Shown here: in pieces, positions 1-64,000 of the stretch
How positions within the stretch are numbered: the stretch's first letter is position 1
Layout: every line of letters begins with the position of its first letter
Source: Xylogone sp. PMI_703
Taxonomy: Eukaryota > Ascomycota > Leotiomycetes
Assembly: GCA_021399445.1 (NCBI GenBank)
Contig: JAJTUQ010000001.1
Location: 4,092,001 to 4,156,000 of the forward strand
DNA length: 64,000 nt
Direction of reading: 5' to 3'
Notes under the pieces: generated by a model
What the model was told of the DNA's origin: nothing
Database searches by the model: none
Seen by the model: only the letters and a program-made list of their open reading frames with translations
Made by a program: the position numbers and the translations under genes

Positions 1-1404
1 GGCCTTCAAGTTCAGGTAAGGTGTGCAAAGTTTGAAGTGCTCCAAAAGCTCGCACTCATCTGTCTTGTATACGAGGAGGAAATCTCTCGCCTTCACCCAG
101 TTTTCCGACGGAATCAGATTCACAGTAACCGTTTTAGGCTTCTCACAAACAAGGAGCGTATCTCCGTGGCATACAAGGACTGCTCAACGTCTGCTATGAT
201 ACAGAGTGGAATCACTATTGATCACTTGGAAGAGCTTATGGGCCCCAACTGCGGGACAGACCTTGAAAAGAAGAGACTAGAGTATTCTTCAAATAACAGT
301 GGTCTTGCAGAGATCATGAATTTTCCAAAAGCAGACCCAGACCGTATAGCGAATTTCACACTCTCTTCCCGCAGTAAGATGCCTGCTGTCGAGTTTCGAC
401 AGCATCGCGGAACCCTGTCAATCCAAGACATAGAGAATTGGGTTGAATTTGTTGTTAGTCTGGTAAGATTGGCGGAGCATTATGCTGATTATCCAGAAAG
501 ATTCCCGGTCCGGGAGTGGGAGGATACCAGAGGATCGACACCGATCAAGGGGAAGAGAAAGAGGGTACGCGTCTTCGATCTCATGGATGAGATGGAAATG
601 CCTAGTGCAAAACGAATATATTGGGAAGGCAAGGTAGCAAGATATATGTGCTCCGAGAAGAATGGGCCTGATGATAGGACCGATGACGAAGTTCTTGCCC
701 AAAGCCAATCCGGAATATCAAGCTCATCCCCTCATGGTGACTCTCACGGGTCTGGAAAGAATTCAAGTACGCAAGATAATAATCAAGACCGCTCATCCAC
801 TGTCAACGCTGGAGTCTGGGCAACGGAGGCATTCCACTTTGATGGTTTCGGCTGGAAAGTTACAAACTTCAACAAAGATGAGTGGATTATTGAGGAAACA
901 AGCACGAAAGTCAGGCGATATACTATGCTGTGCGGTTTAAACGCCATTTTGCAATCTTTCCAGGCACAATATCCCCAATCTCAATATGCAGATCCAAAAA
1001 ATCTTGACAACTATCTTGCGGTAGCAATAACTCTGCAGCCTAGGATCAGAAGAGGAGAGGGGATATATACTGACACCATGACTAAGCTGATTTCAGCGAT
1101 CACTAACGATGAATATAGGCTTATCAAGGTCGATTTTTCAGGTGCTTATAGAGGAGATTTGGAGGGTGGACCTGGGAAGTGTTTGTATCTCTATATCTCG
1201 GGCCATGATCCTATGCAGAATGCGAAGGAAGCAGCTGAAAAAGCTAAATCAAAAGGAAAGGGGAAAGGAAAGGGGAAAGGAAAGGGGAAAGGAAAGGGGA
1301 AAGGAAAAGGCAAAGGTAAAGGTAAGGACAAAGAATTTGTCTCAAATCCTATGGGCCATTGGGAGAGTATGAGAAGGAAGCCGGGTGTGACGGAGCACGC
1401 GTAG
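1..1404 (+). CDS. Amidoligase-like protein with C-terminal extension, 5' partial
   Basis: The frame is open from base 1 to a TAG at 1402-1404, giving 467 residues with the start outside the window. Residues 1-165 look like the C-terminal half of a fungal amidoligase (glutamine-synthetase-like COOH-NH2 ligase fold): a GLxVxV strand at the start, a YEEEISRLHP segment near 24-33, and the signature EFRQHRGT at about 131-138 followed by a helix like those of the family. The usual HVH pair is QVQ here. After a Ser/Asp-rich linker (about 215-265) comes a second conserved-looking block (about 270-405) with LCGLNAILQSF near 310-320 and SGHDPM near 400, which resembles the Cys and His motifs of papain/OTU-like peptidases; this is inference. 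The tail is a Lys-Gly repeat. The first ATG-independent start offered by an ORF finder (GTG at 37) is not believable because homology continues upstream of it. Confidence 0.75.
   Translation, partial: GLQVQVRCAKFEVLQKLALICLVYEEEISRLHPVFRRNQIHSNRFRLLTNKERISVAYKDCSTSAMIQSGITIDHLEELMGPNCGTDLEKKRLEYSSNNSGLAEIMNFPKADPDRIANFTLSSRSKMPAVEFRQHRGTLSIQDIENWVEFVVSLVRLAEHYADYPERFPVREWEDTRGSTPIKGKRKRVRVFDLMDEMEMPSAKRIYWEGKVARYMCSEKNGPDDRTDDEVLAQSQSGISSSSPHGDSHGSGKNSSTQDNNQDRSSTVNAGVWATEAFHFDGFGWKVTNFNKDEWIIEETSTKVRRYTMLCGLNAILQSFQAQYPQSQYADPKNLDNYLAVAITLQPRIRRGEGIYTDTMTKLISAITNDEYRLIKVDFSGAYRGDLEGGPGKCLYLYISGHDPMQNAKEAAEKAKSKGKGKGKGKGKGKGKGKGKGKGKGKDKEFVSNPMGHWESMRRKPGVTEHA
1252..1326 (+). repeat. Lys-Gly coding microsatellite
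   Basis: Purine-only tandem repeat of AAAGGN units (mostly AAAGGA AAGGGG), translating as an alternating Lys-Gly run near the C terminus of the amidoligase-like protein. It probably varies in length between strains. Confidence 0.9.
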
Positions 1405-1528
1405 CAGAGGATGAGGGACTATTAAATTATTGTTCTTGAGTAGATGGAGGTCATATATTTCGTATTTTCCACTAGCACTATGCTACTAAAATCTTATCCC
1501 GGGGGTATCTTTAAATATTCATGCTCTA

Positions 1529-2882
1529 TCAATGACCTTTCTCCCATGCAGCTTTTACTCTCGAAAATAAAGCTGGCATGGCTATGTTTGATGCATCTGC
1601 AACGCTATCATGATTGGTTCCTTTTGCCTCCATCAATTCTAGCACCACTCCCCTCCCACAGGTTTCCTGTGTCCAGCATTTCTCAAAATACTTCCTCCCC
1701 TTCTGTCCTATCATCACATCGTCCTCTGCGAAATGAACGGTAACACTCAATTTTCTCTCATTCACTATCTCCCCATCCGGACCTACACTTCGCCCTTCCC
1801 AGAATTTCCTCATCTCTTCTACATATCCCTCGCTGTCATCCCAGGCACCCCAAGTTGATCCAAGGGATTTCAAACATAGCCTGGCTTCCTCATTTGCACC
1901 AACCGACTGCTCTGCAAACGCATTCTTGAAAATCAAGCGGTCGAGCTCCTTCTTTCCCTCTTTCGTAAGACCATATCCACTCGCAACCTTCTTATCTTCT
2001 TCCACCTTCAGTTGCTCCGTTTTAGCTTTTGAGCTAGGCAACCTAAACACACTACTAAATCCCGTAATGGCCCCACCACTGGAGTCCAATTTTGGGTTCA
2101 CGCTATTTATCAGAAATCCCATAAGTCCACTCCAATGATTAAGTAGAGTATCAGGTAATAGAGATGCTGCGTATAAGAATGAGACTCCAGACTTTGAGGG
2201 ATGGACGAAGGGCGCTAGAAGTGTTAGGCTTGGATTTTTTGGGTAAAGGAGGTCAGGATAGGCGTGGAGGAAATTCAGGGCATAGATTGTGCCCGCACTG
2301 TGGCTTGCGAGGGCGACGTGTGAGATTTTGAGATGGGAGAGAAGGAGGGGAGAGACTTCTAGGAAAGTGGATAGGCGGTCCTGAAGGGGGACCTGAGTTG
2401 AAGCCCCGAAGCCTGGTCTGAGGGTCGAGAGCGAGTTAGATAGTTAATGGACAGGTTTTCGAGGAATATGAAGGAAATTATCTCTGATGATAAGAAACTG
2501 AGTATTGTCCAGTCCCTAGCTTTAAAACTTGAATTGAGATATATGCAAGGAAAAAGAAAAACCAATGTAGCATGGAATAGTATCCAAGAACAAGAGAATT
2601 GAGAACAAACCTATCTAGAAATAGGACTCTGACGCCTTCCTTCTCCGCAAGGAAATCTAAATAAGCAGCCTGCCATCTCGAGCCAAACATTCCTCCACAG
2701 AAGAAGATTGTCGGCACATCGCCTTCTTCGAGACCAGCAATAGCATAACTAACGGCTAATGGTCCCCTAGTCTCATTTGCTGGAACAGTAAATTTCTTAT
2801 GAAACTTCTTATTTGAAAGGAATTCCAGGATAGATGTTTTCTCATTTGAAAGAGTCTGTACTGAAGATGTAGAAGAAGGCAT
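1529..2882 (-). CDS. Alpha/beta hydrolase, two exons
   Basis: Exons complement(2611..2882) and complement(1529..2417); total 1161 nt, 386 residues. The 193-bp intron begins GTTTGT and ends CTCAG, and the split Arg codon restores one frame through LFLDR-PGFGAST, a typical hydrolase strand and loop. The catalytic triad is visible: Ser131 in SHSAG (the nucleophile elbow, with Ser instead of the usual first Gly), Asp323/324 in FAEDDVMIG and His360 in GTNHDSVAD. No signal peptide or membrane segment, so probably cytosolic. The substrate cannot be told from sequence. It is divergent from the mitochondrial ribosomal gene, sharing a 503-bp upstream region. Confidence 0.85.
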
Positions 2883-3385
2883 TTCTGAAAGCGTAGAATA
2901 AGAAAGTCAAATCATCATAATTGGAGACTATCCTGTATCCAAGATTGAAGAGACAGCCCTACATATTTATAGTTTCTAAACTAATCATGACTACCGTGCT
3001 TGTCCATAGCACGTTGTTGGACGTTGAAGAGGGAAGGGAGGAGGCTTAATCGTGGCGTACGATGCAACCAATCATGCAAGGGTACAAACCTTACGTACGC
3101 AATGGGATACGATAGATGGCGTGTCGGTCCGTCCGCCCCAAAGATGATTTTGTCATCTGAGAAGACTATTGTTATTATGCATACTTACTCGTATCAATCA
3201 TTGAAAACCAGTAGTTTGAAATTCAGCTTGAATCTCAATGTCGCATGCTTGGGTATGTAAGTCGGAAGGTTTGGGGCTAAGAAATCTAGGTGTTGCTTAG
3301 TCATCAAAAATTTGTAGCCGATGAGAAACCGCAATTCACCTTGCGGACTAGTAAATTAAGCATCATTGGCACCTCAATTCCTAAG
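2883..3385. promoter_or_regulatory. Divergent intergenic region, hydrolase / MRPL49
   Basis: About 500 bp between two divergent starts. It must hold both promoters. No strong box is recognisable and no further gene is seen. Confidence 0.5.
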
Positions 3386-4039
3386 ATGTTCAGCAGGACT
3401 ATTAGGAGGTCTGTACTGGAAGTGCAGACGCAAATATATGCGCTACCGCCTACTTTCCTATTGCCTAACCGCGGACGGTATTTCAATTCTACAGCTCAGA
3501 ATGTCGAACCACCAGATGCAGTCAGCCATGAAGAACCTAAATTATCTTCTGAAGCTCTAAATCAGACTTCCCAGAGCAGTTCGACGCAATCTGTGGACTC
3601 AATTGCCAAGACACAGCACGCCACTACTACATCTTCCGAAATCTCCCCCTCTATCAAAGAACTTCTCCCTCTGCTGAAAGCGCAACCTTCCCATTATATC
3701 AGCGCTCATATCCATGGTCGGCCTTACCTCGTCACTCCAGGCGATACATTGCGGCTACCATTCCGTATGCCAGGAGTTGTGCCAGGAGATATCCTACGAC
3801 TCAATCGTGCAACCGCTATCGGATCTCGAGACTACACTCTGAAAGGAGCGCCATACTTGGATGAGAGATTATTTGAGTGCCGAGCGCGAGTTATGGGAAC
3901 GGAGGCGGAGCCAGTGAGAATCAAGGAGAAGACAAAAAGACGGAATCGAAAAGTTAAGACCGTAAAGAGCAAGCATAAATTCACGATCTTACGGATATCA
4001 GAACTCAAGATTAACGAATTGGAGGATGTCAAGGCCTGA
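3386..4039 (+). CDS. MRPL49: Mitochondrial large-subunit ribosomal protein bL21m
   Basis: Single exon, 217 residues, starting MFSRTIRR. The open frame extends 32 codons upstream to a GTG, but the ATG at 3386 is the first Met and begins a basic, Ser-rich mitochondrial presequence. The C-terminal half matches bL21: GDTLRLPFRMPGVVPGDILRL around 125-145, then SRDYTLKG, YLDERLFECRARV, and the hallmark KEKTKRRNRKVKT followed by HKFTILRISEL. bL21m binds 23S-type rRNA in the mitochondrial large subunit. About 80 residues between presequence and domain are Ser/Thr/Gln-rich and poorly conserved, usual for fungal orthologues. Converges with ATP4, another nuclear gene for a mitochondrial protein. Confidence 0.93.
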   Translation: MFSRTIRRSVLEVQTQIYALPPTFLLPNRGRYFNSTAQNVEPPDAVSHEEPKLSSEALNQTSQSSSTQSVDSIAKTQHATTTSSEISPSIKELLPLLKAQPSHYISAHIHGRPYLVTPGDTLRLPFRMPGVVPGDILRLNRATAIGSRDYTLKGAPYLDERLFECRARVMGTEAEPVRIKEKTKRRNRKVKTVKSKHKFTILRISELKINELEDVKA

Positions 4040-4529
4040 GATCCGAATGCGGGGTTACCAAAAAAGATATATGATTTGGCGGGGCATAGCTATCAATTTA
4101 GAATCCATTGATTGCATGGTTGAGCGTGTGAATCTTCAAGCTCTGTTTAATAGATTCCTGAGCCTGAGCCTATAATGTAAAAACGACATGAGGGGCATGA
4201 GGGGCATGAGGGGCAATCAAAATGTATTATAGTACTGGATGGCATATATTAAATGACTACTAGGGCCATTTCCTTGTTTTATCAACTTTCAAATATGGAA
4301 CATTATGATACACGGTGCTTCACTTATACTACATTTCGCTTTCATCGTTGACTACTAATTTAGAATTTCTGAGCCTCTGTTCCAAATCACTGAAACCGGC
4401 GCAGGCAGACAGGAGACTTAACTGCATGCTTGAGGGAAATCTTTTATGGGCTATAGCACAGGATGTTTATAGACAACAACAATGGTGACAAAAGAAATAT
4501 CCTTGATATCAACCACCCTATCTAATTAT
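4040..4529. other. Convergent 3' intergenic region
   Basis: AT-rich spacer between two convergent genes, presumably both 3' UTRs. It holds a small perfect triplication of CATGAGGGG (about 4187-4213). No gene seen. Confidence 0.6.
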
Positions 4530-5446
4530 CTATTTTGGTTTGGCTTGAACGATCTCTGTAAATGGCATTAGTAACAACAGTTAAATCGCTGGCTATAGAA
4601 GCACCTACTCTCTACATCTGCAACACTCTGTTGGAGGATTTGTTGTAGAACCTTGGGGTTCTCAAGCTCCTTCTGGATCTTGGCGATAATGCTATCAGCA
4701 AGCTCCTTCTGTTGACGGACCTTTACTTGGCCCTCGTATCGGACCCAGGAGTCAAGGACATTCTTGGCCTCCGCTGCAAGAGCGGTGGTTTGCTCAAGCT
4801 CAAAGGCCTTGGCCTCGAGTTGTGCGGTTTCCTATGTGGTATTAATAGCTTATCTCTGTAATCCGACAATTATTCCGCAAACCTTAGAAACCTCGAACAA
4901 GGTCTTTGTGACATCAACAACGCTGCCCAATTGCTCAACGCTAGCAATTCTTGACTTAACAGCTTCAGTGTGGTCAGCTCGGGCAGCATTCAAAATGCCC
5001 TTAATCTTGTTGATCTGTCCCTCAGCCCATTCCTTGTACATTGGTCCACCATAGTGAATAACAGAGCCCCAAATGGCCAACAGGCAAAGCATAACAATAG
5101 ACTCCTCGTTGACGACATAGTATTCGTTGCTAAGAGCATAGATTGCGGCACCGGCTGTGGAGGAAAGGATTGCGGTTTTGGAAACTAATGAGTTTCCTGG
5201 AAGGGAGTCCAGGATAGACTGAGCCTTCTTCTTTGGGTCCTCAGCGGGTACATTGGAGGCTGATCGGTAGCTTGTGAGGGAGGTTGTGAGGGCCGGGATT
5301 GCACGGGAGGGGAGAGCTGGCCGGAGTTTTGCAGCGCCTGCAATTGTCAGTAAATCAACCCCACAATCGAGCTCTGGTCGCATCTGGGGGGTCTATGAAG
5401 CTCTCAATTACGTACCGAGGGCGCTTCTTGCTAAGCGGGACGCCAT
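4530..5446 (-). CDS. ATP4: Mitochondrial F1Fo ATP synthase subunit 4 (subunit b)
   Basis: Four exons: complement(5416..5446), (4883..5337), (4609..4831), (4530..4555); 735 nt, 244 residues. Exon 1 codes only for MASRLARSALG, the start of the mitochondrial presequence. The second exon carries two hydrophobic stretches (TAILSSTAGAAIYALS and ESIVMLCLLAIWGSVIHYG) that anchor subunit b in the inner membrane; the rest is the charged helical stator stalk (KEWAEGQINKIKGILNAARAD, ELADSIIAKIQKELENPKVL). The last intron (GTAGGT donor, TACTAAT branch, TTACAG acceptor) must be removed to give the expected ending VADVEKIVQAKPK; without it the frame runs into unrelated residues. The protein holds the F1 head still against rotation during ATP synthesis. 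Confidence 0.95.
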
Positions 5447-5659
5447 TGGGAGATGAGGGGAGATGTTTTGGAGCTTCTCTAGGTCATTGAAAGATTCGAG
5501 ATTGACGTTCGGGTTCGTTTGTCGGTTGAGCAAATTCACGTGACTTAGCGTAAAACGCTCTTTCCTTACCGCCTTTGGAGCAACATTCTGCCGGATAATA
5601 TCTTTTCTGAGCATCGAAAAAGTTCAGTTTTTGATTTTCGGCTGGGAATAAGACGATAA

Positions 5660-7395
5660 ATGGCGAAGACGGTCGAAAAATCCGGCCGTGTCGCCAAAAG
5701 GAAGAATCCTTCATCAGATAAACGTCCTGCGAAACGAGCGCGATCAGAAAGCAGTGATGAAGGCGAAGCCGATGTTGAAGCTCAGATACTCCTACTAGAA
5801 AATGAAATTGTCGAATCCAAGAAAAACTATAATAATATAGCAGAGTTGATTATACTTTTACGAGATGAAGACGAAGATCCTGATGCTTCTATGCTGGCCG
5901 CAATCTCCCTCTGTCGGGTTTTCACGAGGCTTTTTGTTTCGGGGGAATTGTCTAAAAAGCCAAATAGTACTGAGAAAGAGGCCACAGTGCTCAATTGGCT
6001 AAAATCTAGATATTCGGAGTATAAGGAGTCTTTACTAAATTTGTTGTATCAAGATGGTGGCGGTTCAAACATATTGACGCTTCTGATGAGGTTGCTGAAG
6101 GCCGAACACCAATACCTGCAACCAGGAGGAAACTACAACTTCCCGGCCGAGTTCCTGACTGAGATCATACAGGCTCTAGTGCAGCCTGACAGCGATGCGC
6201 AGGTCAGAAAGGAGTTCAGCGAAAAGTATGTGGAGGAATATGACGATGTGCGGTTCTATACTTTCCAAGCTATAGAGTAGGTAAACATAATTTTGGGCTC
6301 GGACATACATTGACAATTTCATAGACGAGTATTGCGAGGGTGTGATGAGAGATCGGGGCAGGAGATATTTGACAATTGTGTGGAAGTTATGAAAGCTGTC
6401 GAGTCCGTCCCAGAGTCGAAGGAAGAAATAGAAGATTTCTACGTCCCTGCCCCCAAGACGACACATGCGCTTTACTCTCTGGCGCAGCATAAGAGGAAAG
6501 CGCAGGAAGCATGGCTAGCTCTCATAAAACTTGATATGAGCAAAGATCAGAGGAAGACTATATTGGGGCTTATATCCCAAACCATAGCTCCGTGGTTTGC
6601 GAAGCCGGAACTGTTGATGGATTTCTTAACGGATTCATACAACACTGGAGGATCTACTTCTTTACAGGCACTTTCTGGGGTGTTCTACCTGATACAAGAG
6701 AAGAACCTCGATTACCCGTTATTCTATCCGAAATTATATTCCCTTCTCGACGCAAACATTCTACATTCCAAGCACAGATCCCGATTCTTCCGCCTTTTAG
6801 ACACATTTCTAGCCTCTACCCATTTGCCTGCAGCATTGGTTGCCAGTTTCATTAAGAGGTTATCCAGATTATGCCTCAATGCCCCACCGGCGGGTATAGT
6901 TGCAGTCGTTCCGTGGATATACAACCTTTTGAAACGACATCCTACTTGTACCTTCATGATTCATAGAGAAACAAGGGATCCGGAATTGAAGAAGCTTATG
7001 GAAAATGAAGGATTGGAAGATTGCTTCATCATGGAAGAAGAAGATCCTATGAAGACGCAAGCCATTGACAGCTGTCTCTGGGAAATAGTTATGCTGCAGT
7101 CGCACTATCACCCGAATGTTGCGACTCTAGCGAAGATCATCTCTGAACAGTTTACGAAACATTCATACAATCTAGAGGATTTTCTAGATCACTCTTATGG
7201 TAGTGTAAGTTGAGAAATGCATCCCAAAAAAAACTCATGAGCTAACCAGAGGTTTAGATGCTTGAGGCCGAGTTGGATAAGGAGGTTAAGAAGATTCCTG
7301 CTATAGAATATGAGATACCCAAGAAGATTTTAACGAAGCACGAGGCTGATTCAGGATTGGAAGATGGTTTACTTGTAAAGCTCTGGGATTTTTAG
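5660..7395 (+). CDS. NOC4: Nucleolar complex protein 4 (ribosome biogenesis)
   Basis: Three exons: 5660..6276, 6325..7204, 7258..7395; 1635 nt, 544 residues. Donors GTAGGT and GTAAGT, acceptors CATAG and TTTAG. The N terminus is a basic, acidic-patched nuclear region (KRPAKRARSESSDEGE). The middle is helical, and the C-terminal half is the CBF/MAK21-type domain: LQALSGVFYLIQEKNLDYPLFYPKLYSLLD, then FRLLDTFLASTHLPAALVASFIKRLSRL, and IVAVVPWIYNLLKRHPTC. The spliced end (SYGSMLEAELDKEVKKIP...LWDF) matches the usual Noc4 tail. Noc4 pairs with Nop14 in the SSU processome for 40S subunit maturation and export. Head-to-head with ATP4 across only 213 bp, implying a shared promoter. Confidence 0.94.
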
Positions 7396-7902
7396 GATAA
7401 CCTGAAATTTCAATAAAAGCTCAAAGCATAGAACATATAATTGTACTGCTTCATATGTTTATGAAAAATGTTGAAAATCGCCATATGTCCGGTAGACTGG
7501 GATGTGTCTTCTGCATGACATTGCATCCCTGCCGAGGCACAACATTCTGACATGATCCTCAACAACCAGAGGAACCACAGCCGCGCGACTATTGTCGTCT
7601 AAGCCTCCCACCCAAGAATAAACCGTATGTATCAGCGAGGGGCATATCTGTCAATTAAGATGCCTCGACCTATACATATTGTTCGATCGCGGCATCGCCA
7701 AGAAGGTCTTACTCATAAGTTGAAAACGAAAACATAAAACTCGCCCCCGCGCATAAGTGATTGTTGTCAACCCTCGCAAGGCTGCTTGGCAGGAGAGAGC
7801 AACGACCACCGGCAACGAAGGGTATAAATCGACGATCAAATACGACACTCCCCTAAAGAACGCAATACAGCACGCAATATTAAGAAGTAGAGAGAATATA
7901 CG
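7396..7902. other. Intergenic region upstream of Sel1-repeat gene
   Basis: 507 bp holding the NOC4 3' end and the promoter of the next gene. A TATAAA-like box (GGTATAAATCG) lies near 7821-7828, about 75 bp before the ATG. Confidence 0.5.
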
Positions 7903-10348
7903 ATGCCTTTCAGAGATCACCTTAGAAAGGGAGAAAAACCCGATTCAACTGATGCTCCGACTGTGGACGAGCCACTCCAAAGCCCCACGTTCACCTTTGT
8001 TCGTTCAGACACCACTTCTCAGGAAGTGATCTCGCCGCCATCTTTCAACGAATATACCCCATACCGAGGCCGCGATGCTGGCAATAGCGATGGGAACGAT
8101 GGAGGGAAGAAGGAGGAGAGAAAGAGTCGTCTGAGCATCCACCATCTGCGGACACGCGCACGAAGCACATCGAAAGGGTCTGTGTCTTCAGATGGCAGCA
8201 GAGATAGAGAAAGCAGATCGCCTAGCAGTAGTAGTCACAAGAGACTGTCGGAACGATTACATCTGAGGAAGCCAGACCTCACGTCTGAGAACGTTCCGAA
8301 GGACTTACCGGAGATTCTCGTCGGGGGCGATGATGGGGATAAGGACGGGAAGGAATCGCAGTGGGAGAAGAGAGCCACGATGCTTGCGATGGAGAACGAG
8401 AGGAATAGGAGCATGCCTCCGACGCCTACCCGGGAATTGGCGAACATGAATCTCGGTGCTGCGGCCGGGAGTGCTCCTGCACATGTTGTATCGACGAAGT
8501 TAGCAGATGACAACATTCAGGAGGCCATCCGACTTCACGAAGAAGGGGATTTGGCAACATCGACGAAGATGTTCGGAAGGTTAGCGGATCCAAATGGGGA
8601 AAATAATGCTCTCAGCCAGGTGCTGTACGGGCTTGCTCTAAGGTACGTGTTTTTTTCTATTCTCAGAAAAAATTATTGCTTCTATAAGTATGCCGTGGTG
8701 AGATTCTTTCGTGATGGTTTACGCCAAATGGGGGAATTAGAGCCAGTTCACGGTTTATTTCTATTGTTTTTACAAGGAGTTAGGGTAGCCAGAAAAAGGG
8801 GCCCACGGGCTCCTGTCGTGGCCACTTCATAGCCCAATTGCTAAAGAAAGGTGCCTAACAATGCCTCCAATAGACATGGCTGGGGATGTACCCCCGATCC
8901 AGCAGCAGCAGTCACGTACCTGTCAGCGGCAGCATCGAATGCAGCATCAATTGAAGAGCTTGCGCTGCAGGCCGGGATGAAGAAAGGGGGAGCAGCGAAA
9001 GGAGAGCTGGTCCTGGCTATCTTCGAGCTAGCAAACTGCTTTCGACACGGATGGGGAGTGAAGGTAGATCCCGTAGCGGCAAAGCAGGTGAGCATTTGTG
9101 AATTCAATAGATCCCCGAAGTATTGGGTCGCGGAGAATCCTGAGCCGCATTGAAATGCTTTGTGAAAAAACAAAAAGATGGTAGACTGATGATGGCAACT
9201 CTAGTACTATGAAACGGCAGCCAATCTTGGCGATACTGGTATGTCCTGCATCTCGACCCTAACTAAACAACCCGGCGGATCACAACAGAGGCGCTGAGCT
9301 GACTGATGATACGTCAGATGCGATGAACGAAGTTGCGTGGTGTTATTTGGAGGGCTTTGGGTGCAAAAAGGATAAGGTAAGTCGCTCCAATGCTCGGGTG
9401 GACGGTAGTCTCTTGTGTACCTGCCCTGGATAGGGGTATGCTGTAGTACGGCCTAGGTTCCGAATAGCTTCAAACAGCTACAAGCCGTGATAACCATTCA
9501 TTATATACAGCCTCACAAAAGCCATGTGCTGAGGTCTAGGCCAGTGCCTTTTGACCCAGCTGAAGTTGGGCAGCAATGGGGCTTTTTCCTCGCAGAGACC
9601 CGGTCCACCCGAGCATCTTACATTCGTTGGTGGGCTCGTGAGGCTGACGCTGAGTGACCTGCAAGTATGCTGCAGCAAAGTACTACCGGCAGGCGGAGAA
9701 GGGTGGAAATAAGACCTTGGGCAATACATGGTAAGTCGAGCCTCCGTACCGTGCCACTCCAGACGGTTGTTGCATTGTGCACCAGCCACGGTTGCTGTTG
9801 CCGTAAGTTGCGGTTGATCAGATGGGAGAGGCTTGATTTGATGCATCAGCTTCCCCCTCCTTTTAGGCGCAGTCGGTTGACCCTGCTTTTCGCAGCTTGG
9901 TCTTTTCTGGCTGAGTACTGTCTTGGGTCGCGCTGCCGTTGGCGGGTCGTGATGATGGAAGAGCCCGTTATGCGTTGGCGGTTGGATTCGCCTGTCCCCG
10001 ACCTCCCAGCCAGCTGCAGTTCATGGGCTACGTTGAGCGGTTCGGCTTCGGGCTCGCTCCGCTGCGTGCGCGGCCGCGTCCCGTGCAGGTGGAAGTTCCA
10101 GATGACACAAGCGATTCGGCCACGACTGGCCGTCAGCGGAGATCCTGCGTCGCGTTTCTCTTGGTCGCTGAGGTCACTTGGAGGCCGATTCTGCAGCCCG
10201 CACGCACACTCTCCATCACCCAAGACATGGCCATTTGCAGTGTTGTTTTCTGTTTTGAATTTTTCATTGCTCTTTTCGGTATCATGCCCTGCTGACGGTT
10301 TGGGGGTCGTTTGACAGGATTTGGAAGGAGAAATACGATCCGAAGTAA
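7903..10348 (+). CDS. Sel1-repeat protein (Ack1/Dsf2-like), six exons
   Basis: Exons 7903..8642, 8874..9087, 9205..9238, 9318..9376, 9666..9730, 10318..10348; 1143 nt, 380 residues. The first ~200 residues are Ser/Arg-rich and disordered. From about 210 onward there are Sel1/TPR-like repeats: NIQEAIRLHEEGDLATSTKMF, ALSQVLYGLALRHGWGCTPDPAAAV, ELANCFRHGWGVKVDPVAAKQYYETAANLGD, AMNEVAWCYLEGFGCKKDKYAAAKYYRQAEKGG. The last tiny exon gives the ending NTWIWKEKYDPK, conserved in fungal homologues annotated as protein kinase C activators. That ending and the continuous repeat pattern support the two short internal exons (34 and 59 bp). Sel1 proteins act as adaptors; the partner here is unknown. Intron 5 is 587 bp, far longer than the others. 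Confidence 0.85.
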
Positions 10349-11110
10349 CGCTGGAGTGTCATCGAGGAAGAGCGCAGCCTGGGAGAGAGGCACCTGACAA
10401 AGCTGGATGCAGAGCCCGCCCAGAGAGCAGCGCGAGATTGGATCGCTTTGGTCGTTTCGTGTTGTTTGTGGGATTTTAGTGTTTGGATGTGGCAGCCTAT
10501 CGGTCTTCAACTTCCACCTTTCCCCCAAAGGTACGGTGCGGTCATAGAACCATGGGCTCACTGCTGACGGGGCTGGGTTGGTGGTTGCTGAGTCCTGCTA
10601 ATGCCCACTTGCTTGAAACTTCGTGTCATATCATTTTATTGTGTGTGTGCGTGTATGTTTTTAGTTTTTGCTTAGGGAGAGACATTGGGCGTGCGGATCT
10701 CGTGGGGTTTGCTTAGGATTATTTTTGGGGGAACCATTTATTCCGAGCGGGGTTGTCTAGAACGGGTTGTCTTAGTTGTGTAATAATTATCTGTAGAGGT
10801 TTCTCTTCTAGCACGGGGGTTAGTTAAGACTCAAGAACAAGAACAGGAATAGAGAAAGAGATTCACAATGTCCGATCCGGGAAGTAATCATCACCACCAC
10901 CACCACCACCTTCACCACAAGCAACAGTGGACTCTGTAAAAATAAAAAAAATCCCAAGAACTGTACAATTTCAGATGAAACAGACGACATCATCACAAAC
11001 ACATACACACCCTCTCAGCACACGGCCACAACCACGACCAACAACCTCCACAGTCCACTCCATTACAACTCGCCTATGTACGTACGGAATGTATGTACGT
11101 ATATGTAACC

Positions 11111-11132
11111 TGTACATGTACATGTACATGTA
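11111..11132. repeat. Palindromic (TGTACA)n tract
   Basis: Self-complementary run of TGTACATGTACATGTACA extended by TGTA. The same 18-mer recurs at 22605-22622 on the other side of the bZIP gene. Confidence 0.85.
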
Positions 11133-13032
11133 TGCATCCTGTAGTGAAATGTGGACTTATCTCCATGTGTATGCTTATGTGTATGTGTATGCATGTAAGG
11201 GTCTGCTCTGGTCTGCTCTGGTGGATGTGTGGAGAGGCATGTAAAGTGACGTTTTTGCTGTACTCCGTAGGGTACCTACCGTAAGGCCTGCATGCGTTTT
11301 TCGTCTCTTTCGTTTCTTCGTTTCAGGTGCTGTGTTGTAAACCGCTGTGTTGATTGTATGGCTAGGGTTCGGGATTGGGGTTTGCATTACGATTGGGATT
11401 GGGATTGGATTTTGTGTGTTGTGCTGTATGTACGGTAGGTCTAGGGCTGTGATGTGTGGTTTGGATGGTTCAAGATGAGGACTACTACATGTACGGGCGA
11501 AGATACAGTCACAATCACAGTTACAGTACATTTCACGATATACCAAAAGCCAAAGTCAAGATCATGATGGAGATGGATATGGATACGAATATGGATATTA
11601 GGATTTAATCTGATACTGCAGCTAATGACCATGATGCTTTCCCGTCTTCATCAACCCTTCCACCCCTTCCCCAACTCCCAGCTCACTCCCCAAGTTCTAT
11701 GAATTAGTTATCAAAGAAGAAGAAGATCCCTTGCGGTATTCAAGTCTTAAATAATCACCCCTAAAAGAAGATGAAGAAAAAGCCCCCAGAGAATTAATAT
11801 GAAGAGAAAATAAAAAACCACTTTTATAAAGGTAAAAATCCCTAAAGAAGTAAATAGTAGTAATAGTAAATAGGAGAAACATGATTAAGTTAAACCCAAT
11901 TACGCCTCCCCCCTCCCAAAACCGTTATGTTGCCCGCCCGCCAAATTTCCCCTTAGTAGGTTCGTGTCTGTGTGTGTGATGGTGTGGCTTCGCGCCGCGC
12001 CCTGTCCCTATTGTCTTGTCCCCTTTCCCTTTGCCCAAATGCCTTTCCCCCTAATTTCCATTTGTGAGAAAAGAAAAAAAAGCAAGCAAAAGATTTCAAA
12101 GATTTCCCATTTATTACACACGGATTATATCAATGCAAATCGAGATTCCCGGTCAAGGGAAAGACGGTTCGTTTGAAGACAAATAATGTGTTTCTTTTTT
12201 TCTTTTCTCCCTCTTTCTGTTCTCTCCCCTTTCTTCCTCCTATATTCAAGTGATCAGTTTAAATACAGGAATGGAAAGACATGGGTAAACGAGAGATGAG
12301 GAAGGAAGAAAAGAAAAGAAAAAAATATCGAAGAATCCCGAAAAAGAGGGTTTCCCCCTTTGTGTTCGCTCGTCTGCAGGTCGATGGAACGGTGAGGGAG
12401 ATGAACTCTTCGCCATCGGCGTGGTGACTGATGACTGGCAATAGGAAAGAGATGTGCGCATTAAGCTCCAGGAATTGAAGTGGTCCTGGATCCTGTCTCG
12501 CGATCGGGTGGTATGCGATCGGAAAATAAGTAATAGTGGTAAGAGGTAATATAAGGTGGCAGTCAAAAGAACAAAGACCGAGCGTTCTTCTTTCGAAGCC
12601 GGGAAAAAGGCGTTAAAGGCGTTTCAGAAAAGGGGCGTATCATCATGAAAGGTCATAAGCTTCGTAACATCGTAAATCCATGAGGAGGGGGAGGAAATGC
12701 TGGTGTGGAGTTTAGGGTAGGTGCGGATTCTTCTTTTTTCGCTTTCCTCCCATAATATCTCAATCATATCCATTTCCAATAGTCATATCATATCCAATTT
12801 ACATGAAAAACAGAGAAAACATGGACATTCATGAAAAATATCCAACCATGGTTCCCATAATCGTAAAAGAAAAGTAAAAGGAAATCCAAAACAAATTCAT
12901 GGACGTAAACCCATATATATTTCCCCCAAAATGCGTGAGCTGTGAGCCTGGGCTCATATTCATTCTGCTGCAGATTGTGCAAATTCCTGGATCCATCGCT
13001 GTGCTTCCAAAAACAAAACAAAAAAACAAAAA

Positions 13033-13168
13033 TCACGAAAGCACGAAATCAAAACAAAACAATTTCAAAAGCCATATGCTTAACCAAACTGAAACAAACT
13101 GAACAAGCAGAAAAAGCACGAAGCACGAAAGCAGAAAACACTAAAAGCACGAAAGCACGAAAGCAAAA
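13033..13168 (+). repeat. GCACGAAA minisatellite-like tract
   Basis: Degenerate direct repeats of (A)GCACGAAA interrupted by A-rich spacers, on the 3' side of the bZIP gene. Copies cluster around 13040 and 13117-13165. Confidence 0.75.
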
Positions 13169-13440
13169 AACAAACATAACAAAACGCTCGCTGAGAATTA
13201 TGGCCTGCTGAACAAAGGAAAATAAAATCTCTGTTGTTTGTATGGTGCGTGAGCAACCACATGTGATAGTGTCTCCCATCATGGGGACAATAAGGGTCGT
13301 TAAAGTCGTTAAAATAATTTTTCATGTCATGCCTTGGCGGTCGCAACTCGCCAAAAGTAGAAGAGTAAAAAAGGCGGCTAGGTTGAATCATATGTGTTGC
13401 TGCTGCTGCTGTTGTCAAGACAAAGGCAAGCAGGCAAAGC

Positions 13441-15456
13441 TTAGTGACACTCAACTTGTGTCCCCGAGCTACATTCCGAGACGAGCTTGGCGAAGTTGCG
13501 CACGACCTCTGTGGGGACCTGGTCCCACAACAGCGAACGTGTGTAGACTTCGGCGGCCGACTTCTTACTGTTGATGCGCATCGCGGCGAGCGTCTCAGCT
13601 AAGTTGCGACGACCGGCCGAGGTCGAGGGCGCAGGTTTGTTCTGAAGGAAGTCTTGCGAGGTAACACCGTCGTACTGGGCAGCCGAGAGAGAGAAGACCT
13701 GTTCGTGATTCTGTTCCTCAGTGGGTTGAGTGAGGCTATCGGTGAGGGCAGCGAGAGTGGAAGAACCAACGCCGACCATGTCACCGCTGGCGGCAGTAGA
13801 GGGCATCATAGACCAAGAGGAAGCAGTACCAGAGGGCATGGACGTCGCAGATTCCACGATGGAAGTGGTGGCGGCTGGCACACCAGCATCCTTGAAGATG
13901 TCTTCCAAGAGACTGGCCGATGCAGCGCGGACATCGTCGGACATGCGGGGGATGCTGGGGGACCCACCCTTGGAGGCGACAAAAGCACCAAAGAGGAGGA
14001 GCATCAACAGCAGACCCTGAGCAGCCACGGGCTTCTCGGTATCGGCAAGCATGGCATCCTGGGCCTTCTTGGCAGGGACGATAGCGGTGGGCTCGACCTT
14101 GATCTCGCCATCGAGGGGATAGTCGAGGAAGGTAATGCTGTCCCAGGTGTCGTTCATGGTGAGGGTGTCGATATCGGAGTAGTCGGCAGTGAAGCCAGAG
14201 GAGCTGGGCATGGCGGACATGGCGGTGCTCTCCATCTTCTGCATGTGATCGGTGAGGATGCTGACCTTCTTGCGCAGATCGCCGGTCTCGATGGTATGTT
14301 GGCGCACCATCTCCTCCTTCTCCATCTGCATGCTCTCGATGTACTGCTGGTACTGCTGCTCCTTGCGAGCCCACTCGTCCATGGCGAGCTTGGCCTCGGC
14401 CAGTTCTTCCTCGAGCTCGGCGATCAGAGCAGTGTAGTGCTTCTTCTCATCCTCGAGACGCTCGGTATGTTGCTTCTTTCGTTGGCGCGAGTCAAGACTA
14501 GATCAAACCAAAAGAGTCAAATGTCAGTCTGGGATGGGGTCCATTTTGTTTTAAACCAAAGAAATTGTATATGTGGGGAGAGAGATGATGTAAAAACCAA
14601 AGAGATGTAAGACCAAAGAAAGTGTGGAGGGAGAATTGAGAAGAGAGAGAGAGGAGCCATACGCTGCTTGTCGATTGCGCAGAAGTCGCTTCTGCTGCTT
14701 GAGCTCCTTGATCTCTTGCTCGTCGGTGGAAGCGGCGATGAGCTGATCGATGTTGGTGAGGTTGCGCTCGGCGGGGATCTCGAAGCGAGCGTTCTTCTTG
14801 CGAATGCCATCACCACGACGGGTCATCTCAGGTTGAGAGCGCAAGGTCGGGCTGCGTCGGCCCATGCGGGTGGGCATGGCACGCGGGTCCATGGCCTCTT
14901 GCACGGCCCAGTCCTTCTGAGGAGAGGCGGGCATGGAGGCATTGTTGGCTCTGGTGGGAGTGAAGAGCGGCATCTGCTGGTTGTTGACGTTGGTGAAGGG
15001 CGTCTGGGCCTGCATGGGACGCTGGAAGACGGCGGCAGCGTTGACGTCGTACTCGGCGTGCAGACCGTCGTGCTGCATTGGGGTGCAGGCGCCAGAAGCA
15101 CTGCTCATGGACCAGCCGGCGTGGGTCTGGGCAGCATAGGAGTTCTGAGGAGCATCGAGACGCAAGAAGGGGTTGTGGCTCTGGTCGAGGAAGGGATTGT
15201 TGGAGCCCATGGGCCTCATGTCGACGTGCTGCCAGTCCTCAGTCTTGGGGGAGAAGATGCTGGAGGAGACGGCGAAGGAGTCGCGGCGGCTGCCGTTGAT
15301 AGGTGGGGACATCTCCAGGCCGGAGTCGAGAGCGCCTTGGTCGAGGATGTTGTCGTCTAGTATACTGCCTTCCTCGTCCTCGAAGTAGTTCTGAGTGTGG
15401 GTGTTGATGGACAGATCCGAGGAGCGGTAGAAGTTGTGCATTGGGAAGCCAGCCAT
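13441..15456 (-). CDS. meaB: bZIP transcription factor, MeaB type
   Basis: Exons complement(14663..15456) and complement(13441..14497); 1851 nt, 616 residues. The intron (GTATGG donor, ATCTAG acceptor) splits an Ala codon inside the basic region, joining LKQQKRLLRNRQAA to LDSRQRKKQHTERLE; the N-x7-R spacing NRQAALDSR is intact. A leucine-zipper/coiled coil follows (about 275-355, rich in Glu, Gln, Lys). The N terminus contains KTEDWQHVDMRPMGSNNPFL motifs. A hydrophobic run GLLLMLLLFGAFVA lies at about 426-439, and the C terminus (RRNLAETLAAMR, YTRSLLWDQVPTEVVRNFAKLVSE) is well ordered. This arrangement fits MeaB, a regulator of nitrogen metabolite repression in Aspergillus and Fusarium; the name is from recalled family features, so it is moderately sure. 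Isolated by 3.1 kb downstream and 8.5 kb upstream of gene-free DNA. Confidence 0.85.
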
Positions 15457-18400
15457 GGTGGTGCCTTTTTGTGTGCCGCGAGGGGGGGACTGGGAGAGTT
15501 TTGAATTGTGCGTGCGTGCGGCGGACGAGACGAGAAAAGTCGGGTTATGCTCAGCGTTTGTGCTCTCTCACTGCCTTTCTGCTTCTTGCTGCTGCTGCTG
15601 GATGATGCGGCGGCGGCGGGAGGGAAGGATAGGCGGTGTAAGGACACAAAAATAGACCGGGGTGGGTTGGGTTTCGCTGAACGCAAGCAAATAAAAATAA
15701 AAAGATGCAAGCGACCAAAGAAGCGGAGAAAAAAACCAAGAAATAAGCACGCAAAAAAGTGGTAACAGAGTCGTAACAGAGAAAAAGAGAGCAGCGAAGT
15801 AAGAGTCGCTTGGTTGGTCTGGTTGGAAGAAGGTTTGATGTTGCGGAAGGGTGGAGCAAGTGGAATATGTAAGTGTGCGAAGGTGAATATGTAATGATAT
15901 GTATGTATGTGTGTTAAGTGCAAGTGAGACGTTGGAATGTAATGTGTGGATTGGGTCGTAAGGTCGTAAGAGGGGTAACTTCGTCAAAAGGGTAGGAGGA
16001 TTTGCTGCTGTTTCGTGTAGATGCAAGTGGTGATGAGTTGCGTTTGCGGTGCGAGGATATATGAGGAGAGCAGCAAGTAAGAGTGGTCCAGCACAAGTTC
16101 TTATAAAGGACAAAGGTGCTAGGGTGGTGATGGTGGTAGTGGTAGTGATGATGGTGGTGAAGGTGCTGGTGCTGGTGCTTGGTCGTAAAGTCGTAACGAG
16201 AAGAGAAGAAGAATGCGACGAAGGGGGAAGAAGAGGGCGGGTTCAAAATCAAGAAGAGATTTGAACACTACAACGCTCTCACACACGGGAGGGAGATGCA
16301 AAGAAGTCTTTGATTGCTGTGGAGGGTAAGAAGGAGAAGAGATGCGATTGCGAACGGGCCCGCATGGTTCTTATTCCATCGCCGGCCGAGTGTGCTGAGT
16401 GCTGAGTCTCTACTCTTGCTCCCCCCTCTTCGCTCTGGTGGGAAGGGGTGGTGGTCAACGGGTGCGATGGGCTGCCGCGGACTGGATCTGGAGCTTTCGC
16501 GCGCTCTGTCTGGCTGGTCTGGCTCTGGGTGTGTCTCTCTCGCTCTCTCTCTCTGTCACTTTACCCTACTACTGCTCTCCTCACCCTCTCTCACACACTC
16601 CCTCGCTCTTCTCTCCCTCGCCTGTTTTGCCTGGGTGGGTTGAATACCGTAGCGTGCGTCCACCACTGGCACCCAAAGAGAAGGGGCCAGGGAGTGCGCA
16701 GGGCAGGGCGGCGGATGCTACGGGTGCGGGCACAAGCGACGCTGCTGTTTGGGTGGGCTTCGGGTCAGTGCCAGTTTGAGAGCCACAGAAGAGTCCATAG
16801 GGAGAGACTTGGAGAGTACCCACCGTCCGGGTGCTCTTGCTGCTGCTGCTGCTACTACTGTACTGCTACGGCTCCTACTACTTGCTGCAACTCGCTCTTG
16901 AGCCCGTCTGCTCCTGCGATACGTCAATACCTGTACCTCTCAGAAAATCCCATCAAATCCACCCCGGCCAACCCGTCCGGGAACAGCACTAGTCCAACTG
17001 GTCCAACAAGCCAAACAGGCCACCAGGAGAGCAACTGAGCAGCACGAAGGGGCATGAGGGCATGAAGCATGAGGCATGAGGCAGGTCGACACTGGACGAG
17101 ACAGAGCAAATCAGCATCCGCCCCGGCGCCCCAGCTGTCTCGCTCAGTCGCCTGGCCCGGCAGGTGCAGCAGCGTACCCAGCAAGTGAGCACCCTCGGCA
17201 CCCAGACACCCGCCAGCACCGACTCAGCGACCAGGAGCAGGCGAGTTGGGCAGCGACGCCTGTGTTGCGCTGCGATCGTGTGGGCAGAGCACCAGGCGCA
17301 TCCACCCTCCCCGCCGTCACTGGCTGCGGCCAGGGCGCCGTGCAGCGTCTGCCAATGCTGCCAAGGGGGGGAGAATCGGCGCTGCACCACCTGCTCTGTT
17401 CTGCTCTGGTCCGTGCCGGTCTTTCCCCCTCCAAGCTCCCCAGTCTGCTGCCCTCTCTGGCCTCGCTGCTCCCTCTTCCACCCAATCTGGACCTGCCTCC
17501 GCTGTTTTGGGACTGCACCGGCTTTCCCTCCTCATCCTCCTGTCAGGACGCGCAGAAGAGAGCCTGCTCGTGGTCGTCATTGGTTCGGGCGGCGCTGCTC
17601 GATGGCGTGGTCCAGCAGAGGCTCGCCAGCTGCTGATAGGCCCGAGGCTCTGCTGCCAGCGCCCAATCCAGTGACGTCCCACGCCAGCGGCCACTGCTAC
17701 AGGGCCTGTCACGGCCTGAGGATCCGGGCATCCAGCAAATGAGCAGCCCGCCCTCGCTGCATCGCTCGCACACTGCTGCTAGTAACAGTGCTCCGTACAC
17801 CACCGTGACCAGTGACCACCCAACCCTAACTCCCGCTTTGCTGCCCTTCGCCCTGGAGGAAGGCCCAGGCCGCGGCCATGTGGGCAGCGAGCCTCTCCGC
17901 CAATCCCGTGCGCTGTTGTTTGTTGTTTTGTTGTTTTGTGTGCGCGCGCAAATTGGTTTAGCGAGGCCAGCACCAGCAGCAAACCCTGATGAAGCGCGAC
18001 GCGGAGCCTCGAGCCCAAAACCAGCAGACCATTTGCAATCTATCGTCAGGCCGCTGGCCTACGCGGTGCTGCTACGAAAGTGGTAGATTGGAGACTTGAC
18101 TGCAACAACAAAGCCCTTTTCTCAAGCGTCCCTTTCCGAGATCCCCTATTGGGAGAATCCCACTCTCCGCGGATTTGAAGCTGTTCGTCAGTATCGTTCG
18201 CCGGCCCTCAAGTGGTACCAGGGCTGGATCCTCACCGTCACCAGAGTTGCTCCCGAATTGGCCTTGCAAATCAATGCCCAACCGTTTCAGAGGCCCATAT
18301 GAGGCGACGTACTCCCTCATTGGCAGCAAAGCCTCAGCAGGCAAGGCCGCAGCAGAGGAGACCAGAGGGCAGAGGGGGCAGAGGCAGAGGACTGGAGCAA

Positions 18401-21400
18401 GCTGCTGCTGCTGCTGCTGCCATCGTACAGCATGACAGACACAGGAGACAGGAGAAACGAACGAACGGCCTCGCGGTGTCTGACAGGAAAGCCCGGCCTT
18501 GGGAACCAACCATGGAACGACGTCAGGAACGCACCGCACCGCACCCGTAGCCGTACCACACTCGGACGACTAAGCACAGGCAAAGTCGCCGCCTCTCCCA
18601 GCTTCCTGGAGAAACACACCCACGGCAGAAGCAACAACTCCCGGGACGGCAAACGGTCGAACGATGACGCTTGACTGGGCTGAGCTGCTGCGCTGTTGCT
18701 ACTGTGCTGCTCTTTTGGTTGCGTTACCCCTCGATTCCCGCGGCTCCCAGCCCAGTCCCATCCGTGCACCCCTTACAGGTTAATTTTGGGTCGTCTCCAT
18801 CATGATCGCCCTGTAATCGCGCGCTTTGGGCAGGGCGAGCAGAACCAGAGCTAGAGCCATAGCCAGAGCAGAGCATTCTGGGCAAGTGCCGTGGTATGTA
18901 ACGGTGCTGTCACAGATCTATCGCATTCGGGCTGTTTGGAAGTGTCTGCGCAATCAATCTTCTTCATGTGTGCGCTGGGATATGCAGAGGCGAGGCAAAC
19001 CCAGGAGGCGCACTTTGGCTACGATCTCACTACTGCTGCTGCTCTGCTCTTCTCTTGCTTGCCCTCGCCGCTTCTACTTCCCAAGTGTTTTGCTGCACTA
19101 CTGGATTTCCTCGTAACTGACTGGATGAGCACCCTCGCTGGTGCTCGATGCATTATTGGACCCAGGAACAAAAACATTTCCCCATTAAAAGATGCGAATT
19201 CCATGGCATTGTTCAATAGGTCGACGCGCCCCCTTCAAGCTGCTTGTTGCTGCTGCTGCTGCTGCTTGGTGAAGCTACTGTACTGCGACGGTACCGTACA
19301 CTCCACCTCGAACGACGAGCGAGAGCAGAGAGGCGGGCCCCTGGTCGCACAGAGCAAAAACCGGGAGATCCGCACAAGCGTCTGGAATCTGCACCGGGGC
19401 CCATGTCGACCGTCACGGGCGCACGAGGAGTAAGGCGATCATCTCGTACACAGTACAGTGCTGCAGTAACTGTGGCTCGGTGGGTAGAGAGAGCGCGGAC
19501 TGCCGTATGGGGAATTGCTGGCGGAAGCTGCCCATGCCCGAATGAGTTGGTGAAGAGTCACAGTGGGGACGGCCCAAAGGGGCGATATTCTGGACGTTCG
19601 TGACCTTCCTTCGGCTACCGGCTCCAGCGCAGGAGCGTCTCAGTGGCTGGTGCGGGCGGATACGTGATCGCGATTGTCGCAATAGAGTTTAGATCTCCCC
19701 GTCTGTGTGTCGATAGTGCTTTGGAGCTGTAGCTGCTGCATCTCCGTACTCCGTATATCGAGAGACACTGGCTACTACCACCCCCATCACCACCGATACC
19801 GTCGTGTTAACTGTGCAGCGAGGTTACAAGTGCAACCCCGTGAAACGCACACACACCAAAAAATTGATGTGTATTAAATTCAGAAAAAGCAAAAAGATAT
19901 TTCAAAAATTCCCAAATTGTGGGCAGATCAAAAGATCTCGCGAACCGACCAACCAGAAAATTGCAAAAAATCCGATTTATTTATTTTTTACCTGGGACGA
20001 GGGGTGGTGGGTAGGAAGGAATCTTGGCAACACAGATCCGACCAATCAGAGCACTCCCGGTCCTTCTTCACCGCCTGGACAAACTTTCGACTACCTCACC
20101 TCAACTCAACTCAAATCATGCCAACACAGCAATCCGCTATGCCGCTTTCGTTCAAGAATCCTTTCCAATTCGTAAAGGCCCCCCGTTGACGTTAACCCCT
20201 TGTGCCGGACAGAAAGAAAGAGAGAGAGAGAGAGAGATGAGGGAGGAGCACGGTACTTTGACTCGTAACTGCGGGAAAGAGTCGGTCTGTACCACGCTAA
20301 GCTGGTCCATTACGAAGTATTATTCCCAGGAGTCAAGTCAGTCAGTCATGCACACACCTACTGTGACGAAAATAACCTGCTCTCGCCTTGCTCTACAATG
20401 CACGTATGGGACTCCGGCTTCTTTTACAGTTCATCTTGCCTTGCCTTGCCTTGCCTCGCCTCGTCCACATAGGCATACATACCGGTCTTTTGCACAAGAG
20501 GCACAAGGCACAAATCTGCCTAACAACCCAGAGAATAATGCACGGTGATAATACAGTACAGGGCCAGGGAAGATTTCCAGGAAGTTTTCTCAAACAGTTA
20601 TGAAACAGAGCTTGCCATCATGATGAAGTCATCAGAGTCCATCCTATCCCATCCGCCCTGTTTGTCTTGGAAGGCTCGCTGCTGGATGTGACTCCGTAAC
20701 CCCGTACCCGTACGGACGAAAGCACAGAGACACAAACACCCACAGAATTACACACACAGAGGAATGGAAGGAAGGGAAGGGAAGCATCGTCCGCGCGGCT
20801 ACCGGCGTCATGTGCTGCTCATCTCATCTCATCTCATCCTCCCATCCCATCATATTCTCTTAGACCTGACTAAAGTACCCTAACTGACTAATTCCTCACT
20901 GCCTACATACAGTAAAGCATAGTAGAAGTGTACTATACTGGTGCCTCGAAAGTACATCCCTTACTAAAGTCAAATAGGCTTAACCATACTCATGATTATC
21001 AACCTTCCTACACTAAGGGATTCACTAAGGAGGTCACTAAGCAGATACAGTACTCCGTACGATGACTACGATGACTACGATGATTAATTACGAATAATGG
21101 GGGAATAAACAAAACAAAATGACATTATTGGGGGTCCAACTATAGATTACAGATCACAGATCCGAATGCCGAATGCTCCTACTGCTGCTTGAAGTAGAAG
21201 TGGAAGTAGTGGTGGTCATCATCTGAAATAGATTGACACTCCGACGGCAACGGCGACGGCGAAGAGATTGACATCTCCGTATATCCATAAATCCTCGTAT
21301 AACTAACGGGGAGAGAATGGAGATGTAAACAAACAAAGAAAAAAAGAGTATCATCCGTAGTGTATAAACAAAGCAGAAGCAGACGTAGGAGCAGAGCACG

Positions 21401-23998
21401 GTCCAATATACATACATATTACAGTAGCAGCAGAGGAGAGGGCAAGCCGGATAAGATACCGTATGGATATGGAGATAACCTCATGATAGACTTGACTTGC
21501 CCACTTGGTATACATAGTACAGTACACAGTGCAGTACATTGCGTCGCGTTATGTTGCGTTGCGTTACAGTACCTTTGCGTTACCTTGCGTTTGCAGCTAC
21601 TGACACTCCCCCAAAGCGAAAGCTAAACGCCAGAGGGCCTGCAGAGAGTCTGCAGACGCAGAGGGCAAATCCAGAGGCAAATTCCAGACAGAGGCAAACC
21701 AAAGCAGCGTTGCAGACGCAATCGCGGATCAAACTAGCCACAATGAAAAGCAATCCAGTCCAGTAGCAAAATCCTCCGTGCAGTACTGTAGCAGTAGCAG
21801 CACAGTAGCAGAATGGAGTAGAGTACGATTAGCCTCAAATGGAGTCTCGTTACATCCATCGCGTAGCACTCACCGTAATCACGATGGCTCGATGGATACC
21901 GTACTTTGCACAGACTATCAGCACGGAGAGTATTCTCCTCCACTTTGACTTGCGATTTCCCACTATTGAAAATCATCTGGATCCACTCTTTGCGGCACCG
22001 GTACGATACTTACCTTGTTCTTTAGGGCTTTTTCATGTCGCAGGTAAATAGAGTGCGGATTTGACTTCGAGAGGGAGATTTCCCCGCTCTGATCGATATA
22101 CCTATGTGAGTATATCCTCAGGTGTGGAGTCCTTCTGTGTGGCCTGTGTGTGGAACGGGGTCTCGGCGGCTCAATAATCGCCGTATGGGGATAAATACGG
22201 TCGTATCGGACTATTTAGTTATCGAGGGAGGCGAAAAAAGTGATCATGTATTTGTATGTGTGTATATTGTTCCTGGGTCATACGGCACTTTTTTCGTGAT
22301 GGTCTCGTCCGGAGTGCGGATTTGGACGACCCCTTTCGCAGTGCTGGTGTGCTAATAGTAAACCCACACGGACGCAAAACTACCAGCTTCGTACGGTGCC
22401 GGTCCAGTCCAATCCAGATATGAAATAGGTCCAAGGAATAGGAAGAATACGGAATCGCCGTGAAAGCACAGGTGATCTTGCAAATCCGACTAGGTTGAGA
22501 AAGGGAAGCCTTTCGTACCCGGTACGTTGGGTTTCCTCTCGCAATTCCTTAATCCATACATTCCAGCGCTCTCGCGGTGTGTGTGGTCCGAATCTCTTCT
22601 AAGCTGTACATGTACATGTACATTACATCCGTTGACAGTCGTAGTAGCAGAAGTGTATGCTGAGGCGGCGACGGCGACGGCAAGGATGGGCGTCGTACTA
22701 CTATCTCGACGATGAGGAATATGGATCATCAGTCAGCCCAGCCCAGTCCAGCCCCAGCCCCTCACCTCACTCAGAAGGAATGGTGAGAGTGAGGGGCGCA
22801 GCTCAGACACAAAGAGGGTTAAGAAAATAGAAAAAAATATTTAGACTTCACACTTCGTCTTTGCTAAGAGAAGCGGTGTACGGAGTAGAGCAGCGTAAAA
22901 AAGAGGCGTTGCGTCTGGCTCGCTCGTCGGGCAGGCTGGCGTTAGGACGAGGCTATCAAAACCTTCCTTGCTCCGAGGCTACTGCTTATAACTCTCTTTT
23001 GACTCGTTCGGATAGAGAGACTGACTGATCCTGTGGTGGCGACAGGTATCCAATCGACGAGGACGAATTCCAAGATTCTGAAACAAGAACCCCCTTAGGT
23101 CTCAAGACTTGCTCTCCTGTAAATAGAAACCAATCCTACCGTTTGAGGATGCTTGGCCTCAGTATTGGAGGGAGAAGGGGGGGCTTGGGTTGCGGCAGTG
23201 GTCTGCTGCTTGCTGCTCACTGCTGCTGCTTGCCTGCAAGAGTAACGTTGATGGAGATGTAGGGACTTGGACGTCATGTGCTCTTGCAGCAAGCAAGCTG
23301 CGGGCCTGCATCTGCTGCTGCTGCGTCCTGCCTGCTTACTTTATCCCGAGGGAGTGGTTAATGAGTTGTGTGTTGGTCGTTTGTTTTTGCTTTTCTTCAA
23401 CACCTATTTTCGAAATTATGCCGGGTACCCGCAAATAATGCAATTCTCCACACTGCGTCCATCTCCCGAGGACAACGAGGACCTCTGTCCGTCTGTATGT
23501 ATGTACTGTGTATGTAGTATGTATGATGATGATGGTGCTGACCATGATGACGACGAAAATGAAAAGGGGTAGAATGAAGTTATGCAAAACGCAGTAGTGA
23601 CCTGTGGGTGGGGCTTAAGCCGCAAGTGATCGTGATTGATATTCTTCTATTCGTCTACCTCATATAAGAAAAGGAAAAAGTAGGAAGAGGCACGACAGGT
23701 CAATTCAAGTCTGCCTTGCCGGGACACTTTGCGGTCCCCAGTTTGCTATTGTCCTCCGCTCGACGTGCTTTCCACGCCAATACTAAACAAATGCTTCATG
23801 CCTCATGCAGCTTCGGCCACAGAGTCTTTCATCTGTAGACCAAAACGTAGATCGTAAGTCGTAAGCAAAAGAGAAGAAATGATCATGAAAAATGATCAAT
23901 GATACTTAGACGCCCATTAATCATCCTCTGGGACCCGAGTATGTGCCTATTTCCTAGGAAAACCAGGAAGAAAAGGGGTATCAGGTTTAGCTGTGACA
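15457..23998. other. Gene-free 8.5-kb region upstream of meaB
   Basis: No reading frame here looks like a gene. Between about 16.3 and 19.7 kb the DNA is GC-rich, so several overlapping frames stay open on both strands by lack of stops. There are many short CTG/CAG runs (about 15588-15600, 16838-16852, 18401-18420, 19247-19266, 23220-23230, 23308-23324), TACTCCGTA motifs (19747, 21051, and reverse at 22879), CAGTAC/GTACTG clusters (16856, 19274, 19451, 21511, 21780) and CT/AG microsatellites (16535-16560, 20216-20240). It likely includes a long meaB leader and promoter, and could hold a non-coding transcript. Confidence 0.5.
22605..22622. repeat. Palindromic (TGTACA)n tract, second copy
   Basis: TGTACATGTACATGTACA, a perfect self-complementary 18-mer identical to part of the tract at 11111-11132. 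Confidence 0.85.
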
Positions 23999-25749
23999 TC
24001 AAAATTTTACGAAATCCTGCTGCATTTTTATGCCCGGATCTGGCGTTGCATCGTCGTTCTGCAAAAGCTCTTCTTCTTCAAACTCATCAGAATCAACGTC
24101 ATCGCTGTCAATCTCCTCCTCCTCTTCCTCGTCGCTTGAGACATCACTGCTAGAATCTTCTGCCCCGGCTTCTCCTCGAGCTGCTTGCTTGCGTATCACA
24201 CTCGCCTTATATCGATGTGGTAATTTGCACCCTTTCGTGTTGCAGACACCTGTGTTACTAAAGTCAGGGCACTCATGAGCGTGTTTGTCTTGACAGCTTG
24301 CTCCCTTTTCACAATAGCCATAAACTGCAAATGGCCTGCAAATTAGGGCATTTGGAGCTACACGGACATGGGCATAACGGCAGTTCGGGTTAGAGCAATT
24401 TCCTTTCATGAAATGCATGCAGATGGGTGTTCTTTCGGGGGTGAGCTCATGAGAAAGATCACAAGAATCTCCACTTGGACATGATCCCGTTTGAAGGAAT
24501 TCTTTGCAAATTGCAACTTTGGATGCATCATGGATATAAGGGCATTTGGGGCCCTTGGTACATGAACCTAGAAGAATGCCGTGTTAGCTGGTGTCCAAAT
24601 CTGGCTCCTCGAGCAGATTTGTCCTTCAACAGGTATAATGAAGCAGGGAGAAGGGAGCTACCCGTTGTGGAGAACCTCTTGCAAGGCTCATTAATCTTCT
24701 TGACCGGACCATTTTTCCTAGTTCCCACGTTATCAGCACTCATCATAATCAAATACACTTTTGACGCGCTATAACGGCACAAGACATTTCCATACCGGTG
24801 AGCCTTGACTATTCCAGCACGATACATATTGCCATTTTTGCTTCTATAGAATCTGACACCTCCGACTAAGGCGGTTTTTGGGGTAGTTTTTGCTGCGTTG
24901 ATATCACCTGAACTGTGTGAGCTAAGACCTGCTTGATGCTGTCCAACCGTATCTTCGGCGACTGGTATCTGTAATTTCTCACCAGAGACTTTCACAAGCT
25001 TGCTTCCATTTTTCGCAACCCGAAACCGAATGCCTTGAATATCAATCTCGTAGACACCAGGGATATCACTAGGACGTGAAGTAACGTTTCCAGAAGTGAC
25101 AACATTACTACCGACTCGTTGTAAATGTCTATTAAGTCTTGCCCTTTCTCGTTCGTCACGTTGTTTGAGTTTCTGCATCCGCGTTTCTTCGATGGCTTTT
25201 ACTCGGTGCTGACTGTTTTTCTCGAAGACAGCTGTATTGATAAGTTGCAGATGGCGATCCGTTTTCGATACCCATGCTGGACTCTGGGTCTTTGACTGGT
25301 CAGTATCTGCGTCGGCATTTTCTGGAACTTGACCTGCAGGATCCGATGTCGAGGAATTCGCGTTGTTGCCGTTCAATACAAGGGTTTTGTTCCTATGGAT
25401 CTGAGACGGCCGGCCACCCCTTTGGTATCCTCTCGCGGAGTAGCTGCCACGACCGCCACGACCTCTCGACATCCATCCTGCATGTGCTTGAGAACTATCG
25501 TCAGATGTTGCGATTCGTTGAAGCTCTTGGCGTGCTGTGGCCCTACCTCCCCAACTGTTTGCATATGGACCCGGCGATGACGTTTGGCTATGCGGGCGAC
25601 TCCCTGCAGATTGACTATTCTTATGTCTATTTATTTGGCCTGACGCAAAATGCATATCAGATACAATGCATGTCCCGAAGATTTAGTGGCGCAAGCTTAC
25701 CAGCTAGCTGGCTAATTTTGGCTAGGATCTCTTGATCCTCAGAAGCCAT
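23999..25749 (-). CDS. Five-CCCH zinc-finger protein (ZC3H3/Red5-like)
   Basis: Exons complement(25701..25749), (24662..25639), (23999..24567); 1596 nt, 531 residues. Exon 1 encodes MASEDQEILAKISQLAG. The N-terminal half has Arg/Gly-rich sequence (GRGGRGSYSARGYQRGGR) and predicted disorder. Five CCCH fingers run from about residue 336 to 450: CKRFSTTGSC.., CKEFLQTGSC.., CMHFMKGNC.., CRPFAVYGYC.. and CPDFSNTGVC.., each followed by C-x3-H. The second splice (GTAGCT / TTCTAG) joins the two halves of the first finger, which confirms the join. The C terminus is very acidic (SSDVSSDEEEEEEIDSDDVD). Five tandem CCCH fingers fit animal ZC3H3 and fission-yeast Red5, which act in nuclear RNA polyadenylation, export and RNA decay. 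Divergent from TFIIF-beta. Confidence 0.88.
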
Positions 25750-26119
25750 AGCGAAAAGCTATTTATTAGATGTCGTTTCAAATAAGCGTTCTAAACAATA
25801 AACTTCTTTGTAAATAGAAAAAGTCCTTGTATTGGTCACGATAAAAGAAGTAGCGTAAATATTGATAGAAGTGAACGCAAGCCACATTAGAAGTTGTTAG
25901 ATATCACACCAGCGGTTCGCGCTAAGCGACCCCAGGATTAGCGCCAAATTGAGGTTCAGACGTCAGCGTAGATCCTTGTCCATCTTCCAAGCTCTCCAGA
26001 TACTAACATCATCGCAAGAATTCGCGACGCGGAACAGAGAAACACCATTGCCGCATTTTCTGGTTCTTGACACAATCTGTATGGAGGATCTTCGATAATT
26101 AGTGTTGTGAAAAGGAGCC
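25750..26119. promoter_or_regulatory. Divergent promoter, CCCH protein / TFIIF-beta
   Basis: 370 bp between two divergent ATGs of genes that both act in nuclear RNA synthesis or processing. No clear TATA box. Co-regulation is possible but unproven. Confidence 0.5.
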
Positions 26120-27379
26120 ATGGCAGAACCTCTCATCAAGCCAGACCCGGACGCTCCTGGCGCCTCGCCCGCCAATTTTGAAGAGGATGACATCTACGAG
26201 GATGCTGGAGACCTTGAATTCAATACGGATCCTAAATATCAAACACTATATCTGGCTCGCATCCCGAAATATTTATGGGAGGCTTGGTCGAAATTGGATG
26301 ATGATGCAGAGATCAGAATTGGAACCATTAGGCAGACTACGGAGGTCACACCTGATGGACAACAAAAGGCAAGCAGTTTCCAAATCGGAGAGAATTGCAA
26401 TGCTGACGCGCGCTAGACATCATTGTCAATGCTTCTTTCATCAGAGCTAGCAGAGCACCAAATGGTACCCAAGGAATATGTATTGGATGTGACAGAGGAG
26501 TCGGTCAAGAATACATTCGTTTTTACTGAGCAAGATCTTCCTGGGTTCAAGTCAAAGTCAAAGCAGAAATTCGATCCTGCTAGCGCCAATATTCCTGCTA
26601 GACTTAATCGGGACAAACAGCAAAAACCAGCGATGAAAGGCCCTTACGATCAGAATAAGCGGTTCCAGCCTTACTACAGGAAGGCAATACCAAGTAAGAT
26701 GAGCTTGAGGCTAAAATGATATGAGTGTTACTAATTGTTTATAATTAGAACGGACTACGCTAGTCGGACGAATCGCTCATGAAGTTAATTGTGTTGCAGT
26801 CGAGAATGAGGAATCAGAAAGACTTCTTGCAGAGCGTACACTTGAAGCTATGAGACCAAAATTAGGCACCAAATTCTTAAACGAAGACGTTTCAAGCATT
26901 GGACATGGTTTCATCCAACCGGGTACTGTTGGTGCAATGAACACATTTGGTGGATTCATCGTAAGTGCAAACTGCTTAATCCCAAGTGCTCAACTAACAA
27001 TTTACAGAAAACCAAAGGGACTGCCGCTGGAAATCGACCACAGCTCAGCAAAACTGCTCGTATGCCTCAGAACGAGCTGCTGGACAAGATTTTTGAGTGC
27101 TTCAGGAGATACAATTATTGGTCTATGAAGGCCTTACGTGCAGAGCTTCAACAACCAGAGGCTTACCTTCGCGAGACTCTGGAAAAGGTCGCAGTACTGG
27201 CAAAGAGTGGTCGCTTCGCTACACAGTGGTCTTTGAAACCGGAGAACAAGCTCGACAATTACCAAGGTGTGGGCGATGCTATTGCTCCAGTCTCTGACAA
27301 TGCACCAGGAGACGAGTCTGAAATGGGGGATGATGAGGATGAGGATGAGGATATCAAATTTGAGGATGTGGTTTCCTAA
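26120..27379 (+). CDS. TFG2: TFIIF subunit beta (RAP30/Tfg2), with a GC-AG intron
   Basis: Exons 26120..26368, 26417..26693, 26749..26960, 27008..27379; 1110 nt, 369 residues. The N-terminal dimerisation barrel shows KYQTLYLARIPKYLWEAWS, then MLLSSELAEHQMVPKEYVLDV and NTFVFTEQDLPGFKSKSK; RTTLVGRIAHEVNCVAVE follows. Exon 4 has the winged-helix DNA-binding domain (RMPQNELLDKIFECFRRYNYWSMKALRAELQQPEAYLRETLEKVAVL) and an acidic tail. Intron 1 starts with GCAAGC and ends GCTAG with a CTGAC branch, so it is a GC-AG intron of 48 bp; no GT donor keeps the frame. The protein partners TFIIF-alpha to bring RNA polymerase II into the pre-initiation complex. Confidence 0.93.
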
Positions 27380-27834
27380 ACAATTTACTAATACATTATG
27401 CATGTTACGGCGTTATGGGAGATGCATATTCGGCATCCGGTAGGTGTTCTTGGGGTCTTGAAGTATGCACATATCGGTCTATACACTGGTGAGGAAGCAA
27501 TACCTGGAAAACTGTGTATTACAAACAAAATAGAAAGAACAGTGGATTTGAAAATACCCGCTACAAACTTAATTACAGCCCTCTCATATATATGCGAGGG
27601 GTGCTCCATAATCTCCCTTGGAGCATTCACCTCTCATTTAGGATATTTCTACTTTATCCTTTGCCACATAACTAAGTCGTGGGATCGACCCAAGTGACAC
27701 GACGACCAACGGCTAATGACTGTTTTTGCATGTCATGTATAAAGAGCAGCAGAAATTCAAAGAGAGGAGGCCTACTATAAACTTCATGTAGATCATATTA
27801 ACCTTTAAAAATAGAAGCACTCTGCTTCTCCTAG

Positions 27835-28620
27835 ATGCAACTCTCAGTAGCGACTTTGCCAGGTCTTAAAAGTCACTTCAAAAGTATCATAATGGCCAAA
27901 GAGCAAGAATCTGTCAGGATGATTGAGGATAGGTCAGGAGATTCTTCTTCTGCTGTATTAAAAGTTCAAGGTACGGGAACTCTCCAGAATATAAAGGCCT
28001 ATCATTCACACACTTCTATTCCTGGAACTTTCAAACAAAGCAGTCTCCGAAAAGAGCAAGTTTTCCGCGAAGTCAGGAGTCCGTGTGTATCCGTCTTTAC
28101 ACCTACCTTTACACTACTGGAAACCCACCTACCGGTAGCAACGCTGAGACAATCTTCTAGCTAGGTCAATTTGGCAATGAATACGCGGATAGCAGCCAGT
28201 GGTTGTATGACTCCACCATGAATACTTCCGAGCCTTTTAATGCTCAAGACTGTAACAAGAGTATCAGCTTCTATGCTAGAGCAAGAAACTAGGATTTCTA
28301 CGAAATAGTGACGGCACTTTATGTGGCACATGTTACCCTAAGCACTGACTTTCAAAGTGGTGCTAAACAGAGGATTCTCTAGTTCTAAACAACATCTACC
28401 TAATAAAAGCTAGATCGATACATATCACGGTCTCAGTCACCTGCCATATCGGCCTCCGGCACACTGACAGGGGAGGTCGACAGGGACGGCCCAGCTACCA
28501 GGGATTCCATGACTATGGCTCCCCTAAATTATGGTAGGAGGCCAGAGAACAATTTCGTAGATATCTATTGGAGGGCTCTAACTATCAACTCACTATTATA
28601 TTACTACGCCCTCATTGTAT
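27835..28620 (+). pseudogene. Possible degraded protein-coding relic, unknown family
   Basis: An ATG-started frame of 109 codons (27835-28164) is followed at once, in another frame, by a protein-like stretch (QFGNEYADSSQWLYDSTMNT, then CNKSISFYARARN, a stop, then DFYEIVTALYVAHVTLSTDF). Further down, around 28445-28610, another frame reads MTMAPLNYGRRPENN and VDIYWRALTINSLLYYYA. Composition is protein-like but broken by stops and frame changes, with no splice signals that rejoin it cleanly. I do not recognise the family. Confidence 0.3.
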
Positions 28621-29319
28621 TTCATTACTGACAGTACTCGGGCCAATCCCCAGTCTTCCTCCACTCCGTACAACCAACGCCCGGACACCTCCAGCGTATA
28701 GCGTATTCTCTGGAGGTACGGCATCATTCTCATAACGTGACTCATCTGAAGCCGTCAGCAACTGTACAAATATTCACTCTCGGAGTTTATAAAAGATTCC
28801 GATACCGGCTTTCGTTTTAGAGGATTTTGTGCTCTTCGTTGCTTCGAACCAGCTACTAAGCGTGCTAGGCAGGCTTATCTAGTCTGTACCGAGCTAGCTT
28901 ATCAACCGATAAGCCCCTCCTTGTGATTCAGCCCATCCCACCACAGGAAGCTCATGTGCCCTTATTTCCTCATAAATCACAAATAATCATTATATATATC
29001 AGGAGATTATGAGTTGTTTGACCTCAATGTAAGACATATTGTATGACCGCGTGAGCTCTGCCCAGACACGCGGATATCGTATTCTGCATACCCCGCACCA
29101 CCATCACACTCAAATACGGTCAATGTCAAGGGAGAAAAAAAGAGCCAATCGAAATCTTTGATCTTCACATAGATAAACACTTTGAATCAAGTAGGTATTT
29201 TTATTTGAACTTTTATGTGCACTAACCATCAGCTTGCTTGCTCCTCGTCTAATCGGAGACTGTAATTATGCAATGGTGGCGCTTAAGATATCATAGATAT
29301 AAGATCTAAAAATCTCGAG

Positions 29320-29338
29320 AAAAAAAAAATGAAAAAAA
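29320..29338 (-). terminator. Pol III T-run terminators of tRNA-Pro copy 1
   Basis: Two T runs on the minus strand (7 T at 29338-29332 and 10 T at 29329-29320) just downstream of the tRNA 3' end, as expected for RNA polymerase III termination. Confidence 0.8.
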
Positions 29339-29351
29339 TGATTAAATAGTT

Positions 29352-29479
29352 GGCGCAATCCAGGGATCGAACCTGGGACCTCTCGCACCCTAAGCGAGAA
29401 TCATACTAGTCAACGATGTTAGTCAATGATACACCAAGGCAGCTGGAGAACTTTCACTTACCCGCTAGACCAATTGCGC
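29352..29479 (-). tRNA. tRNA-Pro(AGG), copy 1, with 56-bp mRNA-type intron in the D-loop
   Basis: On the minus strand: acceptor 5' strand GCGCAAT (29479-29473), D-arm start TGGTCTAGCGG, then an insert at 29461-29406, then TATGATTCTCGC, anticodon loop TTAGGGT (anticodon AGG, no intron there), GCGAGAGG, T-arm CCAGG-TTCGATC-CCTGG, acceptor 3' strand ATTGCGC and discriminator C (29352). Without the insert the molecule is a perfect 72-nt tRNA very close to yeast tRNA-Pro(AGG) through the D and anticodon arms. The insert starts GTAAGTG, contains GACTAAC 15-20 nt before its end, and ends GACTAG: donor, branch point and acceptor of a spliceosomal intron. It lies right after the conserved G18-G19, directly behind the A box (TGGTCTAGCGG). 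The B box GGTTCGATCC is intact. Confidence 0.93.
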
Positions 29480-30630
29480 AATTTTTTATTTGGGGATCGA
29501 TAATTAGAATATATACACTACCTATCAGAAATCTGGCGGTCTCATGCTATTACAGCACTAAGTACAGGACCTCTTTGTAGTCCAACAACATAATTGATCA
29601 TGCACTTTAATCTTGTATCGTAATAGCACAATCTCGAAACCTTCGTACTTAAACACGATTCGCTACCAAAAGATCTAGTTCATAGGGACTAACATGATGC
29701 GAAAACATAGCAAAATGTCCAATGGTAAAATACAATACATTAATATTTCTTATATAACCTTGGTACACAAAGTTATGGGGATACAGGTTCAGCTCTGCTA
29801 GGCTATGGGGACAGAATCTCTGGTTTGAAGGCTGATTGTCTCTTAGCCTTGGGACCTTATTGTTTGCGGGTCCCTGTTTAAGGATAACTTATATCATAGA
29901 TATCGTAAATATATATTTGTATTAAGTTATTCTATAATCAGTGAGCTTGATTGGACTCTCCTGTCACACGATCCTCTCGGCGATTCTGGGGTGGAACTCA
30001 AAGTCCCGTCTAATCTCGACTCTCGTACAAAATTAGTCTAGGCTGGATCGAACTCTAGAAGAGCAAAGCGTTCAGGGGAATTCGAAGTTCGGGTTTTCTA
30101 TTCGATTGAATATCCGGTAAGGACTGCCATAAGTCGAACAGCAACAGGCTCCTGACTGAAAAACGCATCGCAGTGACACCTTCCACTGGTATCAGGGTCT
30201 ACGGCACGAGTATTGGGCAAATCATATGGAACAGAGACTCAATTAATCGAGAGTATAGATGATACTATCAATTCCTAAATCCGCTTTTTCGGCGTAAATT
30301 GGGCCCGCGTCATTGTTTGTAAGATACCTGTAAACTCGATAAATGGTGATCAGTGAGTTGTGGCAAGGTTGATTCAACTTATATATACAAACACATTCAA
30401 AAATCTACATACTGATTTCTCCTGCTTCCCTCGAGTAGCAAGAGGGGACGACTAAAAATGAGAGCCAATTAAGCGAGAGGGCAAGATGCACGAGAGCAAG
30501 AGCGCCCACGATGAAGAGAGAAATCCTCACGCGGCTGAATAACGTGGTTTGTGAATTAGTTTAAGATATTTCCAAAAATTTATGCTACTATACTCACACA
30601 GATGTTTTTGTTTAAAAAGAAAAAATGATT
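29480..30630. other. AT-rich spacer between the two tRNA-Pro genes
   Basis: 1.15 kb, AT-rich, no credible ORF. I see no clear long terminal repeat or target duplication, though old solo LTRs near tRNA genes could be too eroded to recognise by eye. Confidence 0.4.
30620..30625 (-). terminator. Pol III T-run terminator of tRNA-Pro copy 2
   Basis: TTTTTT on the minus strand, 6 nt after the tRNA 3' end and preceded by AATCA as in copy 1. Confidence 0.8.
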
Positions 30631-30759
30631 GGCGCAATCCAGGGATCGAACCTGGGACCTCTCGCACCCTAAGCGAGAATCATACTGAATCGGAGACGTT
30701 AGCTGTTGATACACAATGACAGCTGTTGACTTTTCGCTTACCCGCTAGACCAATTGCGC
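30631..30759 (-). tRNA. tRNA-Pro(AGG), copy 2, with 57-bp mRNA-type intron in the D-loop
   Basis: Same gene structure as copy 1 and identical mature sequence: GCGCAAT acceptor (30759-30753), TGGTCTAGCGG, insert at 30741-30685, TATGATTCTCGC, anticodon loop TTAGGGT, T-arm with GGTTCGATCC, acceptor end ATTGCGC plus C. The insert starts GTAAGCG, has AGCTAAC about 16 nt before its end, and ends GATTCAG. It lies at exactly the same nucleotide as in copy 1. The two inserts share GTAAG, GAAA, CAGCTG, GTGTATCA and CTAAC in the same order but differ elsewhere, so they are homologous introns that have diverged while keeping their splice signals. Confidence 0.93.
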
Positions 30760-31855
30760 TGGCTTCCTTTTCATCTCTCTTATGAGAATTGAAGTCAAAA
30801 AATGTGTAGCTCTTACTACTAGATATAGATAGGGGTGTTGTTCAGGGATGAATCCCCCGCTAGTGCTGTACGAATGCAGTACTTAACCGCTGTAGCTCCA
30901 GACACTATGTACGATGGCCACCATGGCAGCGGATGGAGTTTATCCGAGCAACAGAGGAATGGAACAACTACATTTCAGCTACACCCATATGAGAATGGAT
31001 GGTGCACACGACGACGCCTCTTCGGTCCCTTTGAGCGGCACATTGTGGCAGTGAATAATGCAAGATTCCAATAGCCGACCCAGTTTGGGACCCCGAAACT
31101 ACATTGTGCCTCTATACGAACGCCAACCACCTTCCAGAAGCTGAATCCAATATCGGAAACCCGCCCGCCCAGGCCTCTAGTGCTCGCCCTTACGGCCCTT
31201 AGAATTCCCATGACCCTGTGCCGTACATTGGCCTAAGGTATGGAAGGGTGCACTATCCATGGTGAGGTATATTTCCTCCAGTCGCTTCCTCCACCTCCCC
31301 TCTCCTTCGCCGCCGCAAACTGCAAGGAACCCGAGACGGACTGTGTAGGCGTGGGTTTTGATAAACGGTCCCTCCTCGAGTTGACAGATGCGGCATTTAA
31401 AAGCTCGCCGCTGCGAAGGAGAAAATGGGTTGAGACGTATCCATGCGTTCAGCGCATTTCAAGAAATGAAACCACTTTTCTGGGCAATACTCGCTTACAA
31501 TACTTGATCTCTTCAGCTATGCATCACGTTTTTGACGACTGAGAGTCTGAATAACTTACAAGTGTTTGACTTATATTTATCAAGATGTAGGTTATGTCCA
31601 TCTCTTAGACTAGTTCTACAAATTCTAGAATTTCCTAACATATAATCTGGTTGTAGGAGTGGCAGAAGAAGGAAAGATAGTGATCTATTGCGTGTGTCGC
31701 AGCGGTCAAATGGTCTGGCCTTCAGCCATCACCACTTCCTGTCATCCTCTATTACATCCCCGCCACAGTCACATTACACTCCCTTCATTTCTAAGATCGA
31801 TGGCACAGTGACACCGCGGCTACGTGAGAAAAGGGCGACTGCACTTAGACCTGTT
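30760..31855. other. Intergenic region, possible 5' exon of the F-box gene
   Basis: Contains short ORFs (for example 31240-31542, 100 codons) with no recognisable domain. A CTAAC branch-like site at about 31636 and a TTGTAG acceptor at 31651-31656 open directly into the F-box frame, suggesting an unlocated upstream exon. Confidence 0.4.
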
Positions 31856-32980
31856 ATGGAAAATAGAGGAGATGAGACAGTAGTGATCAAATACAGATCC
31901 TTGATTCCCCCTGCAAAGTCGTTCTCCAATTCTCTCCAGCGACGACGTAATTCCTCATCAACAGCGTCATTAAAATCATTTACCTCTTCCGTACTTAGAA
32001 GGAGAAAATATGCGGTGGCACCTAATCTTTCTACTTTACCAGTCGAGATTTTAGATGCAGTGTGCCAGCACCTCCAGCAGCCGGAGCTCCATGCTCTGAT
32101 GCTAACAAATTCAAACGTCAGCGAGGTTGCAGCGTCATATCTGTATATAAAACCGCACTTTGCAAGCACCTATCGGTATGCCCAGTTTGTCTGGACTGTA
32201 AGTCACAGAGCACACTACGCCCAGATGGTACGAGAGTTGGATCTAAGCTATTGTTGGGGTCAGGGGCAAAAAGACGGAGAACTAGTACCCCTGGCAGGAT
32301 GGAGGGAATTCAAATACCGAAATCATGACCTGTATCACGCAAATCGTGATAGGCTAATGATGGGTCCCATTGGTGTAAACCACCAAAGGCATCTGAGCTC
32401 TTCTCACCCCCCTGCGAGTCCTTTACTGAAAAGCTTTCACCGCACTAGAGATATTCCAGTGGGCGGACTATGCCATGTTCTAGCAGCATGTAAGGGGCTA
32501 CGGTAAGCAAGGATCTTTAATATGCAATAGAACGAACATCTTATCTGACTCCGTCTCAGTAAGGTCAACTTATCCCGGGTTCAGGTAGCAACAGACTTCA
32601 GAGTCCAGCATGAAAGCCACCCTCCAACGGCATTCACAGGCCTGATATTTGTCTCGGATGTCCCAAAATCATGGACATGGCGAGCTAACGAGCTCACTAC
32701 TGTCTTTGCTAATGAGATCATATTCTGGCTTATGAAACTGGAGTATCTCGAGACTCTCATTGCTCGGAATTCCCTGTGGTTGACTACAGCAGGAGTCAGT
32801 CTCATTATGACTCAATGCCAAAGTTTAAAGTACGTTGATTTCACGGCATCTGGAATGGCCATGAACGTTAGGTGGGCGACTGAAGGATCAAAATCCGAGG
32901 TGGAGAAGATTGTGAAGGAGGTGATTAAAAACACCAAAGATCGAGAACGGTTCAATGGTGGCCCCCAGATGATTGAGTAG
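31856..32980 (+). CDS. F-box protein, 5' end uncertain
   Basis: Exons 31856..32502 and 32560..32980; 1068 nt, 355 residues from the first ATG (MENRGDETV). The reading frame is open upstream to about 31652 with no Met, so the real start is probably in an unseen upstream exon. The F-box is APNLSTLPVEILDAVCQHLQQPELHALMLTNSNVSEVAASYLY, followed by leucine-rich-repeat-like strands (MVRELDLSYCWG, LRKVNLSRVQVATDF, LKYVDFTASG). F-box proteins bring substrates to SCF ubiquitin ligases through Skp1; the C-terminal repeats would bind the substrate, which is unknown. The intron (GTAAGC / TCTCAG) splits an Arg codon. Lies next to COP9 subunit 4, a regulator of SCF-type ligases, probably by chance. Confidence 0.78.
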
Positions 32981-33659
32981 GTCGCAACTGAGGAGTAAGG
33001 TGCAATTCTCTTTCATTTTGGAGTATTTGGCATATGGGTTATTTGGGGGTGTAATTGGTGTTATTTTCTGCAAGGTATTATATTTTGCATTGTCTATGTT
33101 GACCCCAGGTGCGCGTTCTTCATTTGGGTATGGAAAGGATGTGGTTTCTTTTCTGAAGATTTTTTGAGGAAATGCCTTTCCGCTGGAGCATGACGAGTCC
33201 ATATTTACTGCTTTCTTAGCCGCCGAGCATATGGGTAAAGGATCGTGTTCATCCAAGATTTTTTTATGGGCCAGTGTAGCTACTAATGAATTTTGGTCTA
33301 TAAGCTCCATCTTTCTAAAGTCAAATTATCCGATCTCAGTTGTTGCACTGTCAGAATCATGTCGATTTTTTGTGATGTTATCAAGCCATATCATACCGAG
33401 AAAGAATGCCCCTGCACTGTAAGATTGAATATAGATCCAATAATAACTTGCAGCGAAGAAATTGTACTGTACATGTGAGAGCGGAAAGGATTATGGTACT
33501 TTACAAGGCTGATGCCCCCTGTAACACTAGACCAGGTCGCTAGAGCCGCTGGCCTCAGAGCTCCCCCACATCCCACCGTCCAAACTCCTGCCCCACCTCA
33601 TCTGCCTGCCTACACCACCTTCTCCGAAAGAGCTACCACTCTCAACACCACAGTTCAAG
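32981..33659. other. Intergenic region, F-box gene / CSN4
   Basis: 679 bp, AT-rich at first, then CA-rich just before the CSN4 start (33530-33659), probably its 5' leader. No gene seen. Confidence 0.5.
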
Positions 33660-34974
33660 ATGGTTTCTGTAAACGTAGGGAAAGCTCTCCAGGACCTCGC
33701 AGGTTCTGTGGACAAGCAACAAGGCTACACTACCCTCCTCGCAAACATCCAAATCGTCTCCACCGAAGCAACCGTTACCGACGACCTGATAGCAATCATT
33801 GACTCCATATTCGCAGAGGACTCCCTTGGAATCGTAGCCACGCGGTCTCTCCTGGCAACCTTCGTCGAAGCTCTGAATGGCATTCCCGACAATGACACGA
33901 AAATTGCCATCGGCGAGCACGCACTGTCCGTCTTGCAAGCACAAACCAGCTCTTTCGAAGAACAAAATGCTGCCATCCGAGAAGTCATGGCTACCGCACA
34001 CGAAGGTAACGAGGACTTCCTCGCCTCCGCAAGAATACTAGCTGGTATACCCATCGAATCATCACAGCGGAAAGTCACGAATGAGGAAAAAGTCCGCACA
34101 TGGATCCGGATTACTCGCAACTATCTCGAGGCGGAAGATCCCACGCTCGCAGAGCAATACTTGAACAAGGCAAAGAATATTATTTATACGGTTGAAGACC
34201 GAGAATTGAATCTACTGTTCAAGCTCAGTCAGGCTAGGATTCAAGACGCGAGGAGAGAGTTCCTAGCTGCCGCCCAGGGGTACCAGGATATCAGTTTCTT
34301 ATCCATAATTGCGGAGGAAGAGCGATTACACACATTAAGCATGGCGATAAAATGTGCTGTCCTTGCTCCTGCAGGTCCAGCACGAAGTCGTGCACTTGCA
34401 AGGCTATACAAGGATGAGCGGTCTTCTGGATTAGAAGAATACGGGATGCTGGAGAAGATGTATCTGGATCGATTGATCTCTCCAGCCGAGGTGTCCAAGT
34501 TCGCAGAGGGACTGGCTGAGCACCAGCTTGCGAAGACATCAGATGGGTCTACGGTCCTGGCTAAAGCCGTGGTGGAGCATAATTTGAGGAGTGCCTCAAA
34601 GTTGTACAACAATATCAGCTTTGATTCGTTGGGCTTGTTGCTGGGGCTAGACGAGGAGAAAGCGGAGATTACTACGGCAAGGATGATAGAGCAGGGACGG
34701 TTAGTAGGTAGGATCGATCAGATCGAGAGGGTTATTTGGTTCGAGGGTGGAGAAGCTACGGGAGAGAAGGGAAGCGGTCGAGCTGAGAGGATCGTGGGGA
34801 AGGAGTTGAAGAGGTGGGATGCTAATGTTCAGGGATTGGCTGAGGAGGTGGAGAAGGTAACTTCGGAATTACAAGTGCAATATCCGGTGAGTACATTTAT
34901 GCTCCTTTTCTTAACTGAACAGTCTAACTGATGATGTGAAATAGGAATTCGTCGCCGCTCATCTGGTAGTATGA
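33660..34974 (+). CDS. csnD: COP9 signalosome subunit 4
   Basis: Exons 33660..34886 and 34945..34974; 1257 nt, 418 residues. The short second exon adds EFVAAHLVV after the GTGAGT/ATAG intron; without it the frame ends in unrelated residues. The N-terminal two thirds is TPR-like helical (KVRTWIRITRNYLEAEDPTLAEQYLNKAKNI, LNLLFKLSQARIQDARREFLAAAQGYQDIS). The PCI domain spans about 200-370: KCAVLAPAGPARSRALARLYKDERS, EYGMLEKMYLDRLISPAEVSKFAEGL, VVEHNLRSASKLYNNISFDSLGLLLGL, then the winged-helix end MIEQGRLVGRIDQIERVIWFEGG. CSN4 is a core scaffold subunit of the COP9 deneddylase, which removes Nedd8 from cullins and in fungi links light and development. Confidence 0.94.
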
Positions 34975-35238
34975 TGAAGAGAATGCTCTGAATGAAACGA
35001 ATACGGGCGTTAGAGGCGGGGTTATCATTGCAAACTGGAGTTTAGGAACAGTATAATAAAGGTTAGAATCCACAATGCTTAAATTAAGCATTGAAAGTAC
35101 TTTGAGCTGAGAGCTCCTGTGACTGGACTATACAATGTGATATGGAGTTTGCCCCAATCCAGTCTCAACAAACAAGCAGCAATCTTGATCCTCTTCTGTC
35201 ACCCAAGCCCGACAAAGAGAGAAATATGGAGTAATTCC

Positions 35239-35556
35239 CTATGCAACAACTTCCTCAACAGCCTTCATCCCATCCTCCTCCTTCTCGCCGCCCTCCAACC
35301 TCCTAAGAATCTCGCCCAATTCCCCCATCGTCTGCCTGAGCCTTCCAAACGCACTATCCAGCCTCTCCTTATTCCACGCACACCGCGGACACAGCCCTTC
35401 CATCTTATGCGTGTGCAGTGGATGGCTATTCATCGTGTCGCATTCTATCGGCCATTGTCTGGTGTTGAAGGCTGCTTGGATGGGGCAGGGGAGGACTTCG
35501 GGGCCCCAGACGTGGTGGTTGCAGGTTGTGTAGATGAGGCGTCTGTGATAGCACAT
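35239..35556 (-). CDS. Small Cys/His-rich conserved fungal protein
   Basis: Single exon, 105 residues. The first 60 residues hold a dense Cys/His pattern: CYHRRLIYTTCNHHVWG, then C23, C39, HPLHTHKMEGLCPRC. This spacing suggests one or two zinc sites and resembles small uncharacterised proteins common in Pezizomycotina. The C-terminal half (ERLDSAFGRLRQTMGELGEILRRLEGGEKEED) is a likely coiled coil. No signal peptide. Convergent with CSN4, 264 bp from its end. Coding status is supported by composition and the clean motif, but not by splicing evidence; a 5' exon cannot be excluded. Confidence 0.65.
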   Translation of the reverse strand: MCYHRRLIYTTCNHHVWGPEVLPCPIQAAFNTRQWPIECDTMNSHPLHTHKMEGLCPRCAWNKERLDSAFGRLRQTMGELGEILRRLEGGEKEEDGMKAVEEVVA

Positions 35557-36305
35557 TTAGTATGCTTCTTGGAACTGGAATGTGGTTTTGATATTGTATG
35601 GGATGAATGGGACTAATCTCGGAAGAGATTTTCCAGGAGTTTTTGGATTTAAATATGCCTTGATTATTGGACGAGCATTGTTTGTTCGTTGCTGACTTGT
35701 GTATCGTTTCATGGAGACCTTCCTGTTTGTTCTCCTGGTTTCCTTCATCTGATGGAAATCAATGCCAGCAGGTGTGAGATAGTTATGGACCAAGAATTGA
35801 CATGATATGAGATCTTTGCTTGGAGTCTTTGTTAATAAATATAAAGTTTCTTTGATTCTATGATCGCCAGTACCAAGACATTGTCTTGAGTTATTGTCTT
35901 CTAGACGAGAAATTCGTGTTACCTATCAGACTTAGCCAAGAGTGAGGTTACCTCCACGACTCAAAGAACCCAACTGGATCTCTAATACACTAGGTGCCCC
36001 TATAATAATCATATTGGATTATTTCATTAACAATGATAGCCGTGATTCCTCGTCATTAATAATTAGGAAAAATATGATAATATCCCATATTGACAAAATA
36101 TGTTTCCTCCTACATGATGCGTTAATTATATACAACAATTTAAAGAGAGGGAGTAATCAAGGTGACGTACCTCAAGTCTGTACCTCTCACAAAAGTATGT
36201 CCTGAAAAAAGAGCTAAGAAATGCCGCTTTGAAGCGCTGAATGGCACCCGTCCATATCAAAAACAGAAAGAAAAACAAAAAATAGAATTCAAATAAAAGG
36301 GTCTT
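35557..36305. other. AT-rich intergenic region
   Basis: 749 bp between two minus-strand genes. It holds the promoter of the small Cys/His protein. No gene or RNA seen. Confidence 0.5.
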
Positions 36306-37156
36306 TCAGGAGCCATCCCATCCTGAAGCCTCAGCTCTCAAACACCCCATGCACCATACCTCGCCTTCAGCACCTCTCTCTACACAGCATCGACTGCACA
36401 CCATTCTCCTATGCCCAAACTTCCTCCTCGCACTCTTCTCTAGATCTGCAAAGACCCCACTCTTCTCTCCGCCTGCAAACGAAAATGACGAAGGCTGCAA
36501 CAGCATATCCTCATCCTCCCCTTCTTTGTCGACGTCATAGCCCATATACCTCTCACATTCCCTAATGCAAACATAGCAAGTCCTCTTCTCGCAGCTCTCG
36601 CAGTACGCAAAGGAATCCAGATCCGATCGAGTGGTAGGTTTCCGGTAGCATATATGGCATGGACTGAGATCTATCGTCGGTTTCGCACAGGAGTTGTTCA
36701 CATTGACGTGTGGTGCCTGATGCTGCTGTAGCTGGTACCCATATTCGCTGATGTCTCGGGAACCATGCTGGTGTTCAACAAGGTGGTTCGATCCGATCTC
36801 CACCCGCTGCCGCTTACTATCATGCTGCTGCAGTTGCAACCGTCTCGATTTAGGAATGATATGTCTCCGTGCTTGTTCAGGTAGAAATTGTTCCTCCATC
36901 CCATCGATACTGAAACGGGTGCCATCATCATCTCCAGGCAAAGTCGCATGTCGTGGCAAAGGTAGGCTATTGATTCCCAAACAAAACCCAACATGTCAGC
37001 GAAAAACGATTCCGTAATCCTTTCAATATCCTCAGTTTGAAGAAAGAAAAAAGTAGCCTACCTCGAAAGCTTCATCTGTAGCTCAATACTCCCAGCCTCA
37101 TCCCTCCTCCGCTTGCGCAGCGTCGTCGCCGTGGGAACTGGTGCTACCGAAGGCAT
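36306..37156 (-). CDS. Cys-rich (CxxC) fungal protein of unknown function
   Basis: Exons complement(37062..37156) and complement(36306..36966); 756 nt, 251 residues. Exon 1 gives MPSVAPVPTATTLRKRRRDEAG, with a basic KRRR patch, and the GTAGGC/AATAG intron joins MKLS to SLPLPRHATLPGD. The C-terminal half contains three zinc-ribbon-like Cys clusters: PCHICYRKPTTRSDLDSFAY-CESC, CYVCIRECERYMG, and MVCSRCCVERGAEGEVWCMGC. The middle is Gln/His-rich (LQLQQHDSKRQ, LQQHQAPHV). The pattern suggests a compact zinc-binding, probably nuclear protein, but I cannot name the family. Confidence 0.8.
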
Positions 37157-37895
37157 TGTTTATTGATGTGATTTATCGCCCCCTCAACCCCAATATGTCA
37201 TGACAAGAAAGAACGAATGGATGGACAAGCCCGTGCCCACTTCCCGCAACTAGTTGTTTCTAGAATTGTATGTAGGGCTGCTCTTCCTGAGAGGGCGAAA
37301 TTGGAGCGATAGACCCTGGGCGAGGATGGGGTGAGGTTGTTGAGAGAAAGAGGTTGAAGGTTTGGCCTTCGGGCGTCGATTCCCTAGTCCCAGGGGATCA
37401 ACGGCATGGCGCTGGCCGCTAATTGGCGGGTGCGTCAAGGCACCGGAGTCAGGCTGATGCACTGGGGTTGGGGGTTTGTCACGGGCTTGTGGTCCAGTGG
37501 CGACAGCCTAAATTTAAGGCAGCTGCAGTGATTGGTACCTACATCTTACTGTACATGTGCAGTCTCGACATAGTGATATAGTAGTACACATACTCATTCC
37601 TCGAGCCTTCCTATGCAAAAGAAACTCAATACAGTCCAGCTGTCCTGAGACTCCGTTGGTTCATTATTAAGTATTTAATTAATCTATAGTAAATTTTTAC
37701 TAATGGTGCTCTTACAACCTCCCAAATGCAATAACTCCAAATCCGTTGCATCCCATCCAATCGCATCCACAAAGCCGTTAATAAATAACCCGCCGGGCCG
37801 AAAGGAGTGAAGGATTGCGCTTTTTTTGTTGACTGTGCTTTTGTGACAAGTGTCCCCAGCAATCATTCATCTTCTCATTTTTCTCATCATAGGCA
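37157..37895. other. Intergenic region upstream of the CxxC gene
   Basis: 739 bp between two minus-strand genes, containing the CxxC gene promoter. No other feature seen. Confidence 0.5.
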
Positions 37896-40800
37896 TTAGT
37901 GCACTGGTATGAAGTTGCTCCATTGACATGTACAACCCCCATCTCCACCGTCAAAACCTCCCAGTGAAGGGTCGGACGTATTGGTGAATAAGCTTGGGGC
38001 TGGATTGATAAGGCTTCCGCCTGCAGCTCTGTTCTCCAACCTGAATGTCCCCGTATCCTGAACAATCTCCTCTCGATCATTCATTCCGTAGCAATAGATC
38101 GACTTCAGTGTAGGGTCTCCTCCATGGCGATCCATGGTGATTGTGATTGGATATGGAAATGTGCCGGGCTGGATGAACGTAATAGGAGTGGATCTCTTCC
38201 CAATCCCTCTCTTATTCGATGCAGCCGTAGTAGTGCTACCGTTAAGTAATCGCGCAGTAGTATCCATCCTGGTCCACATCTGTACCAAGAACCTCGTTTG
38301 AGCCCATGTGCATCTGGCGACTGCGGCAGATTCGGTGCAACCGCCATTCTCATCATCTGGAACCACTCCATCACCCGGTGCATCGTTGTTAAGGGCAGCA
38401 GCTGTTTTGAGAAAGATAGAACGATCGAAGTAAGTGTAGAATCCATAATGCTCAGTAGGAAGACCGCGGTCGTAGAGCCGGATTGGTTGCTGTGAAGGGA
38501 ATGGCAGAAGATTGGCCGGTGCAGCTGTACCATCCGAATTTACGCTTGGCGGAGGGATGAGCTCCGTCACGTTTGGGAAGGGGTTGGAGCTATCATTTGA
38601 CGTGGAGCGCCCGATAAGGACCTCATGTGCAGGCAATGACGACGAGTTCGTCGTTGAAAGGAGCGAGATGTAGAAAGGTGTAGCCTCTCCGGCTTTCTGG
38701 TCTGAAACGATCCCATCTGTTGTATTGCCAAGGAACTCTTGCTCTGCGATAGATGGAGGTTCAGGAGATGGGGTAAACGTAACTGCTTGCCTCGCTTTTA
38801 TCGCAATATGTCTGATGAACCTCCCAGCAGTCAGAGGCTCTTCAGATAAACTGCGGGAGGGAAGATTCTTATTGCCGATGACATTTGCAAAGGTCGAGTT
38901 GGCAGCACTGCTGTTGTCCCATTGTATATAGAGCAAAAAGTTAGGCTGGTTGGGTTTATTAGGTGCAACAGAGGACTGCATTTCTTTTGGTAAGGCACAG
39001 CTCCACACTGTTGATGGTGTGGTGCACGCGGTAACGGATTTTATGTTAACTGGTGCTGCAACAGTAGAGAGCCCAGTAAATATGGGCGGGAAACCAGTGA
39101 GATTTAACCATTGAGATTGCTGAGAATCGTTGGTCGTTCGATGCAATTTCATAACCAGAACCAGAATGACAGTAATGATAACCAGGAATGCACTAATTAT
39201 AATGGCATACCAACGACGTCTTTTTCGTCCTTCAGCACCCATCCGTCCGTAGCATCCTCTTTCAGAAATGCATCCACGGCCGCGCCACCATCCACCAGCT
39301 TTACGGGCCAGGGCATCTTCTTTCTCGTGGCGACGACGCTTCGCTTCTGCCTTTTGAGCCATCCTTGCTTCTCTCTGGAGCTGCTTTGCTGCGAATCCAC
39401 TCTGTCTGGGTGGAAGTTCGGGATAACTGGAGTTCAAATTGATTGGCCGACGGACTGGTCCAGCAAGCTCCTCCTCTGGTACTTCTGACATCTGTATGGC
39501 CCCCGGGGGAGCAAGCACTCGCTGCATTTCTGGTGATATTGGACCAGGTGATGCGGGATACTGAATGGTTAGGGGATGGCCAGGAGGAAATACTGCTCGG
39601 TACCGAGGCACATGTGCCTGCGGAGGAGGAGAGTATGGAGGAGGCGAAGCCTCAGTGTCTACCACTGTTGACTGAGGCAGAACGTGGGGAGTACCTGCTC
39701 TAATCGGTTGTACAGAAGGGTTCCGAGATAGCTGAGATGCAGCAGAGGGTGGATTCAGATCTGAAATGGTAGGCTGCACATAGGGGTTATTCCCCGTATC
39801 TCTACTTACTGACCCGCTACGACTTGGGTTGCTGAAACTTTGTGAAAATCTCTCAAAGGGATTCGACCGAACGGTCCCTTGCGGTGAACTGTCTTGAATG
39901 GGTGATCTATCGGCTGAAGGATGAGAGAGAATCGTATTCCTTAGGTCACTATCCGAGAGAATGAAAGGTAAAGTGCCAGATTCTTGTGCCTCACGATCAA
40001 CCTCCTCTTCCACCGGAGCCTCCGGATGGGTATGTGTCTGGCTGGGTCGATTCATCGGCGATACGGGACTCCACCACGCATCCGATGCAATAGTCGTGGT
40101 TGTTGTTTCTGGGGTTATTGGGGAAAATGCTTTCTCCCACTGACGAACCCATTCCGAATCCTTGGCCTTTGCAGCAGCAACTGCAAGACTTGGGACAGCA
40201 GGAGCTTGTTGGGGATTGGGCTCGGTATCATTTAGAGTGTTGGAGCGAGTCAGGTTGAATGGAGTCGTAATATAGTTCCACCAACCCCTTGATAGGTGGC
40301 GTGTGCCTACAGTGCTAATGCTGGCATGTTTTGCGGCCTTTGAACCTAATGATATCGATGTGGCCCTTCCTGACCGAATTAGAATGGGACTTTCATCCTC
40401 TTCAAACACAGTACATCCCGAGACTACCCGGTGTTTTGGTGTACGTTCATCATGGTCGTCATCATCAAACGTAATACCATCATCGGTATCTGGAGAAAAG
40501 CAGCTCTTCAATGCTAGATCTTTTGGATCATTATGTTGTATCATATGGAATGGAATTTTTGGTAGTGGCGGGACAGAGTTATTATGAAAAATCTCATCAG
40601 CTGGAGCCTGAGAGTAGAAGCTGGATGTAGCTCGCGGCCTCGGCCTAGATGAAGCATTTGTATCATCGAATGGTGACCAAGCGGTTTGCTCCTGTGCTGG
40701 AGTGATAATGATTGTGGGGGTCTCGGGACTCTCATTTATAGTAGACCAATGAGAAGCAAGTATTGGTGATATCTTGGACTGCCCTGACGTTGCTGATAGA

Positions 40801-41477
40801 GGACTAGTTGTATGTTCTGAAAGACTGGCAGATGGTACCAATATGCCAATTGGGATGGCGCGATCACTAGGTGAAAGTTTGGAGGGCGACTGCTCCACTG
40901 CAGAGAGGTTCTCAGTATTCTGTGGCACAGGTTCTCTGGCTGGAACTACTGTTTCGGCCTTGTTTTTAGACTTCCAAAACCCTCTTTGGTCTCTTTTTCC
41001 TGCTTGCTCTAGAGCCCGAAGAGTGGCAAGGTCCACAAACTGTCCTCTTGCAGGTACCCGTGATGCTGCTCCTTGCACTGCCGTAGGGTTTTGAAACTTC
41101 GCAAAGTTTGTTACCAACTTTATACCTGCCTGCTCAATTTGTTTCTTCTGCCTTCCCCTAGACTTCTCTCTGATAGGCTTGATTACCGAATATGCTCGTT
41201 TAACACGGTGTGTTTTCATCCGCGATACACGCTTGTTATTGCTCTCCATCGCTCCGCGAGCGTCCAACGTTCTCGGCCACTGCGGGGTGCGTGACGTTGT
41301 CGGTGCGGGAGGGAAGACTGGTGAAGTTTTATCTTCATCAGTATCATTCCACCACTCGTCAGAGTCATCGGAGTCCTCCTCTCCACCAAACATTTTATCG
41401 AAAGTATTGATATTCTGTTTTGATGTTGGTGTGTCTGAACCTACCGTCTGTTCAGTTGCGGCTGTAGACGGAGGCAT
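37896..41477 (-). CDS. Large single-pass membrane glycoprotein of unknown function
   Basis: Intronless, 1193 residues. Residues 1-750 are cytoplasmic-type, Ser/Pro-rich and disordered, beginning with an acidic segment (EEDSDDSDEWWNDTDEDK) and containing a QREARMAQKAEAKRRRHEKED charged helix. One membrane segment (YAIIISAFLVIITVILVLVMKL) lies at about 755-777. The remaining ~415 residues are likely extracellular, with many N-glycosylation sites (NLT, NSS, NST, NTT, NDS, NVT) and conserved-looking blocks: QPNFLLYIQWDNSSAANSTF, then RLYDRGLPTEHYGFYTYFDR, CTWAQTRFLVQMWTRM, PGTFPYPITITMDRHGGDP and a Cys-rich end GGCTCQWSNF. Homologues are widespread in ascomycetes, sometimes labelled glycoprotease-family without evidence; I see no protease motif. 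A cell-surface sensor or wall-associated role is only a guess. Confidence 0.88.
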   Translation of the reverse strand: MPPSTAATEQTVGSDTPTSKQNINTFDKMFGGEEDSDDSDEWWNDTDEDKTSPVFPPAPTTSRTPQWPRTLDARGAMESNNKRVSRMKTHRVKRAYSVIKPIREKSRGRQKKQIEQAGIKLVTNFAKFQNPTAVQGAASRVPARGQFVDLATLRALEQAGKRDQRGFWKSKNKAETVVPAREPVPQNTENLSAVEQSPSKLSPSDRAIPIGILVPSASLSEHTTSPLSATSGQSKISPILASHWSTINESPETPTIIITPAQEQTAWSPFDDTNASSRPRPRATSSFYSQAPADEIFHNNSVPPLPKIPFHMIQHNDPKDLALKSCFSPDTDDGITFDDDDHDERTPKHRVVSGCTVFEEDESPILIRSGRATSISLGSKAAKHASISTVGTRHLSRGWWNYITTPFNLTRSNTLNDTEPNPQQAPAVPSLAVAAAKAKDSEWVRQWEKAFSPITPETTTTTIASDAWWSPVSPMNRPSQTHTHPEAPVEEEVDREAQESGTLPFILSDSDLRNTILSHPSADRSPIQDSSPQGTVRSNPFERFSQSFSNPSRSGSVSRDTGNNPYVQPTISDLNPPSAASQLSRNPSVQPIRAGTPHVLPQSTVVDTEASPPPYSPPPQAHVPRYRAVFPPGHPLTIQYPASPGPISPEMQRVLAPPGAIQMSEVPEEELAGPVRRPINLNSSYPELPPRQSGFAAKQLQREARMAQKAEAKRRRHEKEDALARKAGGWWRGRGCISERGCYGRMGAEGRKRRRWYAIIISAFLVIITVILVLVMKLHRTTNDSQQSQWLNLTGFPPIFTGLSTVAAPVNIKSVTACTTPSTVWSCALPKEMQSSVAPNKPNQPNFLLYIQWDNSSAANSTFANVIGNKNLPSRSLSEEPLTAGRFIRHIAIKARQAVTFTPSPEPPSIAEQEFLGNTTDGIVSDQKAGEATPFYISLLSTTNSSSLPAHEVLIGRSTSNDSSNPFPNVTELIPPPSVNSDGTAAPANLLPFPSQQPIRLYDRGLPTEHYGFYTYFDRSIFLKTAAALNNDAPGDGVVPDDENGGCTESAAVARCTWAQTRFLVQMWTRMDTTARLLNGSTTTAASNKRGIGKRSTPITFIQPGTFPYPITITMDRHGGDPTLKSIYCYGMNDREEIVQDTGTFRLENRAAGGSLINPAPSLFTNTSDPSLGGFDGGDGGCTCQWSNFIPVH

Positions 41478-44138
41478 GCTTGGAACTCGTAAAAGGAAAG
41501 GCTCTATGACCGATTGAGGTGGATGGGACTATTTTGATTTGTTTTAATTCGATGTATATTTTATTTTGCGAAGATGGATTCTCGATTTTGGAGAACGGTC
41601 GTTGTCCTTGGCGTTTTTTGTATCAAAAATCGAACGTCTAAGATCTTGATATTATAAATCTATGCTGTAATGTGCGAGGCCAGTAGCATTGTCTTTATTG
41701 GCCAACACTCAATATCTACTGTGGTGCTTTTGGTGCAAGAAGAAGACAATAGGAAAATCCGTGAGTGATCGACAGAAAGGAACAAGAAACAAAGAGGTAA
41801 GAAAAGTAATCAAGTAACGACTGTGAGGAGATCTCTAACACGAAGCCAAACGTGGAACAAAGCTTACGAAGAAAAGAATCAGATGTGTTGAGAAAGAAAG
41901 ATGAGGAGTGAATGAAACAGAAAAACTCATGTCTAGCAGGTCATGTGTGGCCTTGCCGGGACTCATTCAGACGCGGCCAGCCATGAATCTCAAACCTAGC
42001 GGAACTTTCCCTACCGATACCAGCACGAAGCGTTTCTATTCGACAGCAGTCGCTCAATCCAGATATTAGATACGCAGTTGTAGAGCAATGATGGGCTGTT
42101 TCGTTGGACGACGTCTCAATACGCGCCGAGGAGATGAGGATGCAGCCACGACATTGGTCGGCGCTTCGAGAGTGGCAGGGCCCCAATCAAGGCATGTGGA
42201 TAGCTGGCAAGAGACCTCCCTCGATCTCGAGCATTGATTGGGAAGCCGCATAGCCTCAACATTGCGTACTAGAGGTATGGATGAAGCTCATTCCGCGAGG
42301 CCATTATCGCGTCTGTCTCGGTGAGGTCCAGATGAGGTCGCAATCAACGAATCTCATTCCTCGGGCTGGGTGTCGCTACGGTTCACAGCTTTCCTGCCAG
42401 AATACACCGCTCCCATAGCATCCGTTCATGGACTAGTGCCACACTGGTCTGGCATTGCCTCTTGATCCCTGGAGGAGATCCCGTCGCTGAGTTAGACGCC
42501 AGAGAGAGGAACCATAACGCCATGACTCCAAACACTCGACCTGCGGGCTTCGGGGCAGTTCACGCCAGAGAAAAACCACATCATGCTCAGCATGTTTCCT
42601 GGGACATACACGTCATGTACTACTAACAATAAACAAGAGAAGAAGAAAAGGCAGAGCAGAATTTCGTCTTGCGAGAAGCAGCTCCCACGGGTCGCACAGG
42701 GCAAGCTATCGGAGCCAACCCATGGTTTGTCGCAATCTACGGTACGGTTACTTTGTACTCCATATGGATACGACGGGGCAAGATCCACAGAGCATTAACC
42801 AACTCGTATCGATTCGCCTTGGAGGCTTTGGGGCATTTCGGGGATCTAACTTGGTGAGCCCTAATAGTTACCATAATTACAGTCTCAATAATCAATACGG
42901 TACGAATGGTAGTCGCAAATATACGGAGTCGGGGCGAGGTGGAAGGGCAAGAGGGAGGAATGGAAAAAGGGGGTCCTAGCCAAGGCCGGACTGACTTATC
43001 ACGCAAAATAAGGTTCGAGTGGCTAAAATCTCAACCTCCCGTCTCTACCAATGCGCCTTTTTTGTGACTGTACTGGATGATGATGCTGGATGGTGAAAAT
43101 CAGCCGGATAGTTGCTGTCTAGGCTGATGACTGATATCAGATCATCCTAATTCCACCTCCATGCCTTGAAAGCTGTATCTGCATAGTACAAGACAATTTG
43201 TGCCGTAACAATTCGCCTGGTAAGAGGAGCGCAAGATGATAAGGAGCTATTACCGATGGCTTTTATTAGACCCCTATCGATACCGTAAATTATCGGCCTC
43301 GACAGTCGTATTATTACTCCGTAGTAGAGTCTGGGCTCTCGTTCGGCGCTGCCAGAGCTGAACCCCCTCGACCCTCGCGTGCTCCGAAACGTGGTCTGTA
43401 CTGTAATTAACATGGGCGATCAGAACGGTGAACGCTAATTTTTGCACATGAAAAATAATTACAGTAAGACAACACAGATCGGTTGAAACGGTCTGTATCT
43501 TCCTCACCTTCAGTTCAACACCCTTCTTGCTCCTGGGAACATCGCGAGATCGCAACCAGCTCCAGGCCTTCCCCTTCGCCCTTGGCGAGATTTCTTCCGG
43601 GCCGCTTATCTTTTAAAATTATACGAGGTCTGCATGCACCCTGTTGAGTAGTCCGCTGGTTTGCTCGAATCTACCACGCCTGCCTTGGTCGTTATCTGAA
43701 CAAACACCTCCTCTCCAAACGCCCTCGCTGCACAACCACCACTAATTGTTACGGTCCAAACAGCTGGCGACTTGGTTCCGTTCTGTACCAGGGCAAACGC
43801 TCCATTTCCCTCGCCCAAGGACTCCCAAAGCCTGGTGCACACGCTTGACGGCTTTGGGGACACATCTGCAGATACCCACTTGGAAACCGATTGCGGATTT
43901 GCCAGACTGGTACGTCGTGCCATCTGGCCTCTGATTTTTCGACCTGGCGTCCTCAAGCCCCACGACGAGTTCTTCTACTTCCTTCGGTCCCGCGCCCTCG
44001 AAGCAGCACCGTCGGCGTCGTTCATCCCTCGTAAAGCCCACCATCAAGCTAGACGGTCCCGACGACGCAGATAGACCATCAGATCGACTCCGCTCAGCTG
44101 AGGCTCTCCCCCCAATCCCGGGGACGCCCAATTTCCCA
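41478..44138. other. Gene-free 2.7-kb divergent region
   Basis: Lies between divergent genes. Short ORFs overlap on both strands and lack domain-like sequence. The last ~600 bp are pyrimidine-rich and probably the leader of the mannosyltransferase gene. One TACTCCGTA motif at 43315-43323. Confidence 0.5.
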
Positions 44139-45644
44139 ATGTCCCTTTCCCGCAGTCCCTCGCCGCGGCCAGGAGGTGGATGGTCGAGTCCTGGCTTGAA
44201 TGATCCCTATGCGAGCGTCAGTGGAAGAGCAAGCCCTGCCGTCAGCTACAACGCCGGCAGCAGCAATGCAAACAATGTGACTTGGGAGTCAGCCAGGGCG
44301 AAGAGCATGGGAATCAACGGGTATCCCTCTTTCCAGACGCAAAACAGCGGGTTCTTCAATCGCCATTATCGAAGCATCTCGAATAGCTTGCCCCGGTTTA
44401 ATCTTGGAGGAAAGAGCTATGCAGAAAAAGAAAAGCAGGGTCGCAAACGGTGGTTCAAAGAAGGAAGTAGACTTGGAAAGCTTGGTGCTCGCATAGACCG
44501 CACTCCTCGTAGAACGAAGTGGAGTATTATCTTTGCGTTTGTATTTCTTTTCTCGTACATGTTTTTCTATATGACGCGTAAGACCCCTGTTATTTCACTG
44601 TATTTGGACTCTTTATCTAACTGACTCTTAGCTCTGCATTACTATTGGAGAAGAGCCTCTTTCCTAGGTGGTGGAAAGAAATTCGTCATAATACTCGCAG
44701 CGAACCCGGGAGGCGGTGTGATGGAGTGGAAGGGGGCTCGAGAATGGGCAATTGAAAGAGACAGTGTTAAGAATAAGCGGAAATACGTCAGGAAATGGGG
44801 CTACGATCTCGAGATCGTCGATATGAGCACCAAGAAGAGATACGCTCACGAGTGGAGAGAAAGCTGGGAGAAAGTTGATACAATTAGAAACTGTCTGCAC
44901 AAATACCCCCATGCAGAGTGGTGAGCAGCTCCCCCTTGCTAGAATGTCTCAGGCGTAAGTTGGCTAACAGCAATCTATAGGTTTTGGTGGCTAGACCTGA
45001 ATACCTTTATAATGGAACCAAGCTACTCTTTGCAATCTCATATCTTCAACAACCTTGGCAAGAACACTTATAGAGACATCAACAAATATAACCCGCTGAA
45101 CATCAGTCACCCTCCAACTTCCCCATACCTAGATCCTGAGTCCCGCTCCCTTGTAGGCGATGGCCGACCTGAATCTATCAATCTCCTTCTTTCACAAGAC
45201 TGCGGTGGCTTTAATCTTGGTTCATTCTTCATCAAGCGCAGTGCATGGACAGATCGGCTGCTAGATGTATGGTGGGACCCGGTAGGCTATGAACAAAAGC
45301 ATATGGAATGGGAACATAAAGAACAAGATGCACTGGAGAGTCTCTACATCAACCAGCCATGGATCCGACCCCACACCGCGTTCCTTCCACAGAGGATGAT
45401 CAACTCTTTCCCAACAGGAGCTTGTTCCGAGAACGGCAACAATTCGAATATCCACTACAATGAGAAAGATCGCGATTTCCTGGTCAATATGGCTGGTTGT
45501 GAGTGGGGTCGAGATTGCTGGGGAGAAATGTACAACTTCCGAGAGCTGAGCTATTATCTCAACCGTTCATGGTGGGAACGCTTTAAGGAGGATTTAGTGG
45601 CGGTTATCTGGTTTAAGCTTACGGGTCAGAAGGTCAAGCTCTGA
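44139..45644 (+). CDS. MNN10: Alpha-1,6-mannosyltransferase, Mnn10-like (GT34)
   Basis: Exons 44139..44577, 44632..44920, 44981..45644; 1392 nt, 463 residues. Type II membrane topology: about 127 cytosolic residues, a membrane anchor (WSIIFAFVFLFSYMFFYM, 128-145), then the Golgi-lumen catalytic domain. GT34 signatures: KFVIILAANPGGGVMEWKGAREWAIERDSVKNK, YDLEIVDMSTKKRYAHEWRESWEKVDTIRNCL, and WFWWLDLNTFIMEP, which includes the acidic motif expected at the nucleotide-sugar/metal site. Later, LLSQDCGGFNLGSFFIKRSAWTDRLLDVWWDP and HKEQDALESLY complete the fold. Mnn10 belongs to mannan polymerase II and extends the alpha-1,6 backbone of N-glycans. Mnn11 is a close paralogue, so the exact name is less certain than the family. 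Confidence 0.92.
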
Positions 45645-46744
45645 GCAATACACGATAAAAAAGTAATGCATAATCACTGGAGAACCGGGTGCTCCTCTCC
45701 AACCAACATCCTAGCTCCCGAAGAGACCCTTGACCCGTCCCTTCGGTACTGGATATTGTTCTGTTCGCCAGGATAGCGCGAACTTTCATTCTTGTTCTAT
45801 ATATCTCTTCGATACCCACCTATTAACTTCCTACTCTTCCTACGGTTCGGTTGAGGTGGCACGGCGCTTTTTTGCCCGTCTTTTCCCCTATCCCATTTCA
45901 ACTTTCTTTTACGACACATTTTTCAGAAAATCTCAGGAAAGAGATTAACATAGAGATTGGGTCTGCGGCCTCCTTGTTTGTGTTTCCAATAAGTAAGGGC
46001 TTTGGAGAACAATGTATCTCGTTCTCCATCCCTCTTTGTCTGTTGCTGCTGGCTCTTTTATTTTTCATTTTCTTTCCTTTTTACCCCCTTTTTTAACTTG
46101 CATACTTGGGAGTCGGTGATCTCGGGAGTGGGAGAGAAAGAGAAAAACAGTTAATGCCTTGTATGATAAACATCTGAAAAAAGGGAACAGAGATGGCGAA
46201 GATACGGCTTTTCTTTTTCTCTGTCTAACAGACTATACTACAGATAGTTTTTGTAAGGAAAGCTAGATGATGCATCAATCTGGAAGTGAAAATCTCCATT
46301 TTTAAGGTTTACACTGCGAGTATGTGATATGCCTAGGCTGAAACAAATGGCCTCACTGTATTGTATTGCGGAAAAGAACAAACATTAGGATCCTAGACAG
46401 CCAATAGATGATATAGCACTAAGATCTAACAAACATACTGTGATTTAGAAACTATGTTAGTAGTTGGAAAAAGGGTTACATCTACGCTAGTCCTAATAAA
46501 GCGGAGAGCTGTAGTCATAAATCACACCTCCCTTTAACCACTTCAGCATATCAACTCTTACTATTGAAAATCTGATTATTCTTTCATGTTCAATTTGCTT
46601 TATTTATAATTACTTTTCATTTTAATAATCTATTTTTTTACTCTTGTCATATTTATGTTGTATTTCCGAGCCACCTGTAGATTTCGTCTCGCACCAGCAT
46701 TGAAAGAATCCTTAGAAGTATATAGTTACATGAATCCATAGTCT
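45645..46744. other. Convergent 1.1-kb intergenic region
   Basis: AT-rich 3' flanks of two convergent genes, with T-rich tracts near 46050-46095 and 46580-46640. No gene seen. Confidence 0.5.
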
Positions 46745-47782
46745 CTATTTTAACAAACGAGTATCAACTGCAACAATTTTAGCGCCGCTAGACGGATCCG
46801 TAAGGTTTCTGCCGGTAGAAACGTAAATAGTATGAGTATCAAGGAGATCTCGACCAAAGCCCACAGCAGTAGAGCTAGGAACCGTTGGATCAGTGGGACC
46901 ACCGATGAGGAGCTTGCTCTTGCCCGTTGACACATCGACGTGGACAACGGCGTTCTCAGGGCTGTTGGTGGCGAGAACGATGTTTCCTTCAGCATCAAAG
47001 ACGAAGTCGTCAAGACCAGGTGCCACGGAACTGATATTTGCAACAAGCTCAGGCCGAGCACCCTTACTTAGATAGCCCTTAGAATCGATCTTGACCCGGT
47101 AAATAGAAGCTCGAGCAGCGTTACCGAAATATAAGTATGAGCCTCGTACTCTAACGGCGGAAACGCCCACTGGAAGAGGGCTGCCTTCTGGAGCGGCCAT
47201 CTCGGGGAATACAAAGGCTTTGGAGTCATAGTGGCCGGTTGAGAGTTCCAGACGGCCGACAGTAGCAAGTAAGGAATCTGTTACGAGCACAGATCCGGGA
47301 CTTCCCGGGATAGCAGTAACGCCATTAGCAAACGCAGCATCTGGCGTCAAGTTGCTGACTTTTTCAACGTGGACTTTGCCATGTGAGGAGAAGGTTACTT
47401 TGAACCCCTTGAAAGAACCAGCAATAGTGGCGAGAGGCGAAAGAGAAGTGAAGTTTCCTCCCACCATGAAGAAAGTCTCCTTGCCGTTGTAGTTGGGGAC
47501 TTCCGTTATACCAAGCAGACTCTGAACACCAGGGACAATGGTGAGGACCTCGGCGGAGTTTTTGGCGTGGAATGCCGGTTGGACAACGGTGTAGAGACTG
47601 GCAGTTGAACCAAAGAGGCTGGTGCTAAGAATGTTGCCATTTGATCGAACAGCTAGGCTCTCTAGCCAGCTTCCTGCAGGGAGCTGGACTACTGTCTTCG
47701 CCGCTGGATTTGAATGATGGATAGGGGTGGCCAGCGCTAACGCTATGAATGCTGCGCTTGACAAGAGGATATTGGAGAGCAT
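46745..47782 (-). CDS. Secreted six-bladed beta-propeller (SMP-30/NHL-like)
   Basis: Intronless, 345 residues. The N terminus is a clear signal peptide (MLSNILLSSAAFIALALA, cut before TPIHH). The rest has repeating blade motifs: WLESLAVRSNGNILSTSLFGSTASLYTV, GVTAIPGSPGSVLVTDSLLATVGRLEL, GVSAVRVRGSYLYFGNAARASIYRV, GLDDFVFDAEGNIVLATNSPENAVVHV and GFGRDLLDTHTIYVSTGRN. This is the fold of SMP-30/gluconolactonase-like proteins that are common, uncharacterised secreted enzymes of filamentous fungi, often near secondary-metabolite genes; no such cluster is visible here. Three NxS/T sites (NFT, NLT, NIS) fit secretion. The substrate is unknown. Confidence 0.85.
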   Translation of the reverse strand: MLSNILLSSAAFIALALATPIHHSNPAAKTVVQLPAGSWLESLAVRSNGNILSTSLFGSTASLYTVVQPAFHAKNSAEVLTIVPGVQSLLGITEVPNYNGKETFFMVGGNFTSLSPLATIAGSFKGFKVTFSSHGKVHVEKVSNLTPDAAFANGVTAIPGSPGSVLVTDSLLATVGRLELSTGHYDSKAFVFPEMAAPEGSPLPVGVSAVRVRGSYLYFGNAARASIYRVKIDSKGYLSKGARPELVANISSVAPGLDDFVFDAEGNIVLATNSPENAVVHVDVSTGKSKLLIGGPTDPTVPSSTAVGFGRDLLDTHTIYVSTGRNLTDPSSGAKIVAVDTRLLK

Positions 47783-50156
47783 GTCGTTAACCCTGCCGTG
47801 ATCTATAGAAGCAAATTCAACGGCACTTGGATAGTGATTATTGATTGGGTAGTCGGGTTGTAATATTCGGATAGCTCAACAATTGTGTCTGTCTTATAGA
47901 ATTGCTGGTATCCATTGAATACATCTATAACACGGTGTTAAGCACGGAGATTATGGAATTAGTTTCTCCCACTGGAAATAATAGATGATCTCTTATGAAG
48001 CAAGGCCTTTGAAATTGTATGAATCCTAATAGACATCCCTTTCAGCACGTCACTAACGTCATCTCTACATTGATTGACCATTTTGGATAAGCTGGCGTGA
48101 GCACGGTCTTATTCCACTTTAGGCACAGTTGCTAAGATGTCATACGGTGTATCCCATGAATGTCATAGCTCCTATAGCAAGAAGTCAGTTCTTTGGCGTA
48201 CAGAGTAGTTCGATGGTAATGCAGGATATGTCATCCAATGGCTGCTGTTATTTTCAATTCGCGGTCGTTACAGTAAGCCGCTACACCGAGAAATGCCGTA
48301 CCGGTACTATGGATTGCTTATGAATCTTGGTAAACACGAAATCGTGCTTACACAATGTTTCCTGTAATCGTGAATTGGTTAATTATGTTCCTCCGAGGCT
48401 GTAGATTGCTTTTCACTTATTTGTTTGGCTACCATGAGTTTTTAGCGTTGTCTTATTGACTGTTTTGAAGTGTTTCAAGGCTTAATATATCAGGTTATAT
48501 GTGTAAAATATAACAGGAATATTTTTTGGTTCTCATCATTAGTATCTCACATTTGTACTATGTGCTGGTACCGGTGGTACGAATCAAATGTACTGACAAT
48601 GAACGTGAAGTACAAATGCTGTTATATTATGCCGGTATCACCTCAGCTCCATCTTTATGTGTAAGCAAACATAAGATGGTATAATTCGGGTTATTACATC
48701 TTTAGAGTACTGTACTATACCGCGCGCTGAATTGTATACGTTGTGAAATTGTTACGTCGAGCGATATTGCTTTATTGAAATATAATAAGATAGGAGCCTG
48801 GTTTCCTGGGAGGATGACTCTTGCATAGACTAATATTGAGGCTCGATTATCCTTCCTCTTCCAGAAAATAATCCAGATTCCTTTAAATCACGGACCTCAG
48901 ATAGATATCTCCCTAGCCAACTGAATATGACGTAGTGCGTTACTTCATATGACATATCAGCTACCTGATATAAACCCAAAAAGAAAAGTTACATTAAAAT
49001 ACTATTTTCTTTGCTTCTTCCCATGTTTCAGTCCGCGCAACGATCAAAAAAGCAGCCATTCTGGCGGTTGGCTTGCAGCTTCTCTCCTACCGGCCGAGAG
49101 GCGGCCGCTTACTCGCTACCAGTCGCTGCAACTGTGCAAGGCCACGCAAGTCAGGTACTGTCAAGCCCCTGAAACAACCAAACGGCCAGCGGGTGTTTGG
49201 TTGGCTGAGGACACCACATCGCCAAAACAACGGCGCCTTTCCCACACTTCCTAGCAGTAGATTCTGTCAACTCTTAAAACACAAGTGTCCGGCATATCAT
49301 AGACATGTATGCGATATTAGATCATATTATTGGTTAGTCGGTGTGCGAGAGACTGGGTCTCCCTGATACAAAGTAACTGAGAGATTTCTTTGATTGATGG
49401 GCCGAGACATCGAGCACTGGGTTTGTTTGGAGTCTTTGTTTGGTCACCAACGAGAGGTTTCTACCGACCCGACTTGCTCGAAACGCCATGAGGTACGCTC
49501 GTACCTGATCTACCAGACCCGCTCGGTTTGGGATCCCTGAGATCCGATTCTATTTGTCTATAGCCGTGGGGATGATCTGAGCTGTCTCGGCCATCGCGGC
49601 GCGTCAAAGCCCTTGTTGCGCTCTTTCTCAACGGCCCAGGAGGCTGGTTGGGCTGGGTTGGACCCAAGTGGACATGCTCTTGAACTTTAAATAACGTTGC
49701 GCAAAGGGAATACCAATCGCGGTGAGTATTTGAGTGCATGGTCGCCCTGAAAGAACAAGGTAGTTTGTCTAGACGCGGTTCATTTTTTCTCATCTTCAGT
49801 TATATTCATTCTTCTCGTGCAAAGGCCTTTTTGTTTGCCGAGTTTATTTCCTATTATCTTTGTTCACAATAGTCATTATTATCATTACCGATCATTGTTC
49901 TATCCTCCCAGCCACAATAGCACAGTCACTGAATCACACTGCCAAAATGTCTGTGTCATATTAGACGACAAAGGGTGATCAAGTCCTATTGTTTCCTATA
50001 ATCGATATCTGCAGTCATTTCAGAGCTCCGGGATTGCTGCACTTAATTTCGATTAAATATTTCTCTCAGCCACCTTCTTTCCTACCGTGTGATATTTGAA
50101 CCTTATATGGAGCATATCTCCCAAGTTTCCATACATTAGACAAACATCACACAAAA
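47783..50156. other. Gene-free 2.4-kb divergent region between two secreted-protein genes
   Basis: AT-rich in most of its length, with a more GC-rich patch near 49060-49250. ORFs at 48949-49366 and 49461-49793 are short and domain-free. A long promoter is usual for secreted-enzyme genes. No RNA gene seen. Confidence 0.5.
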
Positions 50157-51206
50157 ATGCGATCTTCAAGTCTTCTTCATATCGGTACAGCCTTGATGGC
50201 TGGTATAGGCATTACAGATGCTGCATATACTATCCAAGACACATTCGACAATAGCAATTTCTTCAGCGAATTCACTTTCTTTGCAGATGCTGACCCGACA
50301 GCTGGCTTTGTCAAGTATGCCACCGCCTCAGCGGCAAACCTATCCTCCCTAGCAGGTTATACCGGCAGTGCTGTGTATCTAGGGGTGGACCACACAACTG
50401 TCAACCCTCCTGGAGGCCGCCATTCCGTGCGAGTAACCTCCAACAAATCATACACTCGTGGTCTCTTCATTGCAGATATAGCGCACATGCCAGACTCCAC
50501 ATGTGGAGTCTGGCCTGCATTCTGGACATTCGGTCCTAACTGGCCAAGTTCTGGTGAAATTGATATCATTGAAGGCGTGAACGCACAAACTACAAACACC
50601 ATGACACTACATACGTCTGCTGGCTGTACTATCACTGGTACTGGCGCACAGTCTAGCTCCACGCTCTCGAATACGAACTGCAATGCTGGAAATGGAAATG
50701 ATGGATGCGGCTTCAGCAGCGCTGATACGCGGAGTTACGGCTCTGGATTTAATGCCCTAGGAGGTGGCATTTATGCCATGGACTGGACTTCCTCAGCTAT
50801 TAACGTTTACTTTTTCCCGCGTACATCCATTACTCCTGATATCACATCTGGTACACCGGCTCCTGAGACCTGGGGCACACCCGTCGCTAGTTTCTCCGGC
50901 AGTGGCGATGGATGTGATATTGACACGCACTTTGCCAACCATAACATTGTCTTCAACACGGACTTCTGTGGTGGCTGGGCTGGTAGCGTTTGGTCATCCG
51001 GAAGCTGTGCTTCTTTAGCAAGTACCTGTGATGCTTATGTTGCGGCAAACCCCACGGCTTTTGTGAATGCCTACTGGGAAATTAATTCCGTGAAGGTCTA
51101 TCAGGATGGAGGGAATTCCACCAGCACAGCTACGACCACGACTAGGAGGGCTAGGAGAGCCAGGAGAGTGAATAGGATGTTTCAATCAACTGTTGAAGGA
51201 ATATGA
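50157..51206 (+). CDS. GH16 endo-beta-1,3(4)-glucanase, secreted
   Basis: Intronless, 349 residues. Signal peptide at 1-22 (ending GITDA). The GH16 catalytic motif GEIDIIEG is at 133-140, with Glu134 as nucleophile, Asp136 as helper and Glu139 as acid/base. Upstream is GVWPAFWTFGPNWP, and downstream the family pattern NTMTLHTSAGC, GGGIYAMDWTSSAINVYFFPR, HFANHNIVFNTDFCGGWAGSVW, ending in FVNAYWEINSVKVYQ. Cysteines (CGFSS, CDID, CASLASTC) fit extracellular disulfides. It resembles the fungal mixed-linkage glucanase subfamily, which hydrolyses beta-1,3/1,4-glucans of plant or fungal walls. The final 30 residues are Thr- then Arg-rich (TTTTRRARRARR) with no GPI signal. Confidence 0.93.
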   Translation: MRSSSLLHIGTALMAGIGITDAAYTIQDTFDNSNFFSEFTFFADADPTAGFVKYATASAANLSSLAGYTGSAVYLGVDHTTVNPPGGRHSVRVTSNKSYTRGLFIADIAHMPDSTCGVWPAFWTFGPNWPSSGEIDIIEGVNAQTTNTMTLHTSAGCTITGTGAQSSSTLSNTNCNAGNGNDGCGFSSADTRSYGSGFNALGGGIYAMDWTSSAINVYFFPRTSITPDITSGTPAPETWGTPVASFSGSGDGCDIDTHFANHNIVFNTDFCGGWAGSVWSSGSCASLASTCDAYVAANPTAFVNAYWEINSVKVYQDGGNSTSTATTTTRRARRARRVNRMFQSTVEGI

Positions 51207-51987
51207 CATTTCTTTATCATAGAAATAAGAGGGAGCTCTGGTAGTTAACCCTCATCATATACCCCTGGAGAAGACGTTCGATGGTTCTACATTTTGCTTC
51301 TCTGTATCCATCTCTTTAACGATTCATGATGCATAGAGGCTCGATTATGGAAGGGTCTCTTTTTAGGGAGCCTGGAGTTTATTTAGGAAGGCATTGTCTT
51401 TACCGTATACCCAAAATATGAGAGATCGAAGATGATTGATGAGGGAATGATTCACTCACGATGCTACGATAAGGGTTTCTAGCTTTTTACAATATAGCAT
51501 ATATTAAGTTCTCTCTCGTCGTTCCTAGATTGTAGCAGTTTTGTACATATTTTAGATAAGGAACACCCTCACCTTTAGGTTATCATGTTTGCTTCATTTG
51601 CATGTATAGGCCAGATGCCCACCTGCAGCGAGTGCTGTAGCGTATTTCTTAAGAAATAAAGTTATTATTGATTCTAATCTGCTTTTAAATAATAAATCGA
51701 ACTGTAATTTCGAAGCAAAAAATTAGCGTTTGCTGTAACCTTATTCGTAGGTATTGGAGGTCAGGCATGGAGTAGAGCTTCCCACCAAAAAGAGCAACCG
51801 AGCTCATGACAAGGTCCAAAATAATCCGTTCGTAGCCTCACGAAAACCTCGCGACGCCTTGCCTTGTCTACCTTCATAACCTCATACAAAATCAAAAACG
51901 GCCCCGCACAGCTACAAAGCGCCTTACCGGAGCAAACAACAAAAGGCAACGAAGAAGGAACTGCATTAGGAAAAACAAGAAGCAATC
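51207..51987. other. Intergenic region, GH16 / PRP4
   Basis: 781 bp with the glucanase 3' flank and the PRP4 promoter. No gene seen. Confidence 0.5.
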
Positions 51988-53919
51988 ATGGCCATGCACC
52001 CCGCGCGGCAGGCCTATGTGGAGGAGGCAGAAATGGAGGTAAGCCTCTCAGCCTTTCCTTCTTCGACCCCCTCCCCAAGAAGAGAATTGCAGATATCGAG
52101 AGCACAAAAGTGATTAGTGTTCATATGATGGCTTAGAGGGATTAGATCTCATCCTAGGATGGTTCACTGCCTTTCTTTTACCATCGGCGCGCAAAAAGTG
52201 TCATTCCTGAAATAGCACGAAGCTCAAACAATGTTGCTTTTGGAGGATAGGCTTTGATTACCTTGTACATGATGACGTATGGCTGAGGAGGACTTGGGGG
52301 AGCGAAGTACAGCTACTGATTGTTCTGGTGTGAATTGTAGGACAGGGGAGTCGATCTGGATAGTATTCGTAAGTAGACCTACCTCTAGTCTGGTTACATG
52401 GAAGAGTTAGCTAATTAGTTCGTGACATATAGCAATTGACCGCGACTACGAACTCCCATCTGCAGGAAGTGGTATAGCCCCCGAACGAGCCTCCGCAATC
52501 CTCTCCCAATTCGAGAGAAAACGGCGCGCAGCTGCAATTGCAGTCCCAACAGACGATGGACGCGTTCGAGCACGATTACGAGAGATGGGTGAGCCCATTA
52601 CGCTCTTTGGAGAAGGCCCAGGAGATCGTCGTGATCGATTACGAGAGTTACTTTCGATACAGAAGGAGATGCAGGAGTTGGAGGATGAAGAAGGGGATGC
52701 GAGGATGCAGGACGTTGGCGAAGATGACGAACAGAAAGAGGTAGAAGAAGAGTTTTATACGAAGGGTATCCAAGAATTGGTTGATGCGAGGAAAGACATT
52801 GCGCGGTATTCGTTACCTCGAGCACGGATTCGGTTGGCATGTCAGAAGGTTGAATCTACGATTCCGTTGCGGACGCATGTTAAGTTCCGGAAGGCTATTA
52901 AGGAGAGGCTACAGGGATTTGAACTGCAGGGAAGTCAGATGGCCGCGGAGAGGCCTGTTAGTATCACTCGATTTTCACCTAATGGAGAGGTGATTGCGGC
53001 TGGGAATTGGGGTGGTGGGATTAAACTGCTAGAAGTTCCTACTCTGGAGGAGAAGAGGTCATTAAGAGGCCACACAGATCGAATTGGAGGCATTGCATGG
53101 CATCCTGAGGCTACGCTACCTGGCACGACGCTGTCTCCTGATTCCGTTAATATGGCGTCTGGCGGTGCAGAGGGAAATGTGAATCTGTGGTCGTTGAACC
53201 AGGAAACTCCTATCTCAACATTAGCAGGCCATAGCCAGCGTGTATGCCGAGTGGAATTTCATCCATCTGGAAAATATCTCGCAACTGCATCAGAAGACAC
53301 AACATGGCGACTATGGGATGTGAATACCACTACAGAGCTCCTGCTCCAAGAAGGCCACTCACGTGGTGTCTTCACAGTGAGTTTTAACACTGATGGTTCC
53401 CTGCTTGCCAGTGCAGGAACAGATAGTATAGGCCGGATCTGGGATCTTCGAACTGGACGGACAGTCATGATCTTGGAGGGTCACATACGCCCGATTTATG
53501 CACTTGACTGGGGATCTGATGGCCACCGCGTGCTCTCTGGCTCCGGTGACGGGTGGGTTAAATGTTGGGATGTCCGCAAAGTCTCAGGTACGGGCGGTAT
53601 AGGAGCACATCGCAGCGTAGTGAGTGATCTGCGGTGGTACAAGGGCCAGGATGACCCGGCTTCTGGATACATCCCTGAAGTCATTGACGAAAAGGGTGAG
53701 CGAAGACCGAAGAAATCAGGGACATTCTTTGTTACAAGTGGATTTGACAAGAATATCAATATCTTTTCAGCGGATGACTGGGCGCTGGTTCAGAGCTTGA
53801 GTGGTCATACTGGGAACGTTCACTCAGTAGATGTCACAAGGGATGCCAAGTGGATTGTTAGTGGAGGTTATGATCGAACAGTCAAGCTCTGGGGAAGAAA
53901 TGACGGCGAGGGAATATAA
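51988..53919 (+). CDS. PRP4: U4/U6 snRNP protein Prp4 (WD40)
   Basis: Exons 51988..52038, 52341..52368, 52433..53919; 1566 nt, 521 residues. The first two exons are tiny (17 codons and 9 codons plus one base) and join [17 protein letters not shown] to [18 protein letters not shown]. The SFM domain (about 45-95) reads [44 protein letters not shown], diagnostic of Prp4. A charged helical linker follows, then seven WD repeats from about 210 to the end, including [73 protein letters not shown] and [20 protein letters not shown]. Prp4 forms the Prp3-Prp4 dimer in the U4/U6.U5 tri-snRNP, needed for spliceosome activation. Convergent with PTC7. Confidence 0.95.
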
Positions 53920-54666
53920 AAGTTCTTGCTAGTTTGCCTCGTATGTATGCCGTAGGTCCTGGTGTATGGGAATTTTCATGTTTCGGCGCTGTGTCTATCA
54001 CATTGGAGTCGAATTGAAGCAGGGTCCTACCACATAAAATGTAATATAACCCTCTGCATTGAAACACACCGGAAAGGGGGGAAAGGTAAATACAGAAGTA
54101 TTTTATTCCATAGTTATACTTTGTGCATTGGTGACGATTGGATAGTTTGCTCAAGGGATATCTTTGCACAAGGTAGGGCTTACTGTAGGGTCTAACCATC
54201 TTTAGCACACCCACCAACAGGTCTCATTATACACAAATAAATTCAGACGTGCAACAAAATCTTGGGGACGTTCCAACCTTTTGCAGATTATTGGAAAAGA
54301 GGCCTTTTTCAAGTGAGCTAGACAATCTTGCTCTTATAAGGCAACTCGTGTTAGCATTGCTTTTTCGCTAGTTACCTCTCACTCGCGAACTCCACTCAAA
54401 CTTGTATCAAGACATATTTCTGTGAGTAGGCATATGTGATTTATTCCTGTCAAGTTATATGCGTATATATACAATCATATTTCCGTTCCATTTCCAAATT
54501 CTTCTATGATAGATACCTCTCTTTAGCCCCAAGCAAGGTGTCATGACCATACTATATAATACCAAACCGGAATGTGTGCAAGCACTATACAAAAACTCAC
54601 CGAAACCCACAATAATATGATCGTCTGGTATAATCAATACATAAGACCCGGAGTCGAAAAATGCAA
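53920..54666. other. Convergent intergenic region, PRP4 / PTC7
   Basis: 747 bp of AT-rich 3' flanking DNA. No gene seen. Confidence 0.5.
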
Positions 54667-55920
54667 TCATTTTCCATCTTCAACAACAACTACGACCACG
54701 ACGCAAATGTCATCAACTTTTCCACCGTGGTATGTTTCGTGAGGGTAGTATCTTTGAACCTCTTTCGCGAAGGGGCCATCTTTCTTCGTATTAAGACTCG
54801 CGGTCTTAGCTTCACCTGTGATCCCAATCGCTAGAAACGACTGTAAGGTGTGTATATAGGTATCAGGCAGATGCGGCTCATCGACAAATGTAAACTCCCG
54901 CAGGAATTCTCCAACCCTGATACCATCGTTGGCGTACTCCCACGCCCTAGCGTTAGTCATCGACCGACTGACAATCTTGAGAATATCTTGACTGGATAGA
55001 TTGTCCCACACGCCATCAGATGCAAATACTAGGACATCGCCATGTCTCAGCTGATGCGAGCTTACATTCGCATCCTTGGGGAAGTCGCAGAGTTGGGTCC
55101 CTCCAAAAGCAGCTACCTGAGCGCGAATCTTCTTAGGCACGATAGAAAGCTGATATGGGGTGTTGAATGCATGGGTCTGAGGTTCCGAATAGTTATGTAT
55201 AGCGTTCAGTCGCAGCTGTATAAATCCTGAATCTCCAAGGTTCGCTACTTCAAGTGTCCCATCCCCTCGAGCAATTGCAACACATGCCGTACTTCCACCT
55301 GCTCGTACGCTGCTGTCATCACATATTCGCTCATATCCTGTCTGCATTAGAGCTCGCGGGCTCAGCGGCACGCTTTTCCCATCTTCTCCATTGGCCGTAT
55401 AGGTGTATGCGGTATGCGCCATGTAGTCGCAGAATCCATGTGCGAAGTCTGCGGGATCGACGCCAGAATCAACCCATCCTCCTACGCCATCTGCAATCCC
55501 TAATGCTATATCGGAAGTGTTACCAACTCTGGAAACAAAGAATGAGTCTTGACCGCTATCTGGGCGGCTTCTCTTGTCTTTTCGCTTGGCGACAATAGCG
55601 TTGGCGGGGTTGAAGTGGAAGACATTTTTTTGGGAATCATAACGGCGATCTTTAGCTGTGAATGATGCAGCGATTCCGTATGAGAACTTTGGTGAGGAGA
55701 AGGAAGGAGAGGATGTAGTGAAGGCGCGGTGATAGGGTGGGGTTGGTCTTGCTTGTCTCCGAGGACATCGGCGAGGAGTGGGCGTAGGAATGCGAATTGA
55801 TGAATGATAATGCCGACTGCAGTCATTGTTTGTATATAATCTGGGGATTCGGATAGAGTCTTTTAATAATGAAATAGGTTTGCATGCCTCTGGGGCCAGA
55901 ACACGGAATGGGACGGCCAT
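54667..55920 (-). CDS. PTC7: Mitochondrial PP2C-type phosphatase Ptc7
   Basis: Intronless, 417 residues. The N terminus (to about 75) is Arg/Ser/Pro-rich, a likely mitochondrial presequence. The PP2C metal-binding motifs are present: DSGQDSFF (121-128), IADGVGGW (142-149), CVAIARGDGTLEVANLGDSGF, and LVFASDGVWDNLS, and the late Asp in KVDDICVVVV. This SpoIIE/PP2C arrangement with DGVGGW is typical of Ptc7/PPTC7 rather than cytosolic PP2Cs. In yeast Ptc7 dephosphorylates mitochondrial proteins including the coenzyme Q factor Coq7. Yeast PTC7 has a regulated intron; this gene shows none. Confidence 0.93.
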   Translation of the reverse strand: MAVPFRVLAPEACKPISLLKDSIRIPRLYTNNDCSRHYHSSIRIPTPTPRRCPRRQARPTPPYHRAFTTSSPSFSSPKFSYGIAASFTAKDRRYDSQKNVFHFNPANAIVAKRKDKRSRPDSGQDSFFVSRVGNTSDIALGIADGVGGWVDSGVDPADFAHGFCDYMAHTAYTYTANGEDGKSVPLSPRALMQTGYERICDDSSVRAGGSTACVAIARGDGTLEVANLGDSGFIQLRLNAIHNYSEPQTHAFNTPYQLSIVPKKIRAQVAAFGGTQLCDFPKDANVSSHQLRHGDVLVFASDGVWDNLSSQDILKIVSRSMTNARAWEYANDGIRVGEFLREFTFVDEPHLPDTYIHTLQSFLAIGITGEAKTASLNTKKDGPFAKEVQRYYPHETYHGGKVDDICVVVVVVVEDGK

Positions 55921-56526
55921 GCCTAAATATATCTACGTAGAATGTACCCCGTAGTAGGTGTAGTAAACCCGAACACAAAAATAGTAATGCGAAGCCCGAA
56001 GGCCCGCTAGATAGAATAAGGAATGACTATAATCTGGACAAGAGCATATTTTTGGTTGATACTGCTGAGAGATCTGGCGGATTGAGAGCAATCCGTAATT
56101 TGTTGCTTGTTGTCGTGGCACAAAGGAGGTTGAATGAATCCAATTTCAACAGCCACTCAAGTCGTCATAACGCTTTTGCTTGAGGGTCCGTGCTTGGGCA
56201 TCTGTGGCTGTGTGGGGCACCATGTCCCAGCCTTAAAATGCTTCTAAGGCTTCCATTGAATTGCCGAATCCGGAAGAGATCGTGCTTCACCAAACAGGCC
56301 TGTAGCAAGATGAATAACTCCATGAATATGTAGATATCGGGCCCAAAAATTCAATATATATTATAAATCTAAGCAGAAGCCATACTGTAAAGCTTCTCCG
56401 CCGAATCCTAATACAATGTGGAGATACCCAATCCTTCACTATCATACATTCTAGAAACCTGGCTCTAGAGAAATGACTTTTTGCCATACCAAAAACTCCG
56501 AGCTAAATGCTGCATACTTAGAACAA
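55921..56526. other. Intergenic region, PTC7 / JAC1
   Basis: 606 bp between two minus-strand genes for mitochondrial proteins; holds the PTC7 promoter. No gene seen. Confidence 0.5.
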
Positions 56527-57309
56527 TTAATGCTCTAGCACAATTGGCCGTCCCTTCTCCCAGTTATCCAGGCTCTCCTTGATGTTAATCCAGTATCTCA
56601 ACTTCACGCACTCCTTCTTCGCCTTCTCTATATCATCCGCTTTGAATGCTTCTTCCAAGATCTTCTCGCTAGCTTCTATTCTCTCCTCATTAACTGCCTT
56701 CAGCTCGACTAGTTCTTCCTCTTCTCTTGCTGCCTCAATTTCTTCCCTTGTTTCCAGGACCTCCATCAACAGTACTGGGTCATCGACTTTAGCCGTCTCG
56801 TCCCCAGCGATATCAATCCCTCGCAGATGAAGTAGATACTGTGCGCGAAGTAGAGGACTCTGTAAGGTTTTGTAGGCTTCGTTGATTCTCGCGCTAGTAG
56901 CTTCGGCGCGGGTTTTCAAGTGTTGAGGGTGTCGATCTGGATGTGCAATAGCTTGGAGCTGTAGAAACTCTCTGCGCAGCGCTTTAAGGTCGATCGCAAA
57001 ACTTCCTGAAGGCGGCGGGCCAGAGGAAAGAGTCTCAGGGAAAAAGTCATAGTGTGTTTGTGGGGTCGAGGGTGTATTAGAAGCTGCTTCATTTGAGACC
57101 TTTTGCGCGGGCGCATTTTGTGATTGCCACCGTCGTTGATAATACGTAGTAACTGCACTGTGGTTTTTGGATTGCGGCCGATTCCTGCCACATATCTGAC
57201 ATGTGGTAGATAATGAAGAGACTCTCTTCTTTGGGGTTGTTGCAAAGGTTCGTGCGCATTCTAAGGACCGATAGGCCTTGGGAGCTTTTGACAACGCTGA
57301 GGGTCGCAT
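56527..57309 (-). CDS. JAC1: Mitochondrial J-type co-chaperone for Fe-S cluster transfer
   Basis: Intronless, 260 residues. A basic, Ser/Thr-rich presequence covers about 1-35. The J domain runs from THYDFFPETLSSGPPPSGSF to about 165, with helix II KALRREFLQLQAIA, the HPD motif at 123-125, and helix III ARINEAYKTLQSPLLRAQYLLHLRG. The C-terminal HSCB domain is a three-helix bundle: DDPVLLMEVLETREEIEAAREEEELVEL and KAKKECVKLRYWINIKESLDNWEKG, which holds the Isu1 contact surface (LLMEVLE). Jac1 presents the scaffold Isu1 to the Hsp70 Ssq1. A single CxxC (CQIC, 37-40) lies just after the presequence; animal HSCB carries two such pairs. Confidence 0.94.
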   Translation of the reverse strand: MRPSALSKAPKAYRSLECARTFATTPKKRVSSLSTTCQICGRNRPQSKNHSAVTTYYQRRWQSQNAPAQKVSNEAASNTPSTPQTHYDFFPETLSSGPPPSGSFAIDLKALRREFLQLQAIAHPDRHPQHLKTRAEATSARINEAYKTLQSPLLRAQYLLHLRGIDIAGDETAKVDDPVLLMEVLETREEIEAAREEEELVELKAVNEERIEASEKILEEAFKADDIEKAKKECVKLRYWINIKESLDNWEKGRPIVLEH

Positions 57310-58233
57310 GATGCTGTTCTTTGGATTGAGAGGAAGCTGCTCTAGGGGTATGAGATAAAATCTCCCCCAGAGGTTTATATACCGGGGTTTGGCAGAGCTA
57401 GAGGTTCGAGATTTCGGGATTAGAAATCTCAGATGCAGCTAACAAGAGCTTTAAATCAAAATCTAGTCCATGACGTCGCTAAATCCGAACGCGGAGAGAC
57501 AGGGGTCCCGCCTTATCGATGTGGTGGCACTTTGAACCTTTCACACAAAAGCCCGAGACAGCTCCTCCGAGAAAAGGAGCTCGGAGTTAACTCTAGAAGG
57601 AGTAAATAGAGCAAGGCAAGAAATGCTCATGCTCGAAGTCATTATATGAAGTTAGAGATGTAGATGAATTATCTATTCGCAAAGTTAATGTAGTATACAA
57701 GAACAAAGTAGAGTAGTGTTGTAACGACCAAGAAATATCGTTGGGTTGTGAGCCTCATTCCAATCAGAAACCAATTATCCGCAGCTCAATCAAAAGCCCA
57801 TATCCACTAAATAATACAATAAGAAAATCTCCAAAAACCTGTGCTTCGTACAATAAACCGATAAAAACCCAAAAGAAAGAAGCAGGAAATTATTATTACA
57901 GGATAGAACCCCCGGCAGATCAGCCCGATGCAAGGCACAGAGTCACCTACCATTATAATACCCAACTGGTATTCCACATCCAACTCGTCCCCAAAGTTAT
58001 TGACACTGATTCTGGTTCTGGCTGTGTCCGTACAGGAACCACATTTGTCGTACTTGCCGTACTACACTATTATCAAAGTGCATGTAAAGGGAATGCTATA
58101 GAGTGGTTTACTTGGCCTTTCTAGTGTGTCCGCAACACATATGGGCTCGTAATATTAAAGCAGAGAAGTTCAAAATAGTTGAGAGCACACTTCAATCATG
58201 CTGAACTCCATAGCACACCCTTAAAAATGCTAG
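57310..58233. other. Intergenic region upstream of JAC1
   Basis: 924 bp, AT-rich, holding the JAC1 promoter. The ORF at 57741-58124 has no domain-like sequence and is not accepted. Confidence 0.5.
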
Positions 58234-59566
58234 TCAATCCGTCCTTCTCGGTTTCTGCGGCTCCTGAGCAGCTTCCTCAGCACCACGCTCTTTCTCCGCA
58301 GGAGCCTGCACGCTGGCATGACCATTCCTCTCATCGTCCGAATCATCGCTGCTTTCATCTTCATCTTCGTCATCTTCGTCATCGTCTTCGTCGTCGTCCG
58401 AATCGTCCGAACTGGTTTCTTCTTTTTTAGGTTGGGTTTTAGGTTTTTCTACTATTTTTTCCTTGGCTTCCTTTTTAACTTCCTCGTCGCTATCCTCATC
58501 GCTGTCTTCATCGTCTTCATCGGATGTTTCGGAAGAGGATTTATCAGATGATTCATCCTCTTCATCCGCCTCAGGGATAGCTTCATCTTGCTCAATCTTC
58601 TTGATCTCTTCGGGAGAGGCATCGGCGAGATCTGAGCCCCTATACGAGTGAACTGGGGGATCAACATCGGTAGGCTTCCAAGCGGTAGAGTTCGGCGATT
58701 GTAGCGATGTATGGTCGTCAGCAGCTGCCTTCGAGGTAGTGGATGCCATGGATTGTCTCGCTGCATTCCGGCTTGGCAGCGAAGAATCGACATTAGAAGC
58801 CTTAGACTCTAGAGAGACTAAGGAAGCAGTCTTCGTAGAACGCGGCGTTCCCGGCTTGCTGGAGGACTCTGCCCGGCCCTTCCCTTCGAATGATGATCTT
58901 TCAAGCGACGACCTTATCGACCTGGTCTTGGTATCCTTTGCCTTCTTCGCGGCTTCCTGTCCTAGCCGACGCATCGATTCGGTTAAAGATATTATGGACG
59001 ATGCATCATCATCTTTGGTGGCAGCAGCAGGAGACTCGGGAGCCTTTGTAGCAGTCTTTGGCTGGGCTGGAGCGACAGCGGGAGCTGGAGATGGAGGAGC
59101 AGGAGCAGTGACCTTCTTCTCGCCCATCTGAGGGAGAATAGCAGGCGGCGTCATGATCACAGGGGTTCCATCATTGACAATCTTAACATGTTGTTTGAGT
59201 TCGCCGTATTCGTTCCACTCTTCAATCTCAACTATATCCTGTATGGGCTGATTAACCTCCTCATCCTAACAGATTTGAATCTATGCGACAACAACATACC
59301 CCGATGACAAACCCCTCCTGTACCAATCCAGGAAGTTTTCTTTGTCTGCCCGATTCATCCTTTCCAGCTCTTCGGCCCCATAGCATGCGTGCCTTTTCAT
59401 CTGTTGCGATATCAATTCCTCTGAATGGGATTCGATTGGCCTTTAAGATCGTTTCAAGACGCGAGGTCGCAGTGATGATGTGCGAGGATCCTGCCGTTAA
59501 GGAGGTATACAGATACAGGACTGGATCAATGGAATAAGGCTTCGAAGTTGAGGTTGAGTCTTCCAT
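58234..59566 (-). CDS. SH3BGR/thioredoxin-like protein with long acidic tail
   Basis: Exons complement(59300..59566) and complement(58234..59238); 1272 nt, 423 residues. The intron is 61 bp (GTATGT / CATACAG) and joins LPGLVQEGFVIG to DIVEIEEWNEYGELKQHV, a typical SH3BGR/glutaredoxin-like ending. The first ~110 residues form that fold: VLYLYTSLTAGSSHIITATSRL, ANRIPFRGIDIATDEKARMLW; no CxxC active site, so no redox activity is expected. The rest is disordered: Ala/Pro-rich, then Ser/Lys, then highly acidic (EEDESSDKSSSETSDEDDEDS, DDEDDDEDDEDEDESSDDSDDE). A nearer acceptor (TGTTAG) is also in frame but gives a 34-bp intron, probably too short. The function is unknown. Confidence 0.85.
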
Positions 59567-59954
59567 TTTGTAATGACTGTGCACGTATTGTGATGAAACG
59601 AGTGGTTGAACAAGAGAAGAGACGCGTTGGGCAACGATGTTTGTTCAAGAGCGAAGCTTGACGTACTCGCACCCCTATCACTTCACGAAGATAAAAGCCT
59701 AGATCTTGGAGCTATGACCCCTTGGATGTTGGCCTCTCTCCAATCTAATGCTAATTCATTCTCCCGTAATTAAAATGACAATCTGCATAAAAGTTGTCAA
59801 GTGAGGAAAGGTGATCAAAGCACGCCCCGCAAGCCCCCTCGAATAATGGGGGCTAATCAGCGCCTTATCGGAATCACCGTTCCCTGAAACATCATCTCCG
59901 CATGCAGTATACCCCAACCCTTTCCCCAGTCTCTGTTCTCTTCTTCCATAATCA
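59567..59954. promoter_or_regulatory. Divergent promoter, SH3BGR-like / hydroxyacyl-CoA lyase
   Basis: 388 bp between divergent ATGs. No diagnostic box recognised; a fatty-acid response element would be plausible for the lyase but I cannot point to one. Confidence 0.45.
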
Positions 59955-61792
59955 ATGACAATGACATCAACTGATGGTGCCAAAGTCATAGCTCGAGCTC
60001 TGAGGGATCTCGGAGTCAAAGTCATATTTGGCCTGGTTGGGATACCAGTTGTGCAAATCGCCGAGGAAACAATTGCCCTGGGAATTCGCTTTATTGCTTT
60101 TCGAAATGAACAGGCCGCGAGCTATGCTGCTACCGCATATGGCTATCTTACAGGTCGACCGGGTGTTTGTCTGGTTGTAGGAGGTCCTGGTGTTCTTCAT
60201 GCGATGGCTGGTATAGGGAATTCATTCGCCAATGCCTTTCCGCTCCTCGTTCTCGCCGGTTCTAGTGAAACACATCTTGTCACCAAAGGAGCTTTCCAGG
60301 AACTTGATGCGATATCTCTTCTCACGCCACACACGAAGATTGCCATCAGAGCAACATCTGATTCGATTCCACAGTCAATTTCAAACGCATATAGAACATC
60401 ATGGTACGGCAGAGCAGGAACTGGTTTCGTGGATTTGCCAGCAGATGTGATACAGGGAGAAGGACAAGCTGCGTCACTTCAAAGGCTGCCAGCCCCTCCA
60501 AGAGCTGCTGCAGACCCCGAGAAAATACAAATCATCTCTGAAATGTTGAAGTTTGCAAAGGCTCCTTTAGTCATTGTTGGCAAAGGTGCCGCCATTGCAA
60601 GGGCTGAACGCTCTATTCGGCGGCTAATTGACCAGACTACGATCCCATTTCTTCCAACTCCAATGGGCAAAGGAGTGTTACCTGATTCACACCATCTTAA
60701 TACAGCATCTGCTAGATCTACGGCTTTAAAGGAGGCAGATGTTGTTCTGATCCTAGGAGCAAGACTAAACTGGATCTTGCATTTTGGAGATCAACCGAAG
60801 TGGAACGCGGCAGCGAAAGTCATCCAGGTAGATATATCGGCTGAGGAGCTTGGCAAGAATAATGGTGACCCTGCGCTTGGCATTGTAGGGGACATCAGTA
60901 TCGTAGCAGAGCAATTGACGGCAGCATTAGGAGACTGGCAATATGATACCTCATCCTCTGCGTTTATCCAGGTCTTGAAAGCATCTATAGCGAAGAATCA
61001 AGCAGCGGTAGCTGAGGCAGCCAAGGTGGATAAGATCCCTATGACCTATAGTCGAGCTTTCAATGTGATCAAGGCAACTCTGCATAAGCTATCACCACCT
61101 GAAAAAGGAGATATCGTCTATGTATCAGAAGGTGCTAATACCATGGACATATCCCGAAGCATCTTCCCGGTGGAGCATCCCCGATTACGGCTTGATGCAG
61201 GAACCTACGCCACTATGGGTGTTGGGCTCGGATATGCTATTGCAGCCCATTGTGCCTACAACTTCCCACACCCAGAAGGCTCATCGGGGTCTGAATCCTC
61301 TCATAAAAAGGTTGTATGTATAGAAGGAGACTCTGCCTTCGGCTTCTCGCTCGCTGAGGTCGAGACCATGTCTAGATATGGAATGGATATTTTAATCTTC
61401 GTCATCAACAACAGTGGCGTCTATCACGGCGATAGCGAGGACGGAGATACGTGGCTAAAGATGCGCCAGAGGAGTATTGAGGGGGACACTGAAGGAGGCC
61501 TGAGGAGCTCCTCACTGGGATGGGAAGTGGGCTATGAAAAAATAGCTGAGATGTGCGGCGGCAAAGGATACCTAGTTAGAACCCCTGATGAACTAGCCAA
61601 TGCTACAGAAGAAGGGTTCAAGGCAAATGTACCTGTGATTGTGAACGTTATTATTGAAGCGGGACAAGCGAAGAAATTGGTAAGTGAACTTTTTTCCATA
61701 CTGTAATCTTGCTGAGGTATTTTTAGTTAATATCTAAGCAGGAATTTGCATGGCAAAATGATTCCAAAAAGACAAGGATCTCCAAGATATAA
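59955..61792 (+). CDS. ThDP-dependent 2-hydroxyacyl-CoA lyase / oxalyl-CoA decarboxylase family, PTS1
   Basis: Exons 59955..61679 and 61742..61792; 1776 nt, 591 residues. ThDP-enzyme domains in order: N-terminal pyrimidine-binding domain with catalytic Glu52 in FRNEQAASYAATAYGYLTGR and GGPGVLHAMAGIGNSFANAFPLL; central domain LKFAKAPLVIVGKGAAIARAE, DVVLILGARLNWILHFGD; C-terminal diphosphate-binding domain GTYATMGVGLGYAIAAH and the GDSAFGFSLAEVET...VINNSGVY metal motif near 455-490. This fits HACL1/yeast Pxp1, which cleaves 2-hydroxy-fatty acyl-CoA in alpha-oxidation; oxalyl-CoA decarboxylase is the close alternative. The spliced last exon ends KKTRISKI, a PTS1-type peroxisome signal. Reading through the 62-bp intron instead stops after VSELFSIL and lacks it. 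Confidence 0.9.
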
Positions 61793-62957
61793 GATGAACG
61801 GTGAGGGTTTCCTGATAGTTGTGATAATAGATATCTTTAGGATATCGGTCAGAGAGAGTCTGTTCTTGTAAGTTTTGTATTTCTAGACTAACGATCATAT
61901 GGTACGAATAAACTATAATGTAGGAAATCCGGCTACCATCATCTGTTATTCCTACGCACTTATACATCCTGATTGAGCGAGGGAGCTAGGCAATATTCGT
62001 GGCTCCTTCGATTGGAATAAGAACATGTAGGTAAGTGGGTCTATATTATCTGATATCTACCTCCTAGCGATATCCATCGTAGTTATTGCACAGCTTCCCA
62101 AAAGAGCTCGCTAGAGCCTTCTGAATACTGTCCACAGATATTTGTTGCACGTCGGAGTCCTTGCCAAGGAGCGTTCGGTTGACTAGTTCATTATCATGAC
62201 GGTTACCCTTTTCTTTTGTTGCACGTCGCATTATAAGCCAAGAAGTGGAATCCGCTGCACCATTATTCTGTTGCACGTCGCATATTGTGCCGAGAAAAGG
62301 AAAAGTTTGTGGCTCCAACTGTTTGTAAGTGACTTTTTGTTTGTTGCACGTCGTACCTACTACCAAGGGTACTAGCGTTTGGTCGCTTCCATCACTATAT
62401 AAGAGTTAAGCTTGTAGAGTGGGTTTCCATGATCCACAGTTCGTTAATACCTACATCATTTCTGAGTGTTTTGTTGCAATTCGCAAGTAATGCCAAGGGG
62501 TCTAGCGTTCAGCTATAAAGATAACTAATGAGGTGGTTCATTATGCCAGTTTTGGCATCCAAATATTTTGTTGCACATCGGGGTCCTTGCCAAGAGCTTT
62601 CGCGTTCTGTTAAGTATTTTCTGGGTATTCGTGCACACTAAATCTTCCATTTTGTTGCAAATCGCATATGCAGCCAAGGATTCTGTAGTCAAGCAGGATG
62701 GTCACTATATCTATCGCTGAAATAGTTACTTGAGGCATCTTTCGGGTAAATGCCATGCGTCATCTAGTGATGGATGAGACTGGAAGTAGGGAGGTGCAGT
62801 ATCATTATTCACAATAAAGACAGTCAAAGTTGAGTCTATTAGTGTAAGTCTGCAAAGGTATCTTTATATTCCTAAAGACAATCTAGTTCATATTCTCCAT
62901 CCATTTAACCAAAGTACCCCGTTCCAATAACGCCTCATGATATCATCGTAGACTTGT
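61793..62957. other. Intergenic region carrying a repeat array
   Basis: 1.2 kb between the lyase and the small Ser/His-rich gene, convergent. Apart from the repeat units (62141-62680) no gene is seen. Confidence 0.5.
62141..62680 (+). repeat. Seven-unit degenerate repeat, core TTTGTTGCACGTCG ... GCCAAG
   Basis: Seven same-strand units of about 28-32 bp, each with (T)TTGTTGCA, then CGTCG or a one-to-two-base variant, then 10-13 variable bases, then GCCAAG(G). Approximate positions: 62141, 62215, 62268, 62341, 62469, 62566, 62650. Spacing is irregular (53-130 bp). Several units continue with GCGTTC a few bases later. Units 5 and 7 have changed ACG to AAT or AAA. Confidence 0.85.
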
Positions 62958-63299
62958 TCACAAGTCTTCTCCAATCGACTGCTCATAACTATGAGTGTTC
63001 ATATAGTCATGAATTTCTATCCAGGAGCCCACTCCTGTGAGCACGTCCTCTGGAGAAGCATTGAAGTCAATGTCACCATGCGCGGGGTCATCTGAAGTAG
63101 TACTTGAGGATGAGGAGTGGCTTGAAATTGAGTGTGCATAGCTTCGGCTCGAGGGGGAGGATGAGGACGCAGATGAGGAATGGCAATGGTAATGCGCATG
63201 GCTTGCAGAGCTGAAGGGATTCTGTCAGCATTACAGCTACAGGACAAGAGATTTGACGCAATACCTTCGGTAAGGATATGGTCTCGGTTGGGAAGACAT
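62958..63299 (-). CDS. Small Ser/His-rich protein, two exons
   Basis: Exons complement(63265..63299) and complement(62958..63210); 288 nt, 95 residues. Exon 1 gives MSSQPRPYPYR; the 54-bp intron starts GTATTG, has a GCTGACA branch and ends CTTCAG, and the frame continues SSASHAHYHCHSSSAS. The middle is almost all Ser, His and Arg; the last ~40 residues (DPAHGDIDFNASPEDVLTGVG, then SWIEIHDYMNTHSYEQSIGE) look ordered and are probably the conserved part. No signal peptide or membrane segment. I do not recognise a family. The clean intron and ordered C terminus argue for a real gene. Confidence 0.6.
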
Positions 63300-64000
63300 G
63301 TTTAAGTATGAATCAAGAAATGGATAAGGTGATAAAGTTCAATCTGAGGTTGAGGGATGGGTGGTTGGAATAGCTATAATAGTCAAGTCAAGCACTGGCA
63401 GTGGCTCCTTGCTGCGAAGGATACGCCCTCTTTCCCTCATGATGTACCCATGGGAGAAGGAGGGGAGAGTGGCGAAATATATATAGTTGCCATCACGACA
63501 AGAAATAAGAATGTGGCCGATGGTTACTGCTGGTAGCAGCTATGGTTAAGCGGCCCCAAGCAGGTGACCATACATGGTTAGGATCAAATAACGTGGCATT
63601 GGAAGGGGAATGCGGAAGGACTCGACTGTGTGCTGTTGTCCCCTTGCCCTGTCCACCAGCAAAATCCACCATTGACACGAAAGCGCGGCGCGCAGGCTTT
63701 TGGACTCTTGCCGTGCTGATGGTGTTTAGGTCAACTGCAAAAAACGTCGAGAACCTAGGTCCCCGCTACTCCGGCCAATCAGCAGGATGTGATCTTGGAC
63801 TCAATCTCGGACTCGGAGCGTTCGCTGGTGCCTTTCGCACGTTTCAAAAGCCTTGTGGCTTACAGCACTTCCAGCTGCAGAGCGGTTCCCGGCGTCCTGC
63901 ACGGGTCCTGGTCCTGAGGGGCGCGCCAAGCGGGTCCCCGAGCCCTCCCTGGGCATGCGAGAGACCCAATTTTCCCAGCGAGATTTGCGAGCGAGATTAT
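63300..64000. other. Upstream region to window end
   Basis: About 700 bp upstream of the small Ser/His-rich gene. Becomes GC-rich near the end. No gene seen inside the window. Confidence 0.4.

Follow-up and report, generated by a model that had tools for sequence, protein, structure and literature searches.

Two tRNA-Pro(AGG) genes of the fungus Xylogone sp. PMI_703 are interrupted in the D-loop by inserts of 56 and 57 nt that have a GT start, a branch-site-like CTAAC and an AG end. At least 25 tRNA genes of this genome carry such or related inserts, 25 of 28 of which are GT-AG, and both good U6 genes are interrupted likewise. The inserts are, with a probability of about 0.87, U2-type spliceosomal introns in Pol III genes that would be spliced before the SEN endonuclease acts. 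This reading is drawn from genomic sequence and suggests that the spliceosome of this fungus helps make tRNAs. The removal of tRNA introns is assigned by textbooks to a different enzyme, and we know of no reason for the spliceosome to meet tRNA genes. The window is the whole stretch of 64,000 nt that was analysed, and positions without a locus label refer to it.

Two interrupted tRNA-Pro(AGG) genes in the window

Copy 1 is encoded on the minus strand from 29479 to 29352 and, read base by base, consists of GCGCAATTGGTCTAGCGG, a 56-nt insert (29461-29406) and TATGATTCTCGCTTAGGGTGCGAGAGGTCCCAGGTTCGATCCCTGGATTGCGCC. The 5' exon (29462..29479, minus strand) covers positions 1-19 of the tRNA and includes the A box, and its sequence is identical in copy 2. 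The 3' exon (29352..29405, minus strand) covers positions 20-73, with the anticodon AGG and the B box. The intron (29406..29461, minus strand) lies between G19 and T20, a border set by alignment to a third gene, L033, that is insert-free at this site. It starts with GTAAGT, holds TTGACTAAC and ends with GACTAG; the branch-site-like CTAAC (29418..29422, minus strand) is 12 nt upstream of the intron end. A run of seven T (29332..29338, minus strand) follows the gene and is a likely Pol III terminator. The original prediction held that deleting the insert leaves a perfect 72-nt tRNA-Pro and that the insert carries donor, branch-like and acceptor sequences. The latter are present in the sequence, and the former is borne out at base level and by ARAGORN, which calls the spliced copy 1 a 72-nt tRNA-Pro(AGG) and the unspliced copy, with introns allowed, a wrong tRNA-Ser. 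For the whole window the tRNA tool at default settings returns no tRNA, and there is no Rfam match at gathering thresholds.

Copy 2 (30759-30631, minus strand) has the same anatomy. Its 5' exon (30742..30759, minus strand) is identical to that of copy 1, and its 3' exon (30631..30684, minus strand) is assigned from sequence, alignment to copy 1 and ARAGORN after splicing. The 57-nt intron (30685..30741, minus strand), placed by sequence and alignment, reads GTAAGC...GCTAACG...TTCAG and ends in GATTCAG; its branch-site-like CTAAC (30698..30702, minus strand) lies 13 nt upstream of the intron end. A run of six T downstream (30620..30625, minus strand) is again a likely Pol III terminator. Once the 56- or 57-nt GT-AG insert is deleted, both copies reduce to an identical 72-nt tRNA-Pro(AGG), with a complete cloverleaf in ARAGORN, internal promoter boxes recognised by eye and the downstream T runs. 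The exons are identical at 72/72 positions and the inserts at 39/57, and similarity in the flanks does not exceed that of shuffled sequence, a pattern that is expected with selection on the tRNA and not on most of the insert.

A third tRNA-Pro(AGG) gene and the placement of intron borders

A genome-wide DNA search found the third Pro(AGG) locus, L033, on another contig. This gene carries three inserts. The first lies between positions 14 and 15 (GTGAGT...CAACTAAC...CCCAG) and the second between 32 and 33 (GTAAGT...CCTAAT...CCACAG). The third is a 19-nt insert at 37/38 that contains CTCTAA, complementary to the anticodon loop, as expected for a SEN intron. Removal of all three, two GT-AG inserts and one at 37/38, yields the same 72-nt tRNA as the window copies. 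The three Pro(AGG) genes thus have GT-AG inserts in two D-loop registers and at one anticodon-loop site, and one identical tRNA. Since L033 and the window copies are each uninterrupted at the other's GT-AG sites, the genes fix one another's borders with no use of splice signals. Alignment to L033 allows two equivalent placements of the insert in both window copies, and one of the two is GT...AG. The copy 2 insert and the first insert of L033 have a common stretch (AAGTCAACA/TGTCATTG) that scores 13, as high as the best of 2000 shuffled pairs. This stretch suggests that an intron has slid along the gene by 4 nt with the mature tRNA sequence unchanged.

Borders were also placed blind to the signals at other sites, with the exon taken from an uninterrupted paralogue or from a gene interrupted elsewhere and the insert set by best match alone. 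There were 19 such comparisons, with one Met case run a second time against the reference L015, and GT-AG was among the one to six equally good placements in every case. Counting each site once and leaving out the slid Pro site, the best placement allows GT-AG at 10/10 sites with a reference (eight tRNA, two U6). If sites and bases are independent, log10 P is about -21, so chance is excluded.

Interrupted tRNA genes across the genome

T-arm patterns, tRNA family searches, DNA searches and the reading of loci revealed inserts in at least 25 tRNA genes, 28 inserts in all. The genes belong to ten groups: Pro(AGG) 3, Pro(TGG) 2, Thr 4, Phe 3, elongator Met 1, Ile 1, Arg(TCT) 2, Arg(ACG) 3, Leu(AAG) 4 and Leu(TAA) 2. 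The four Thr genes have the anticodons AGT (twice), TGT and CGT, and an acceptor-stem mismatch is seen by eye in the TGT and CGT copies. One search for tRNA loci covered 100 of 218 places, and 35 of these 100 had a complementary T stem; of the 35, 14 lay in known stretches and 19 were newly read. ARAGORN reports 82 distinct loci in the DNA examined, 17 with a listed insert and 65 others that probably include false calls, which puts the affected share at roughly 25 of the 90 or so tRNA genes seen. The spliced sequences receive the expected isotype and anticodon from ARAGORN in 21/25 genes, compared with 5/25 unspliced. The exceptions are Met L123, Ile L098 and Leu L154, which are misread, and L159, which gets no call.

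Counted by eye, the inserts lie at 14/15, 16/17, 18/19, 19/20 (the window copies), 21/22, near 23/24, 25/26, 26/27, 31/32 and 32/33 and in the variable arm. By our own count, the inserts occupy 13 gene-specific sites, which correspond to 11 tRNA positions. The description of these introns as D-loop introns holds for the window copies at 19/20 and does not hold genome-wide, where 25/26, 26/27, 31/32, 32/33 and the variable arm are also used.

The imperfect inserts are found in two groups. In Arg(ACG), the L166 insert is GT-AG with a CAG end, and a T run follows the gene; the other two inserts end in TG and CG, and L155, one of these two copies, also has a shortened D loop. L147, L155 and L166 are perhaps a natural decay series. 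In Leu(TAA), one insert has GC-AG ends and a poor donor (GCGGTT), and the other gene is without one base of the tRNA body and gets no tRNA call even when spliced. A short direct repeat, GGCGGTT or a similar sequence, borders the GC-AG and GTGGTT-CAG inserts of the two Leu(TAA) genes, L154 and L159.

Three intron-bearing Thr genes, with the anticodons AGT, TGT and CGT, form a cluster (L076; G000:C12:4218600-4220050), with two uninterrupted Thr(AGT) genes some 25 kb away. By eye and uncounted, several tRNA genes among L001-L166 seem to have a common CCAATCAA-like motif ahead of them, which may be an upstream promoter element.

Intron signals

Of the 28 tRNA inserts, 25 are GT-AG, and the exceptions are GC-AG, GT-TG and GT-CG. 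The 25 GT-AG inserts are 49-59 nt long. Their 5' ends are most commonly GTAAGT (11), followed by GTGAGT (4), GTAAGC (3) and other sequences (7), and their 3' ends are TAG (13), CAG (10) and AAG (2). The branch site was taken as the best of ten branch-like motifs between 4 and 25 nt from the intron end. In fungal U2-type introns the branch motif RCTRAY stands from a few to about 36 nt upstream of the AG. In 25/25 inserts the distance from the end of the best motif to the intron end is 8-14 nt; any branch-like motif falls in that range in a mean of 3.3/25, and at most 9, when interiors are shuffled (500 runs). The motifs are CTAAC (12), TTAAC (7, not a strict RCTRAY), CTAAT (4), CTAAA (1) and GTAAC (1), the last being the weak best match of Arg(TCT) L142. 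CTAAC, TTAAC or CTAAT is in range in 23/25 inserts, compared with 1.4 in shuffled inserts (maximum 5, 500 runs). The longest T run within the GT-AG inserts is 4, and a run of this length is probably too short for Pol III termination in a fungus.

The ordinary 37/38 introns of the same genome are 9-51 nt long, and 0/32 are GT-AG even when equivalent placements are allowed. The window introns lie at 19/20 and not at 37/38, the position of canonical SEN-type introns. One mRNA intron of the window, in the CSN4 gene and placed by eye against a Scytalidium homologue, shows a matching layout (GTGAGT...TCTAACTGATGATGTGAAATAG). A scan of the window for intron-like motifs gives 19, compared with 20 in the reversed control. 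Group I and group II self-splicing introns were rejected, as their catalytic cores need hundreds of nt, the inserts have 49-59 nt and the window has no Rfam match at those thresholds for gathering family members.

U6 and 5S genes

The U6 snRNA is also encoded by interrupted genes in this fungus. A U6 family search, in which 47 of 3687 candidates were scored, gave two good U6 genes, and both are interrupted, with four GT-AG inserts at three sites. The gene at about 1455-1612 of locus L143 has one GT-AG insert. The gene at about 1405-1665 of locus L144 has three, and the ACAGAGA box is itself split by one of these. After insert removal the two U6 sequences are identical over 103 nt. No contiguous U6 gene was found by the family search (47 of 3687 candidates scored) or by a genome DNA search. 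The original prediction had drawn an analogy to U6, and it holds in the same genome, where both good copies are interrupted in the same manner. Because U6 is essential, insert-bearing Pol III transcripts must be spliced here, provided that no U6 gene is absent from the assembly or overlooked by the searches. Three further candidates were set aside: L145 is a degenerate copy, L169 is a 3' U6 fragment and L146 was judged a chance match. The 5S rRNA, another Pol III product, has at least 28 dispersed genes that are contiguous as matched, among 47 of 2097 candidates scored; interrupted ones could escape such a search.

Uninterrupted genes and alternative explanations

All loci found for three isoacceptors are interrupted. 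DNA searches, with two patterns for uninterrupted forms, returned 3/3 interrupted loci and no uninterrupted one for Pro(AGG), and the genome DNA search gave the same outcome for Leu(AAG) (4/4) and Arg(ACG) (3/3). Such searches reach close relatives only, and a diverged uninterrupted gene could escape them. Uninterrupted Pro(AGG) genes as the true source of the mature tRNA had been named beforehand as the finding that would count against splicing, and the searches returned none. With only interrupted genes found for Pro(AGG), Leu(AAG), Arg(ACG) and U6, removal of the inserts looks obligatory for these four RNAs. Uninterrupted members exist in the Thr, Phe, Met, Ile and Pro(TGG) groups, and probably in Arg(TCT), for which the DNA search gave two contiguous relatives.

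These uninterrupted members favour the proposal that the interrupted genes are silent pseudogenes and that the tRNAs are made from intact genes. The damaged look of two Arg(ACG) copies and one Leu(TAA) copy also favours it, and excerpts of PMC4090602 state that eukaryotic tRNA genes with short D- or T-arm insertions are mostly supposed pseudogenes. The proposal is nevertheless very improbable. It is opposed by the groups for which genome searches found no uninterrupted member, by the exons of copies 1 and 2 that stayed identical while inserts and flanks diverged, and by a mature sequence that is intact although one intron seems to have slid. The original prediction had weighed spliceosomal processing against a silent gene, and the former is much better supported by the three Pro(AGG) genes that reduce to one tRNA. 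It is further backed by 22 other insert-bearing tRNA genes, three of whose inserts have imperfect ends. A second proposal concerns the enzyme: the inserts could be ectopic tRNA introns that the SEN endonuclease cuts at bulge-helix-bulge motifs, as in archaea and Cyanidioschyzon. The genome has SEN candidates (two PF01974 matches), and the same excerpts (PMC4090602) record ectopic introns of other lineages, in the D arm and at further positions. The copy 1 precursor places its insert within a long hairpin (z -1.47, not significant), and copy 2 is without such a fold. A bulge-helix-bulge test with two geometries, from which L166, L167 (two inserts) and L168 were left out, is in the best register weak even on canonical controls (5/32, shuffled 0.8) and gives 1/21 for the inserts (shuffled 0.6). 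SEN cleavage is highly unlikely, as the GT-AG ends that mark the inserts and not the canonical introns, together with CTAAC, are signals that SEN has no need of, insert length and branch distance are uniform, and U6 carries the same signals.

The inserts could also be a family of introner-like mobile elements that mimic introns, whether removed or not. Many sites are hit in one gene class, and same-site inserts of paralogues are often alike. The comparison of 25 inserts (21 tRNA and 4 U6, with L166, the two of L167 and L168 left out) speaks against a family, as pairs from unrelated sites (n=300) score at most 12, and the 2000 shuffled pairs reach up to 13, with their 99th percentile at 10. A mobile family is thus an extremely remote prospect; it concerns the origin of the inserts and is compatible with spliceosomal removal.

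Proposed processing

Under the preferred reading, in which the inserts are spliceosomal introns, Pol III would transcribe each gene from the A and B boxes, both of which are still present. Since the inserts are located within or downstream of the A box and upstream of the B box, the internal promoter should remain functional. The nuclear spliceosome would recognise GTRAGT, the CTAAC or TTAAC branch site and AG, excise 49-59 nt as a lariat and join the exons. Where a 37/38 intron is also present, the SEN endonuclease and ligase would remove it afterwards. L033 fits this order, as its second GT-AG insert splits the anticodon loop (32/33) and the SEN substrate would form only after spliceosomal removal. 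Inserts in the D-loop should disturb RNase P and Z processing unless they are removed early. This point speaks against the preferred reading, as do the imperfect Arg(ACG) inserts and Leu(TAA) genes, the Thr acceptor mismatches, the weak branch match of L142, the spliced genes that ARAGORN misreads or misses, the 5/25 expected calls before splicing and the contiguous 5S genes. The exon-intron anatomy, the signals, their recurrence, the identical products and the four RNAs with no uninterrupted copy found are read directly from the DNA; transcription, lariat splicing and the order of the steps are deduced from them.

It is fairly probable that the spliceosome is an essential tRNA-maturation enzyme in this fungus, with at least three isoacceptors (Pro-AGG, Leu-AAG and Arg-ACG) and U6 encoded only by intron-split genes. 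Translation would then depend directly on nuclear pre-mRNA splicing. The spliceosome would need the splicing of its own U6 for its renewal, in one copy even across the ACAGAGA box, and some tRNAs would require two splicing systems in a fixed order.

Comparison with known introns

Introns of the mRNA type occur in the U6 snRNA genes of fission yeast and other fungi, and Canzler and colleagues have reportedly surveyed U6 introns in fungi. The tRNA inserts resemble these in being short GT-AG introns with a branch site in a Pol III gene; the U6 RNA itself sits in the spliceosome, whereas the hosts here are tRNA genes. Lichen fungi have spliceosomal introns in rRNA genes, which are likewise mRNA-type introns in a structured RNA that is not made by Pol II, but interrupt a Pol I transcript. 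Canonical SEN introns share with the inserts their place in nuclear tRNA genes, and many affected genes carry one too; they differ in their 37/38 position and, in this genome, in the absence of GT-AG ends.

The fungal U3 snoRNA also has spliceosomal introns. As described in passages of PMC5832005, which also cites a survey on fungal U6 introns, these are GT-AG introns with an RCTRAY branch and a mean branch-AG distance of 15. They average 92 nt and lie almost all in one stem-loop. U3 paralogues with and without introns occur, and intron sliding is discussed (PMC5832005). The tRNA inserts thus share with them a structured noncoding host, GT-AG ends and a branch site, intron-bearing and intron-free paralogues and apparent sliding, but the host RNA differs, the length is 49-59 nt and 13 sites are used. 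Ectopic tRNA introns are the other comparison. Passages of PMC4090602 describe tRNA genes of the Guillardia nucleomorph, Cyanidioschyzon and Crenarchaeota that hold multiple introns, with positions in the D and anticodon arms. The archaeal and Cyanidioschyzon introns are tied there to bulge-helix-bulge motifs, and those of Guillardia are 3-24 nt long, their removal being called unexplained. The arrangement is like that of the inserts, which differ in their spliceosomal signals. Nucleomorph small RNAs are treated in PMC6461891, as far as its excerpts show, and tRNA splicing is called spliceosome-independent in a passage of PMC13149111. A search of open-licence PubMed Central gave, among the matches listed, no earlier report of spliceosomal introns in tRNA genes; most subscription papers lie outside that scope, so priority is likely and unproven.

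Implications and other features of the window

If tRNA genes can be spliceosome substrates, gene finders can miss them, and published fungal tRNA sets may be incomplete. Translation and splicing would also be coupled in a new way. Intron insertion into tRNA and U6 genes is also relevant to the spread of spliceosomal introns. For U6, a suggested route is reverse splicing into RNAs close to the spliceosome, and tRNAs would lengthen the list of targets. With intron-bearing and intron-free paralogues and one seemingly slid intron, gain, loss and sliding can be tested against an exactly known product.

Two protein-coding features of the window were also seen. A possible bZIP transcription factor extends over two frames at 13441-15456 and is perhaps HAC1-like, a name given by eye; the part of it that was tested has no family match. 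The gene for COP9 signalosome subunit 4 (CSN4) lies at 33660-35100 and has a terminal intron (GTGAGT...CTAAC...TAG). By this gene the fungus looks like a leotiomycete close to Scytalidium: among the 120 matches listed, the closest named homologue is that of Scytalidium lignicola (92%), and the other named matches that were recognised are from leotiomycetes.
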